Assembly (NCBI GenBank): GCA_963920765.1
Contig: OY987250.1
Coordinates: forward strand, 868,001-932,000
DNA length: 64,000 nt
Reading direction: 5' to 3'
From: Ulota crispa
Taxonomy: Eukaryota > Streptophyta > Bryopsida > Orthotrichales > Orthotrichaceae
The position numbers and the translations under genes are program-made. Shown here in pieces: positions 1 to 64,000 of the stretch. Each line of letters opens with the position of its first letter. Position 1 is the first letter of the stretch. Under the pieces are notes generated by a model. The model saw only the letters and a list, made by a program, of their open reading frames with translations. It was not told the origin of the DNA and ran no database searches.

Positions 1-714
1 CGGACTCTCCATAAGGTAGCCACACCCATCAGCGTGACCGTCCCCATGGATGTCTTGGATATCATAATTGAAAAATAAAATGCTAATGAGTTAACAAAGT
101 GATGGTTGTGGGTGACTGGTATGACAATTTTGAGTACTCATCTCACTATTTAAGAACCAACAAGCCTTATTTTTAGCATCACTTACACATGGTTCTTACA
201 ATTTCAGTGATTTAGCATTTTGAAAAATACCCATGCACACATGACTATGTGGGTAACTTCCCAAACTAAATTAATATTTTTTGTTCTCTGTTTCCAATAT
301 AACGATATAATTTTTACCCTTGTCCAACTACCCTTACCATGCTAAAGTGCTTAGACTCACGCTTATGGGGGCGGCTACCTTAACTCTTTTCACATCTCTG
401 AATTATAAAGCTTAGAATCCAAGCTTCTTGTATGCTGTACTGAGTGTACTCAGCAGACTAGAGCAGGTCAGTTGGAGTGGGTAGCAGAGTGGGGAACAAT
501 ACTAGGCATACCAAGTTCGAGCTTTGCACATTTCTTTTGTACAGCATCATGAATTGCGGTGTAGATTCTTCTGATCAACTCAGTACTAGGATCCATTATT
601 CGTGATAATCACTGATTACATGGCTTCTCCCATGATCCCATCCTTGGATTCTTGTACCACAAAGGCCACTGCAACAGTAAGGTAGAATTAATGAGCGAGG
701 AGGTCAAAAAAATC
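1..714. other. Gene-free AT-rich DNA
   Basis: No reading frame here resembles a known protein. A weak tRNA-like look around 481-530 was rejected. Nothing else supportable is seen. Confidence 0.5.
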
Positions 715-716
715 TA

Positions 717-1009
717 CACTGGATATTGTATTTAGGTTGCCTTCACAATTATTTAGGTCGCATACCCTAGAAAGTTACCTCATGACTTATCACTTGACCA
801 CTTGGAGGTCCATGCAACTCTCTAGATTTTAGGATTTCACATGGTTTACAATGTGAAAGTTTAATTTTGTTTTTCTCCAGCATCAATGTTATTGTCAAGA
901 CCTTTAAAAACTGTTTACTACAATAATTATTGATTAAAAAATATTGTGACAACAATAGTGTAAAATGTCAAGAAATTAGTGCAAGGCAACCTAAACGCAA
1001 TATTCAGTG
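717..1009 (-). mobile_element. MITE, family A copy 1 (TA target site)
   Basis: A 293-bp element whose ends are inverted repeats of about 25 bp: the left end begins CACTGGATATTG and the right end, read on the other strand, begins CACTGAATATTG, both followed by TTTAGGTTGCC. It is flanked by TA on both sides (715-716 and 1010-1011). The interior matches, in reverse orientation, the copies near 18.8-19.5, 19.5-19.8 and 51.3-51.6 kb (shared phrases on cytosine-poor DNA such as TTTCTTGACATTTTA). It has no coding capacity. The TA target site fits a Tc1/mariner (Stowaway-like) element; the outermost bases read CACT(A/G), so a CACTA-derived origin is a weaker alternative. Confidence 0.8.
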
Positions 1010-1011
1010 TA

Positions 1012-3196
1012 TAGAAAGTCAATTATATGAAATGGCAAAAAAATTGGTTGTAATTTGGATTTGTTGAATAAATTGGGTCATAATTCCAAAAAACATCTAA
1101 TTTTAGTACAACGGGCAACATCAAGTGCATGCACATGAAAATTGGTTGAAAATGAGAAATGTTGAGTTTTGGCAACTAAATTTGAAAATCCTCTTGGATA
1201 CTAGGTAGAATTATCCATCATTGTTACCCTTCCAATTGCAAGATTTGTTAGATGTTCCAAAAGTGAATCCTTTGCAACCTAATGCAATCAAAAAGTGTAT
1301 AGGACTGTGGTCACATGCAACAACCACATATTAAGAGATGAGAGTGTCCATATTGGAATAGAAAGTGGTAAGGTTGAAGTACCTCTAAGTCAACATTATG
1401 AAGGTGTAGGTATTTGCTTTGATAACCTATAACATATTGAATTAATGAAGAAAACTAGAAAGTGGCTTTGATTTATTGTTTGAGTGTAAAATTCTCTTTT
1501 TATGGTTAATTGAACCCACATGTGTGTAACTAGCAATGAATTATTCTATCTTATAAAGACAAGGAGAAAAACAAAGAACAATACATATATGGCTTGGTTT
1601 CATGGGTGCAGTCTTGACTTTGACAAAATTGGGTAATTTTTTGTAAGCAAAATTGAAGCAAAATTGTCTCAAGTATAAGTTAACTGCACGTAAAACCATC
1701 ATGACAATTTTTGGCATAGTGTGCATGCACTAGTAAGTAACCAACAACTATCGCATATTGACATATGATTATGAAGCATAATACAAATGAGTTTGTAGAT
1801 TTTCATTGTGCAATGAATTGGTTATGAGTTTTCTAAGATGAAAGTTGTAAGAGATAATATTTGTAACTTAGACAAGTCCATAATCCACCTATTTATACCT
1901 AAACTTATTAGCATTAAAATAAAAAAATTGGTAGATAACAATGCAAGACACCATCTAACTGCTTTTCAGAAATTGAGTGATTTTCAAGATACCATTACTA
2001 CAAGTCTACAAGTGGAGTCATTTCACTCATCCTTCTACCAATTTTGCTTTTATTATTATGATAAAAACAATCAAAGAAGGGGGAAATCCCTACAGGATAC
2101 ATCTCAAAAACATTGGTGTCATCCAAATCTAACATGTGACACTCTTGCAGCTTTAACTAGTTAATCATAGTCTTTACCAAAAGTAAAAACTCAATTTTGA
2201 GTGGATAGCCTAGATACGGGATGAATGATTTTTTTTACCAAAAATGAAACCTTACAAAGCTGCACCTATAAAATACCATAATTCAAAACACTGCAATTCA
2301 AAATACCATAATTGAACACATTCATTGTCAACGATGCTTCCCAACTTTGTCTTGTTGTCCTCCTAATAGTCACCAATTTTTATGTTTACATTGTCCATTT
2401 TCCATACAGAAGTAAGGATTGACATTGCATAGGGGACAATTTAAGATGTGATTACTAATGCTTCTTTTTCCACCTTCTAGGCCTTGAACATAAAACAAGA
2501 TTCTGGCAAATCTACTGTTGCTTTAGAAAAGCATATTTGGAACACATTTTAATTAGCAATGTGTATGATTCCAAAGGCAACCATACTTGTAACCCATAAG
2601 CACAACATTATTTCTATCCATTAGGGGAATTAGATCTTTATGGATATCAGGAGAAAACCTACCAAACTTGATAAACGCAAAGATTAGCAAAACATATCTA
2701 AATGATCAACAATGATCCTTTTCATGGTCTTGGGAGTTTGAGAAAGTTAGGATAATTCATGGAAAGTATCAAGATGTATTGGGTCATTTTCTAAGCCTCT
2801 AATGCTCAACCAATGTGAGATAGTCAGAAATTAAATTAAAAAGGCAACCGTCACGTCAAAAATGAGCTCTAACTTGGGGATTTGGCACATGCACTAGAAG
2901 TAAAACCGTGCCCATTATGACTAAACAATGACTAAAATGGAGTTATTGTGGACATTTTTCAGCTATTGTGAACACATTTTTTCTTCTAGTAATGGATGTT
3001 CAGTAACAGATGTTCAATTTCACAAGCCACCACCAACTGAACAGAAAGCAACGAAAAGCAGCATCTTGGATCTTGAAATGGCACGAGAAAGGCATAGTCC
3101 AGTTATTAAATGTCTGAAAATCTTCAGAGCCACATTCAAAGGTAATCCAAAGGCCAATAACTCAACAAATATGCAAACGTAAAAACATTCAAGACC
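1012..3196. other. Gene-free interval
   Basis: The longest open frame (108 codons at 1838-2164) has no recognisable domain and low complexity typical of AT-rich non-coding DNA. No repeats with clear ends were found. Confidence 0.45.
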
Positions 3197-3326
3197 TTAA
3201 AGGTATGTTCACACTTGGTGTTAAGAGGGTAGTAGTAAGGGAAAATTAGATGTATTTGGACTCATCTTTAGACTACATTCATATTGCTAATACCCCTCCT
3301 AACATCAAGTGTGAACATACCATTAA
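3197..3326. mobile_element. Short foldback MITE with TTAA flanks
   Basis: Inverted repeats of about 28 bp start GGTATGTTCACACTTG at 3202 and end at 3321 with the reverse complement. The element (3201-3322) is bounded by TTAA on both sides (3197-3200 and 3323-3326). TTAA duplication is typical of piggyBac-type elements, though the termini are not canonical piggyBac (CCC...). Only about 120 bp long and non-coding, so it must depend on a transposase supplied in trans. Confidence 0.75.
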
Positions 3327-4081
3327 CTCAAGTAAAAAGTGAAGTAACTGTACACACTGCACCTATGCGGGCTCTTTACAAACTGATGCAATTAGTAGAA
3401 GATTCACAGTAATATCTACTCCGAGGCTGATGGGGCCTCCAGTCCACTATTCCGGTATATCCCAGTCCCCAAAATTGCAGTATTTTTCCTAAAACAAACA
3501 ACCAGATTTCACTTCAAAAAAGTTTTAATTGTAACCCTCAGGAGCCAAACGAGCCAGAATTTGGTGAATACTTCCGTGCATATGTAGACAAGTTGACATA
3601 AATCATCAGGAAAGTTTCAAGGAAAGTGAAACATGTATGAATTAAAAGATATCATAGTCTAGAAGTAGGAATACGTTTTGAAAGTTATTATAGTAGAGTA
3701 GTAGACAGTCAGGTTCTAAATTAACAGAATAATTATCTAATTTGCCTTATGTAATTGAGAATACCAATACACAAAATCCACTTTGGAAGCCTGCACTAAT
3801 TGCAGTCATTTTCAAAACATGTTTATGTTGTTCAATCATGTAAGCCACAGTTTCCTTTTATAACGTTCATTTTACTACTTTTATTGAAGCTTCAGTCCTT
3901 GAAGCATAACATTTAGTAGTACTCAGCAGGCCTGCCCTCCCTCTAATTGAAGATTGTGGAATATTTTGCACCCATCAGCAACTAAGAGGACACTTGGCTA
4001 AATTTGTCAAATAGTTTATGAAAGAGAGGCTCAGTTAAGTGCACATACGTTAATGTGGGGGCCAGACATGTTAGAAAAATA

Positions 4082-4085
<4 letters not shown>

Positions 4086-4157
<72 letters not shown>

Positions 4158-4158
4158 C
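4086..4158. repeat. (TA)n-(TG)n compound microsatellite
   Basis: About 50 bp of uninterrupted TA dinucleotides run directly into about 20 bp of TG. The open frame over it on the - strand is low-complexity translation and not a gene. Confidence 0.95.
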
Positions 4159-4179
4159 ATGATGAAGTTTGTGGATGAT

Positions 4180-4214
4180 GCCTGAAGAGAGGGAAAGGTA
4201 GCCTCTCTTCAGGC
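4180..4214. repeat. 13-bp perfect hairpin
   Basis: GCCTGAAGAGAGG at 4180-4192 is followed after 9 bases by its exact reverse complement at 4202-4214. No gene adjoins it, so a terminator role is not supported; it may be a remnant of a foldback element. Confidence 0.7.
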
Positions 4215-5835
4215 TACTGAATGTTATGCTTGTTGAATAATTTGTACCAACTCTTACCAAATTTTGGAGAGGCCACTTTTGGCCATGTAGATTAGCTAGT
4301 TTTTTTATTGGGTTGATGATTGTCAAATTTGGACACATGATAGTATGGTTGTCACATCAGGCAAGATTTGGCTATCAAACAAGATAAGCGGACATACAAA
4401 ATGGACAATACAGACGGACAAATCTATCTACTCTTACATTTTAGGATTTTATAGGATTTTTGACCTCAAAAAGGAAGAATCAAACTACTATTTTTCATTT
4501 TTATTATGTGGCATGGTTTTAGATCCACGTTTTGACTTCATGTTGGTAACAATGAGTGTCACCATCATGTACAAAGTAAGCTCTTTTTATCGTTTTTTGG
4601 AATTGACTATGAGTTGACTACATTGAATAAACATGAGCTCAATTGGGCACTTTAGGCAAACGGATGGGTGGTCCAATGTGAAAACCATGCTTGATAGAAT
4701 CCACTTACAGCTTACAAGCTTCTTGCAAGTTTGAGAATAACCAAACGTACAAATTCCAATTAGAGTGCTGGACATTAAGTCATAGTCCTTTTTAAAACCC
4801 CTCCCACACATTCAACCCTTCATCAAATTCAAAAATGATGACATATTTGAAAAGCCGGCTCATGGGGATAAAATGTATTAGAATTTGAAAAGTAGATTAT
4901 TCTTATTTCATACTTTTAATCCATGTCAAATGCGATTTTGCACAAATGAGTATGCCATATTATCTACTTTTATCAACATTGTCAACATCTTTGTGGCTTT
5001 TTATTGCCTTTTAGAACTTGAAATTGTCTCAACTCAAGCAAGCATGTTGTACATTGAGAATAGATTGAGAATATACTAGGGGTAATTGTTGACAAACTTG
5101 TAGTGATTTTAGAAGCATTTAAATCATAATTGGATTTTTTTAAATTAAAATGTCTTTTTCCCTGACACTTCTCTTTATTAAATTTACGTCAAACTTCAAC
5201 AAAATTTATTCCTTTTTCTAAGCTTTTCAAATATGCAGTTAGTTTTAGATTTGGTAATATATTGATTGAATGAGAAAATTATAAAAAAGGACTATGACTT
5301 ACTGTCCATGACTCTATTTAGCTAGACTTCAATAAAAATCCTTCAGAACGGCTAGGAATCATTTGACAACAACCAAAATAACAAGCTTCAACCAAAACCT
5401 AGAAATTATCTTAACTAAAAGCAAAAAGAGTGATCAGTCTCAAACTTTTTTTTGGGCTAGCCACGTAGCTTTCAAGAGGTCCACTCATATTCCTTTGTAT
5501 TAGAGGGAGTGCCACTCAGTGGTTCTCTTTATTTGTGTAGTTGGTATGCGTCGCCAGAAAAAAATTGCACGTTAACTAATCTGGGTAGTCGGGAGTTAAA
5601 TTCCTTTCCAAATTACAATTGTAAGAAACCAGCCCCTTTGGGGCCAGTTTCCATTGGGGACCGGAACTGGAGGCCCAATCGAGGTTGACCATGGGCAGAG
5701 AAATGAAAAATTTTGAATACATTTTTGAAAGCAAGCTCTAGTACAGGGTCTAGAAGGTCTAGGAATGTTCTTTAACTTTTGTAGAGTTAGAGGTTTAGGC
5801 CTGAACCCCTCCAACCCCGCAATGGAAACTGACTC

Positions 5836-6061
5836 TTAGAGGCAATGTTTGGGGAGAAATTTTAGTTTTGAATCTTGCCTTTCTCAATTTTAACTAGATT
5901 TTCACTAGCCATACACCGGTTTATTTTTGTAAAGTGTAATATAGTACTTGTAGATTTTTTTGAAGAAAAGAACCAATTTTTCAACCGAATTTTTTGCAAT
6001 TTTAACTGGCTGACAATATACTAACCACCGACCGCCAGTTCTCCCCAAACATTGCTTAGAG
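5836..6061. mobile_element. MITE with 6-bp target duplication
   Basis: Inverted termini GCAATGTTTGGGGAGAA begin at 5842 and end at 6055. The element (214 bp) is flanked by the direct repeat TTAGAG at 5836-5841 and 6056-6061. Non-coding; superfamily not assignable from a 6-bp duplication alone. Confidence 0.8.
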
Positions 6062-6075
6062 ATTAAGAAAAGGGA

Positions 6076-6488
6076 ATTGATATGTGCACACTAGCGGGTT
6101 TGATATATGCACACCTCCTTGGGGGTAAATTATAGATTTCTACCATCTAAATTTTGAATTTGAGAATTTTGAATTTAGATTTGGACTAAGAGACCATGAT
6201 TTAGTCTAGAACCATAAAAAAAAGGTTGCAATTGAACAATATCCAAATGGCCTAATAAAAAAGTAATATTTTTTTACAAACAAAAGTAAAAGTAACAATT
6301 TTCCTCCTAGCTAAGCATTTTCATTGGGTGTTGTTCAATTGCAATTTTTTGAATGGTTCTAGACTAAATCATGGTCTCTAAGTCCAAATCTAATTTCCAA
6401 ATTCTCAAATTCAAATTTTTGATGGTAGAAATCTATAATTTACCCCCCAGGGGGTGTGCATATATCAACCCCCGGTGTGCACATCAAT
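6076..6488. mobile_element. Long foldback element (arms about 190 bp)
   Basis: The left half (from 6076, ATTGATATGTGCACAC) and the right half (to 6488) are reverse complements over most of their length with a short AT-rich centre near 6240-6310. A transcript across it would fold into a long, slightly imperfect stem, a typical source of small RNAs. No coding capacity. It starts only 15 bp after the preceding MITE. A target duplication could not be identified with confidence. Confidence 0.85.
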
Positions 6489-6489
6489 G

Positions 6490-6790
6490 AAAATATTTTT
6501 GATGAAGTGGCTTTAGCTTTTTTTCTAACCAAAAAAAGGTTGAGTAGCAAGTATGGCTATTTTTTTTATAGATGCAAAGTTGGATGCTTTTAACCTTTCA
6601 TCAAAGCTAAATCTCATGATGGTTTTGTGTAAAAATTAGGATATTGCACCCATAGGATGAGGCAACATCAAGTGGAACCTTGAAAATTGGGTTCCTACTC
6701 CCAAAACCATGTATAAAAGTTGGCTAAATGTTTTATATTTAAAAAAAATTCTATAGAACAATTAGCATTGGTGTAGCAAAAAAGCAATAA
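6490..6790. repeat. Dispersed repeat, copy 1
   Basis: This stretch (GATGAAGTGGCTTTAGCT... through ...AATTAGCATTGGTGTAG) resembles 33316-33545 in the same order and orientation (GATGAAGTGGCCTTACCT... AATTAGCCACACCAATGTAGGTGTAG). Identity is moderate. Probably a fragment of an unidentified transposon. Confidence 0.5.
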
Positions 6791-7142
6791 TGAGCTCAAA
6801 ATGTTTTCACTGGTGTACATATCAATCTATATCTATAAACAAATCCCAAGACCCCATTTTGGATGAAAAGTAAAGAGTTTGAGTGCAATTATGAGTTGCA
6901 TTCCATGCATGTAAGCTGCGCCTTTTACATTTTCTTTATTTAACAAGTTGCACCTTTTACATTTTCTTTAGCCAATAAAAGCGCATAACTCCATGATTTA
7001 TGTTGAACAAGTTGTTTATTGCAAGAATATTTTTGTTACCGTCGTTGGTACAACGGGTACATAAACTAGTTCCCTAAGAAAAATCCTGATACTCACACTA
7101 ATTATGGAGTTTGCAACACTAATTACAAAGGTTGGTTTGTTT

Positions 7143-7355
7143 GTCGTTAAAAGCCGCAAGGGCAGATTCGACCCCCTCTCAGCATAATTGAGTGGTAGAA
7201 TCGGCCAAACAATGCCGAACTGCCGTTTCTACTACCCTCCTGCCAATTCTACTGCCCTTGCGACTTTAACGCTAGTAAAAGGGTCGGAAAAGGCTGATTC
7301 TGCCCTTCGACCGCTTACAGGGCAGAATCAGCCCTTTTCGACCCTTTCTCTAGTA
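7143..7355. repeat. Two adjacent foldbacks upstream of the PHT1 core promoter
   Basis: The first inverted repeat pairs GCCGCAAGGGCAG near 7153 with CTGCCCTTGCGAC ending near 7264. The second pairs GGGTCGGAAAAGGCTGATTC (from 7281) with its near-complement at 7318-7347 and is flanked by CTAGTA at 7272-7277 and 7350-7355, which looks like a target duplication. Both lie within 250 bp upstream of the TATA box at 7385, so they may act on, or have become part of, the promoter. Confidence 0.7.
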
Positions 7356-7384
7356 TGCGTGTGCTCCTCCGTCCAAGCCCTCCT

Positions 7385-7390
7385 TATAAA
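7385..7390 (+). promoter_or_regulatory. Candidate TATA box of PHT1
   Basis: TATAAA in the context CCTTATAAAAAG, at the left edge of a GC-richer 1.5-kb leader that runs to the PHT1 start codon. It would place the start of transcription near 7415 and imply a long 5' leader, probably with an intron: the sequence CTTTGACAG at about 8911-8919 resembles a splice acceptor just upstream of the ATG. Prediction only. Confidence 0.4.
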
Positions 7391-8590
7391 AAGCCCATCT
7401 TGCCCGTCTCTCCAAACCAGCAGCAGCGACTTTGCTGCCATCACGCACCCCCGAGGAGGCTGTATGTCTTTTTAACACCAGACTCCCCACAATCCTCTTA
7501 CTAGCTCCGTCCATCGCCAGCGTCTTGCAGCTCATGGCGGGCGCAGGACATCATCACTGATTGCTGTTGAGAGTCAGTGTGTCTGTATGGCTTGACTTCC
7601 CAGCACTGCACGGCTGCTGCTCCCAAGGTACCAACAATCACAGCTCTCATCACCCGCTCTCCACTCCTCCGTCGTTCTTGTTGTAACACTCAACCATCTG
7701 ATGGTCGCTCCTGCAATTCCATCAAGCTACAAATTCTCTCGCGATAGAGCCCATTGCAGCTTTTGTCGGTTTTCGTGAGCCAGCTTCCCGGCCAGCTTGC
7801 AGTTCCATGTCTGGATCTTCAACCGTTTCGAATGCCGCTCGTGAGGCATTCCTTACGTCTCTTCGTTTGCTTTTGTTGGGTTCTTCACTTGTGCTAAAGA
7901 ATTGTTTTCCAGGGCTGTATTTTAAGTTTTTGCTTTCGTTGTGGGGATTGACTGTGGTCGTCTCGGGGGTCGTCTTTGCGATTTTGGTAGTAGTCACGGT
8001 AGTAGATCGGCTGATGATCAGTTGAAAGTGGCTATAGTGACAGTAGGGGCCAAAGGATGGCGATGCTCACGCCCGCTTGAAGAATTCTTGAGAAAGTAGG
8101 TCGGATAAAGAGTGATCGCCACGTTGTTGTTGTTGGTGGTGGTGGTCGTGAAACGTGAGAGCTCGTGCGAGAGTGACTCGTGAATAGACAGACGTCTGTG
8201 AGATCGCGTGGCACATGAAAATTATTCGCTCACAAGCGAGATTTACTGGCTTGCGTGGTTGCCAGCTTTTTCTGTTGCTTTAAGTTTGCGTTGATCGAGG
8301 ATTCAACGCTACGAGCGTAATTGCTCAGAAAATTTCCCAAAATCTAAGCTACTTCGCGAATTGTCGGTGTCCACGCTTCTCGTTTTTTTCTCAAAAAATC
8401 GAGGACTCTGTAAATTTTGTATTTTCGGCAACTTTTCTACAAAAACTTTTAGTATATTTCTCGCAATTATCTTGACAAAATCCCCTGTCACCAAGTGTCG
8501 GGTGGCTTACGTGAGGGTTTTACTGAAGGATCGATGGAGAGATTCGTAGAGCTCTGGAAATCTCCAAAGATTTTCATCATATCCGTGCGG

Positions 8591-8598
8591 GAATATCC
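8591..8598 (+). promoter_or_regulatory. P1BS-type motif (PHR1 binding site)
   Basis: GAATATCC fits the consensus GNATATNC bound by PHR1-type MYB factors that switch on plant phosphate-starvation genes. It lies about 360 bp upstream of the start codon of the phosphate transporter gene, where such sites are known to work, either in the promoter or in a leader intron. A single 8-bp match can occur by chance. Confidence 0.5.
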
Positions 8599-8955
8599 TT
8601 CGGGTTGATAGCGAAATCACCGTGAAGTCAGGCTCAGATCCATCGCTTGGATACCAGGCAAAAGCATAGCCAGATCTTGAATTGTTTTAGTGCAGATTCT
8701 CATGGATCGAAGTTAGGTGTACGGAAAGATCAAGCTCCGCAATCTTTTCTTCCCGCAAAAGTAACTCGGTCTTAGTCGGATGGAGATTGAGCTATGCCCT
8801 AATAGTAGCAAATTCTACACCTATTGCTCACGTTCTTCTGATCTGACATTGAAACTTGAGAGCCCTTGATTTCTGACATGGTTTTTCTCAAATTTTCTTG
8901 GTGGTCGACCTTTGACAGGACGCGAGGGTTTTGAAACGGAACGCCGGTAGCGACC

Positions 8956-11941
8956 ATGCCGCAGCTCGAGGTGTTGACAGCGTTGGACAAGGCGAAGACG
9001 CAATGGTATCATTTCTCAGCCATTATCATCGCGGGTATGGACTTTTCTCTTACAACCTCTGTAATTATGTACGAAACACCATATTGGGTAAATAAATTGG
9101 GAAAAACAGAGGGACCATTTTGTACTCCACCTTCATCCCACATACAGTAAATGTAGGTATGGCTATGTCTCAAAGTTGTAATTATCAAAGTTCTTGGATG
9201 CAATCACTGAGACTTCATTATTGTACAAGAAAATGCATGCTTGGTTTTTTGTAATATGCTAAAATATACTTAATGATGGAGATAGTGAAAGGGTGCTACC
9301 AGTTTCTTCCGTTTCTGAAGCGTGTAGTTTTCCCTTCTTCATCATTCAGATAAGAGATTTTTTTTGTGATTTCCTCTCATTTTTGGTTTTTTAGGGATGG
9401 GGTTTTTCACCGATGCGTACGATTTGTTCTGCATCCCCGTGGTGTCGAAACTCCTCGGCCGAATCTACTACTCCGTCCCGGGGGCTTCCAAGCCGGGCAC
9501 CTTGCCTGCCAACGTGAACTCGGCAGTGAATGGAGTGGCCTTGTGCGGAACCTTGGCTGGTCAACTCTTCTTTGGCTGGCTTGGTGAGCTACTCACCAGC
9601 GATCTAGCATTTCGCAGAATTGCTACCAAAAAAATTATGCAGCTAAAAAACTTTTGTTGTAACTTCAGTGTTAGATTTGAAAATTTTAGCTCTTTAGCAG
9701 TGATTTTAGCCGCTTGAGCTCAAAGCAAAAATCATATTTGGGGTCACTGCTACTCACGCACCACTCTTACCTGCTTTAAATCTGTACTTATCCTAGAGTT
9801 CGGAGATTCACTGACGGAGTAATTGCACTTTTGAAACTAGCCATTTTTATGAAATTTTTCAGAGTGAGGTTTCAGAGATAATGGAATGGGTAATTATGAC
9901 ATGGATCCATGGCAGGTGATAAACTGGGCCGGAAGAAGGTGTATGGTATGACGCTCATGATGATGGTGTTTGCTGCCATAGCCTCGGGTCTTTCCTTTGG
10001 CCACACTCCAAAATCTGTGATGACTTCGCTGTGCTTTTTTCGGTTCTGGCTTGGGTTTGGCATTGGTGGAGATTATCCCTTATCAGCTACCATCATGTCG
10101 GAGTATGCCAATACCAGGTACCTACATTCATCACTGTTCTTATGTACTTGTGTGGCGGCACATAATCACAGAAGGAAGAGGCTTGGTTGTACTGGGACCT
10201 TCACATGTGCCAAAAGTTAACAACTTGTAATCTTGTATGTCCTATAACCCTACTATAATCATTACTCTGTGGTCCATAACTATCTGCCTAAGTAGTGTAT
10301 GAGGTAGAGGATACCGATAGCTATTCAGTACGTAAATTAACTGCTAAAGGCATTAGAAATTTAGGATTATGCAATAAATGTTGGAAGACAACAATTTGAA
10401 GCAAAGAGAGTTTGGCTCGCTCTCTCAAGTGGGTTTTGTTGAGTGAGCACGTTCCCATATACGAGTGATACAACGAAAATAGTATCTGATTCTGAATTGG
10501 TGCATGTTGAACATCGCAGGACGCGAGGTGCGTTCATTGCAGCAGTGTTTGCGATGCAAGGGACGGGGATCTTGTGTGCAGGCGCAGTGGGAACCATCGC
10601 TGCGGCCATTTACAACCATGTCGTACAAGCGCCACCGTTCAATGTCGATCCAGTTGCATCGGTGCCAGACTCCGCAGACTTTGTGTGGCGCGCCATCCTC
10701 ATGTTCGGTGCTGTGCCTGCTGCTGCGACTTACTACTACCGGATGAAAATGCCAGAAACGGCTCGCTTCACAGGTGAGCTATCTAGAGCTCACTGCTCCA
10801 AGTCTCCTTGCAAATGAACAAGCTTTTGCGGATTTTGCCATTGCTCGTCCATCATCTGAAATCAGCGATCTTTAAACTGGCTAAATTTCGAAGGATTGCT
10901 ACCAAAAAATTTGTGCAGCTAAAGAATATGTGAAGTTTGCAGTGTTAAATTTGACAATTTAAGTTTTTTAGCACTGTTTTTAGCCACTTGAGCCAACTAA
11001 AGTGAAAATCATATTTGGGATCACTGATTCTGAATGATTCGATGTATCCTCTCTGAATTGAATTGGCAGCGCTGGTGGCGGGGAACGAGAAGCAGGCAGC
11101 GCAAGACATGTCCACAGTCCTCAACGTGGACCTAGTCTCGGAGCAAAGAACGAGAGCGCCGAGAATCCAATACGGTCTCTTCTCACATGAGTTTGCACGT
11201 CGACACGGACGGCACCTGCTGGGCACAATGACGTGCTGGTTTCTACTCGACGTGGCGTTCTACAGTCAAAACCTCTTCCAGAAAGACGTGTACACGGCCG
11301 TGGGGTGGCTGCCTGCAGCGAAGACCATGTCCGCCGTGGAGGAGACGTTCAAGATTTCCAAGGCGCAGTCTCTGATCGCGCTTTGCTCGACGGTGCCGGG
11401 GTACTGGGTCACGGTGGCGCTCATCGACCGCATCGGACGGTTCAAGATCCAACTCCAGGGATTCTTCTTCATGACGGTCTTCATGTTGGGAGTGTCCATC
11501 CCGTACAACCACTGGCTGAAACATAACACCACCGGATTCCTGATCATGTACGCGCTCACCTTCTTCTTCGCCAACTTCGGTCCCAACAGCACCACGTTCA
11601 TCGTCCCCGCCGAGCTTTTCCCCGCTCGGTTCCGCTCCACTTGCCACGGCATCTCGGCCGCGTGTGGCAAAGCGGGAGCCATTGTGGGATCCTTTGGATT
11701 CTTGTACGCCGCCGAGAGCAGGAATCCGGCCAAAGATGATGCCGGGTACCACCCCGGAATCGGCCTTCGGAATGCGCTTTTTTTGCTTGCTGGCTCGAAT
11801 GCTCTCGGGTTTCTCTTCACATTCTTGGTGCCTGAAACGAACCAAATCTCCCTGGAGGATTTATCCGGAGAGAACGAGGACAATGCAAAGTATGAAGCTG
11901 AGCTGACTGCTGGTAATGGTGTTCCTAAACCACTTCCCTAG
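8956..11941 (+). CDS. PHT1: High-affinity inorganic phosphate transporter, PHT1 family
   Basis: H+/phosphate symporter of the plasma membrane (major facilitator superfamily, 12 membrane spans) that imports Pi. Coding exons: 8956-9034, 9395-9583, 9916-10117, 10520-10773, 11070-11941, all with GT-AG junctions and matching phases, giving 531 residues, the usual PHT1 length. The start has the family's opening ([11 protein letters not shown]). Visible motifs are DAYDLF after the first span, the MFS loop DKLGRKK (residues ~91-97), the PHT1 signature [15 protein letters not shown] (~140-154), [14 protein letters not shown], the large central loop, and [15 protein letters not shown] in the C-terminal half. 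The tail ends in a soluble ~30-residue segment after [16 protein letters not shown]. The five-exon structure is more broken up than usual in flowering plants. A P1BS-type motif upstream suggests induction by phosphate shortage. No damage is seen, so it is likely functional. The gene symbol is at family level only. Confidence 0.97.
9090..9140 (+). repeat. Repeat fragment in PHT1 intron 1
   Basis: This segment (AAATTGGGAAAAACAGAGGG...CATTTTGTACTCCACCTT) is nearly identical, reverse complemented, to the right arm of the foldback in SBPase intron 2 (about 15240-15290). One end of the same mobile element therefore sits in introns of both host genes. Confidence 0.75.
9610..9749 (+). repeat. Intron repeat, copy in PHT1 intron 2
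   Basis: About 140 bp running from TTTCGCAGAATTGCTACC to CATATTTGGGGTCACTG. The same text, with roughly 80 per cent identity by eye, recurs in intron 4 of the same gene (10885-11026), same orientation. It is either one short transposon inserted twice or an intron segment copied within the gene. Confidence 0.8.
10885..11026 (+). repeat. Intron repeat, copy in PHT1 intron 4
   Basis: Second copy of the repeat seen in intron 2 (9610-9749), sharing GCTACCAAAAAA, GCAGCTAAA, TTAGCAxTG and AATCATATTTGGG in the same order. It ends about 40 bp before the splice acceptor of exon 5. Confidence 0.8.
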
Positions 11942-12430
11942 GCAGCAGCAGCCGATTCCCCTCCAGTAGGTACATGATTTTATGCCATGTACCTTTCTCA
12001 AACCAATCTCTCATGTCTGCACGGGACGCTCCGCACATCACTGGACGTGTGGTCCTTTCTATTGTCGGGCTCCTGCTGGCTCCTTGGAATTGTTTGCTTG
12101 ATTTGGAATATTTCCATGGACACTGTGTTAGTTGAGCAGCAGCTGTTGTAAATTAGTGTCATAGTCAGTTCGGAGTGCATGACTCTGCTGAGCTTCGAAG
12201 TCCAAGAAATTGTTGCTACATGGTTAGACTTTTGGGAGAGTTGGTCGGGTGTCTTCTTCTTAGATCAACCACCTCCGAACGATGCAAACCTTAATGTTTG
12301 GTGTCGACCTGAAATCGATTTGACAAAGTAACAGTAGTTTAAAACTAGTCGGCTTGCGATTTGATTCTAGTCCTTGATGTAACAGCACTGTCTGATTTTT
12401 TTGTTTTTGTTTTGGGGTGCTGAAATAAAA
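11942..12430 (+). terminator. PHT1 3' UTR and candidate poly(A) signal
   Basis: The region after the stop codon has moderate GC and no coding potential. AATAAA at 12424-12429, followed by a GT-rich stretch, is the best polyadenylation signal. It gives a 3' UTR of about 500 bases. Confidence 0.4.
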
Positions 12431-13924
12431 CTGCCGAGTTGGTCAAAACGGTACTGTGATGCGTATTTGTGCACGAAAGCTATAGTGAGTGCTGAGTACT
12501 AGCATGTGCTGGAAGAGTGACTGTTCTATGGAGCGGATCACCTCACGGTCCCACCGAGTTGGTACTGCCGTGGTGTCTTCATACGTTACCACGGTTGATA
12601 CGTACTTCATGACAGTGACGAAGATATTCTTGCTGGCCTTGTTGCTGCTGCCCTGCAACCGACATCAGACGTGCCGTCCATCAAGCATTGGGAATCAGTG
12701 GGAGTGTGGGGCACAGATTTGTCGGTAAGCCGCAAACTCAGCAATGAGGTTTCGACGATTTCAAAACTATGAAACTTGGATACTTGGAGTTAGGAAAATG
12801 GACGGGCATGAAGTTAGATAAGAAGAGCTCAAATTTCAAACGATTAATATCAAGTTTGGTGTTAGTTTCACGTTGGCATGGCAGTTCCTGATTGAATATC
12901 GAATTGCTGAGATTCCAAGGATTGTCACTTCACCCCGGATATCACGGTTATGTTTAGGTTCCTTTTACATAACATCAAGAGCTGCTTTAGTGTACAAATG
13001 TACAAGTCAAGGCCATCAAAACTTGGGGCCATTTGAACATAAAGTTTCACGCTAAATGGCTTGGATAACTGCCTAAAGCAATTGCTGTAAATGTAAAAAG
13101 AATCATAACAATTATAACAAAAAAAAAGAAGATATCAATTCGCTTGTGTTTAAAGATTTTGAGGTCAGAAAGCAGGGACCATTGGTACTATTTTTCAAAA
13201 CTCCATAAAAAAAAGATGAAAAAAAGCAGGATACCAGTAAAGTAGTGAAGAATTTTATTTTATCCTCCAGTGTTTACTATGTAGAACTGTCGTCTTCAAT
13301 CTTATAATTGTACTTTAATGAGATTTGTCAATAGCCCTGATACCACAACAAACCGATTTTTCGTACTAGGGACATGTCATATCTTATCTTTCAAATACCA
13401 AGATATGTTCTGAAAGTCTGACCTTGGCTCGCAGTGCAAAGCAGCCCAAACTCGACATAAATCCGAAATCTGCTGACTTTGTAATCTAATGGGGTCTTCT
13501 CTGAAGCGTGCAACAGAATTAAGACTGATTAAGAACTACGGTGAAACCGAGATTATGGGAGAAACATACTATATACATACAGAATGCCTAAGGTGTTTTC
13601 TTCAGCTCTTAGTAGTGCCACTTCCTCAACTCTCAAGAAGCAAGTGTGTCATCTATAACGATGAAGTTAAAACAAAAGAGGCTCTAGTTTTGAACATTGC
13701 GCAAATTGAATGCAAAGGATTTGAACTTGCTTATCGACTAATTTTTTTGTTTTCCAGTACCACGGGGTACAAGTACAAGGCAAATACACTACCGTGTGTT
13801 CGATACACGGCAGTGCACGATGGAAAAAACCTGCGACACTCCTAGAAATTGAATAACCTTTACAAGATAGGACAAAACCACCTCATATGTAGGCTTCCTT
13901 CAAAAAGCAGAAGCTTGCTCGCTT
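12431..13924. other. Spacer between convergent genes
   Basis: PHT1 (+) and SBPase (-) converge here, so this stretch holds both 3' UTRs. An AATAAA on the - strand near 13256-13261 may end the SBPase transcript. The open frame at 13489-13845 (118 codons, +) matches nothing known and overlaps the SBPase 3' region; it is not called. Confidence 0.45.
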
Positions 13925-16900
13925 CTAAGCCAAAGCTGCAAGCTCGGCCTTAAGCCTAGATTTTCCGAACAAAGTCTCCTCAAACCGAATGATCTCGTTC
14001 TTGGATCCGTAAGCTACCTCTGTTCTGTCGTCGGTGTTAACCACCTGCCTGTCCAGCGCGGATTGCTTGCCATCGCTGCTGTAGCCTCCGGCATTCTCCA
14101 TCAACAAGGCCAAGGGCGCCACCTCAAACAACAACCTCAGCTTCGCCTTGGTGGACGGGGAGATCACGTTGGTAAAAATACCCCTCTCCTTCACGATGAT
14201 CTGCTCCACAACCAAGACACACGTCGTTAACCCCTCAAAGACCAAACATTTCATGGTTTCCGACTGACCAAATTGATTGTTCACGCTGTAAAACAACCAA
14301 AGACTACCAGCCTTTGTCAAGAACATTGCGTGTTTAGGTCAAGAAGTGAAAAAAATAAGACAAGAGACAATCCTCCTATAACATAATCACAACTGTCAAA
14401 TGCCATGAGAGCCAAGTTGAGCTTCTTGCCTTTTTGACAGTTAAAGTTTAGATATGATACCGCGTTAATTCCTATTGTTCTTACGGAATTCATGTAACGT
14501 GTTTGAAATCTAATGACAAGAATTGAATTCGCTCTTGGTTTCAGAAAGTGAAACGGACATGAAAAGAGCATGATAATGGAGATTTCTGTGATGTGGGAAA
14601 GGCTACCTGGTTGACATCAGGAACCATGCCTCCAGTGTACCGCAAGGTGTACTTCTCGCTGACGTAGTAGTTGATTAGCTTCTCGTACTCGGGGTTATCA
14701 AAGGTGGCCCTCAAGTTTCCAGGGGAGAAGAGCTTTCCTTCCTTGATTTCAGTGGTTTCTTTCACGTGCAACCACTTACCTGCATTGAACAAAATACTTG
14801 TTTTTAATAACACCTTCAAGACGGGTTACAAGAATTGATCTACAGCTACGACCAAGAATATAACGAGTACTAATATATAGGTGAAGCTCTCTCCCCAGAG
14901 CAACAATTACATAGCAATTAGGGCAAACAGTGCTAAATTGCAATGTACTAACTAAGGACCACTTTAAAATTGCAAAAAGCCCTACCAACAATACCGAGTT
15001 TGAACAAACGAAACTTGTACTGGAATAAAAAGCTTTGATAAGCACTCATAACGCGTTATTCGTTAAATTGGGAAAATAATTACATTTTGGGACTTTTGAA
15101 GGTTTCAGGTGGTCTGAAACCGAGCTCACAGCGTTTTTTTGGTACACGTGCCTCACCTGAGAGGAAGAATTTGCGAGGGAAAAAACCTTAGTGGCTCAGA
15201 CTAAATTTGATACCTTTGAATCTAGTTTAAGGTGACATTTTGGGTTCAAGGTGGAGTACAAAATGGTACCTCTGTTTTTCCCAATTTAACGAATAACGCG
15301 TTTCATTTGCATTTACGACTATCTTTTGACGCATTAAAGGTAACAACAAATCACCTCAAAGAGGTAGCTTGAATACTTTGAATATTTGAGCATGTAGCAT
15401 ATGTGCCATGTAAGCACTACCACTTCAAGTTCGTTCTCATAAATAGAACGAAGTTGACATTGAATAAAACGACATGAGTCGAAGTAAAAAATGAGTGTCA
15501 GCACCAATTAAGACGCAGTCTGTTTTTTTTGGTTTACTTCTTTCAATGTCAAGCTCAACTTCTGCATTAGGAAGTGAACCCCTAAAGGATGTTGATGTGT
15601 TGTAGACGCTCTCCTGTGTTGTATACGGATGGGGTATTTGGGTAGCACATGAATTCCATTAGAGCTGTAAATTTTAAGCCAAGTCAAAAAAATACTATCG
15701 GGCAAAGCCATTTCTTCAAGTACTAAAAAGTCCTCGTATGAATACAGCCAGCACTTTTGGTAGGCAACATCCTTGAGGGGTTAAGAAAGCGTACCGTCGT
15801 CCATGAGGAGGAACTCGTGAGTGCCGGGGACGCCAGTGAGGGCGATGACATACGTGGTGCGAGGACCATAGATACCCATGGCAGCTGCAGACTGGTCACG
15901 GCCAGTGACACCAGTGAGCTTTTCACCGGGCCAGACACCGAAGATGGTGCCCACGGTGAAGTTGGTATCCACAATGCTGGATCCGTCCAAGGGGTCGAAG
16001 GCCACGCAGAACCCTTCGCCTTCCATGTCCTGCAGGACGGGATTCTCCTCCGAGCACGCGTACTTGCACACATGCGAGTACTTGAGAGCCTCGAAGAGGA
16101 GCTTGTCAGCGAGGACGTCGACGGCGAGCTGCTCGTCGCCGAACGTGTTGACGCAGGACGTGGCAGTGCAGGACGCTGTGCGCACCTTGAAGGCGATGGT
16201 GCGCAGGGCCTCTCCCATGCACACCAACAGCCTCGCCAAGCTCTTGTCGTTCGTGGACTTGCTCAAAAACTCCTCCAAGGAATCACCGATCTCCGCCCGT
16301 GTCACGGCCTTCCTGACGCTGCTGGAGGACGCTCTTTGCGATGCCACGGCGTTGAAAGAGGAGCTGGGCACGTGGGTGCCATACAGAGCGCTTCCCTTTC
16401 CTCCCTGCACAACATTCTCAACACGATCTACCAAAATGAGCTCCCTGCTTTCTCCATCCACAAACCCATTCAAACCCAAAAAAAAACCAAAAATTCTAAT
16501 CCACCAGTTAAACATCCGCCAGTAACACATCCCTTGCCCTTCATTACCCTTCTGCCCCTTCGATCTCAACTACTCTATAAACAATAACTCATTCAAATCC
16601 CACACATTCAAACTTAGCTCAAGAAATTCAACATCCAAGAGGAAAACAACACGTAATAGCTTCATATCCACCTCAGAGCAAAAGAACTCTGTAATTATAC
16701 TTTTCGCAATGCTAGCATTCATTTTTCTTTTCAAAATGTCACTAAAATGCCACGAGGGTATGGGTATTCTTTCAAAATAGCAACGCCCAGTTTAGTTATG
16801 GCCCCCAATAAAAAAAATTAAACATTACATTCCCTTGAATCCAGTGAAAAGGAGGTTTTCCAAATCGGCACAGTAGCTTATCCCTAATTAACTGTAGGTA

Positions 16901-17247
16901 AGAATGTTTCACAATTGCAGAGTACTTGAACGATACACCAAAGGAATAGGATATAGATTTCCTGTTATACAATCGTAATTGGCGTGAACTAATAACGAAT
17001 GTAGCATGTTAAGATTTGCTAACGGGCACGAGGATATTAAACCAAATTGAGGAAATTTGAGCTAAAGTCGCAATGTGGGTTCCGATTGAGAGGAATGCGC
17101 ACTTACAAGAGACGACGCGGCGGCGACGGAGCGCAGGGGAGCAGCAGCAGCAGCGGTAGTCTGGACGCCAGCGACGGAGGAGCTGAGGGAGGACAACTTG
17201 GCGAAGGTGGCAGCGCTCCCAGCAGCAGCCATGATGGTGGACGCCAT
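13925..17247 (-). CDS. SBPase: Sedoheptulose-1,7-bisphosphatase, chloroplast precursor
   Basis: Hydrolyses sedoheptulose 1,7-bisphosphate to sedoheptulose 7-phosphate in the regeneration phase of the Calvin cycle. It acts in the plastid stroma and needs Mg2+. Coding exons in transcript order: 17247-17107, 16404-15795, 14779-14607, 14200-13925; GT-AG junctions with matching phases give 399 residues (the family is about 390). Exon 1 and the start of exon 2 form a Ser/Ala-rich transit peptide, with the mature part starting near [10 protein letters not shown] (~residue 84). Visible landmarks: the redox pair Cys-TATS-Cys (~126 and ~131) by which thioredoxin activates SBPase in light; ACSEEN; metal and substrate motif [46 protein letters not shown]. 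These sites separate it from the related fructose-1,6-bisphosphatase, whose regulatory cysteines lie in an inserted loop. No defects are seen. Confidence 0.97.
15050..15302. mobile_element. Foldback MITE in SBPase intron 2
   Basis: A 27-bp perfect inverted repeat (AACGCGTTATTCGTTAAATT followed by GGGAAAA) at 15050-15076 is mirrored at 15276-15302. Inside the termini the arms continue to pair imperfectly. About 250 bp, non-coding, in the 1-kb intron between exons 2 and 3. Its right arm matches a piece of PHT1 intron 1. Confidence 0.85.
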
Positions 17248-17704
17248 TGCTGAGGAGGGATGGATCAGTCAGCTGGGCTGCAAATTCTCAAAGGGATTGC
17301 TGCGGGACAGCTGCACTGCAAAGGCTGGTCGGGCACTCGGGTGGGGGAGGAATGCGGATGAGTCACCGGGGACGGGAGGTAAGCTTAGCTGAGATGGGTT
17401 GCGGGCGAGAATGGTGACAGCCACACATTTTGCTCTTTTGGGCCAAGCCCAGCAGCAGCAGCAGCATCCCAGCGGAGCGCCAACAGAGGAGACTACGGTG
17501 GATAAGCTTTTGTTCGCTGTATGGCATAGGGCCTCGTGTTCGCTTGGCCGTAGGATTGAATAGGGTATTGGATGGGTACGATTGCATTGAGAACGAGGGG
17601 CGGGGAACGACTGGGAGCTGCTGGAGTGAGGGACCGGGGTCCAAACGTAACTTCAACAGAAGGGCCCTCTTGCTCGACTGGGAAATGTGGAGCTGGGCTT
17701 TGTA
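17248..17704 (-). promoter_or_regulatory. SBPase upstream region
   Basis: GC-richer DNA directly upstream of the SBPase start codon. A GATAAG (I-box-like, known in light-regulated plant promoters) lies near 17498-17503. No clear TATA box at the expected spacing. The open frames here do not look like proteins. Confidence 0.3.
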
Positions 17705-18026
17705 AGGTAAGAGGCTCATAAACCGTCCATCTAAGGGCTGAAACTGGATTTTGGGGAGGTGAAATTTTTTGATTAAAAAATTCAGTAAATTTCCCTTGAA
17801 AGATCAGAGGAATTGACATCTAACCCAAGCTGTTTCATATTTTTTGGAATTTTGTGGACATAGTTATGAAATTTTGAAGTTAAAGTGCATAGGACTCTAA
17901 AACTGTTCACCTCCTCAAATGCATTCCACTTGTACATTTCTGAAGCTTATTAAAAACAACACGTAAAAAGAACATACATTTGAGAAAGTGGATGGTTTCA
18001 ATGCTCGGACAGCTTTAGAGCCTCCT
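17705..18026. mobile_element. Non-autonomous repeat, family B copy 1
   Basis: About 320 bp with short inverted ends (GTAAGAGGCTC at the left, GAGCCTCCTAC at the right). The interior (from CATCTAAGGGCTGAA, through CCCTTGAAAGA, CAAGCTGTTTCAT and ATTTGAGAAAGTGGATGG) recurs as family B copy 2. Confidence 0.65.
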
Positions 18027-18112
18027 ACATTATAACTTATTGGGACTGATCAAATGTAACTTAATTGTGGGCCTGGGTGGAAGAGTTCAGATATTTCACC
18101 TGGTGAAACACA

Positions 18113-18762
18113 TTAAAGTAGGAGGCTCATGAATAGGGGCTTCAAACATAAAATCTGGTCTACAAGTTTCTCACCTCACGGGATCCCAACTCACTAATGA
18201 ATTATTTTTGTTCACTTGCATGCTCAAAGTCTAACACATTTGTGAATTTGCAATTAGGGTTTTGTGCACAAGTAGAGGATATGAGGGTGTGAGACGCCCA
18301 TGAGGATGAGCCACACGAAAGTCAGTTTTTGAAGTTCACTTCTAATGTGAATCACGTTAGGAGTGACTTCCAAAGGTGACTCACCTCGATGTTCACTAGT
18401 GAATTCATTGAGGTGAATTGCAACGTGAGTCACTTAAAAAAATTGATGTTTGAGCCCCCTACTGGATCATCTAAGGGCTGAATTTTGAGGAGGTGAAACT
18501 TCTTGAAATATTTTTTAGTAAATTTTCCTTGAAAGACAAAAGGGATTGGCATTTAACCCAAGTTGTTTCATCTTTTTTGGAACTTTTTGGAATTAGTTAT
18601 GAAATTTTGAATTTGAAATGGCATAGGCTCTAAAATGGATCATCTCCTCGAATGGACATTGTGTGTACATTGTTGAAGCCTATGAAAAACAACATATACA
18701 ATTGTAGTACATTTGAGAAGGTGATCCATTATAGAGCCAAAGCCAAATTAGAGCCTCCTACC
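18113..18762. mobile_element. Non-autonomous repeat, family B copy 2
   Basis: Begins GTAGGAGGCTC and ends GAGCCTCCTAC. Its right half (18468-18760) is a clear homologue of copy 1 in the same orientation. The left half (about 18130-18465) is extra sequence absent from copy 1. The two copies are separated by under 100 bp. Target duplication not resolved. Confidence 0.6.
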
Positions 18763-18767
18763 TTATA

Positions 18768-19489
18768 TTAAATCTTGCGTTTAGGTTGCCCCAAGCCACA
18801 CTATGTTCTTGACATTTTACATTATATATAAATAGGGAATTACTAAAGTTGCACCCAAAATTGTTAAAGCCAAAAGCCAAGGTGTGCTTTGAGCATGAAA
18901 TATGAGAATTTAATGCTGATTTTTTTTGCTTTGGATTAAAATATTTGGTTCACCTTTATCATTCTAAGGCTATATTCAAAAAAATTGGAGGAACTTAAAT
19001 TTGAAATTGAAAATATAGAACTTTTGAAGTACTTAAAGCAAAAACACATCAAGAAAATAGTAACTGTGTAATAAAAGTTCAGCAAAAATTGTGTTTGTTC
19101 TTCTTTCTTTCAAAGATGTGGTAATGCCGTGATTGAATGAATGATGGATCACTTAAATATAAATAAACAACATTAAACTCTCAAATTGCATGCTCACAAG
19201 GATGTGGCTTTAGCAACATTGGGTGTGGTTTTAGCAATTCTCTATAAATATTTACTGATTTTACAACAAATTTCATCAACATTTACCACAATGAATAATT
19301 TTGAAAGGGCTTGGCAACAACAACAAAAATGTTGAAAAGAATCTAGCGGCATCCAAGTTGTAAATCATGTGAAATCCTAGTGTTTGGAGAGTTACATGCG
19401 CCTTCAACTAGCAAAGCAATGATTCAGGAGGTAACTTTCCGGGGTAAGGCAACCTACTTGTTGAAGCTACCAAAATGCACAATTTTGTG
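18768..19489. mobile_element. MITE, family A copy 2, split by a nested insertion
   Basis: The left part (TCTTGCGTTTAGGTTGCC, GTTCTTGACATTTTAC) and the right part (CCAAGTTGTAAATCATGTGAA, GGTAAGGCAACCTA) match family A copies 1, 3 and 4. Between them sits a separate element at 18835-19242. The right end abuts copy 3 and appears to share its TA. Confidence 0.75.
18835..19242. mobile_element. hAT-type MITE nested in another MITE
   Basis: 408 bp with imperfect inverted termini of about 35 bp: left GGGAATTACTAAAGTTGCAC, right (reverse complement) GAGAATTGCTAAAACCACAC. Flanked by an exact 8-bp duplication, TATAAATA, at 18827-18834 and 19243-19250. An 8-bp target duplication is the mark of the hAT superfamily, whose transposase relics lie elsewhere in this window. 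Non-coding. Confidence 0.85.
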
Positions 19490-19491
19490 TA

Positions 19492-19785
19492 CACTAAACA
19501 TTGCATTTAGGTTGCCCCCACACTAATTTCTTGACATTTTACAATGCATAACTACTTATTGACTACATTGGTTTTCACAAAAAAATAAAATAAAATAAAT
19601 GGTTTGGTGACAAAAACAAAATTGCTAGGAAACAAACTAGTGAAGTCCAAGTTATAAACCATATGAAACTCTATATCTAGAGAGTTGCATGCATTTCCAA
19701 ATGGCCAAGCAATGAGTCATAAGGTAATTTACTAGAGTTGTAAGGCAACCTAATTGTTAAGGCAAACTAAGTGCAATATTTAGTG
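19492..19785. mobile_element. MITE, family A copy 3
   Basis: Starts CACTAAACATTGCATTTAGG and ends with the inverted form AAGTGCAATATTTAGTG. TA at 19490-19491 and 19786-19787. Nearly the same length (294 bp) as copies 1 and 4. Confidence 0.85.
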
Positions 19786-19787
19786 TA

Positions 19788-21430
19788 GATTGTAGAAATT
19801 TACTACCAAAAATTTGAATTTGAGAATTCAAGAATTTTGCAAAGAATAATGAATGGCATTAGGGAATTTTGTTGTAAATTTTTGTTGCCTCAAGGACAAA
19901 GGGCAGAGTCCAACACACAAAGGCAAAAAACCTGTCCACACCCACACACATGCATGGCCCCTTGCATATAATAATTGGATGATAAAAGCTCAAGGCCCTC
20001 AAAATGTTCTCTTGACACTCAACTTGAGCGTGTTAAGCAATGACCATTGAAATCACTATTCATTCTAAGTTTAGTGAGCTTTATTTTCTTCTCCACTTAT
20101 TGATTGGTCAAATGACTACTTGTGGAGCACACTTGAAGAGTGAGGGTGGGAGACAAGAATTTTGAGGACTCTCCAAAAGCAAATGAAAACACTTGGCGCT
20201 TTAGGAATTGCATGCAAGGGTGCGGATGCTCTTACACTGATATTTCCTAGCGGTCATTGTTTAGCTAGCGGAAAGTTCTGGAATTATGTGTAAGGCACTA
20301 GTCCCTTAAAAATTTGTGTACTAAAAGATAGTTTGCCTCCAAAATGTAAAGGAATTTTGTGGCCGTGTCTTTAAGCATATCTTTTATGGATTATAAACCT
20401 TATTATAGTCTAAAATCATAAAAGTAAATAAAATTGACAAACTCCAAAAATATGGGCAAATTTTTACTTACATTAGTCTATATGAATAAATTTAAGCTTT
20501 TTCAACCTTGGGCCCCAAGAAGTGTGATCAATATATTGTACCAATGTTTGTAAATGCTATCAATACAAAGCTAGCCAATTGAAATGGCTAAAACACTTTT
20601 TGAAGTTCGAAACTACTAGATTAAAAATGGGTTATATTTTATAAAATGTTTAAGCATGTTGTACAACTATATAAATATCATAAAATATCTAATGCATGCC
20701 TGTGAAAAAACGATTGCAAAGCCAGTGAAGTTACAACTTTCTACTGTACCAAGCCAGGGAGCTAGACGCTGGCTGGGCATAGATGGGTGCCATATGACGA
20801 CCACGTGGCCAATGGCAACTTGTGACCAAGTCCAAACCCCTTGATGTTTAGAACAAAAGGATATATTTGGATATGGGCATTCCCAAGCTTGTAACTGTCC
20901 CTAGGCATGTACCTATTTTCGTGCCCTATGTGCTTACCCATATTGGCTTATGTAAATCCAGTCAAATTCATTGTTTACAGATATTCAGAGGTTCTTGTTC
21001 TTTGAATTCACAATTAAAAGGAAAAATTTCTTGTTTTGGTGCTCAAAAAACCTAAAGGATATTCCAACTTCATTTTTCTATATTTTGTTGTAATCAAAAG
21101 TTCAAAGTGATGCAATTACATGCAACAAAGTGGCAAACTAGAAATGAAACTATCCATATATGGATAAAAAGTGGCTGTTTTGAAATAGATGTGATTCATT
21201 AGCTAATTTTTTTAATCATGCATTCCATCTTAGAATAACACAATGGTATAGGGAGTCAATTGAAAATAATAAGATTGGACAAAACAAGAATAGTTCCTTT
21301 CTTGGTAACTCTTCAATAGGAAGCAATTTCTTTTTGCTTTGACCACCAACAATGCGTTTCTATGAAAAAAGTTACTTAGTTTATACGCCCAACTTACCCA
21401 ACATAATCAAGTCGGTAAGTAAGGTGAAAT
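19788..21430. other. Gene-free interval
   Basis: AT-rich with no recognisable gene, repeat or element ends. The longest open frames (62-65 codons) lack protein-like composition. Confidence 0.45.
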
Positions 21431-21449
21431 CATGCTACAAATCCCAAAT

Positions 21450-21995
21450 TTGGACCGTTGCTGTGGACAGTCGCCTCCTACATTGACAGTTAGGACATTG
21501 ATGGGGCGTCGATGCAAGTTTGGCAATCCATCCATAGGTTTGGGGCGCCGTCTCCAACCTCATTTGGTCATCATGGAAAATCACACGCTGTCCCTAGTAG
21601 TTGACGGATTTGATGGACGGTACCGGCGATCGACTTTGATGGTTGAAATTGCATCTAGACGGCCTCAAAGGCTTTGACGGTCTCGACGGTCCCCATGCTC
21701 TTGAACGCCCTGAGCAGACGAACAGTCCGTCCATTTAGATGGTTGTCATTGCCCCCGGACAAACTCATTGAACGGCTTCAACGGACCCCATTGCTCCTTG
21801 ACGTATTGAATGGATGGGCGGTCCGTCCATTTCAAGGGCTGTGATTTGGCCTAGACAAACTCATTGGACGGCTATGACGGCCCGTGCCGTTACTCAACTA
21901 CCTCAACGGCCGCAGTGGCCCCAGCCGCTCCTTGACGTCCTCAGTAGACAGATGGTCTGTCCATTTGGACAGCTATCATTGCCCCTAGACAAAAA
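21450..21995. repeat. Degenerate GACGG-rich repeats (period about 95-120 bp)
   Basis: At least three degenerate copies of a unit built from GTCCGTCCATTT, ATTGCCCCxxGACAAACTCATT and GGCTxxxACGGCC occur between about 21690 and 21990, preceded by scattered GACGG/CCGTC motifs. The GC content is clearly above that of the flanks. It lies at the left edge of the hAT/kinase block and shares the GACGG core with the arrays at 22740-23115 and 29905-30140. Confidence 0.65.
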
Positions 21996-22739
21996 GTTTT
22001 CAACATTTGCATAGATACGTCTATTTTTTTACCCATAACCTCAAGGCAAATTGCTCAAGGGTGGATTAATAGGGATTCTATTCAAAACACCTAGCAAAAA
22101 CATTGGGAATGAAATTTGGACCACAAGTGCCAATGAGGGTGGCGGATGTATGGGATTATTTGTGGAATTAATTGACACAAACTTCCATGGGACCCTTATT
22201 GGAGTCCCAAATTGCAAATGTGGCCAAATGGGTGGACAATTATGTTTCTATAGCACACCTGCTTGGATGGTGCTTAAATTTGCACTAGGGATATGTGCAA
22301 GGATAAAGTCCCTTCTATTAATTTTTAAGAGGCATTGGAGTCATTATGAGTGGTAACCCCTTTGGGAGTCACTTTTTGGCAAACATGAATTAGGATGGAT
22401 GAAGGGGATTCAATCAAATTCATTAGCAAAAGCACTAGGATTGGGCTGAATTATGCAGCACTAGATCTAGGGAGGGTGAGGGTTACGTAGTCTTTTTTGG
22501 AGCTGTCATTGATCCAGTGTTAGTGGCTATACCATTTGGAGTCAATGTTGCTGCTAGCGCAATGTTTTTATGGAGTCAATCGGCGTTGCAAGGTGGAGGA
22601 ATTTTCCAAAGATACACTATCAACTGGCCGGTCCAATTGTCCGTGCAAGGTATCTGATGGATGGCCTTCTCATTTATTGGATTGCTTCCACAACCTTTTG
22701 CTACAAAGGCTAACATTCCCCTTGACAAATGTCCCAATA
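21996..22739. other. Interval with unassigned open frame
   Basis: A 101-codon frame (22051-22356, +) contains a Gly-rich and Cys-containing stretch but no recognisable domain. It lies between two GACGG-rich arrays and is probably internal transposon DNA. Confidence 0.35.
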
Positions 22740-23115
22740 ACCGCTGGACAGACTAATTGTCCCCACTAATATCGCTCGTGCAACCTGCGGATCCATCTCC
22801 CAATTCTCATCAATGTACTTGCCGTCACTTAAACGGATGAACCGTTGTCTAGACGGACTAGCCATCCTCTCCACGAACTGGCTGTCACTTAGTCGGATTG
22901 CCCATCCCCAAGTTGCAGTGGCCGTCACTTGGACGGAGTGGCCGTTCGCTTGACGATTGGTCGTTGCCTTGACGCACTACCCGTCACCTCTGCGTACTAC
23001 TTGTCCCCTTGACGAACCGGATGTTGCCTTTACGGATTGCCCGTCCTCTCAATGGATTGGCTGTTGTCTAGACGGATTGCCCGTCGCCTCGACGAACTGG
23101 GCGTCAATGGCAATC
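22740..23115. repeat. 21-bp tandem array of GACGGATTG.CCGTC units
   Basis: About 14-17 diverged units of 21 bp (for example GACGGACTAGCCATC, GACGGAGTGGCCGTT, GACGGATTGCCCGTC) with a regular period. Each unit is itself nearly palindromic (GACGG...CCGTC). This looks like a subterminal binding-site array of a transposon: hAT elements such as maize Ac carry repeated ACGG-core motifs bound by the transposase. Similar units recur at 29905-30140 on the far side of the hAT gene. Confidence 0.75.
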
Positions 23116-23283
23116 AAGTACATATGGTTCAGTGACGTTCTATTTACCGTGAGTCTCGGTTGCTCTGATGGTGCTTCCTTCTCTTGGGTTGGTTCCAGTC
23201 CTTGCTTGGGAGCGCGGGTGCTTGGATAGGGGCTCAAGTGAAGGAGAGGTGCAGGGGAGAAGTTTTGCACGTTGTGCAACCCT

Positions 23284-23292
23284 AAACCCTAA
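23284..23292 (+). promoter_or_regulatory. Telo-box motif upstream of kinase-like gene
   Basis: AAACCCTAA, the plant telo-box found in promoters and leaders of many growth-related genes, 75 bp upstream of the first ATG of the kinase-like frame and 170 bp after the 21-bp array. Functional meaning is unproven. Confidence 0.35.
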
Positions 23293-23366
23293 TTTCTCTC
23301 TTATAACGCCTGATTTTCATTACTTTGGAGGGGCGTGATTTCTCAAAAGCAAGGGTTTATGTGTGG

Positions 23367-24968
23367 ATGACAGGCATTGGAGATCTAGTAGTGCAAGAGT
23401 CTCCAAAATCTACAGATTGTGTATTTGAGGCCATGGCTCTAGGACCTGAAGGGGTCAATGCTGGGGGTGTTGGGAAATCTTTGAAGGGCAAAAAATGAAA
23501 GCAATGGAAGAGGCACAAAGCTACAAATTTGGAGAAGTGTCCAAGGAAGATTGCAACAAAGACGTTGCATGAAGAGGCATTGAATTTTTATGACCAATAT
23601 TTGATCTTGCAGTTGGACAAGACATACATTTCACATGGAACACAATGACTAGAGATCATTAAGAGGAAATTCCACCACATGTTCCATACAACAATGAATA
23701 GGGACAAGTGGTTGGAAGACTATACAAAAGAAGGGTTTGATTGTTGGCTTGACAAATAAGTGACGACATGCGTTTTCAACCTTGTCCAAGTTGCCAAGAC
23801 CATAAAAAACTTCAAACAGCTTGTATTCCCAACTTAGCAAGCGTTATTCTCACTACACAAGAAGGTGTATTGGTGGCATGATGCTGTGCGTGGATTCTCT
23901 TCACACAATATTTGTAATACTCCATGGCTTCAATAGAGTCAAAATTTGGCCATAGGTCAAGGGGTAGCTGGAGGAGTGGTGGTGGTTGCCTTATTTGGCC
24001 ACAACTTAAAAGAGGGGCATGCAAGTGTGTGTAAAATTAGGCTCCAAAATTCAAAGCATATTCCTGAGACAATGGAATTGGTGGCAAAGACATCGTTGCA
24101 CATTGGAGACTTAAAGAAGTCTAGGGAGAAGTTGTCCATTGAGGTATTGGTTTGCCCATGCAATCATTTAGGAGTCATTAAATTCTTTGTTGTAAACATC
24201 GCTACTATGGAGTGTTATTCTCAATGGTAAAATGGAGGTACTTTGGGTGCCATGTTTCATTTGGATCATTAAAACAAAGACCAAGAAGAAATTGGAGAGC
24301 TTGCTTATTACGCAACACCACAAGGGATGGAAGAAGCAAAACAAATTATGGCATATAGTTGCAACCGCATTGAACTTGCATGGGTGTCGATTTCCATCGT
24401 GGATGCTGTGCAGCAATCTTCAATACTCTACAACAACATCACTCCCAAGAACATCATGCTGCACTTTCCTAATGATGATGGGAGAATTGTATGGATTGCG
24501 CTATGTGATTGGGGAATGGGCAATCTCCTTAATGAATAAACACCTTCTTTGTACCATTTCCAAAGTCCTAGACTTTTGCAAGAGACAAGAGATAAACGTT
24601 GGTGGGTGGCACCAAAGTTGATGTACTTGACTGGGGAGGCAAGGCCTTTGGTATCTTCCACTTGCACGTTGAAGCCACCATGTGTTGGTATACATACTGA
24701 CAAATATGGCATAGGGGAAATTGCAACAAAGCTATGGAAAGAAGACCGCAAAAATGTAGAGATGATTCTTGATAATTTGGCATTTTCTATATTCTAGGCA
24801 TCATTGGATGAATTGATCAAGGAGGATCCACGACAACAATGGTCGGTGACACATGTTGTACAACATCTTAGTGGTGCTCCAACATTTTGGACACCACCTA
24901 TAAATTGCTATCGCGAGGCCCACAAAGAACAAGAACTAAAGGATGAACAAGCTAGGAAGGAAGACTAG
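23367..24968 (+). pseudogene. Protein-kinase-like gene with nine in-frame stops
   Basis: A single register of 534 codons runs from ATG 23367 to TAG 24966-24968 with no frameshift but nine internal stops (at 23496, 23646, 23757, 23835, 23934, 24228, 24270, 24537, 24795). The second half shows a protein-kinase C-lobe: a catalytic-loop equivalent YNNITPKNIML (the HRD aspartate is replaced by Asn), then after a short stretch CDWGMG in place of DFG, and WVAPKLMY in the APE position. The first ~330 residues are not recognised; a Lys-rich patch follows VNAGGVGKSL. The catalytic substitutions suggest either a pseudokinase family or decay. It lies inside the block framed by GACGG arrays and converges with the hAT transposase, so it could be cargo of that element. 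Confidence 0.6.
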
Positions 24969-26670
24969 ATACTTATGTATCACAATTATAGTGCAAACTT
25001 AGAGATGTACTTTGTAGCACTTGCATGTATTACAGGAAAAGAACACGTGTAGCAATGATTGTATTTTGTCTTCCATGTATGGTTCACTAATTTCCTTTTC
25101 ATATAAATACATATGAAATTTTTTGTTCCATTTTTGCCTTTTTGTAATGAATGTTTTTGTTGTATATTATTTTGGTTGTAAATTACAGCTCTAATTTTGT
25201 ATTAAAATTTACAATGATGAACGAAAATACTAGAAGTACAATATGTGCTTTGAACTTTACAAATTGAAGCTTTAACCCCTTTGAGGAGAACTTGGACTTC
25301 AACCTAAACCCTATGGCTAAACCTTTTGGTATGATCTTCCCATACTTTTATGAAAGGCGTGGAATAAAAAGATGTATGTGGGCATTTTGATTTTCCATCA
25401 TCTGGGAATTTGATGAAAAAGTTATGCATGAATTTATGAGAAGTAGGAGAGGACCGCTTGTCCAAGGCTTCGGAAGCCCTAGAACTTCTTTATAGTTAAA
25501 TTTTCCTTGAAACAAATTCTAAAATGTAATCTTTGTGATTTTGTGTATGTGGGAAGCTTTGAATTAGTCCATTTCAATGAATGAGACAAAAGTTATGAGG
25601 ACTATTGGGTGCAAGCAATTTCGGATTTTGTACTATAAAATTAAACATTGAGCTCTTTTATTTTACTCAATTTTCAATATTTCAGTGAAAATACTAAAAC
25701 GTAGGAAGTACATTGTTCATCACAGCACTATAAGTTTACAATTGTTGGGATTTGCTAGTTTGCTTTCAATAATAGATTTCTAAACAATCTGGTGATTCTA
25801 CTCACTATATAGGTCATTTTTTTTTTTTTTCCACCATGTGTGGTACACTTCCAAGCGTACTGAGATTTCTCACAAGCATACCTAACTTCATGTCCTACAT
25901 GGATAACATGAAGTGCAACTTCAAGTAGAGGAATTTTGTGGTTTTAAGAGTAGTCAGAGACTATTACCAAATGCTACAAAAATTATAAGACACCACAAAA
26001 AATCAATTGTTTTTCCTCTTCAAATGTACATATGTCACTCCTCTCCATCAATAATAAGCTGATATTTTTCCCACAAATACCATGACTACTTTTGGTTTGG
26101 GCAAGATTGTAGAATTGCTTTTCCTAAAAACAAATCAAAAAATCCCTTTTACAATACCTCCTAGAAGTGGCAGTTACTAGTGATTTGCATAGGAAAAAGG
26201 GCTTGGTCTTTTAGAGGTTACACTTCTAAACCCTTATATTGATTACAGTTCAGTAAACCCCAAACTTATAAGACATCCTAAAGCATTAGAAATTTGTGAC
26301 TACCATGTACTTTGCAAGGAACAAAATAAGTCAAAAGTGAACTTTTATAAAATATTTAATAACTATTTGTGTATTACAGTAGTATATAAAAAGATGGACA
26401 TATTGTTCAAAATGGATAGTAATTGTACTTATGCAAGTTCTTAATCAATTCATGGAAGTGAAAAGGAGTAAGAGGGGTATTTCATATTAATGCCAAAATT
26501 GGCATGGAAGGTAGTGAGCCTAGTAACTCATTGCATAGTAGAATATGAAGAGATTGTTCTCTTTCACATGGACGCACTCAACGTTTTCTATGCCTGAGAG
26601 TGCGTACATGATTAATGGCATTAACATCTTTTACTGCTATGTCATTCTTGCCAACTCTTGCTGCTGGACC
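24969..26670. other. Interval between convergent kinase-like and hAT genes
   Basis: AT-rich, no coding signal, includes a T-tract near 25817-25830. It would hold the 3' ends of both flanking genes. Confidence 0.45.
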
Positions 26671-29648
26671 TTATCGCGGCACTCTATAATCACTATCTCT
26701 TGGAACCTCACCGGATGCGCCTACACTACCACCAATGGATCCATCATTGTCGTTGGATGTAGCACTACTACTTTGACTAGAGGAATTAGAACGGGGATTA
26801 AGAGCATGACTGCCAGGATGATGGCAAACAATAGAGGACACTTTCCAAATAAGTCCTTGCCCAATTGCATCCATAACACCATCTATATTGGGCATCCCTA
26901 CAATATCAAATAGTTGGGTTGCCCCTTGCTCTTTTCTCATCCTTTGGCGTGTTTTTTTACTCAAGTATTCACTAGTAGTACCGTATTGATGTGGCCGTTT
27001 AGATTGGGTATTGGGACATAGAACTGGGTGTGACAAAGCCTAGTTTGCAGTCATATGCTCTGTCATACTCAAAGGTGGAAAGACACTAGTCAACCGTGTG
27101 CCTATTGATGAATTTAGTCCACAAGAATGAACTTTAGAAGTAGAAGGCCTTGATGGTGGATTATCCAGTAATGACACTTGACATTGCACTCTAATTGAGT
27201 CTTGATGTGGAGGGGGCATGTCAATATCTAGGGTAAGAGGGGGCCTTTTTGTACGAGTGGTTTGAACAAGCAATGATGGTGAAACAACCGCATCATGGTT
27301 GCGTCCTCTTTGAACATCAATGCCATCTGGATCTGTTACAATGGCCACACGTTCATCAATAGGGCTTGGACTTGGCGGAATTTGAGCCATCACGTTCTCT
27401 CCCATATGTACCCCGCTTGGACCAGCAGCCCATGTATTTGGCATCTATGGTGGAAACTCTTTGTGTCCCTTGTGGCCATTGCCATTATTATCCCCCTCAT
27501 TGAAGTCAAATATAGACTTATCAATTAGATTACGCCTTTCATGCCTCCCACTACTTCTAGGAAATGGGTCATTGTCTTCATCGGAGTCATCATTGTCAGG
27601 GTTAGAGAGAATTGACCCAAGGTCCAAACCATCAGATTCTTCTGTCATGGAGTCTTTTGATATCATGTTCTCGGTATACCACCATGTTGGATTTGCTACT
27701 TCCCTTTCTTTGAGAGTCTTGGAATTGGTGTAAATGTAAACCAATTGCTTTGGGCACTTTTATATCAATCTATTGCGAGACTTGTTGTGAACAAACAAGT
27801 ACATGTTCCAGTTATGTTCACAAAATGATGCGAAACACACTTGTGCAAGGATTCTTTTTGCAATCAACGCAAGTGTACAAGCAGGGGCCCCGAGAAGATC
27901 TCACCATTCATGGGGCTCCAAATTAAAAGCGTATACGTGAGGGGATTCACTAAAATCCCTCTTCCCTCTCGAAAAGCTTGGTACTCAAACAAAGCAGAAG
28001 CAAATGTTTGGTCTCCAACCAATAGTTTGCATAGTACTCTCAAGATGGCCACTTGTGTTTAGTCGTTGTCCATTAGCATGATTTCATCAAATAAGAAGGG
28101 ATTCAATTGAGCACCTGCATAATGTAGATCTATTCTCATCATATCCCATTGTGTGTAAAACTTGTATTCAACCCAACCTGCATACTTTGTTGGTAATAAA
28201 AATGGTGGATTCTTGAAAGATAAAATGCTCTTCTCCACGTTCTTCATCAAAAGCCATGCCTTCCCCAGACATGGGCGTTTGCCATCAAACTCTCAAAGAG
28301 CAACCAAGATAGGCTCCACCATGCGCACAAAGTTCAAACAAGACTTCCAAAATGAATCTGATCGCCCATGTCGTTGTACACTTTCTGCCTTTTTCCGCGT
28401 TTCATCTGTTGTCAATTTCCTCAAGTACTCATTCCATTGCGGATCATGGATAGTCAATTCCACATCTTCTCTTACTTCCACCAAACACTTGATCATGAGA
28501 AACGTGGTTGCAAAGCGCGTGTCATTTGGATTTTTTAGCATGCAATTGGGAGAATGTTGACAAAAGATTGAAAGTTGCATGTGATGCCTGCAAATATATT
28601 TTACAATGACCTTTGTTTTCACCACAGTTGTTGATATCCAATCTTGTTTTTCCCAATCTTCAAGTAAAAGGTCAAGCACATGCGCTGGACAACCTTGAAA
28701 GTAAATGGCTGGAAACCGACAAATTATTTGCGTTGTGGCTGCACACATGCTCCCTACATTGTTTGTGCAAACTTGTACTATGTTTTGTCCCCCCACCTCT
28801 TCAATGAAAGCCAGCATACAATTAGCCTCATAGGTAGCATCTTTGCTTTCACCTATTATATCTACGGATCCAAGAAAAACCTCTCCACTTGTACATGCCA
28901 ACATGATATTGATCAATGGTCGGTGTGACACATTGTCCCATCCATCGGAGCATATTGTCACGCCATACTTGTGGATTGGTCCCTCTATCTTTTCTGTTAC
29001 CAATGTGACCACTTCGTCCTTTGCAAAATCCATAAGCTTTGTATGAACTGCATGGTAAGCTAGAGGTTTGTACAATACCCTTGCATTTGATGTAGATCTT
29101 ACTGCATCTATAAAAGCAGGATGCTTTGCTACATTGAATGGTATATTAGCTTCATAAAAAAACTTAGCCCATTTCTTGTCTAGCATTTGATACTTTGAGG
29201 AGTTCATTCCTTCTTGTAAAGATAATTGCCTCAAAGGTGGACTGGTGGGTAAACTAGGGCCGGACGCCTCCAACGATTGTACTTGAGAGCATTATCCCTC
29301 ATAGTTTTCTCCACCTTCATTTGCTGAGACTAAAGCATTAGATTGTCACTCTCCATGTATAGCACTCGTTGGAGTTGTTGACGGCGATGTCACTTCCACA
29401 TTATTTTTATTTTCATCCACCAACACTGCAGGTGCATGTCCTCTACAATTGAAAAACATTGTTTTCACAGCTACATTGGCTTTGTTGCACAATCTCACTC
29501 CAGGGAGGTTATTAGTTCCCTTGTACCCCAAATGGAAAAACAGACAATCTTTTTGATAACTTAGGATAGTTCTACAATATTTGCATGCACTTTTTCCATC
29601 TGGTTGTTGCGTGTACCATGGGTTTCATTGAGTCTTGCCCCCGCCCAT
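26671..29648 (-). pseudogene. hAT transposase relic (BED finger, DUF659, hAT dimerisation)
   Basis: Read leftwards from ATG 29648. A BED-type zinc finger (CKYC ... HLGYKG ... VRLC) comes first. The DUF659 transposase core follows (VTICSDGWDNVSHRPLINIM; VGGQNIVQVCTNN; CPAHVLDLLLEDW), then the C-terminal hAT dimerisation segment (AKRILAQVC, NWNMYLFVHN, LVYIYTN). A ~240-residue Ser/Asn/Pro-rich tail ends at 26671. From 29648 to about 27863 everything is in one frame apart from in-frame stops (about 29627, 29346, 29301, 28293, 28059). One single-base frameshift lies at about 27862. Further stops are near 27760, 27445 and 27037. The full product would be about 990 residues. It is dead as it stands but structurally almost complete. 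The GACGG arrays on either side suggest the limits of the element. Confidence 0.85.
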
Positions 29649-29874
29649 TGTCACGGCTTGTTCTTCTTCCTAACCTTAAAAACAAAATAATAAGATAAGT
29701 ATTCTGTATGAAATGTGTAGAAACAACACTTGCTGCTCTCACAACAAGTGCTCCCCACACACACTCTTCTTGGGCTTCCCTCCAATGCAATGGTTGTACA
29801 CCAACCAAGTCATAGGAGCAGAGATCAACAAAGAAATGTGACCTTGAATAGTCAAGAGTCCTTCTTATGGTCCT

Positions 29875-30140
29875 GAAACCCTAAAGCTTTTGTGAACGGC
29901 CAAACCTGCACAACGGACTGGAAACGTCGAGGAGCCGTCTAGTGGACAAATCGTGCGTTTGATGGACGCTCTTGTTGATCGCTGGACGAACTTGCTGTCT
30001 GATTGACGGACTTGCTGTCCAGTTGACGGACTCATTGTCTAGTCAATGAATTAGACAACAAACTGATTGACATACATCATCCATGGCTTGGATGGTCCAT
30101 CAGCATTTTGGATGGATTCTGCCGCGTCTGGACATGTCAT
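29875..30140. repeat. GACGG-rich array right of the hAT gene
   Basis: Several tandem units of about 20-21 bp (GGACGAACTTGCTGTCTGATT, GACGGACTTGCTGTCCAGTT, GACGGACTCATTGTCTAGTC) followed by looser GGATGG/ATGACGGATGCG motifs. They match the unit of the array at 22740-23115, so the two arrays probably mark opposite subterminal regions of one transposon about 7-8 kb long. AAACCCTAAAG lies at the inner edge (about 29875). Confidence 0.65.
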
Positions 30141-30656
30141 GACGGATGCGTCATGACAATTGGATGTAAATAGCCAACGTCACATTAGTGTAGACAACCC
30201 TGAGTGCAGCAGGGATCCTAGTGATACTTGTATATGGTCTAGTGCTAGAAGACAATAGTTGAAACAAACTGGCTTGCTGACAAATTTTCCGATAGCAAAC
30301 CTTGTGATTCCAAAGACTTGCCCCATTCAAATACACCCTCTCAATTGGCCAAGCACGCAAGGAGTACTTTCAATCCTTGGAAACATGGGCGACGGACAAG
30401 CTCTTGAAATTTAAACAACCACTTTGGCATCACCCAAGGGACCGTCACATCCAACAATGGCATCAAAGTTGACAATGTAACATATTCCCTCAGCCACCAA
30501 ATCATCAACCCCATTGTATAAAAAGACAACTTTGGTAATCCAATTACAACAAGGTACACCCTCAAAGTCAGGGATGTCATTTACTTTGACTGGCACTATC
30601 TGCAAGATATCTTCAACAGAGATATACTCTACGAAATTTGCAACTAAAGACGCCAT
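30141..30656 (-). pseudogene. Unrecognised degenerate coding stretch
   Basis: An 81-codon frame from ATG 30656 (acidic, VNDIPDFEGVPCCNW..., no known domain) ends at 30411. Protein-like sequence appears to continue leftwards past stops (around 30400-30170: RIESTPC, FGITRFAIGKF, LDHIQVSLGSLL). I do not recognise the family. Its position just outside the right-hand array suggests another piece of element DNA. Confidence 0.3.
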
Positions 30657-33315
30657 ATCTTGTGATAATCAAAGAAGACACGGTGAACAAAGTTTGTGAA
30701 TATCTAAATCAACTAATAGGATATTCAGAAGAACAAAATATAGTTCAAAACTCACATTCAACACAACTTGAGTTAAACTGGTCCAATTAATGCAAAGACA
30801 CTTATGATCTAGATTATACTCACATTTGATTATGATATATCAGTAGCCCAATTATTCATTGTTCCAAAAGAATCAATGATAGACTATGTCCCGTTTTTGC
30901 ACACAAATCAATATAGAATAAGTCAAACAGAAAAAACATTCATAGTCTCCTTGTTATGAATAGAAGAAGTTTCTAACAGGGTGCATCTTTTGAAACATAT
31001 TCACAAAATCCTTGAACTCAATAGCACCTAATCAGAAGAGGTGCAAGGTCAAACAAACTAATATCAAGCAGTTTTGTTTAACCCAAATCTAGTTGAATAG
31101 TGTATATGATGTCATAGTTTTTGCAGACAAGACGGTTGATGACTATAGACTAAATCACCAGTATATTTTCTAAAGTAGGACAGAAAGTATCTTTGCACTA
31201 GATTATATCTCAAGAACGCATGATAGACTTTAACTTGAGTTGTATTAAAGGTAATCATGTATATATCATTCACTTGTGGATTGGATATGGAAGAACATTA
31301 TGAAATTTGGATGATTTTCTAGGTGTGCTCAACTATTGTAAATTGCATCTAGAAAAACCAATTTAACTAAACTCAAGTCTAATTCCTAACAAGCTCTGCT
31401 ATAAGTTATTTTAGGATCTATATCTCCTTGTTATGCTTGAATTTGAGTAAACTTGTACTTGAATTTTGAGCTGATTAAGGGATCCTTTTGGTGATTCAAC
31501 TTGATTTGACTTAAATCTATAACTCTATCATAGACAAACATTACAAGTTGCTATTGTTATTAGAACACTTTTATATTACGGCAGCATAAACAGAAGCATA
31601 TCTTGAGCAATTCCTACTAACAAATTATTAATAATAAAAATTTGATGCACTCTTAATAAAAATCAAAAGCTATGAACTACCTTTGTCAAAAAGAATCAAT
31701 TGGCTAACATGGTCTTTGCATCCATGTAAATTAAAACACAATTATTGCACTCCAAAATCTGATTATAAAGTTATAGCATCGGGAGCAACAATTGCAACGT
31801 ATAGAATGGGCGTCATCAAACAATGCACAAGAAGAGGAATGGATCAAAGGACCTCCTAAATTGTTTCAATGACTCTCTAAACGTATGAGGACGCCTATCT
31901 AGCCTTTGAAAACCAACTCTTCCAACTCAAATATACTTGCTAAAAGCTAGAAAACAAGTTAGCTTACGGAACTAGGTGAACAATGTCTTGCAACAAAGAG
32001 CGCTTGCAACAAGAGCAACAGCGTGAGCAAAGAGAGAAAAAAGAATGAGCAACACAAAATTGATATAACAGGATGACAGAGAATGAGAAGTTGGCAAGAG
32101 CATGACAGTGGGGAGGGAGAATTCCTAGGGGCGAGACACTTAAATGCTAATACTTTAATTTGAATGATATGGGAGCTGCAAACTTACTTTAGCAAAAAAT
32201 TCAAACTTTCCGAGTTCTCAAAAGTTGCAATTCTTTCCAAAAATGTTGCTTTTTATTCTGTTAGCATGTAGCTTCACTGCTATTACTTAATAATACAACC
32301 GCTGATATTCTTGGATGCAGATCACATATTACTGATATGAATGTTACAATCCATGCCGCACCTTTTGCTAGCCTTTACATGGATACATGTCACTGTAGGC
32401 TATTTTTGTAACTTCTAGAGCATCAACTCACTCTTGGCATTCAAAGTATCAAAGGGGCTTATTTACATTATGAAGTAGTTCTAGTAGCTCTTAGCGCATG
32501 CTATTGTAAGCATTTACCATTAGAATTTTGATATTGTTTTTATAGCCTACATAGAATGCACAGAAGAATATAATTCAGTAAGTCTTTAAATTACAAATAT
32601 GTGAAAATATCTAGAAATAGTGAATATGTGATATTACAAAGGTGAAGTTGTGATATTAGAGAGGTCTTTATGGTTATATTACTTTGACTAGTAGTTTGTC
32701 TTTTTTTACGCTACATTGTCACCATCACATCAAACTTAATAATTTTAAAGAGTCATTGAATACTTGAACTGTTAAAATCTCTTCAATTTTACACTTGTTT
32801 CAAATCATTTGGTATTAGCAATAAAAACGTGACATTGTGAAAATAAAAAAAACCCCCAAAGAAAAAAGTATATTACATTATACTGGAGAATATTTGATGT
32901 AACAATGGGCGCTATGTGATATTACGGAGGACATTTTGATTTTAGTAGTATGATGGGGTTCACTTTAGCTCCAATAAATACAAGGATTGTTTTGAATTTC
33001 ATTTATTACCTTACTTATCAGCATTGCAAGATCAGACCTAGGTAATGAGAGTATTTTAAATACAAGTGAAGTCTCATGATTCTTGATCACCTCCCATCTT
33101 CACCCAATTCATTCCACAATACTCCTAGACCTAAATACCCCAATGCTTACTTTGATGCGCAAGTTTCATCCCAATCAAAGTATTTTTATACACCACTCCA
33201 ATCAACCCCCCATTTCCCCTTTTTGAACCATGGTGGCTCCAAAAGAGGTCAACACCCATCATCTACCAATCAATTCCACAAAAATTCCCAAGCCTAACTA
33301 CAGTAGTGGAATTTT
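30657..33315. other. Gene-free AT-rich interval
   Basis: No coding signal and no element ends. Scattered ACTTGAGTTAAA-type motifs appear (for example near 30771), similar to the palindromic motifs at 41.2-42.5 kb. Confidence 0.45.
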
Positions 33316-33545
33316 ATTGGATGAAGTGGCCTTACCTATTTTTCTAATCCATACATGGTAAAGTAGTGAAGATAGATACATTTTTTTGTAGATTTAAAGG
33401 TGGATGGCTTGAGTGGAATGCTAAAAACCATTCTTTAGCTTTGAAACCCTTGTATAAAATATGGTCATATATTTTTCAATATTCTAATAGAAGAATTAGC
33501 CACACCAATGTAGGTGTAGGAAATAAGCAATATTTAGCACAAAAT
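33316..33545. repeat. Dispersed repeat, copy 2
   Basis: Matches 6490-6790 in order and orientation, sharing GATGAAGTGGC, TTTTTCTAA, a GGATG(G/C)TT block, ATGTATAAAA-type and AATTAGC.....GGTGTAG segments. A 60-codon frame over it is not a gene. Confidence 0.5.
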
Positions 33546-36523
33546 TGACTTCACTAAGGTAGACACACCCTTCTCCAACCCTTTTTAAAAACTGCACCCC
33601 ACTTTTGTAGGCTTCTCCATCCATTGTTGAATCCATAGTGGAGCATTCAATGCCTCTAGCACAAGCAAATTCTGCAACATGTTAGGTGCTAAGTTAATTT
33701 GAGATGGTTGGAATTGGGACCCTCAAGTACCATTAGAGGAACAAACCTAAGCAGTCTTAAGGTTATTGTAGAGTTGCTTTTAGGATCCTTCAACCTGAAA
33801 CTTTGCCATTTAATAAAAGTTTGTACATTTATTTTATCCGCAAAAAACACGTTCCATGAAAGCCTGTTGCAATGCTAACCTCACAATATTACTTTCTCAT
33901 TTTACCAAGAACTTGGGGTTTCCAAATCCATAAAGTGAACCTAGTTCACTACACATAAGTCAATGAAGGGCCATGGCGGAAACGCTCAAGTGTTTTTCCC
34001 AGCAAGCGTAGTACCAATAATGTACTCACTATTTTATAGGTGTTCAATTGTATCCTACTCCTAGGTCCACCACTAATGTGATAGCATCCAAACTTGATAA
34101 CTTAAGAGGTTTTGCAACAACCTACAAAGAGTTTGAGGCAAAAAATATTTTTCCCATGTAAGAAGATTAAAATTTTGAGATTGTAAATTTTATGTGCAAA
34201 ACTGAAATTTTTGCAAATTATGGGAGTCAAAAAATGTTCTAGATTCATGGCCAATGTCTAGATGTATGCAATTCCACCAATAGCCAAACCTTTTTTAGCT
34301 CTTTATTTCTTACTTCACTTTGAGACACATGGCATGACTTAAGTAGTCCCAACCTTGCAAAAGACAAAAGAACGCATTCCAAAGCACTTACTCTTGCTTA
34401 TGATGGAAATAGCACACCCTACTTGTTGGGTATGAGGCATTGTTGGTAAAGGGTACTTCCACCTTAGAGCAAGGTCTATGATTCCAAAAATGAATTATTC
34501 ATTCCCAAATTCATTCTCTCCATGGTAAATAATTGAAGTCTCAGATTTTCTAGCGGGTGATGATAAATAGTGCATTTCCACCCTGTCTCCACTCTCCACG
34601 TTGATGTTTGTGCAGTAATATGAGCCTTAAAAGCATTGGCTTTGGGTTTCTACCTTTATGTGAATCTGAAAACATTGAACGCCTCCCTCTATACTATGCT
34701 TGTGCCTAAGCTCCCACTCCCTCTAACAATCCTAAACTCGCTTTTGCTTCCTGCCCCTTCTCCCTTGCACTTTGCTTCCCGCCTCTACTCACTTACTACT
34801 AACAACCTCCCTTGCAACTCCTTTTTGCCGCTTCTCTCGTTGCTATTGTTTTATGCGCTGCACTTCTCCTTGCTTTTCCTAAAGTTTTCTTGCATTTTTG
34901 TTTTTGAAAGCTAGGGTTTGAGGCTTGAGGGATTTGCTACTCTTGCTACCATTGTCTCTTTCCTCTCATTGTTGAAACATTACTCACTTGCTCTTCTTAC
35001 ACTTGTGTTTGTGATATTCAACCTTTGTATTTGCTTGCTGCTGCTTATCAGGATTACAATGCTGCAATTTGGCCAACTTGATTCCAACTAAGTTTGATTT
35101 CTCTAGTGTTTCTTCTTGCTTTTGTCCATGTGCTTGCAATGCGTGCATCTTCAGGGTTTGCTTGTGCAAAACTTTGAGCGCAACAAAAGCCGATGATAAT
35201 CTGTATGAGAAGGTGGTGTAGGATTTAGAGAGAAATTGAGTGCAACATTGTGTAGGATTGTAACTTGTTTTATGAAATCAGAGAATTTTGGTAGTTCTAA
35301 ATCCCTAAAGTTGCAATGTTTTTGCAATTAATCACAGGCAAGTTGTAGCTGATTTTGCTTAAACTAGTTTTTGAATTTGCAACTCTACCAAAACTCTACT
35401 CCAAGTTTGTTTTGTCAAACTCTATTGCTAAATTTGTTGAACTCCAAAACCTAATTAGCTCCCTAATCATTATTGTAAGGTGTGGAGTTTGACTAAATTT
35501 GTTTGCTTGTTTAGTTTTTATTTTATTTTTTTGTTGGAAAGAGTGTAAGTTTCACTAGCAAGTAGCCTACATTATCAATATTTTGGTGGATGTACTGGCT
35601 ATTCTATACATATAAACTTTGCAATGTGAGCTGAACCACAAATGCAATTGCTTTTTATTCAATTGATATAGATTACAATCAAATCTTTGCAGATTACCTG
35701 TGATTGATTCTATAGTATTTAATTCACACCAGTTCAATGCTGAGACACGAGGTTTCATGTTTCAATCTTTACTTGATTTTTCATTATTCAGAATCTAAGA
35801 ATTCCGACATAAGTGCAAAAGTGCAGCGAGTGTTTATACGGTTGTTAAAATCTGGTTACAAACTTTGCTGTGAACATGTGTGTTTAATTTTTCTCAAACC
35901 TTGACTAATTGTTAGTTGCACAAAAACTCAATTAGTAGCTCTTGCAATATTCTCAAATGAAGAATTAAATTTTCATTTGCCTCACTTCTTATACATTCTA
36001 AATCCTTGGTTCCAATTTTTGTATGGTAGATTACTTTCTACCATGAAACAGGCTTGTTAGTTTAAATCAACATCAATGTAACTCTATACTTGAATTGCCA
36101 ATGGTCACTTTAGGGAGATTTTACTATATTTGAGCTAAAAATACAAACTGCACAAGTTATGTTGCCATGAACTGATATAAACTGAGTGAAGTATGTTTTT
36201 ATTTTAACTCAACTCAATCTAACTGGCTCAACATAAATTCAATCACATCCATTCAACTTGAGTCAAGATAAAATATCACTTAGAATTGTCTTACAAAAAC
36301 CAAATCACACAAATTCAATAGTATGAGAAATTCATGACACTTGTATTGAGGTGAAAGACTCTTACAAAGCACAAACAATATAAATCAACGCAAGTTGAGT
36401 TAAAAATACAATATGAATACTAACACAGTACATTGCAACAACAACAAAATACAACAAAATAATAAAATTAAGATCAAGCGCAAGAAATTGTTGTCCTAAA
36501 ATAGAAAAAGTAGCACAATTAAA
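33546..36523. other. Gene-free AT-rich interval
   Basis: No protein-like frames. A pyrimidine-rich patch at 34690-34870 gives a Leu/Ser-rich 92-codon frame that is compositional, not a gene. Confidence 0.45.
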
Positions 36524-36848
36524 TGTTCAAAGGTTGGAATAGAGCATTAGAAGTTTGCTCTAGGCCAAAGGAGATATGGTACGTGGGATATTTAGCATTG
36601 GAGAGAGAGTATGTGGTAGAAAGCACCTCATAGAGAGCATGTGGTAGGAAGCACTTTGTAGAGAGCATTAGACCATGGGCATGGTTATCCCATATGGTTA
36701 GGTGAAGGAAAAGTGGTTGGAAAAGTACATAGATGAGAGGGTTTGGGAACACTCTCATCTAAATCCTTTCATCTTTTCCATTTGTATCTTATTCATTTGA
36801 GTATGCCATGTGTGCTTTTGCTCTTCTATCTTCCCTTTCTTTTCAATA
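36524..36848 (+). repeat. 5' LTR of Copia copy 1
   Basis: Starts TGTTCAAAGG and is alignable with the 3' LTR of copy 2 (58896 leftwards, TGTTGAAAG...), sharing GTTTGCTCTAGGCCAAAG, CATGTGGTAGAAA, ATCCCATATxG, ACACTCTCATCT and CTTCCATTTGTAT-type blocks up to ...TTTCAATA. The 3' limit is set by where the two copies stop matching and could be off by a few bases. Confidence 0.75.
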
Positions 36849-37533
36849 GGTTATGGGCCCACTTCTTAGAGTGTGGAGGTGCATTGTGGTGAGTGGATAT
36901 CACATTTGAGCTTGGTGAAAGACTAAATTTGAATTAGTGGAGGTGTGGACTTTATTGAAGTTTGTTGGAAGATCTGATTTATCATGTTAGAAGAGTTGAT
37001 CCACTTTGGAGTTTATTTAAAGGTTCATTTGGTGTTGCATAAGCTTTTGGAGGAGTGGAGTTGCTAACAATGGAATTGCACCATCAAAGAACTTGTTTGA
37101 AGCACAAAGAGGTGATTTGTGAGTTTGTACTTGCTTTAATTGGTTTCTACCCTTACTTGAGGTTGTTTATTCAAGTGGATGTATAATATTTGTTCAAAGG
37201 GGGCTGAAATTGCAAGGAGTGAGTTTGAGGGTGAAGTTTGAGTGATAACCTCACATTTATGATAGATCTTGTGTTCTTTTGAGGATTGGATTGTATATTC
37301 CATCTCCTTATGTGTAGAGAGAGCTAGGGTTTGCTTAGAAGGTGGTTGAGTTGCATACTTCAGTCCCTTATTTTTTGAAGCTAGCTAGCATTGAGAGTGG
37401 TTGAGTGGCATATTTCATCCCTTTGTGTGTAAAAAGAATAAGGGTTTATTTGTTTAGAGGTTAGACTCTCTATTTCAGCTCTTTGCTATTTTTTTGTAAT
37501 ATTGAGTGAACTTTGAGTTGCATACTCTAACCA

Positions 37534-40500
37534 TGACCATGTATGAGAATGAATCGCCATGTGTTGTGGAGAAGTTCAATGGAGACAACTTCTCTATGTT
37601 CAAGTTCAACATGGAGATGATTCTTAATGAGAAGGATCTTTGGACATCATAGAGGGCAATGAAGAGGTTTTTTTAAGTGGTAGCAACTCCAAGGTCATTT
37701 TGGCCTTCAAGAAGCGTGAGAAGACAGCGTTTTGCATTTTGTACACCCACATGGTGGATGTACAAATCCAGCATGTCAAGTTTTGCAAGGGAGCTGCAGA
37801 AGCATGGAAGATTCTACGCGGTATCCATGAGACAAAGAGCTTGGTCAATGTGTTATTTTTTAAGCGCAAGTTCTTCACCATAAAGATGCAAGAGACGGAT
37901 GATCTTTTGCAATACATCAATAAAGTGAAGACTCTTGCGGACCAACCCGACGCCCTTGATGTGCCCGTGACAAAAGGAAACATTGTCATGACTATTTTGG
38001 AGAGTTTGCTTCCTTTTTTTTGAGAACTTAATTGTGGCAATAGAGACCAAAGATTTGAAGGAGCTCATCCTCACATACATGACGTTGCGGTTGATGTATG
38101 AAGTGACAAAGAAGAAAGAGCATCACATTGTGGCTAAGGATTATGCGGCGTTGGTTGCTCGCCACAAAAGTGGTGGAGATTCAACCAATGTTTAATGTGA
38201 GTCTTTTCTATGTTTCCATTTTGGCAAACCGGGCCACTTTGCTTGTAATTGCTACATACGCAAGAGTAGCAATGGTGAGAACGCCAACAAAGCAAAGGAA
38301 GAAGAGAGTGGCAAGGATTATGCATTCATGGCTTCTAATGATGGTCCATTGAACTTGGGAGGTAATTGGATTATGGATTTTGGAGCTACTATCTAAATGT
38401 CATTGCATAGAGTTCATTTTGACACCTTTGAGGCCATTTTGGCAAAGAAGGTATTCATAGGTGATGATTCGGTGCTCTAAATCATTGGAAGGGGCTCCAT
38501 TTTGGTAGACACCCTTGTTGAGAGATGCACCAAGCGCATTCAATTGAAGAATGTGTTGTATATGTCCAAGTTACAAAGCAAACTCCTTTCGATGAGCAAG
38601 ATAGTAGAGGGAGGGTTAAATGTGTAATTTGGAAGTCTTAGGTGCATTGTGAGGTCTCCCAATGGAGTCACACAAGCCATGGTATCACGTGAAGACAACT
38701 TGTATTGTTTGCAATGCAAGATTGTGCATGGAGGAGAGAGTGTTCAAGTTGCCACTTCAAACAAAGATGGGTTGATTTTGTGGCATCGACGCATGAGGCA
38801 CTTGAATGTGTACACTTTGAGGGCTCTTCCAAGCTTGGTGAGTAGCCTTGACCTTCCCAAGTGCCATGGTGATGGTTTGCCAAATGCATGTAAAGATTGT
38901 ATTGAGGGCAAACAGCTACAGCATTCCTTTCTAAATGATGGTGCCACACGTGCCACCAAGGTATTGGGCATTGTACATTCAGACGTGTGTAGCCCCATGA
39001 AGACCATGTCTTTGGGTGAAGCAAAATTGACAATTTTTCAAGAAATGTGTAGGTGTACCTTCTCAAGGCTAAGAACAAGTGTTTTGAGCGGTTCAAGAAA
39101 TTCAAGGCCTTGGTAGAGAAGGATGCGAAGTGTTCAATCAAGGTGTTGCGGTCTGACAACGGCGGGGAGTACACTTCCAACCAATTTGAGGCTTATTTGA
39201 AGGCTCAAGGTTTTGTGCACCAAACCTCAAGTCTACATACACTGCAATAAAATGGAGTGGCCGAGAAGGCCAATTGTATCATTGTAGAGATGGCTAGCAG
39301 CATGATGTATGGCCAAAAATTTGGCCTAGAGTATTGGACCAAAGTGGTGAGCAATGCATTGTACATTTGCAATCAATGTCCCACTAGTGCGGTGCATGAC
39401 AAGACTCTACAAGAAGTGGGGAGTAGGAGAAGGCATTTGGTGGCTCACATTAGAGAGTTTGAGTGTATTGCATATGTCAAGATCTCCGATGCATCAAGGA
39501 CCAAGCTTGATGCAAAGGCGGTGAGGTGTTTATTTTTGAAATATTATGAAGGCTCCAATGCAAATAGACTCATTTTTTTAGAGTTTAAAAAGATCATTTG
39601 ATATAGTGATGTGATCTTTTATGAGTTTGGAGATTTGCAAGGGAAGTTGGAGTTGGATCCAAATGGAAGTAATGGTGACCTCGTTGTAGACACACCTTCA
39701 ACTTTCTCGCATGATGATGATAATGATGGAGATGATGAGGACCAACCTTTTAAGCATGGAGATGGTGACATTGTGGAAGATGCAAGCGCAAGCCAAGGTG
39801 ATGAGGGCTCCAAATTCAAGAAGGTCACAAAGAAGAAGGAAGCAAAAGGCATTGCTCTAAGCGTTGAAGTGGGAAGTTGCTAACATGTGGAAGGCGTGTG
39901 GCAGTCCACCAGGGTAAGCAAATCTTTGGGAGAGTGGTGGAAGAACTACATCTTTTCTAAACCATCTTTTTTCTCAGATCATGCTAATGTAGCGCTTATT
40001 CATGACTCAACCACACTTGGAGAGGCTTTGGAGTCTTGTGATGCAAGCAAGTGGGAGGCGGCCATGAAAAAAGAGTATCACTCCCTCCATGTGAACGGCA
40101 CGTGGGAATTAATCACCTTTCCATCATCTCACAAAGCGGTGGGATGCAAGTGAGTGTTCAAGACCAAGAGAGATGTCACGGGGAGATTGTGCGGCAAAAG
40201 GCAAGGTTGGTGGTGAAGGAGTTTCCTCAAGTCCAGGGAGTGGACTTCAACAAGACATTTGCTCTTGAGGCCAAGTTCACCACCATATGTTACGTTGTGA
40301 TACTTGGAGCATTATTGGATTTGGAGATGCACCAAATGGATGTGAAGACGGCTTTTCTCAATGGCGACTTGGAGGAAGATATCTATATGAAGCAATCTAA
40401 GGGGTTTGTGCAACGTGGTCATGAGCACTTTGTTTGCAAGCTTACAAAGTCCTTGTATGGACTGAAGCAAACATCGAGGGCATGGTATCAAAATATTGAT

Positions 40501-40590
40501 GCAAGTCTTTTGGGTTTTGATTTTGAAAGGAATGTGGCTGATCATAGTTTGTATTTTGCACAAGTGGGAGCTCATGTGATGCTTGTGCTT
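37534..40590 (+). pseudogene. Copia gag-pol, degenerate and truncated
   Basis: Gag (UBN2 type) from ATG 37534, with a 1-base frameshift near 37643 and another in a T-run near 38015. The zinc knuckle CFHFGKPGHFACNC has lost its second Cys (now Phe). The protease motif reads DFGAT where DSGAT is expected. GAG-pre-integrase follows, then integrase with HRRMRH...CKDC, the catalytic Asp residues in HSDV and RSDNGGEY, and Glu in NGVAEK. Reverse transcriptase runs from VFKTKRD through MDVKTAFLNGDLEEDIYM and LYGLKQ to about residue DHSLYF. In-frame stops include TAA 39248 inside the conserved QQNGV motif and TGA 40151 inside the conserved CKWVFK motif. Not functional. Confidence 0.9.
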
Positions 40591-40603
40591 GTGCTAGAAA
40601 CTA

Positions 40604-41260
40604 GAGGCAACTGCCTTCCTCAAATCATACAGTACGACAGACGGCAAACTTAGGGAATGGTCAAATAAAGGCAAGGATGAGTTGCAAGAGTCCAATTGTA
40701 ACTTTGCATTAATCGACTTTTGCAATATTCTAAGAATCATCAACAAGGAGATATCCACGGCCCCTTATTTCACGGATTTTCTAGAGGTGTTGGACAGACA
40801 AGCCAAACCTTGACTAATGAATTCCAATGTTTGGTTATGGATTGCTAATGACTAAGAAACCAAATTGCTACTGAGGTTGTACATTCAGGCCAAACCATTG
40901 GCAAAAGTCTACTTTTTGCACAATGCAATCTAGACCTTTGTCAAAACAAGTGCCTCAAAGATCTACCTGAATGGACAGCAAAGTCAAAGGCTCCTTTGCA
41001 ATTGATGTTCCTCATCAAAAAGAGCTTCGGGATTAAAAAAGGTCAAATTACCAACCAATTCAATGTACTAGCAGCCAACGCCTAACAAGTTTCTCACATC
41101 GGGACAATACAACGAGCTGCTATATAGGATCTACAACATTGAATTGAGAATGGAGTTCTATTTGAAGATGTTAGATATGTTTTGCAAATGAAATGATGGA
41201 GTCGTCTCCATTTTCGATGGAGGGAAGATCATCTGCGCTGCTTGGATGAGTGTCCTTTAA
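40604..41260 (+). pseudogene. Methyltransferase-like coding fragment (tentative)
   Basis: One continuous register of about 218 codons from 40604 to TAA 41258, with six in-frame stops (40811, 40853, 40931, 41003, 41069, 41189) and no frameshift. Features resembling DNA/RNA amino-methyltransferases are NSNVWLWIAND, KVYFLHNAI, KIYLNGQ, and near the end NDGVVSIFDGGKIICAAW, which looks like the glycine-rich SAM-binding loop (FxGxG) followed by the Ala-rich helix. No catalytic (D/N)PPY motif is visible, so the assignment is weak. It begins immediately where the Copia copy is broken off, so its own 5' end is missing or displaced. Confidence 0.35.
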
Positions 41261-41276
41261 CTTGACCCAAGTTAAA
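41256..41276. repeat. 21-bp perfect palindrome
   Basis: TTTAACTTG - ACC - CAAGTTAAA. First of three palindromes of related sequence within 1.25 kb. Confidence 0.85.
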
Positions 41277-41363
41277 TCCATGCTGCTCCTTCACAAATCA
41301 CCACTAGATTGCCATGTGTTGTTTTTTTTTCTTTAGGACCTCCTTGCTATCTGCGTCAATTCC

Positions 41364-41386
41364 ATTTAACTCAATCTGAGTTAAAT
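41364..41386. repeat. 23-bp perfect palindrome
   Basis: ATTTAACTCA - ATC - TGAGTTAAAT. Same core (AACTyA...TrAGTT) as the neighbouring palindromes, 88 bp after the first. Confidence 0.85.
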
Positions 41387-41410
41387 CCTTTCAACCCTTC
41401 TAACTAGTTT

Positions 41411-42460
41411 ATGCCGTCTACTCAAATGAGTTCCTTGAAGCATTTTGTCATCACAAACAAAGATTACAAGGAGAGGTTCCTTGAGCTCACATTTAGGTCT
41501 AGAAACATGGACAAGGACAATTTCCTTGAGTCCCAATATTTGCTTGACCAAAGCAAATACGCCAAGAAAGAGGAGGCAAAAGGATCATTGTCATTTGTGC
41601 GCAAGAACACATGCATTGACAAGGGAAAACAGAAGATCTACAAGGAGGAGGAGCAGGAGGAGGAAGGAACAAAGGAGATAATCCTATAAACCATGACTCA
41701 GAAGACTTGAATTGTTGGGACAACATTCCCCAAGAGCAACCTACACTAGATCCATTGACACCTTTGGTTTCTAATGCAGATTTTGATTCAAGTGATTCCT
41801 CAAGTTCATTGGATGTGCAAGAAACAACTCCAATTCCAATTGTTGAGCATAGCAAGAGGAAACACGTTGTCTCTCCGATGGTTTCAAAAGAGCAAAAGAT
41901 GATTATGAACTTTGTGTAAGAGGCCATGGATAAGAACAACTCACAAATCAAGAAGAGAACAAGCGAGCCCAAAAGGATATGCAAAAGTTCATGACAAATA
42001 TGGCAGTGGCTTTAATGAAGATTATCCAGGCAATGGTTCAGAGTATCGTTGCCTATATAATGGCAGGCACGCCTCTACAAATTTCTATTCCTTGTGGTGA
42101 TTCAAGCCCTTTCATGAACAAAAACCGTGCCCATGGATCTGTCAACAGTGCTTGCAAAGATCTTTTAGAGTTGCTTACTTGGTCGCAGTTGTAGAATACC
42201 CTGCAGCCAATGCCATCTCAACTATCCCTAATGACTCATCCTATTAAGGAGCCTGGAGGTGTTTGCTTGGTTTAGCTAGAGACTGCGACTACCACACTTA
42301 CAAATACCAATCCTTTATTGAACAAACTAGCCAAGGACATTTCTTTAGCGGACGTTGCAATTAGCACAAACAAAGCGCCATAGGCAAAAGAGCAAAAGCA
42401 CATAGAGCAGTCTCTAGACCATGTGACTGCTACTCCTCTAGGTTATTCCCAATGATTCTC
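41411..42460 (+). pseudogene. Unrecognised charged/linker coding region
   Basis: Protein-like sequence in three successive frames: 41411-41689 (charged, Glu/Lys-rich, ending in EEEQEEEG), 41690-41919 (acidic Ser/Asp-rich, SSDSSSSLDVQE), and 41979-42460 (MAVALMKIIQAM, ISIPCGDSSPF, TTTLTNTNPLL) with stops at several points. No domain is recognised. It could be the middle part of one gene that includes the fragments on either side, or transposon protein. Confidence 0.35.
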
Positions 42461-42469
42461 TGTCTGTCA

Positions 42470-42492
42470 ATTCAACTCAAATTGAGTTGAAT
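42470..42492. repeat. 23-bp perfect palindrome
   Basis: ATTCAACTCAA - A - TTGAGTTGAAT, related to the palindromes at 41256 and 41364. Confidence 0.85.
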
Positions 42493-42625
42493 GGTCTTCC
42501 ATTCAATCTTGCTAGTTAGAGTTTTAGCATATTGAAACTTCTTAAACAGATTCATTGACCGTGTACACATCTATTAATATTTTCCCCTTGAGGGCTATAA
42601 TAAATGCATATTTCTCACACATATC

Positions 42626-43991
42626 TTGTCACTTGTAATGTCCATATTGGCAGGCCCACTCAATGTCAAACTTGAAACTCTATATCTTCCCATGGATGAG
42701 GTTCAGTTCTTCCCCAGATCTAATTTCCCAAAGCGTTGTCTCCAGGAATCTGCTGCCCCATCAAATTCAGTGGGTCAAGTAGGAGCCGGTCCCTCTAAAA
42801 CCATAGATCACAGTTCTAATGAACATGATAGTCTCTCTAGAAATGAAGTTTGGATCATTCAAGGTGAGAACTCTAAATTTGAGATGGATGGTGGTGTTTG
42901 TGAAGTAGAAGTACTAGAGAGTTCATCAACACTTATGAAGATTGATGATGTCAAAGACTCACCTGTTGAAGATGAAAGGCCGTTGAATTGGGTATGACTC
43001 CTAAATTGTTATGATTTATATGGGGTGATTTAGCTTGTTTGATATTCATGTCTTGTGCTCTATATCTGTTTGTTGTGCGTAGAATACTTCTTGTTTAGGG
43101 TTGATAAAACTCTTTCAAGCATTTGTTTAATATTTGTTTGCACATTCTATTGTATTTGTGAATAGGATCGTAGATGGAATGCAAGCATTACGCTAGGTGA
43201 ACAAGTTCCTTCAACAATCTAGTCCACTGTGAGACCAAAATGGCTTCATGTGTTCCTTGATCTTAATGGGGTCCTTTGAGTGGTTGAGAATAAGAGATAT
43301 CTCTACATGGAAAACATATATAGTTACACATTCAATGTGCACCCTGATCTGGTGCAACTCAATCTTCTTGTACGCCAAGTAGTTATCTGTCCACATTACA
43401 AAGAGTTCTTGAAAGAATCCCTAAGCATATCAATTGTGTGGATATGGGCCACCATGCGTGTGCATATGGCCGTACTTATTTGCAAGTACTTGTTCAAGGA
43501 CCTGCCCTTCCCAATTCTTGTTCTTGGTCAAGAGCAATGCAACTGGCTACCACGTAGTACATTGAGCAAGAATCATGTTGTGTCTAGGGTTCCAAGAAGC
43601 AAGAAGAACTTGTTTTTCAAGGATCTTTATAAGTGGTATTTTTAGAACAAATTCCTATTCCTCTCCAAAAAAACACAATATTTATGGATGACTCTCTGGC
43701 TCAGCATGTATAGAATACTCTAGAGAATGTGGAGCTGCAAAAGAGGTGGACCCACGAGTGGGATGACGTACACAATAGGTTCCTTGTGGAGAATCTTTTG
43801 CCTTTGATCTATGCCTTGAATTGACAGGGAGAAATAGTCTAATGTCCTTTAGGAGTTCAAACAATTTAGGTTGTAGATTGAGAAAAATTGGCCTTGACAC
43901 TTTTGACTATGACCATGATTTGAATGTTGTGAAGGAAATGAATGCTATGTTCCTCCAATGCTTTGATCAACGTGGAAATTGGGTTAAATAA
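42626..43991 (+). pseudogene. FCP1/HAD-phosphatase-like gene, degenerate
   Basis: Exon 42626-42991 ends at LNW|GTATGA; the intron 42992-43165 ends in ...GTGAATAG; the next exon from 43166 (DRRWNASITL) continues in phase. The second exon shows the NLI-interacting (FCP1 homology) HAD fold: FLDLNGVL (motif I, the second Asp replaced by Asn), HYKEFLKESLSISIVWIWATMR (the RPGxxEFL...VGIWT block), GQEQC, and after a frameshift IFMDDSLAQHV (motif IV DD) and a C-terminal WTHEWDDVHNRFL, ending near FDQRGNWVK at 43989. Stops occur at about 43220, 43277, 43643 and 43718. Plant FCP1-domain proteins dephosphorylate phosphoproteins such as the RNA polymerase II tail; this copy cannot do so. A preserved intron shows it is not a simple retrocopy. 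Confidence 0.6.
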
Positions 43992-45200
43992 GGTTAATGT
44001 TGGCATGTAGTTTCCTAGCTCCTTTTTATCACACATTAACTGCCATGTTTGGGGACTATGAACAATTTGCTACTTTGCAAAAGGATGTGCAACTTATCAT
44101 GTTCTTGGCAGCCATTGCGCAATCATCAATGGAGTATTCCATCATGCCTGTGGATGACAATGTTGTTGATAGTCCTCCTAATGGTGGGAAATGTTCTCTG
44201 TCTATGAGCTCTCTTGTGCCACTGAGGTGCCGTCATTGGTTGTGTTTACTTAAAATTCTAGTTGAGAAGGGTTCTGTACTTGAAAGGCCTACGGCAAAGA
44301 TGAAGATACACTTGTTGTTGCTACCTTGGATTGAAAGATTTTTGTTCTTTGAATTTTCAATTTTGTTTGTCTATGTGCTTGATGAATATTCTAGAATGTA
44401 ATTAATTGTCTAATGTTGCTTGTTTTTATAGTGCCCAAATATTTTGTCAAACTACAATGCAATCAATCTAAGACAGCCCACATTGTCCAAGGATTGTCAA
44501 CATCCTTTACCACAATCTTGGTTAAGGGCTGTTGGACAACGTCTTTGCATGACTCATAATAGGCATCTTCCTCTTTCTATCTGCAATTGTCCTTGGAATG
44601 CATGGGAAGAAAAGTCCTTGAAGATGCAAGTACTAGAACAAGATTGGCACTCACGAGGAAACAATTCTGGATATAGCCATGGACCCAAAATAATGAAGGC
44701 TTTAGAAAAGCTAAAGAGTAGGTCACATTCATAGGTTTGAGATTACAACATTAAATACTCTCTCAATTTGAGAATGTATAGTATCCAATTTGTAGTGATG
44801 TTACTAGCTCTATCCTTTAATGGCATGTACCTTACTACCAAAATTTGCAATACCGTATGCCTTAGAGCGTTCTTAGGCATTTTCAAATTATATTCAATAA
44901 TTTATCTCATAGTCTTTAATTTGTTTGTGTTACTCATAGCTTGTTTCATAGTAATGAGTTTAATCCTATAAGAGAATGCAAAATATTTTAAATTCTTTCA
45001 AATTTTTAACTACTTCTATGTGAATGCAATGATTCATTTATGTTCACATACAACTTATTATGATGAATATATTATGTGTACGGCATCTAGAATCTCTCAT
45101 TTTAGTGAATATGGTGTTCTTGGCCCTTGGCCATTCACAAATTTTTAAATCAGATGCTAATCATACTTTTTTGGTCAAGCAAAACTAATGCAAAACCAAG
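43992..45200 (+). other. Open frames of unknown nature
   Basis: Frames at 43997-44401 and 44444-44734 (the latter preceded by a splice-acceptor-like TTTTTATAG at about 44423-44431) have protein-like composition but no recognised domain. They could be 3' exons of the upstream degenerate gene. Confidence 0.3.
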
Positions 45201-45210
45201 TCTATTATAT

Positions 45211-45500
45211 TAGTGGACCCATGCACTTGCCATTCCGGCAGAGGGCTATTGTGTCTCCCATCTTCCCATTTTGTGTCCCCCATTCCTCCGTCCCATGCCC
45301 ACCATCCCATGTCCTTGTCTCATGCCCCCATTCTCCCATTGCATAACCCTATCCTATGTATTTCCATCCCATATGGCATTTCACACTTACAATGACATTT
45401 TACAATTTAGTGCAAATGACTTTTCACTTTCAAATAACCTTTCATAATTCCAATGCCTTTTCCTTCACAATTTCCAATAACTTTTTACCTTCCAATGCCT
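45211..45500. repeat. Low-complexity CCCAT- and CTTTTCA-rich tract
   Basis: Loose repeats of TCCCAT/CCCCCAT (45230-45370) pass into repeats of CTTTTCACTTTCAAAT/CCTTCCAATGC type (45400-45510). Period is irregular. No gene. Confidence 0.5.
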
Positions 45501-48500
45501 TTTCACCCTCCATTTGGATTGAAGTAGAGGCTCTTTTTCAAACAATGGATGGGAGGACAACATGACATAACAACCACTACATTCTATTATTATATAGAAA
45601 ATAAGAAGACTAGTATACCCTATGCACCCATTGTACCAACAAAGTCATGTCCTCCATTGCCTCTGATTCACATTATAAAATATCCATGGAATAATAAAAA
45701 TTCAAACTCTATTTTAGATTCAAATCAATTTGTCTCTTCATCTCCCTCTCCATCCCTCTTGTATCTGAATTTCAAATTCAAGTTGGAAAAAGATTCAATG
45801 GATTCCACCAAAGATGTCCTTTCACACCCAACCCATGTTCATCACTTTGCTTCTTGCCCTCGGCCAATCAAGAATTTTTAAATCATATGTTGTGAACTAC
45901 TTAACTATTGTAGACAAATACACACTTCATTCTTTGATAGAAAGAAGACAAGGAAATTTTTTAATTTTTATTAAACTACAGTTTTTTCATGTTATTCCAA
46001 TGTTGTTGTTTGGATGGATTTGCTCAACTATTTGGATGTGGTGATTGCTGAGTTCTAGATAAAGCGCAACTTACAAAGAGTTACTTGGCACTAGTTGCCT
46101 CTTTATAGAGCCTACACCACTCACTATATATTTTACTCATTTCTCACTTTTTTTCTAACTCCAAAGTTATAAAACTGGCGTATTTGCCCCTATCCAATTG
46201 CTTTTGGGGTTCCTACAAGTGAATTTTCTACAATTAGGTCCCTTGTCTACAATGTTTTCTTCCTTAATTATCTAGCCTAAATATGCTGCTCAAGGATTCC
46301 TTGTATTTACATGTTCTCAAGCTTTTTTGCTTGTGACTTGTCATAACACTAATATTCAATTGTACCAAGATCTAAAATAGGGTCTTGCTTGTGAAGTCCT
46401 AATTAGAGAGGCTTCTAAAAAATCACATGATTGTATTGTAATATGTGTGGGAGACTTTGTTTGTAAGGTTGCTACATAACCACTCCTCACAAGCGTTAGC
46501 TGTTTAGTGTTTAGTAGTAGTTATAAAAATGTGACACTTTCATGTTGTGAAGTAGCAGATTTGGGACAATAATTGTAATTCCTCCATAAGTAACTCAAAG
46601 AAAACATTCCGTCCTTTGTTGGAGTATTGTAGAAAGCTTGAAGAAATAAATCTCTAGAATGTTCTAGAAAGTTCTAGAATGTTTTGCACTTGAGACAATT
46701 GAAGGTGTCAAAATTGAAATGTTTTTTGGAAGATATAAAAGCTCGGATTTTTAAAAGTATGCTTGAAATCTTGGGTAACCAACCACATTATTAGAGATTT
46801 CTTCTTCTAATTATTCTAAAATGTCATGGAAAGGGGTTGAAATTCAAGAATCTTGCAAATGTAGGAATCCCTATAATTGAGCCTTTCTCCTTGTCAAAAA
46901 AAGAGGCAAACTTATATGTAGTTAAAGCATAGGCATCAAAGTTCTTTTTAGTTTCCTTCCTTAATACCCCATGTGTACTAGCCTAAAGTTCTAGGCAATA
47001 TCTAGTCTTGAGTCCTGCTAACAACTAGTATAGGAGACTGGTTGAGCAAAACTTTTGCTTGTCATAGGAAATGGTGGACTTTTTGATAGACATATGGGAG
47101 CAAAAAGGCCTGTATGGATGAAGTGAAAGTTTTTTTTTTCTAATTGTACGCAATGGCCAGTTTTGTTGGGGCCACATAGCACTATGTTTCATACAACTTG
47201 CTTTTAGCAATTATCAAAATCTACCATATGTTTGCAAGACTAGGAAGCATTAGAACCACACCTTCTTCTTTGCTAGTTGCCCTCCTTTGGTGAGGAATTC
47301 AAGCTGAAATAAACTTAGGCATTGCATAGTTTAGGCCCTAGCAAGCTGAGGTATTTCTCTTGAAGTTTCCTTGCCAACATCATGTTGTATCTATATGTTT
47401 ATACAATGTTGTTGATTCTGTCAATAGTATTACTTTGCAGTCTCAACAAGAGCTTCGTAGATGGATGGCTGTACATCATGGTTTTTTGGTCAATTTGATT
47501 AATTTGTTGCATCTAGGCTTAGTGAAGCATATGAGACATAGTAGAAAGCAACTATATTGAAATTGCAAAATGAGTGAGAATCATACCCTATCTCGGCTCT
47601 ACCGGTAATAAAGAAGTATGAGGTGTTTGCAAGACTCATTCAAAATGGCTGTCACGTGTCTCTTAGATCAAAGAGTACAGATGAGAATGTATTTTTAGTT
47701 GTGAATGTGTATCAACATATTGTCTTACTCAACTAGATCAAGGCTTACATCTTATATAGTTTGCTCTTCACCTGGTGAAATCACTGTGAAAATGCCTTTA
47801 CTGAGTTGAATATGCTTCTTCCTCTCTAGCAATAGGATAAGCTGCATAAGCTGACACTTGTTATAACCTTGAAACTCTTGAATGAGCTCCAATACTATTA
47901 CTTGGAGAAAACAACAAGAATCCTTGCATCAAAATTGAACATTGCACAAGTCTGAGTAGATGACATACACTAACCATCTAACCAAATGGCAAAAGATGTA
48001 TATTAAAAGTACAAGAGTTAGCTATTTTTATGTTTGAAAAAATAACTACATGTTTGGGTCACCATGATACAAATAACAAAACTTGATTTTTGAATAATCC
48101 TATAATTGGGACACTATAACACACACTAGAACACACTTAAAGTACATGTTAACAACAACAAAATCTACTTTAGCACACATGATACAAATCAAGAGAGCAC
48201 TAGCAATAAGTCCTTTACGTTGAAAAAGTCATGATTTTTGCATGATACATAAGATTCAACTAGTGTAAATCAAATTTAGATGAAGACCAAGACAATTTGA
48301 TTGTATTTTCCCCTTACAGACTTAAATGACTAAAAAAACTTTGGAATTAAATGAAAGTAACAAAATTATGTAACAATGTAACTCATTCATGATAAATGCA
48401 GTTTTCTTATGCCGTTTCTATTGATCATCAATTGTAGCATGTGTTTTTGAATTAGCCTCTTTGGTGTCTTCTTTGTGTCTATTTCTTCCCAACCAAGACT

Positions 48501-51147
48501 TTTGTCAGTAAATGTAAGCTTTACATAGGGAAGCCCATTTCTAGAAGAAGGAACATCAATAGATGCTGCTCCTTTGGATTCAGTGTTTGGCTTTGAATTT
48601 AGGAAAGCTTGCTTTGAAGCTAGTGGCTTTTGAAGAACCTGACTTGGTAACAACCTCATAGGGGAACAAAACATCTCATGTGGCATAATCCCACAAGCCA
48701 TCATCCTGGTGTATAACAAGACATGAACATTAGTGACTTGCACCAGCAAAAAGCAACCTCAATAATTAAGCATTGGAACAAGAATGAACGGGTTTCAAAA
48801 GCATTTCTCCATGCTATGCTAAAACTATATACCACTATGCCTACCCCAAATCATGTGACGGATTTGAGTATATCCAAGATCAAAGTAATTTTGAGTAATG
48901 AAAAAAACAAGCAAAGAAGAGGTAAATGCCTAACATGATAACCACACTAAACTAGAACTAGCCCAAACTCGTCAAGTTGATGTCCAAGAGGCTCATTTAT
49001 AGCCTTTTCAGCTCTTGATTTTGCGTCATTGATTTCCAACATTGTGGCTAGTGAAAAGCCAGCTTCTTGGCAAAGGTCAAACTAGTCTATTATTTTTCCT
49101 TGTTGCATGCAATAGCATATTTGTTCATGAACTTGAAGTTTTGATAAACCTTGCCTCTGCTGAAACAATTCAAGAGAAGCTCTAATTAGAAACTCAAGTA
49201 AAAAGGAAAAAGCTAGGCTATCAATATAATCTTGGATATAATTGAGTACCTTTGTGGCCTTGAAAAGATCTACTTCCATAAGTGATACATAGAAGCATAA
49301 TATTGTAACATTCTCATAGAAACAGCAGACGTTAGCTATCTAAATAACTTAAGCTTTTGACCTTTGCAAATACTCCTAAAGCAATTGCTACTTATACCAG
49401 TCTCCTTAACACTATGATTCATTGTATGCCATAGCTTCCAACTTTCCAAAAGATCATTTGTGCTGTTCTAATATTTTTGTACCACATAATAGAATTGAAC
49501 ACACCTAGTATGAACCCTATCATTTATCATTGAATTGCAACAGCTTTTGAGAAACTCACAAACTACGCAAAATTCCACGGCGACTATGCCACAAGCTTCT
49601 AAAATAACATGCTAGCTGCAATTGGCGTTACCTCAAATAGAAATGTATAATTTTCAAACGCGTCTTCAAATAATCCACACTAATTTCAAAATTGTGCTCA
49701 ACAATCTTAAAATGACACTATTCCTAGAACTAAATTTTACAATTTTCCTTAGATAATGGGCCATAACATGCTACTACTGCTAAAAATGCATGTCTCATTC
49801 TCATTGGACATCATAACTTTGTACAAAGCATTATTTAGGAATTAGGGTTTAGCGTACAAAAAAACTTAGTAAAAGGAGAAATCATTCACATATGTGGATC
49901 CATCACGTTGGGCAAAAGTCACCTCGTGTTTTGTTGTCATTTGCATATTCACTTCAAACGGTCAGATTGTTGTTACCTTGAATTTGGAAATTAGTAATGC
50001 TCTTTAAAGTTCTTGGCTAAGAGAATTTTCTCCAAAAACAAGGACAACCAACACTCACTTTAAACCAAGAGATGCTGTGTCTTTGAATCAAAGTATTGCC
50101 AAACATTCTTAAAACAAGCTGCATAGATATGTGCGTCCAGTGTGACTTTTATCACAATCAAGAACGAGAGAATCAAATAATGCCAAATTTGCAACTAACC
50201 TAATTTAGCGCTAAAGTATGCAGAATCCACAATTATTTCCTTGTGTCACGACCAATTCAAAATGAGTCGCAAGTGATCATTATAATTACTTTTGACTACT
50301 TTCTCTTGCATACTGATGATAAGTTCTAAAACAAAAGTACAGCTACGTAATTGCTATACATACCTAAAAAGCAATAGCTAAGATTCTTATATGCTGATAT
50401 TGAGAATATCCATCACCTTAGCAACGGATTTGTGATGATTTTAGGTCATCTCTAGACAAAACTTTGAACTCTTGTTATTGCTCTGCATACAATAACCATA
50501 GAAAGCATATTCCAAGGCATCAAATTGCCTATAAACAATTTGATTAATTCAACAACAAGAACTATACTCACTGCTTATTGCTTTAAAGTCTAGTTAAGGT
50601 CGATACGCTATCTACCAATGAAGTATGAGGGAGAAATAATGTGTCATTAAGTTGTCAAAACTCTATAGAGGTGGATGAAAGATGATTGATGCAGTAAATC
50701 ACTTGAAACAAAAATAAGTAGAGTTATCTACACCCTAGATAGATAGAGTGGAGTTTCAATATTTCAAAAATGCAACTATATGTGTCTACTTGACCAATTA
50801 TTTTAAGAACTAGAGTTATAGACTTGCATCTATTGGAAGAATTCAATCATCTAAAAATGTGTGAAAACATTGTACTAGCTAAGGCAAAATTCTGACACGG
50901 TGATGGTGCTGGAGCTTTGGGATGCTCAATTTGTTTAAATGGTGCTTCATAATGCAAAGCTCTGACCCAACCTGAAACTTCTCCCAAAATGCTCAAAACT
51001 TTGCCTCCCTTACAAGATGCGCGTGTGCAAGTCCATGGCTCATGAAAACCCCCAAAGCTTGATTCCTTCAAAACCTAAAGACTCCGCAATTCAAACACGC
51101 TGCTTTTTTGAGTGCTTCCTAGAGATTGGGCTCGTGTATAGTTCTCA
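45501..51147. other. Gene-poor interval
   Basis: No recognisable gene in 5.6 kb. Two weak protein-like patches were noted: + strand 47360-47740 (QQELRRWMAVHHGF, then KYEVFARLIQNGCHVSLRS) and - strand 48749-48387 (LPYVKLTFTDKSLGWEEID). Neither belongs to a family I recognise; both carry stops nearby. No element ends were found. Confidence 0.4.
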
Positions 51148-51313
51148 ATGTTGAGAACCTCTCAAGAACCAGTTTGAAAACCTGTCAAGAACCTATTGAG
51201 AACATGTCAAGAACCAATTAAGAACCTATTGAGAATGCGTCAAGAACTTCTTGAGAACCTATTGAAAAACTGCTGAGAACCTCTTGGGAATTTGTCAAGA
51301 ACCTGTTGTGAGC
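51148..51313. repeat. 11-bp minisatellite (TTGAGAAC / TCAAGAAC units)
   Basis: About 15 head-to-tail 11-bp units such as CTATTGAGAAC, ATGTCAAGAAC, CAATTAAGAAC, TTCTTGAGAAC and CTGCTGAGAAC; one unit is 12 bp. TTGAGAAC-type and TCAAGAAC-type units tend to alternate, giving a 22-bp higher-order period. The period is not a multiple of three, which argues against a coding origin. It begins in a palindrome (GTTCTCAATGTTGAGAAC). Confidence 0.9.
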
Positions 51314-51344
51314 TTATTTGTTCCCTTCAGTGAGTTTAATGGTA

Positions 51345-51637
51345 CACTAAATATTGCATTTAGGTTATCCCACACTAATTTCTTGACATTTTAGAGTATG
51401 TAATAACTTATTGCTGCTGTAGTGATTTTTGTCATTAACAATGTATAAAGGGCCTAAAAACAACAATAAAGTTACTCAAAAACAAACTATTGACGTCAAG
51501 TTGTAAACCATGTGAAATTCAAGTGTTTAGAAAGTTACATGCACCTTTAAGTGGTCAAGTGATGAATCATGAGATAACTTTTCAAGGCAAGGCAAGGCAA
51601 CTTAATTTTTGAGGCAATCTAAATGCAATATTCAATG
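51345..51637. mobile_element. MITE, family A copy 4
   Basis: Starts CACTAAATATTGCATTTAGG and ends with the inverted form (TAAATGCAATATTCAATG). TA on each side at 51343-51344 and 51638-51639. 293 bp, the same length as copy 1. Confidence 0.85.
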
Positions 51638-51639
51638 TA

Positions 51640-52530
51640 GTGAGCTTTCAAATGCGATTTTTAATGTTGACAATCTTTTGAGAGCTTTTATTTTGAGCTT
51701 GTAAAATAAGTTGAAATGCGGTTCCCTTAGAGCATCTCTTTTGTTGCACTTTGAACTTGACATGTCAAGAGATATTATTTTTGAAAGGCCTTCAAAACTC
51801 TTGTTTTCCACCTTGCACTTCAAACGTGGCCTTTGCACTTCAAGCATGTCACATAAATAATCATTTGACCATTCACTAAGAGGAATACAAGATAAACTCA
51901 CTAAATTTAGGATGATAGTATTTTGAAAAGACAATGTTTTGACACACAAGTATGGAGTGTCATGAGAAAATTTTGAGAAGCCCTAAACACTTATCATCCA
52001 TGCTTCAAGTGCGTCAGATCCTACAATATAGCAATGCTAAAGCTGCTCTTATATCAATTGCAATGGGTACATGTTTGAGTTGTTTGACTATGGCAAAGTA
52101 GCAATGGTTTTTGCCAACCAAATCCAACTCAAACTAACTTCTTCTTTTGGGGATAATTTTGGTTTGGTGCCACTTTTGATGTTGGATCAAGATAATTTTT
52201 TTTGCTTCTAAGCTTTCTTATCATCATTTTGTTTAATGTAGGTTATAAATTAATATTAGAGGTACCTTTAGAATAATTCTATTGGTAAGATAAAGTCTTT
52301 TCAATCACTTCCAAGACCATGTGAGCAAGAAAAGATAAGGGGAGAAGTAAGATAGGCTTGTTGTTACATAAATATGAAATTTATTAAAATTCACAATATG
52401 TTATTATCATCAATATAATAAACTTCCAAAGAAGGATACTTTTCCAAACCAAATTGGAAACATGCTTTATCATTAGAAACCTACTGCAACTAGAGAAAAG
52501 GCACAACATAAACCTTAGATATCTCAAAAC
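51640..52530. other. Interval without recognised gene
   Basis: A 105-codon frame on the - strand (51949-51632) is not recognised. Otherwise AT-rich, featureless sequence. Confidence 0.4.
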
Positions 52531-54020
52531 TTGAAGGTATGGTTTGGAGAACAATTAGCTTGTAAGCTTAGGCCTAGACAAATTTTGGAGCAACATTCAC
52601 CATTAGTGAAAGCCAAAGTTTATAAAGATGGTGAAGAGAATATATCACAAGATGATTGCTTAAAAACAAAAGGTGTATTGAATTTGGCTCGGATGTGGTA
52701 CAAAAGATTGTATCAAAAATACATTTTAGACACTATCAGCGTTGAAATGTGGGTTATTGAAAATCCAAATTCAATTTTCTTCTACCAAGAGGGTTTGAGT
52801 ACATGTGATTAATCTTATGTTTTAGGTATCCAATTAACTTGGCAACAAAAAACATGTTTGATTTTCAACATGATAGCATTAGTGCTTGTGATGCTACAAT
52901 TGGCACTAACAAGTATAAAGTGGTAATCTGAACTTTAGAATTATGAAATTACTTATAAGCATGCAATTTGCAAATTTTTGTGGGCTCTTATTTACAAATG
53001 TCTTTGTTGGAATTTGCGCAATATCATCTATTTACACTTATGGTTTTTGATTTGTTTTCAAATGGCATTCTACTTGCGTAGATCATAACAAGCAATGCTA
53101 AGGCAATAGACATGGCAATATGGTTGAAAGCGGCAAATGCAATAACACAAGAATATGACTCTATATGGAAGCCTAATGCATTTATAATTGATGATGCTGA
53201 TGCAAAGATTAATGCTATTTGGTGAGTTATTATTATTCCTGACACATGTTTTTTTTTTAAATTTTATAATTTGCATATGTTTTATATATAGGATATTATA
53301 GTGCTTATACTTTCATAAATTTGTAACAGTAATGTAGGTTGTTAATATAAAAATCAAGTAATCATAATAACTTTACATGTTTATAAAAGACTTGACACTC
53401 AAACCATTTTTGTGTATATTTTTACAAGATGGTATGAAGGGACTTTACTGCCATAATTCTTTGTCTGTAGCATGTTTGAAGGTATTGGCTGAATCATCTT
53501 CTTAAAAATATATCAAGCAGAGAAATTTGACAAGATATTATGCATAGACTTGGTGAAATAATGTACATGGATACATTTGGAAAATTGGTTGTTCAAATGG
53601 TAGCAAAAGCAACTGCTAAATTGATTCAAATGTTTTTGGACTATGTACAAAAAGTTAAGTTTTGTAATTACTTCAAAACAACTTGGATGAGAAAACTTGG
53701 TAAGTGATTCTCACCTCTTTTTTATTGATTTTGTCTTCTTTTTGCTTGCATATAGTTAAATTTTAAACAATTTACATACAGATTCTTTATTGGTATGTGG
53801 ATAAAAGCTACACATTAGTTTTTCCATGCAAGCCAAGATACTAATGCAGCAATAAAATCATATCATAACTTTATGAAAACAAGACAAGCACTGAGCAAAA
53901 AAACTTTATTGCCAAAAAGATTGGATTGATTGGTATGGACGATTACAAAAGATTTGGCACAACATTATTGGTATATGGACCTATTAAAAAGACATGGTCA
54001 TATTTCAAACACTCATCAAG
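52531..54020 (+). pseudogene. FAR1-like MULE transposase relic
   Basis: Fragments in order of a Mutator-like (FAR1-type) transposase: VEMWVIENPNSIFFYQE (52737-52790), an ACDATIGTNKYKW-like stretch around 52890-52922, then SNAKAIDMAIWLKAAN and NAFIIDDADAKINAIW (53093-53220; the Asp residues match the second catalytic region), HVWRYWLNHLLKN and MHRLGEIMYMDTFGK (53471-53580), and a weak tail to about 54020. Frames change and intron-like AT-rich gaps lie between blocks. Upstream, a 93-codon frame (52531-52812) gives the best continuous piece. Not functional. Confidence 0.6.
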
Positions 54021-54214
54021 ATGACCAGGATTGTCTTGTCTGACACATTTTGGGCTTTACTCATTGTGTTGTCTGTTTGATGTCGCATGTGTATGACAAA
54101 TGTTGAGTGTCATAGACAACGTCATCAGATAAGGTTTTAGGGTTGGAAGCTTTTTTTACCCCTTGGTAAATAAGTTTTGTCCTACGTGGCTGCTTGCAAA
54201 GGTTGACGTAGAAT

Positions 54215-54515
54215 TGCCGATGTCACCAAGGACAACCTTGGATCAAAGCGCATGCAGGTTTTGATTTGTCAACCGTGGATCCAATACTGAGGGCAATTTT
54301 AGGTTCCAAGACCAGAGCAATCGTGGGTCTTGGGTTAAGGCAACCGTGGGTATGAGGGCCAAGGCAATTGCAATTTTCAGGGTCCAACGCGACTACAAAT
54401 TCCATGGAAGGGCAACTTTGGGTTTCATGGAAAGGGCGATTGCGGGTCTCTTGAGAGGGACAACTTTTGGTATGACTTGAGGGGCGATTGTAGGTCTTAT
54501 GAGAGGGGCATGTGT
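54215..54515. repeat. Degenerate minisatellite, period about 33 bp
   Basis: Repeated GGGCAAC(C/T)GTGGGT(C/A)T / GGGCGATTG(C/T)(G/A)GGTCT(C/T) phrases about 33-36 bp apart. Because 33 is a multiple of three, both strands read through as 11-residue repeats (for example RAIAGLLRG, GAIVGLMRG on +), but no protein family is recognised. Confidence 0.65.
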
Positions 54516-55245
54516 GGGAATCATTGCCAAACAGGGTTTGACCCTTGCACGCTCAATGCAGCACAAGTTGGTGTGGAGAACAATATGAAGTTCAATAAAA
54601 ATAACTAAGCTACAATTTTTAGTAATTTGAGCATGAAGAATTTGATGTTGAAAATTATTTATTGTAAATTTTGTATTACAAATTATGCGCTTGGAGTCCT
54701 TTGTAATGTTCACTTTCTTATATGAGAGCTCATGAAAATGAGCCTAGCTCCATATATTCCAAATTTCCAACTATAGAAAACCATAAGTTCGGTGCTCCAA
54801 ATTTGTGTACTTTTTGTATGATCATATTCATGAAGTTTAGAAAATGTAAAATTCTTTTTTAGATACATGGTTTAGCTTGAAACTAAATTTACAATGAAGA
54901 TCAATAATAGAAACACAGATTTCAAAGATAGAAAAATTCACATTTCTGAAAACTTTCATACTCCTACGTATTAGCAAGAGGTGGGGAGGTGCCTTGAATA
55001 ATTGCAGAAATTTTCAGCATATTTGTTGCATTCAACACTCATAAGTTTGTAGAATTGCACACACAAAAATTTAATCATTGCTATTTAATTAAGACATTGC
55101 AATGCTTAGGGAAACTCAACAAAAACCAAACCTATGCTATTTGCTTGTGTACTTTAGCTACATCTATTAGCATTGACAAATAAATTTGTTGATGCTAACA
55201 ATTGTACTTACTGCCTGCACATGTAAAATGCTATAATTCTACTAA
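54516..55245. other. Gene-free interval
   Basis: AT-rich; nothing recognised. Confidence 0.4.
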
Positions 55246-58200
55246 TTATAGCGTGAACGTATCATTGCTAGGTTCTTCATTTGCATCAAGATCTGTGTCG
55301 TGACGCTGTGAATTTGTATGCTTATCGTTGCTAGAGCTCTGGTTCTTGTCCTCCCCTCTAGGCCTTGGTACTTGCTTTAGCTCTCCTTCCACCGCGGAGT
55401 TCAGGTTTTGCACCTCAGTGTCTACATTTTCTAATACCATAGTGTAGACTAAACATTTTTTTACCCTTGTTGTATCATTGATTCTATCAATGTTGGATCT
55501 TAGGTGTTTTGTAGCTCCTCCGCTTGATTGTCCAAGGTTTATGGTGGAATTACTACCACCCATGATAAACTGTTGGATAACCCGATTGGAACATCTACAA
55601 TTATGCTAGGTCATGTCATTTGTTTTCCTGATACGTTTCTTTGTTTTACGGCCATATGCTCCCAATGACAATTCTCCAAGGACAAATCTCTATGACTATT
55701 GAGTGGATTGAGGGGCAGAGTTGCGTACTTTGTCATCAATGGTCTGCATAGGACTATCATTCTTCTCTAGCGCTATTGAGATTGTTGGAAAAAACTTTTG
55801 TATGCTAGCAACGGCTATGATTACTCCCCCTAGATTGGAAGATGAGTTTTGCTACTTTTGCATCATGTTCCGCAAAGTTTCCAATGGCAAATGGTCATTG
55901 TCATCCGTTCTTGCTGTTGTTGAAGTGCTATGTACAACAATGACTAGAAAACTTGCATGCGCAATCACTTTTTCTTCTAGTATTGCCTCCATTTGCTTTC
56001 CAATTTCAACAATAATTGGCATGGCAATTGTTGTTTTGTTTAGGTGAGTCACTTATATAATCGTGGACAAAAAATTTGGGGTGGAAGATATGGCATGGTC
56101 CTTTGCTGGAGACACTAAAACATCTGCAACTTCTACGTTCAACTCTAGACTTCTTGCCCATAATGGTGGGGAATTTATTATCAGGGATGCATCCCAAGCA
56201 TAGACGTGGGGTTGGTTGTTTGTATGGTGCTCTTCCTCTTCTAATGAACTGTTCTCATGAAAGCCACCGACAAATGTGTTCACGTACTGTCGTTCATGAC
56301 GTACATGTCTCTCTAATATTGGGTCCAGTCAAGCCCATACACTTCCGTCTAGACATTCTTGCACGTCCCTACTATAATCCGCCTTACGTGCAAAGGTCCC
56401 CACTAAATCATCATCAAATCTTGAGGACATTGGCTCCTTGTTCTCTTCATCTGTATTTGTTTCCTCCAAATACTTTTTGTAAAATCAGCTAGATTTTTTC
56501 CACGTGTCTCCCTACCCAGATTACTGTTGGCGTAAATATATACCAAAGCCTTTACCTTGGATGCAGTCCAGCGGTTTTGCACTGCATTGTGCACAAACAA
56601 GCACATGCTCCAATTCCTTTTGCACAAGGATGCGGAACATGTCAAAGACAAAATCCTCCTAGCAATTTTTGGGAGAGCATTCCCGCCAACACAATTCCAC
56701 CACTGATGAGGCAATAATTTACAACAAGTGATATCTGGTGCCTCTTGCAATGGGTCGAACAGGCATGTCTTTTCTTAAAAACTGTCAACTCGCTCATAGC
56801 ATCGTCTTTTGACACTCTCAATAGCCTGCTCAATTTCCGGATTACTCGATTCAAGGCATGTTTGCCTTGGCCATTGTGATGAATGATAAGTACGTCAACA
56901 AAATATGGATTGAGTAGTGCTGCGGCAGAGTGGAGGTTGCTGTGCATCAATTTCTGTTAAACGTCAAATTGCTTCTCAAATTTTGTTGCTATTTTGTCAT
57001 CTAGGAAAAATGGCTCATTTTTGAGAGAGTAAATGTAAAGCTTCAATTGGTGCATAACTATCCAAGCTTGGGGCATTGCCGGAACTTTTCCATCAAACAC
57101 TCAAAGGTCTAATATAGCAGGTTTCATTATGTACAAAAAATTAGCACATTCTAGCCTAAACATATTTGAATGGATGTCCTCCCGAGCTCTTTGCGCATGC
57201 AATTGGACACTACAACTGTTACTCCAATAAAACAAATGACTCTCAAATTCATCATATGGGGGTTTGTAATTACAGATAACAATGTTTGCTTGCATTCTAC
57301 TAGACGGTCTATCCTGATAAAGTTCATTGCAAAATGTATTTGTGAAGGAAGTTGCAATGACAATTTTGGTGAATGCTTCCAAAAAAGAGCCAACGTATGA
57401 TGGTATTTCTTGATGAACCTCACAATAGCTTGGCACCTCGGTACCAGTTTTGAAACCCGCTTCTCCTTTCCCCAATCCTCCATAAACAAGTCCATACTGT
57501 GAGCTGCACATCCTTGTCTCTATATGTGAGGGTGTTTCTCTACCAATTTTGTGAGGGTCCTTATCATCACTACCGCATTGTCAGTACATAGTTGGACCAC
57601 ATTTTGAGGGCCAACTTCCTCTAAGTATTTCGCCATCATACTTGTTGTACACGCAATGTCCCTTTTTGCTCTGATGGTGTCAACAAATTCCAAAAATACA
57701 TCTCTGGCTAGACATATGAGCATTAGGTTTAATAACAAGTGTAAGTTGGTATCAAACCCTTCGTCCAAACAAACGGTTGCTCCATACAACTCAATACACT
57801 GCTTTGTCTGCTTTGACACCATTTTTGAAATTGCATCCTTCTTTGTATCTATCATTTTAGTGCGCATAGCATTATATGATGGCGGTTGATACATCAAATT
57901 GAATGATGTTGTTTCCTTTATTGCCTTCACAAAAGCTTGATGTTGCACGTCTTTGAAAGCAATGTTTGCCTTGTAGAAAAATAAGTCCCCATTATATCCA
58001 ACTACTACCTGACACCAACTTGTAATGCTTTATCCATGCTCATATGGCAAGAAGTAGAAGGAGTAAACCTCCTTCTCTCAGCTGATGTTGGAATAAAATC
58101 TACTAATCTAGATTAGAAGGGCGTACTTTCTCTGTATTTATGAAATTTGCGGATTCTTTGTGTGACAAAGCCACCACATGGTTTGCTGTGGGCTTGGCCG

Positions 58201-58528
58201 TTGACTCAGCAATACCGTCACCTTCTTCACTCAACCAAAACATGTCCATGTATAACATTTCTTTTTAAACAACCCCTTGACAATTCTTGAAATTCTCCAC
58301 TACCAACCTTGGAGCAGGTTTAGAACAATTGGAAGAAGGGTTGCCGCCATATTCAAAGTGCATGAAAGCCCTTTTCTGTACAAAGACACAATTCCAGCAG
58401 CAAAAAACACATGTTCTTAAATTCACGCTTTTATTATGATCAGTTTCTAAAGTCAACCAAGAGTTCCATTCTTTTGTGGCCCTCCGTGTATTGTTGGCAG
58501 TAGCCCTTCCAATAGGTTGTGCAACCAT
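55246..58528 (-). pseudogene. Second hAT transposase relic (BED finger, DUF659, hAT dimerisation)
   Basis: Read leftwards from a possible ATG at 58528. A BED-like finger (CVFCCWNC ... HFEYGG) comes first. The DUF659 core follows (YGATVCLDEGFDTNLHLLLNLM; VGPQNVVQLCTDN; CAAHSMDLFMEDWGK), then the hAT dimerisation block (ARRILSLTCSASLCKRNWSM, LVYIYANSNL) and an extended tail in several frames to 55246 (Ser/Asn/Thr-rich, RINDTTRVKK...). At least two frameshifts (one near 57250) and many stops. It has the same domain order as the relic at 26671-29648, but the sequence is clearly different, so it is a separate hAT family. Its 5' end abuts the 3' LTR of Copia copy 2. Confidence 0.8.
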
Positions 58529-58609
58529 GCTGTTCAATGTCCACAAGGTCTTACACTCAAAATTGAAGAATCCAACGACGTGAAGTATGGAAAAGAATAG
58601 AGACAAAAC

Positions 58610-58896
58610 AACTATTGAAACCACAGGGAAGATAGGAGAGCAAAGGCACACATGGATTCCTCAAATGCATAACATACAAATGGAAGAGATGAGAGTGTTC
58701 TCTAACACTCTTATCTATATACTCATCTATGATTTCACCTCTTCACCGAGCTATATGGGATAAAATCACCCATATGATTTTTTCCTCCCTGAGAGGTGGT
58801 TTCTACCACATGCTTCCTTTCCAATGCTAGACTCACTTCTAGCAATTTACTTTGGCCTAGAGCAAACTCCAAATGCCTTAATTTAAACTTTCAACA
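58610..58896 (-). repeat. 3' LTR of Copia copy 2
   Basis: Begins TGTTGAAAG at 58896 next to a purine-rich tract (GCAAAGTGAGAG) and is homologous to the LTR at 36524-36848. The match ends at ...TTTCAATA. Confidence 0.7.
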
Positions 58897-60167
58897 CTCT
58901 CACTTTGCAACTGGCCAAAGTCTCACATGCCCATGACTTTCATCAAATGTTCATGCCTATTCTTTGCCAATGTCTTTGTCATCACAACCGCCAACATGTC
59001 CTCCATTAGACAATACTCTAATATGATGGTTTCCTTCACAACCTTCCCTTGTACAAAGTGGTATTGCACTTCAATGTGCTTTGTCCTTGCATGATGCACT
59101 GAGTTCTTGGCAAGAGCTATGGCACCTCAATTGTCACACAAAATCAAGATGCTTTCTAAGTCTTCATACCCTACATCTTCTAATAATTACTTTAGCCATA
59201 TGGCCTCTCTTGTGCAATGGGTAGCCACCATGTATTCCGCCTCCATTGTCAATAAAACCACCATGAGTTGCTTTAGCTACTCGACAATACCATGCCCTCT
59301 CCAAGGCTCAATGCGTACTTTGTAGTGGATTTCCTATCATTTGCATCTCTAGCCCAATTTGCATCACCATACTCCATCAAATGTATGTGCTGCCTTCCCA
59401 ATTGCAACCTCATGTAGGAGGTGCCTTTGAGGTATCTCATGATTTTTTTCACTGCCATCCAATGACTCCACCCTGACCTTGCCATGTATTGGCTCACCAT
59501 ACTAATGGCAAAGGCCAAATCAGCTTTTGTTGCCACCATGGCATACATTAAGGATCCAACTATTGATTTGTAAGGCACACTCACCATCCTTGAAGTATCC
59601 GCATTGTAATCTTTTGTGCTAAGCTTCTCTAATTTACCTTGGTGTTTAACAAAGTGCCAATGGATTTGCAATCCTCCATGCCAAATCGCTTGAGCACCTC
59701 TTCCACATATTTGGCTTGACTTATGGTGATGTTCTTTGCACTTTGACCTCTTGCAAACTCAACTCTAAAGCAATAGTGCAACTCCTCCAAATCTGTCATA
59801 TCATACTCTACCTCCAATTTGACCTTCAATGCACCCATGGTCTTTACAATGCTTGAAAAAATGATCAAATCATGAACATACACAAGCACAAGTATCATAC
59901 AGGCTCTCACTTGAGCAAAATACAAGCTATAGTCCCCCACACTCATCACAAATCCAAAACCCAAAACCCAAAAGATTTGCATAAATTTTTTGGTATCATG
60001 CCCTTGATGCTTGTTTCAGCTCATATAAAGATTTTGTGAGCTTGCAAACAAGGTGTTCATAACTCCGTTGCACAAAACCCTTGGGTTGCTCCATGTAGAT
60101 GTCTTCCTCAAAATCTCAATTGAGGAAGGCCGTCTTCACGTCCATTTGGTGCATTTCCAAGTCAAAT
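58897..60167 (-). pseudogene. Copia reverse transcriptase/RNase H, degenerate
   Basis: The reverse transcriptase palm reads YVHD where YVDD is expected (VYVHDLIIFSS), so the catalytic centre is damaged. Next come LEELHYCFRVEF, SQAKYVEEVLKRFGM, and the RNase H/connection block VPYKSIVGSLMYAM...DLAFAISMVSQYM, GDANWARD, and further left a TMEAEYMVA-like and HHARTKHIEVQYHF stretch across stops. Read from 60167 towards 58900. Confidence 0.85.
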
Positions 60168-61400
60168 CACTAGAAGAAAAATGGGATTTTTCAACTACAT
60201 TTTGCCAACTATAGTACAACTAGGCCGTGAAATTAACCACTGCAAAACAATTGCAAAATCACATGGCAACTCACTAGAGCAGTTGAACAAAAAAGGGGGG
60301 ATATTAGCAAAGACACAATTGTATTGTCGTTGTACATACAACTACAAAAAACATCTATACAATTGCTGAGGACAAAAAATTCTATCATCATCAGTTTATA
60401 ATTTAGTGATGGATGGTTTCTGTTCATATGGACTCCAATAACCATTTAAATACCATCATAATTGTTTTGCAGTTGTTTAGGCAACTAGTGTACTGCTAAA
60501 AAACAACTCTGTTGCAACTACTGCAGTTCTTCTTACAACTGTGTTTTTTATGGGCTCCCTTACCATTTGAGGCTGCCCTTCTTTTGCTTTGGGCAACTAA
60601 TTTTGATCAAATACCTCTGGTTGGATCTTAGTGTGAATGCATATTGTAGTTGTTGTTGTATGGCAGTTGTAATGTAGTTGTTTTTGGGATTAGGTGCCAC
60701 TGCAAATCAACAAATAAACAATTGCAGTTGTTACATATTTGGTTTTAATTTGTTCTTGAATTTCCATCATTACACACGTTCCTTGAGATCCCTTGTCTAG
60801 CCTTAGGGACCGTTTAGGTTTAGAAATTTCTTCCTCAATTCCCTATGTGAATACGGTTATTTTTGTATAATTGAAATGTAGTTGTATTTGAGTTGTTTTT
60901 GGATTGGGAACAACTATTTTACAACTTCATATTGACTGAAGAACAACTCACTCCATCTTTTCTTTCCACACGGTCTGTCTCTTTAAGACCTAATATATGG
61001 TTCCTTTCTTTTCCTCTCATACTTCACTTGATGTGTTGCTATTACCCCTCATAGTCTTCCTATCAACTCATTTAGCTACTACAATTGTGCTCAAGTGGAG
61101 TAGCAGTTGATCAGTATTTGACTGTAGTTAGCCTTGAGTCATTATCGGGTTTAATGTTTTGGTTGTTTTACAGTTGCATGCTAGTTACTTCTATTGAATA
61201 AACGACTAATTACCTACTGCGTATCATTTGTTTATGAAAACAAGTCAAGAAAACAACTTTAGTGCCCAATGTCTTAGACATATCTAGGGGGGATACTTTG
61301 CAGTTACTGGAGAATGATTTAGGGTTATATTTTGCAGTGCAAATAGCTTTCTTCAAAATGGTTATCCATTGCATTTCCACACATTGTTCACAATGGACCT
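60168..61400. repeat. Subterminal repeat region of the CACTA element
   Basis: Many direct and inverted copies of a short CAACTAC / GTAGTTG motif (for example CAACTACATTTTGCC, TGTAGTTGTTTTT, TGTAGTTGTTGTT, GTAGTTAGCC) in DNA without genes. Clustered short inverted motifs near the ends are typical of CACTA elements, where they bind the element's own regulatory protein. Confidence 0.7.
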
Positions 61401-61419
61401 TTCAATCTCAAAAACAAAA

Positions 61420-62155
61420 CTAATACTTGGCCTGTGCTAGTTCATTCTCCTTAGCTGATAATTCCACAGCGTCACTAATGAAGGTACTCCAAGTTGCATT
61501 GGAAATTGCTGAGGGTGCGACCAACCCACTCCGCTCCGCAGTGGTGGTGATGAAAACATCCAATGTATTCACCACTTCCCTCTTAGCACGGGCTTCTTTT
61601 GGCAATACCACTTTCCACCTTGCTTTGTCGTGAGCGTCTGAGAAAAATACTTGCATAGCTTGGCTTGGAAAAATAAGAGGGTCTTCCATCTTAGGTAGCT
61701 TGTGACAAAAGTTCACAAGCAAGAAACCAGCCTCATCCCTGATGTAGGTGGTATTCCCTCTGTAGTCATCTCTCTTCACCCACTCACATCGAAGGAGGAT
61801 CATTGGCGTTTGAAGGTGACCATAATCCAATTTGAAGATATCCTTCAACACCTCCACATAATTCACCGTCACATCATGAGGCCCTGCATTGGGTAAGTGG
61901 AATACTAATACAACCTCTCCGTCAAATGTCTGCAAGGTCGCACTTGAATCATCTTCCACTTGGTAATGGTTTCCAAAAGCCTTCAGCTTTGAATAAAACG
62001 TGGCTCTCTATAGGGGCTTCTTTGATAACATCAAGCAATCCATGTCATCCACATTTGTCATGTCCACAACAGTCTCTTCCATGACCTGTTCCACCCACTC
62101 TTCAAAACACACTACGCTAGAATTTCCAACCCTCTTGTACTCCCATTTCTTGCAA
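61420..62155 (-). pseudogene. CACTA-associated DUF4216 domain
   Basis: A continuous 180-codon frame (61959-61420) preceded in the same frame by FYSKLKAFGNHYQVEDDS, with one TAG in between (about 62007). Landmarks are FGNHYQVEDD, VNYVEVLKDIFKLDYGH, LLRCEWVKRDD, DEAGFLLVNFCHKL, PLIFPSQAMQVFFSDAHDKARWKVVL. This domain sits at the C-terminal side of plant CACTA transposase polyproteins. Function unknown; kept largely intact here. Confidence 0.75.
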
Positions 62156-62727
62156 GTACAAAGCCAAATTGGTTAGTTGTATTTTGTACGCTAGTTGACT
62201 AGTACTTCACAACAAAATTCCCCACTACTTCAGGGCAGTACTGCTATATGAGTGCTCTAAGTCACCCCGCAGTCATTTTCTAGTGGAATTTTAGTTGGGT
62301 CTGAGTTGAAAAATTCCAATAGTCATTGGCACGACTCGTACGCTACTAGATTTTCTATATTGTCCACTCCCTTCACCAACTAGTAATACAGTAGTGTTTA
62401 AGTTAGTAGTGGTTTACATAGACACTCTAGTTGCACAAACAACTAGTCTACAACTAAGCGTGAAGTATCTATTTCTAGGTTTACATGTTGGGTACTCTAG
62501 TTGTCATGTAGTTGAGAAGCAGTAGTTCTATCACTATGAACTGCATAAACTTACTACCATAAGCACATTGCCATTGTTCATATTGCGTTTGGAGGATTAG
62601 CTTAATTTTCTTTGACTTGTTCCACATGTTAAATATATTTTCAAGTGACAACATACACTTACATCAAGAGTGGTTGCATGACTACCATGTTCTTCAAAAT
62701 GTAGCGATGTGTTGTATTGCAAAGTTC

Positions 62728-63572
62728 CTAGCTCATGAGGTAGAATTTCTCTAAACCCTCTGGAACCTCCTCTGCATCTCCATACTCCTCATTTGCGTCC
62801 CATACCCTCCGTTGCACAATCTCAAAGCTCTGGAGGTACTCCGTAATGAACCCAATGCACTTGTCCCTCAAGTAGCCCTCTGCCATCAACGCCTTTGGTC
62901 TTGCCATGTTGCATACATGGCCTTTGAGTGTCTTCATGTAACGCTCCACCAAATACATCCACCTTGTTGCCACAGGGCCACACAAGTCCAATTCCTCCAC
63001 AAGATGATATGACAAGCGCGCCATTACATCAAAAAAGGACGGATGGAACTCCATCTCCAAGATAGCCATGCTCTCCGCAACATCTAATTGTAGTGAGGGG
63101 AACTGCAAAGGGTCATACACACTAGTGTAGATACGTCTGTACACTTTGCACATCCTCATGATGGCCATCCTGGGGCCATCTTGCAACAACCCTCTAAGAG
63201 TAGGAGGCATGATTTGCTACATAAGAACGTGGTAATCGTGGGATTTCAGCCCTCTAAACTTCTTACCTCTAATGTGTCTTTCCAAATTTGAAGAATGCCC
63301 GCTAGGTGTCTTCAAGCCTTCAATTGTGCTTGCAAAGTTATTGAACTCCCTATCAGTTAGCATGTATGGCGCCATAGGTTTCATCATCTTCCTTTTGCGC
63401 TTTGGATTTTGGGTCAGCCATAAGTGAGGCCTAATATTTTACCTTTGCAAATCACGCCTAACCTTCACTGTATCCTTCTTCCCTATTATTGTCTTCAAAA
63501 AATTCTTTACAATGTTCATCTTGCAATGCATAGGATCCAATGTGTAACAAATCCGCAGGTTGTGCACTCAAC
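62728..63572 (-). pseudogene. CACTA transposase segment with DUF4218
   Basis: Read leftwards from about 63572 (HNLRICYTLDPMHCKMNIVKN), through YMLTDREFNNFASTIEGLKTPSG and GLKSHDYHVLM, then (160-codon frame 63210-62728) MEFHPSFFDVMARLSYHLVEE, GPVATRWMYLVERYMKTLKG, MARPKALMAEGYL. In-frame stops are at about 63441 and at 63217-63219, the latter inside the conserved HVLxQQ motif, where Gln is expected. A splice acceptor is likely near 63573, with an intron to the right. Confidence 0.8.
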
Positions 63573-63793
63573 AAAATTGTAGCTGCTGTCACTGCATTGG
63601 AAACCGTAAAAGAGCACAAGGGTTCAATCAAATAACTTAGGGTTCAGCACTTGGCACTAGAAAACTACTACATTGCTACTCCACTTCAACTTTGCAGTTG
63701 CACTGCACTTGTTTCTTCAACATCTCAGTGATTAATCTATGAACTTACTATTTAACTACTGAAACTTAATTATTAGTGACCATCACAACTACC

Positions 63794-63850
63794 AAACAAC
63801 TACTTAACAACTACTTAACAACTACTTAACAACTAGTTTACAACTACTTT
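63794..63850. repeat. 12-bp tandem repeat AACAACTACTTA
   Basis: Four nearly perfect 12-bp units (ACAACTACTTA A) followed by two diverged ones. Built from the same CAACTAC motif as the subterminal region of the surrounding CACTA element. Confidence 0.9.
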
Positions 63851-64000
63851 GTGTTTTCCAATTATAAATGTCACTGCAATCTTACTAGCACTTCTGCATT
63901 ACTTTGAACAGATGCTCTGAGCATTATTTAGAACACTTAATTCACTTTTGGGATGTCTACAATTACTTGCTTGGGTTGAAACATTGAAAGTCGTTTTCAG

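Follow-up and report, generated by a model that had tools for sequence, protein, structure and literature searches.

Judged from its sequence, the 64,000-nucleotide stretch of the Ulota crispa genome analysed here (the window) carries a dead, truncated copy of a larger hAT transposon. The family to which it belongs was probably a large, multi-gene one moving by a cut-and-paste mechanism, with a core of about 14.2 kb and a kinase-like gene that served the element. The coding capacity of plant hAT elements is usually almost confined to a transposase. In 17 of the 18 Ulota copies whose two ends could be paired, however, the transposase is accompanied by both the kinase-like gene and a third gene.

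The truncated copy in the window

The features of the window copy are listed in Table 1. On the right, the homology of differently flanked copies ends at 30202, whereas on the left every family-1 copy extending this far matches from 21362 and then runs on into sequence without a counterpart in the window. An element piece ending at C9:1219582 breaks at the same element point as the window copy (C9:1219382-1219582 corresponds to positions 1-201 of a 351-position query, and the window half starts at query position 200). Because its left side is cut off at 21362, the window copy lacks a left terminus, and no target duplication is readable there.

An earlier note on this DNA had interpreted the arrays at 22.7 and 30.1 kb as the two ends of one element of about 7.5 kb. 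This interpretation has to be abandoned, since the left array is internal, other copies extend farther to the left, and the end-paired copies measure 9.3-22.2 kb, the core of the family being about 14.2 kb. The right limit moves from the proposed 30140 to 30202, and the array thought to start at 22.74 kb starts near 21.5 kb, inside the element. Left ends at 22.74 kb and at 21362 were both rejected, because neither position has a hAT terminus and other copies continue leftward.

Table 1. Features of the hAT copy, in positions of the window
Feature	Position	Strand	Remarks
Remaining part of hAT element	21362..30202	- (transposase strand)	8,841 bp, right part; limits from homology of other copies
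Break point	21361..21362		Left half of element absent from window; C9 piece breaks at identical element point
Internal GACGG/CCGTC array	21500..23150		18 motifs; upstream of kinase-like frame
Kinase-like gene	23367..24968	+	Single frame, 533 codons and stop; 9 internal stops in window copy
hAT transposase, broken	26671..29648	-	DUF659 in 28293-29291
Right subterminal GACGG/CCGTC cluster	29890..30160		4 motifs in window copy, by motif count
Right terminus	30188..30202	-	Reads CAGGGTTGTCTACAC inward on - strand

Copies with paired ends elsewhere in the genome

The search for full-length copies with terminal inverted repeats and 8-bp duplications, which the earlier note had recommended, yielded one such copy, C1:30752775-30771459 (18,685 bp), in which both ends are present and the 8-bp target duplication, TTTGACAC, is exact on the two sides. 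Its ends are hAT-like (TAGGATTGTC... and CAAGGTTGTC...); 7 of the first 10 bases agree between them, and each has a single mismatch to the pattern. Two features of the hAT superfamily are thus present in the family, namely short terminal inverted repeats of the [T/C]AGNGNNG type and, in the one copy in which it is readable, the 8-bp target duplication.

The common right end, CAGGGTTGTCTAAAC, has 14 exact matches in the genome, and the left end, CARGGTTGTCCC, is a hAT-type terminus whose pattern gave 70 matches in a genome search against one for the reversed control. To the left of the point at which the window copy is broken, other copies continue through the third gene, then reach a second array of GACGG/CCGTC motifs and finally the left terminus. 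The 18 long end pairs, 9.3-22.2 kb in length, remained once four C7 rows that overlap, because one copy is nested within another, had been set aside; five short pairs of 308-419 bp were counted apart. Four of the end pairs measure 13,973-14,274 bp, and for three longer ones subtraction of the observed inserts leaves about 14.2 kb. The core of the family is about 14.2 kb, and insertions of other elements have lengthened some copies. Among the copies of the family, none was seen that is both full-length and open. The initial search gave 42 matches, reduced to 40 loci (12 of family 1 and 28 of family 2) by leaving out two small second pieces; 40 of 77 candidates were scored. In a separate count, clustering merged C7:66337 with C7:71929, so that the resulting 34/40 equals 35/40 by eye.

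Transposase and GACGG/CCGTC arrays

The convergent pair described earlier, a kinase-like gene (23367-24968, +) and a hAT transposase (29648-26671, -), was recovered here. The transposase piece at 28293-29291 matches DUF659 with an E-value of 5.8e-31 (5.5e-38 in copy L022), and Dimer_Tnp_hAT is above its cut-off in three of the four pieces of other copies that include the C-terminus; this combination of a DUF659/RNase-H-like core and a C-terminal dimerisation region is that of the hAT superfamily. A match to zf-BED is below the cut-off (E = 0.081), and a PDB search with the transposase core returned weak, unrelated matches only. The gene had been called nearly complete, but its reading frame is broken by stops and frameshifts.

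The enrichment of GACGG/CCGTC on both outer sides of the gene pair proved real (18 motifs on the left and 4 on the right), even though the left array does not mark an element end. The densest 250-bp bins contain 7 and 5 motifs, against a maximum of 3 per bin in 100 first-order Markov shuffles of the window. On the right, the window copy has a modest cluster, with fewer than 4 motifs in every 250-bp bin; the terminal 500 bp at the right end hold 2-8 motifs in each of the 20 fetched copies, and most fetched copies of both families have a cluster at a comparable distance from that end. Repeats of this kind are also found at the left end of the C1 copy. The subterminal repeats are candidate transposase binding sites, and the transposase may have bound GACGG near the element ends as the Ac transposase binds AAACGG.

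Three genes in one element

A recurring gene order was recognized: transposase, convergent kinase-like gene, third gene on the transposase strand, and left array. All three genes lie inside 17 of the 18 end-paired copies (of the third-gene matches, one came from DNA and the rest from protein), and transposase relics are present in all 18, which therefore differ from Pack-TYPE elements, with only a captured fragment and no transposase. Transposase and kinase-like gene are separated by 1671-1680 bp in all but one of the 11 family-1 pairs; among the 19 family-2 pairs, 11 have a gap of 1787-1845 bp. A related transposase lies within 10 kb of 43 of the 49 close kinase-like loci (six are without one), and a kinase-like gene within 10 kb of 44 of the 55 related transposase loci (11 are without one). 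The third gene is found within 12 kb of 46 of the 49 kinase-like loci, and both it and the transposase at 40 of them. These counts take one match per locus from a hand-made list that omits secondary fragments where a locus is split (C7:66337, the outer-copy half, among them) and matches under 47% (kinase) or 60% (hAT). Taken together, the end-paired copies, the pairing of loci and the gap lengths bear out the earlier proposal of a kinase-like gene in a standard position inside a hAT element; that other copies might lack this gene and the arrays, the outcome that would have spoken against it, was not observed. The transposase would have moved the whole unit, including the kinase-like and third genes.

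Pieces of the third gene gave no identification in Pfam, NCBIfam or PDB scans. Its codon-position counts are 9/15/19 and 22/14/15, against 15/9/7 in non-coding sequence (about 840 bp from two copies). Loci beyond the listed element copies also contain the region probed by L055.

Constraint on the kinase-like frame

Fixed differences between the two subfamilies are distributed over codon positions 1, 2 and 3 as 62/60/114 in the kinase-like frame (p = 3e-6) and as 21/13/42 in the transposase core (p = 1e-4); in the C-terminal part of the transposase the bias is not significant (53/45/66, p = 0.19). Sites variable within a family show no such third-position excess in either the kinase-like frame or the transposase core. 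Rows entered the tests if they spanned at least 60% of the region (for the kinase 17 of 21, with L015, L017, L018 and L024 dropped), and sites if they had at least four rows and a 70% majority in each family; L019 was left out. The crowding of fixed differences at third positions indicates that the kinase-like frame was constrained while mobile. Its protein may have been made by the element and have served it, most plausibly by acting on, or serving as a scaffold for, either the transposase or some host factor by which transposition is limited.

Of six remote kinase relatives, four have a remote hAT no more than 6 kb away, whereas random placement (with an approximate length for C2) gave at most two in 20,000 trials. 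Most of the 37 remote hAT loci, and the one within the window, have no listed kinase nearby. We tentatively suggest that this hAT lineage may long have been accompanied by its own kinase-like partner, a kinase or pseudokinase that would control transposition or disarm host silencing, kept across relatives that are only 23-31% identical and differ in gene order beside the transposase.

It is rather unlikely that an ancestral hAT took up a host kinase gene, in a Pack-type or transduplicating manner, and then replicated it as a neutral passenger that was never of use to the element. hAT elements are known to capture genes (PMC8903248; PMC6710886), the frame is intronless across its 533 codons like a retrocopy, and none of 17 copies has both catalytic residues. 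However, the third-position excess, and the tendency of remote kinases to lie beside remote hATs, suggest a gene kept under constraint for a long time.

Identity of the kinase-like protein

The kinase-like frame contains, in this order, GxGxxG, Lys/Arg, Glu, H-N-D/N-I-T-x-x-N, D-W-G, A-P-E, D-G-Y-x-x-G and DP-x-x-R, among which we presume the GxGxxG, VAIK Lys, alpha-C Glu, HRD, DFG and APE motifs of eukaryotic protein kinases. When the read-through frame was compared with 24,736 Pfam models, PF00069 came first, aligned over the catalytic loop (E = 0.0017), although its 18.2 bits are below the curated cut-off of 31.7, so that this decayed frame falls short of a kinase domain by that measure. 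Its identity as a kinase is suggested by the motif order together with this sub-threshold match. The VAIK position is K in nine of 17 copies and R in all eight family-2 rows, and the HRD position is D in three of 17, all of family 2; with no copy combining the two residues, catalytic competence is doubtful.

That the frame encodes some other protein, with kinase-like motifs arisen by chance, is improbable. Such a reading would agree with the Pfam score, with NCBIfam and PDB searches of the kinase-like pieces, which gave no match and no kinase, respectively, with Pfam scans of the pieces, which gave nothing beyond sub-threshold kinase matches, and with a single-sequence fold model that is uninformative (mean pLDDT 31.4) and was rejected as evidence; but the motifs stand in kinase order, and the kinase model is the best of all those compared.

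Comparison with known hAT elements

The family resembles maize Ac/Ds in its [T/C]AGGG-type termini, 8-bp target duplication and subterminal ACGG-containing repeats. These repeats read AAACGG in Ac, which is 4.6 kb long (PMC3260210), whereas the present core measures about 14.2 kb, with two or more additional genes and a further array in the interior of the element. Gulliver of Chlamydomonas reinhardtii, likewise a long hAT, is at 7,144 bp the longest plant consensus in the survey that describes it, about half the present core length, and the survey's description of Gulliver names no extra gene (PMC6027215). The family also resembles the histone H3-carrying hATs of Dothideomycetes fungi, which are about 9.5 kb long, with an 8-bp target duplication, a DUF659 transposase and an intronless host-type gene amplified in many copies; that passenger is described as captured and inactivated (PMC6710886), whereas the one here is kinase-like, constrained between subfamilies and joined by a third gene. 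Plant Pack-hAT/Pack-TYPE elements also have hAT ends around non-transposase coding DNA, but they are non-autonomous carriers of captured fragments, in contrast to the union of transposase and other genes in 17 of 18 end-paired copies (PMC8903248).

Plant hATs have been treated as short, essentially one-gene transposons. If the present reading is true, a core of about 14 kb with at least three genes, one of them a constrained kinase-like gene, would make this a plant DNA transposon with several genes; the question would then be whether a transposon can encode a signalling protein with which it regulates itself or the host. Annotators should be warned that such kinase-like frames would be element genes, not host genes.

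Flanks and spread of the two families

Each of the nine fetched family-2 copies has a right flank of its own; these are therefore separate insertions. Family 1 has two groups with common right flanks (4 and 7 copies), and 10 of its 12 copies lie within 1 Mb of a chromosome end; part of this family therefore spread by duplication. Segmental duplication as the whole story was rejected in view of the different family-2 flanks, the target duplication of the C1 copy and the presence of all three genes in 17 of 18 end-paired copies. The flank groups of family 1 near chromosome ends would also suit a block formed by hAT insertion into another mobile element or host segment containing the kinase-like and third genes, and then spread by duplication, but this reading is very improbable and largely refuted by the three genes lying between one pair of hAT termini, by the 8-bp duplication outside both termini in C1 and by the differing family-2 flanks. 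With the genes regarded instead as parts of one transposon, copies of the subfamily seen in the window would have multiplied by duplication near chromosome ends as well as by transposition, and the copies of the family would later have decayed.

Gene content of the element

As the earlier note had reported, a kinase-like gene and a hAT transposase lie convergently in the window (see table). The identification of the transposase was upheld by a DUF659 match in one of its pieces, whereas the description of it as nearly complete was not, because the gene is broken into open pieces. The hAT dimerisation region scored above its cut-off in three of four C-terminal pieces from other copies.

A survey of the genome (G000; 275 Mb, 157 contigs) gave at least 40 loci with transposase-related DNA (40 of 77 candidates being scored), comprising 12 loci at 86–100%, among them the window copy (family 1), and 28 at 75–81% (family 2). 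By DNA comparison, a convergent kinase-like match lies within 8 kb of 30 of the 40 loci; the gap between the two genes is 1671–1680 bp in 10 of 11 pairs of family 1 and 1787–1845 bp in 11 of 19 pairs of family 2, the remaining gaps ranging from 12 to 4968 bp. At the protein level, 87 kinase-like matches fell into 55 loci, 49 with at least 47% identity and six with 23–31%. A third gene, which shares the strand of the transposase and gave zero matches in family and structure searches, lies within 12 kb of 46 of the 49 close loci; a related transposase lies within 10 kb of 43, and both are found at 40. Eleven of 55 related transposase loci lack the kinase-like gene and 44 carry it. This hAT element thus carries the kinase-like gene as one of its regular components.

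Coordinates of the genes, short terminal pairs and neighbouring features
Feature	Location	Strand	Remark
Kinase-like frame	window 23367-24968	+	convergent with hAT transposase
hAT transposase	window 29648-26671	-	split into open pieces
DUF659 piece of transposase	window 28293-29291		332 residues; E 5.8e-31
Remote hAT relic	window 56406-57981	-	listed at 57259-57981
Sedoheptulose-1,7-bisphosphatase exon	window 15781-16569	-	host gene left of the element
MITE-like repeat	window ~18770-19560		just left of the break
Short MITE-sized pair	C10:2036946-2037364		facing hAT termini
Short MITE-sized pair	C10:2878262-2878585		facing hAT termini
Short MITE-sized pair	C9:4146190-4146517		facing hAT termini
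Short MITE-sized pair	C5:16451873-16452226		facing hAT termini
Short MITE-sized pair	C6:3948145-3948452		facing hAT termini
Repeat of ~850 bp	L047:1-849		internal tandem repeats
Nested element copies	C7:61108-90503		one in the other's kinase-like gene

Termini and length of the element

The right boundary, formerly put at 30.1 kb, was placed at window 30202: all 20 fetched copies reach the terminal base, or one base short of it, in local alignments of the last 150 bp, and a strict scan (up to 3 mismatches in 16) found the terminus at the expected end in 16 of them. GACGG/CCGTC motifs number 18 in window 21500-23150, with a weaker enrichment (4) in 29890-30160; two 250-bp bins hold 7 and 5, whereas no bin held more than 3 in any of 100 shuffles.

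On the left, homology of the window copy ends at 21362, where no hAT terminus is present, and other copies extend further. The piece C9:1219382-1219582, 330 kb distant on the same chromosome and strand but in swapped order, ends at the same element point (21361/21362 versus C9:1219582); therefore a rearrangement probably severed the window copy, whose missing left half seems to lie there. The MITE-like repeat beside the break has many copies at 72–84% identity and inverted internal matches. The bisphosphatase exon has its best match to 5iz3 (E 6.7e-99), which we take to be a structure from the moss Physcomitrium; by this gene, the host looks to be a plant.

To the left of the break, a stretch of 2.15 kb is repeated in family 1 and lies beside many family-2 copies at 70–78% identity. 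A probe from farther left in a C1 family-2 copy (L055) was found in seven other copies, 1.96–2.00 kb past that stretch, and also at loci outside the listed element copies. Beyond it come a further GACGG/CCGTC array (L056) and a left terminus ending GACAACCTTG. Since TTTGACAC flanks both ends, the C1 copy spans C1:30752775-30771459 (18,685 bp), supplying the termini and 8-bp duplication sought in another copy. The left array of the window is therefore internal, and the two arrays are not, as had been proposed, the two ends of one ~7.5-kb element.

The left-end pattern (28 letters, up to 3 mismatches) had 70 matches, versus 1 for its reversed control, and pairing of ends gave 18 long pairs of 9.3–22.2 kb, four overlapping C7 rows being set aside. 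Transposase, kinase-like gene and third gene lie inside 17 of the 18, in agreement with the standard position that the earlier note suspected for the kinase-like gene; the shortest pair lacks the kinase-like gene. Four pairs measure 13,973–14,274 bp, and subtracting the mapped inserts brings three longer ones to ~14.2 kb each (L014, 18,311 minus 4,121; L009, 16,983 minus 2,743; L019, 16,422 minus ~2,161 bp); thus the core of the element is ~14.2 kb, and inserts probably account for the greater length of the C1 copy (18.7 kb).

Five MITE-like short pairs (308–419 bp) have facing hAT termini and are MITE-sized derivatives with identical types of end. The ~850-bp repeat occurs at many genomic sites and is inserted in or near several element copies. 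In the nested C7 copies, the two parts of the outer kinase-like gene overlap by ~86 bp, not 8.

Coding constraint, decay and the nature of the kinase-like frame

At codon positions 1/2/3, the kinase-like frame has 62/60/114 fixed differences between the families (p = 3e-6) and the core of the transposase has 21/13/42 (p = 1e-4); those in the C-terminal part of the transposase (53/45/66) are not significantly uneven (p = 0.19). At sites that vary within a family, third positions are not over-represented; the kinase-like frame was thus preserved during the divergence of the families and then decayed without constraint. A full-length open frame is absent from all 20 fetched copies, the longest kinase-like piece having 262 residues, and all 13 kinase-like protein matches aligned over at least 500 residues have internal stops.

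The frame is a single run of 533 codons, aligned without introns in 17 copies with 3–10 stops each. It contains, in order, GxGxxG, Lys (family 1) or Arg (family 2), Glu, H-N-D/N-I-T-x-x-N, D-W-G, A-P-E, D-G-Y-x-x-G and DP-x-x-R, which we take to be motifs of protein kinases. Its top Pfam match, PF00069 (E 0.0017), is under the cut-off; PDB search matches included no kinase structure, an NCBIfam scan gave zero matches, and the predicted fold model was uninformative. The catalytic Asp is kept in three of 17 rows, all of family 2, and Lys in nine, none of family 2; therefore no row has both. Judged from these residues, the protein is possibly a pseudokinase, and the Asp-to-Asn pattern may partly reflect CpG decay.

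Remote relatives

All six remote kinase relatives contain stops. Four lie less than 6 kb from a remote hAT: in three pairs the kinase precedes the hAT on one strand, 2.65–3.3 kb apart, and one pair is divergent (5.8 kb). The fifth is 16.2 kb from a remote hAT, and for the sixth none is listed. When positions were drawn at random on the same chromosomes, at most two of six came near a hAT in 20,000 trials, which suggests that the association of the two genes is an older one. As counter-evidence, no listed kinase lies near the majority of the 37 remote hAT loci (33–45% identity). The remote hAT relic in the window, 38% identical to the first hAT (Dimer_Tnp_hAT, E 1.8e-5), has no kinase-like match near it within the window.

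Comparison with known hAT elements

The element has the testable features of a hAT transposon; its termini, one target duplication, gene order and codon constraint are established. By analogy with Ac, whose transposase binds AAACGG repeats (PMC3260210), the transposase would bind the repeats near the element ends and move the whole unit by cut and paste. The kinase-like protein may serve the element, perhaps through an effect on the transposase or on host restraint. Title-level searches of the open-licence literature for hAT elements with kinases or additional genes showed none that carries a kinase. In the literature consulted, plant hAT consensus sequences reach at most 7,144 bp (PMC6027215), a gene-bearing fungal hAT of ~9.5 kb has histone H3 as cargo (PMC6710886), and Pack-hAT elements are non-autonomous (PMC8903248).

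Chromosomal distribution

The right flanks of nine fetched family-2 copies are all different. Those of family 1 form two common-flank groups (four and seven copies), with L019 apart, and 10 of 12 family-1 transposase copies lie less than 1 Mb from a chromosome end (for example, C9:18994961, C3:33876308 and C6:52255); the family-1 copies are therefore not independent insertions, pointing to duplication near or between chromosome ends as adding to their abundance. Contig C11 (6.3 Mb, 2.3% of the genome) holds seven of the 28 family-2 transposase loci (binomial p = 2.6e-6); our guess is that it is a small, repeat-rich, perhaps sex-linked chromosome.
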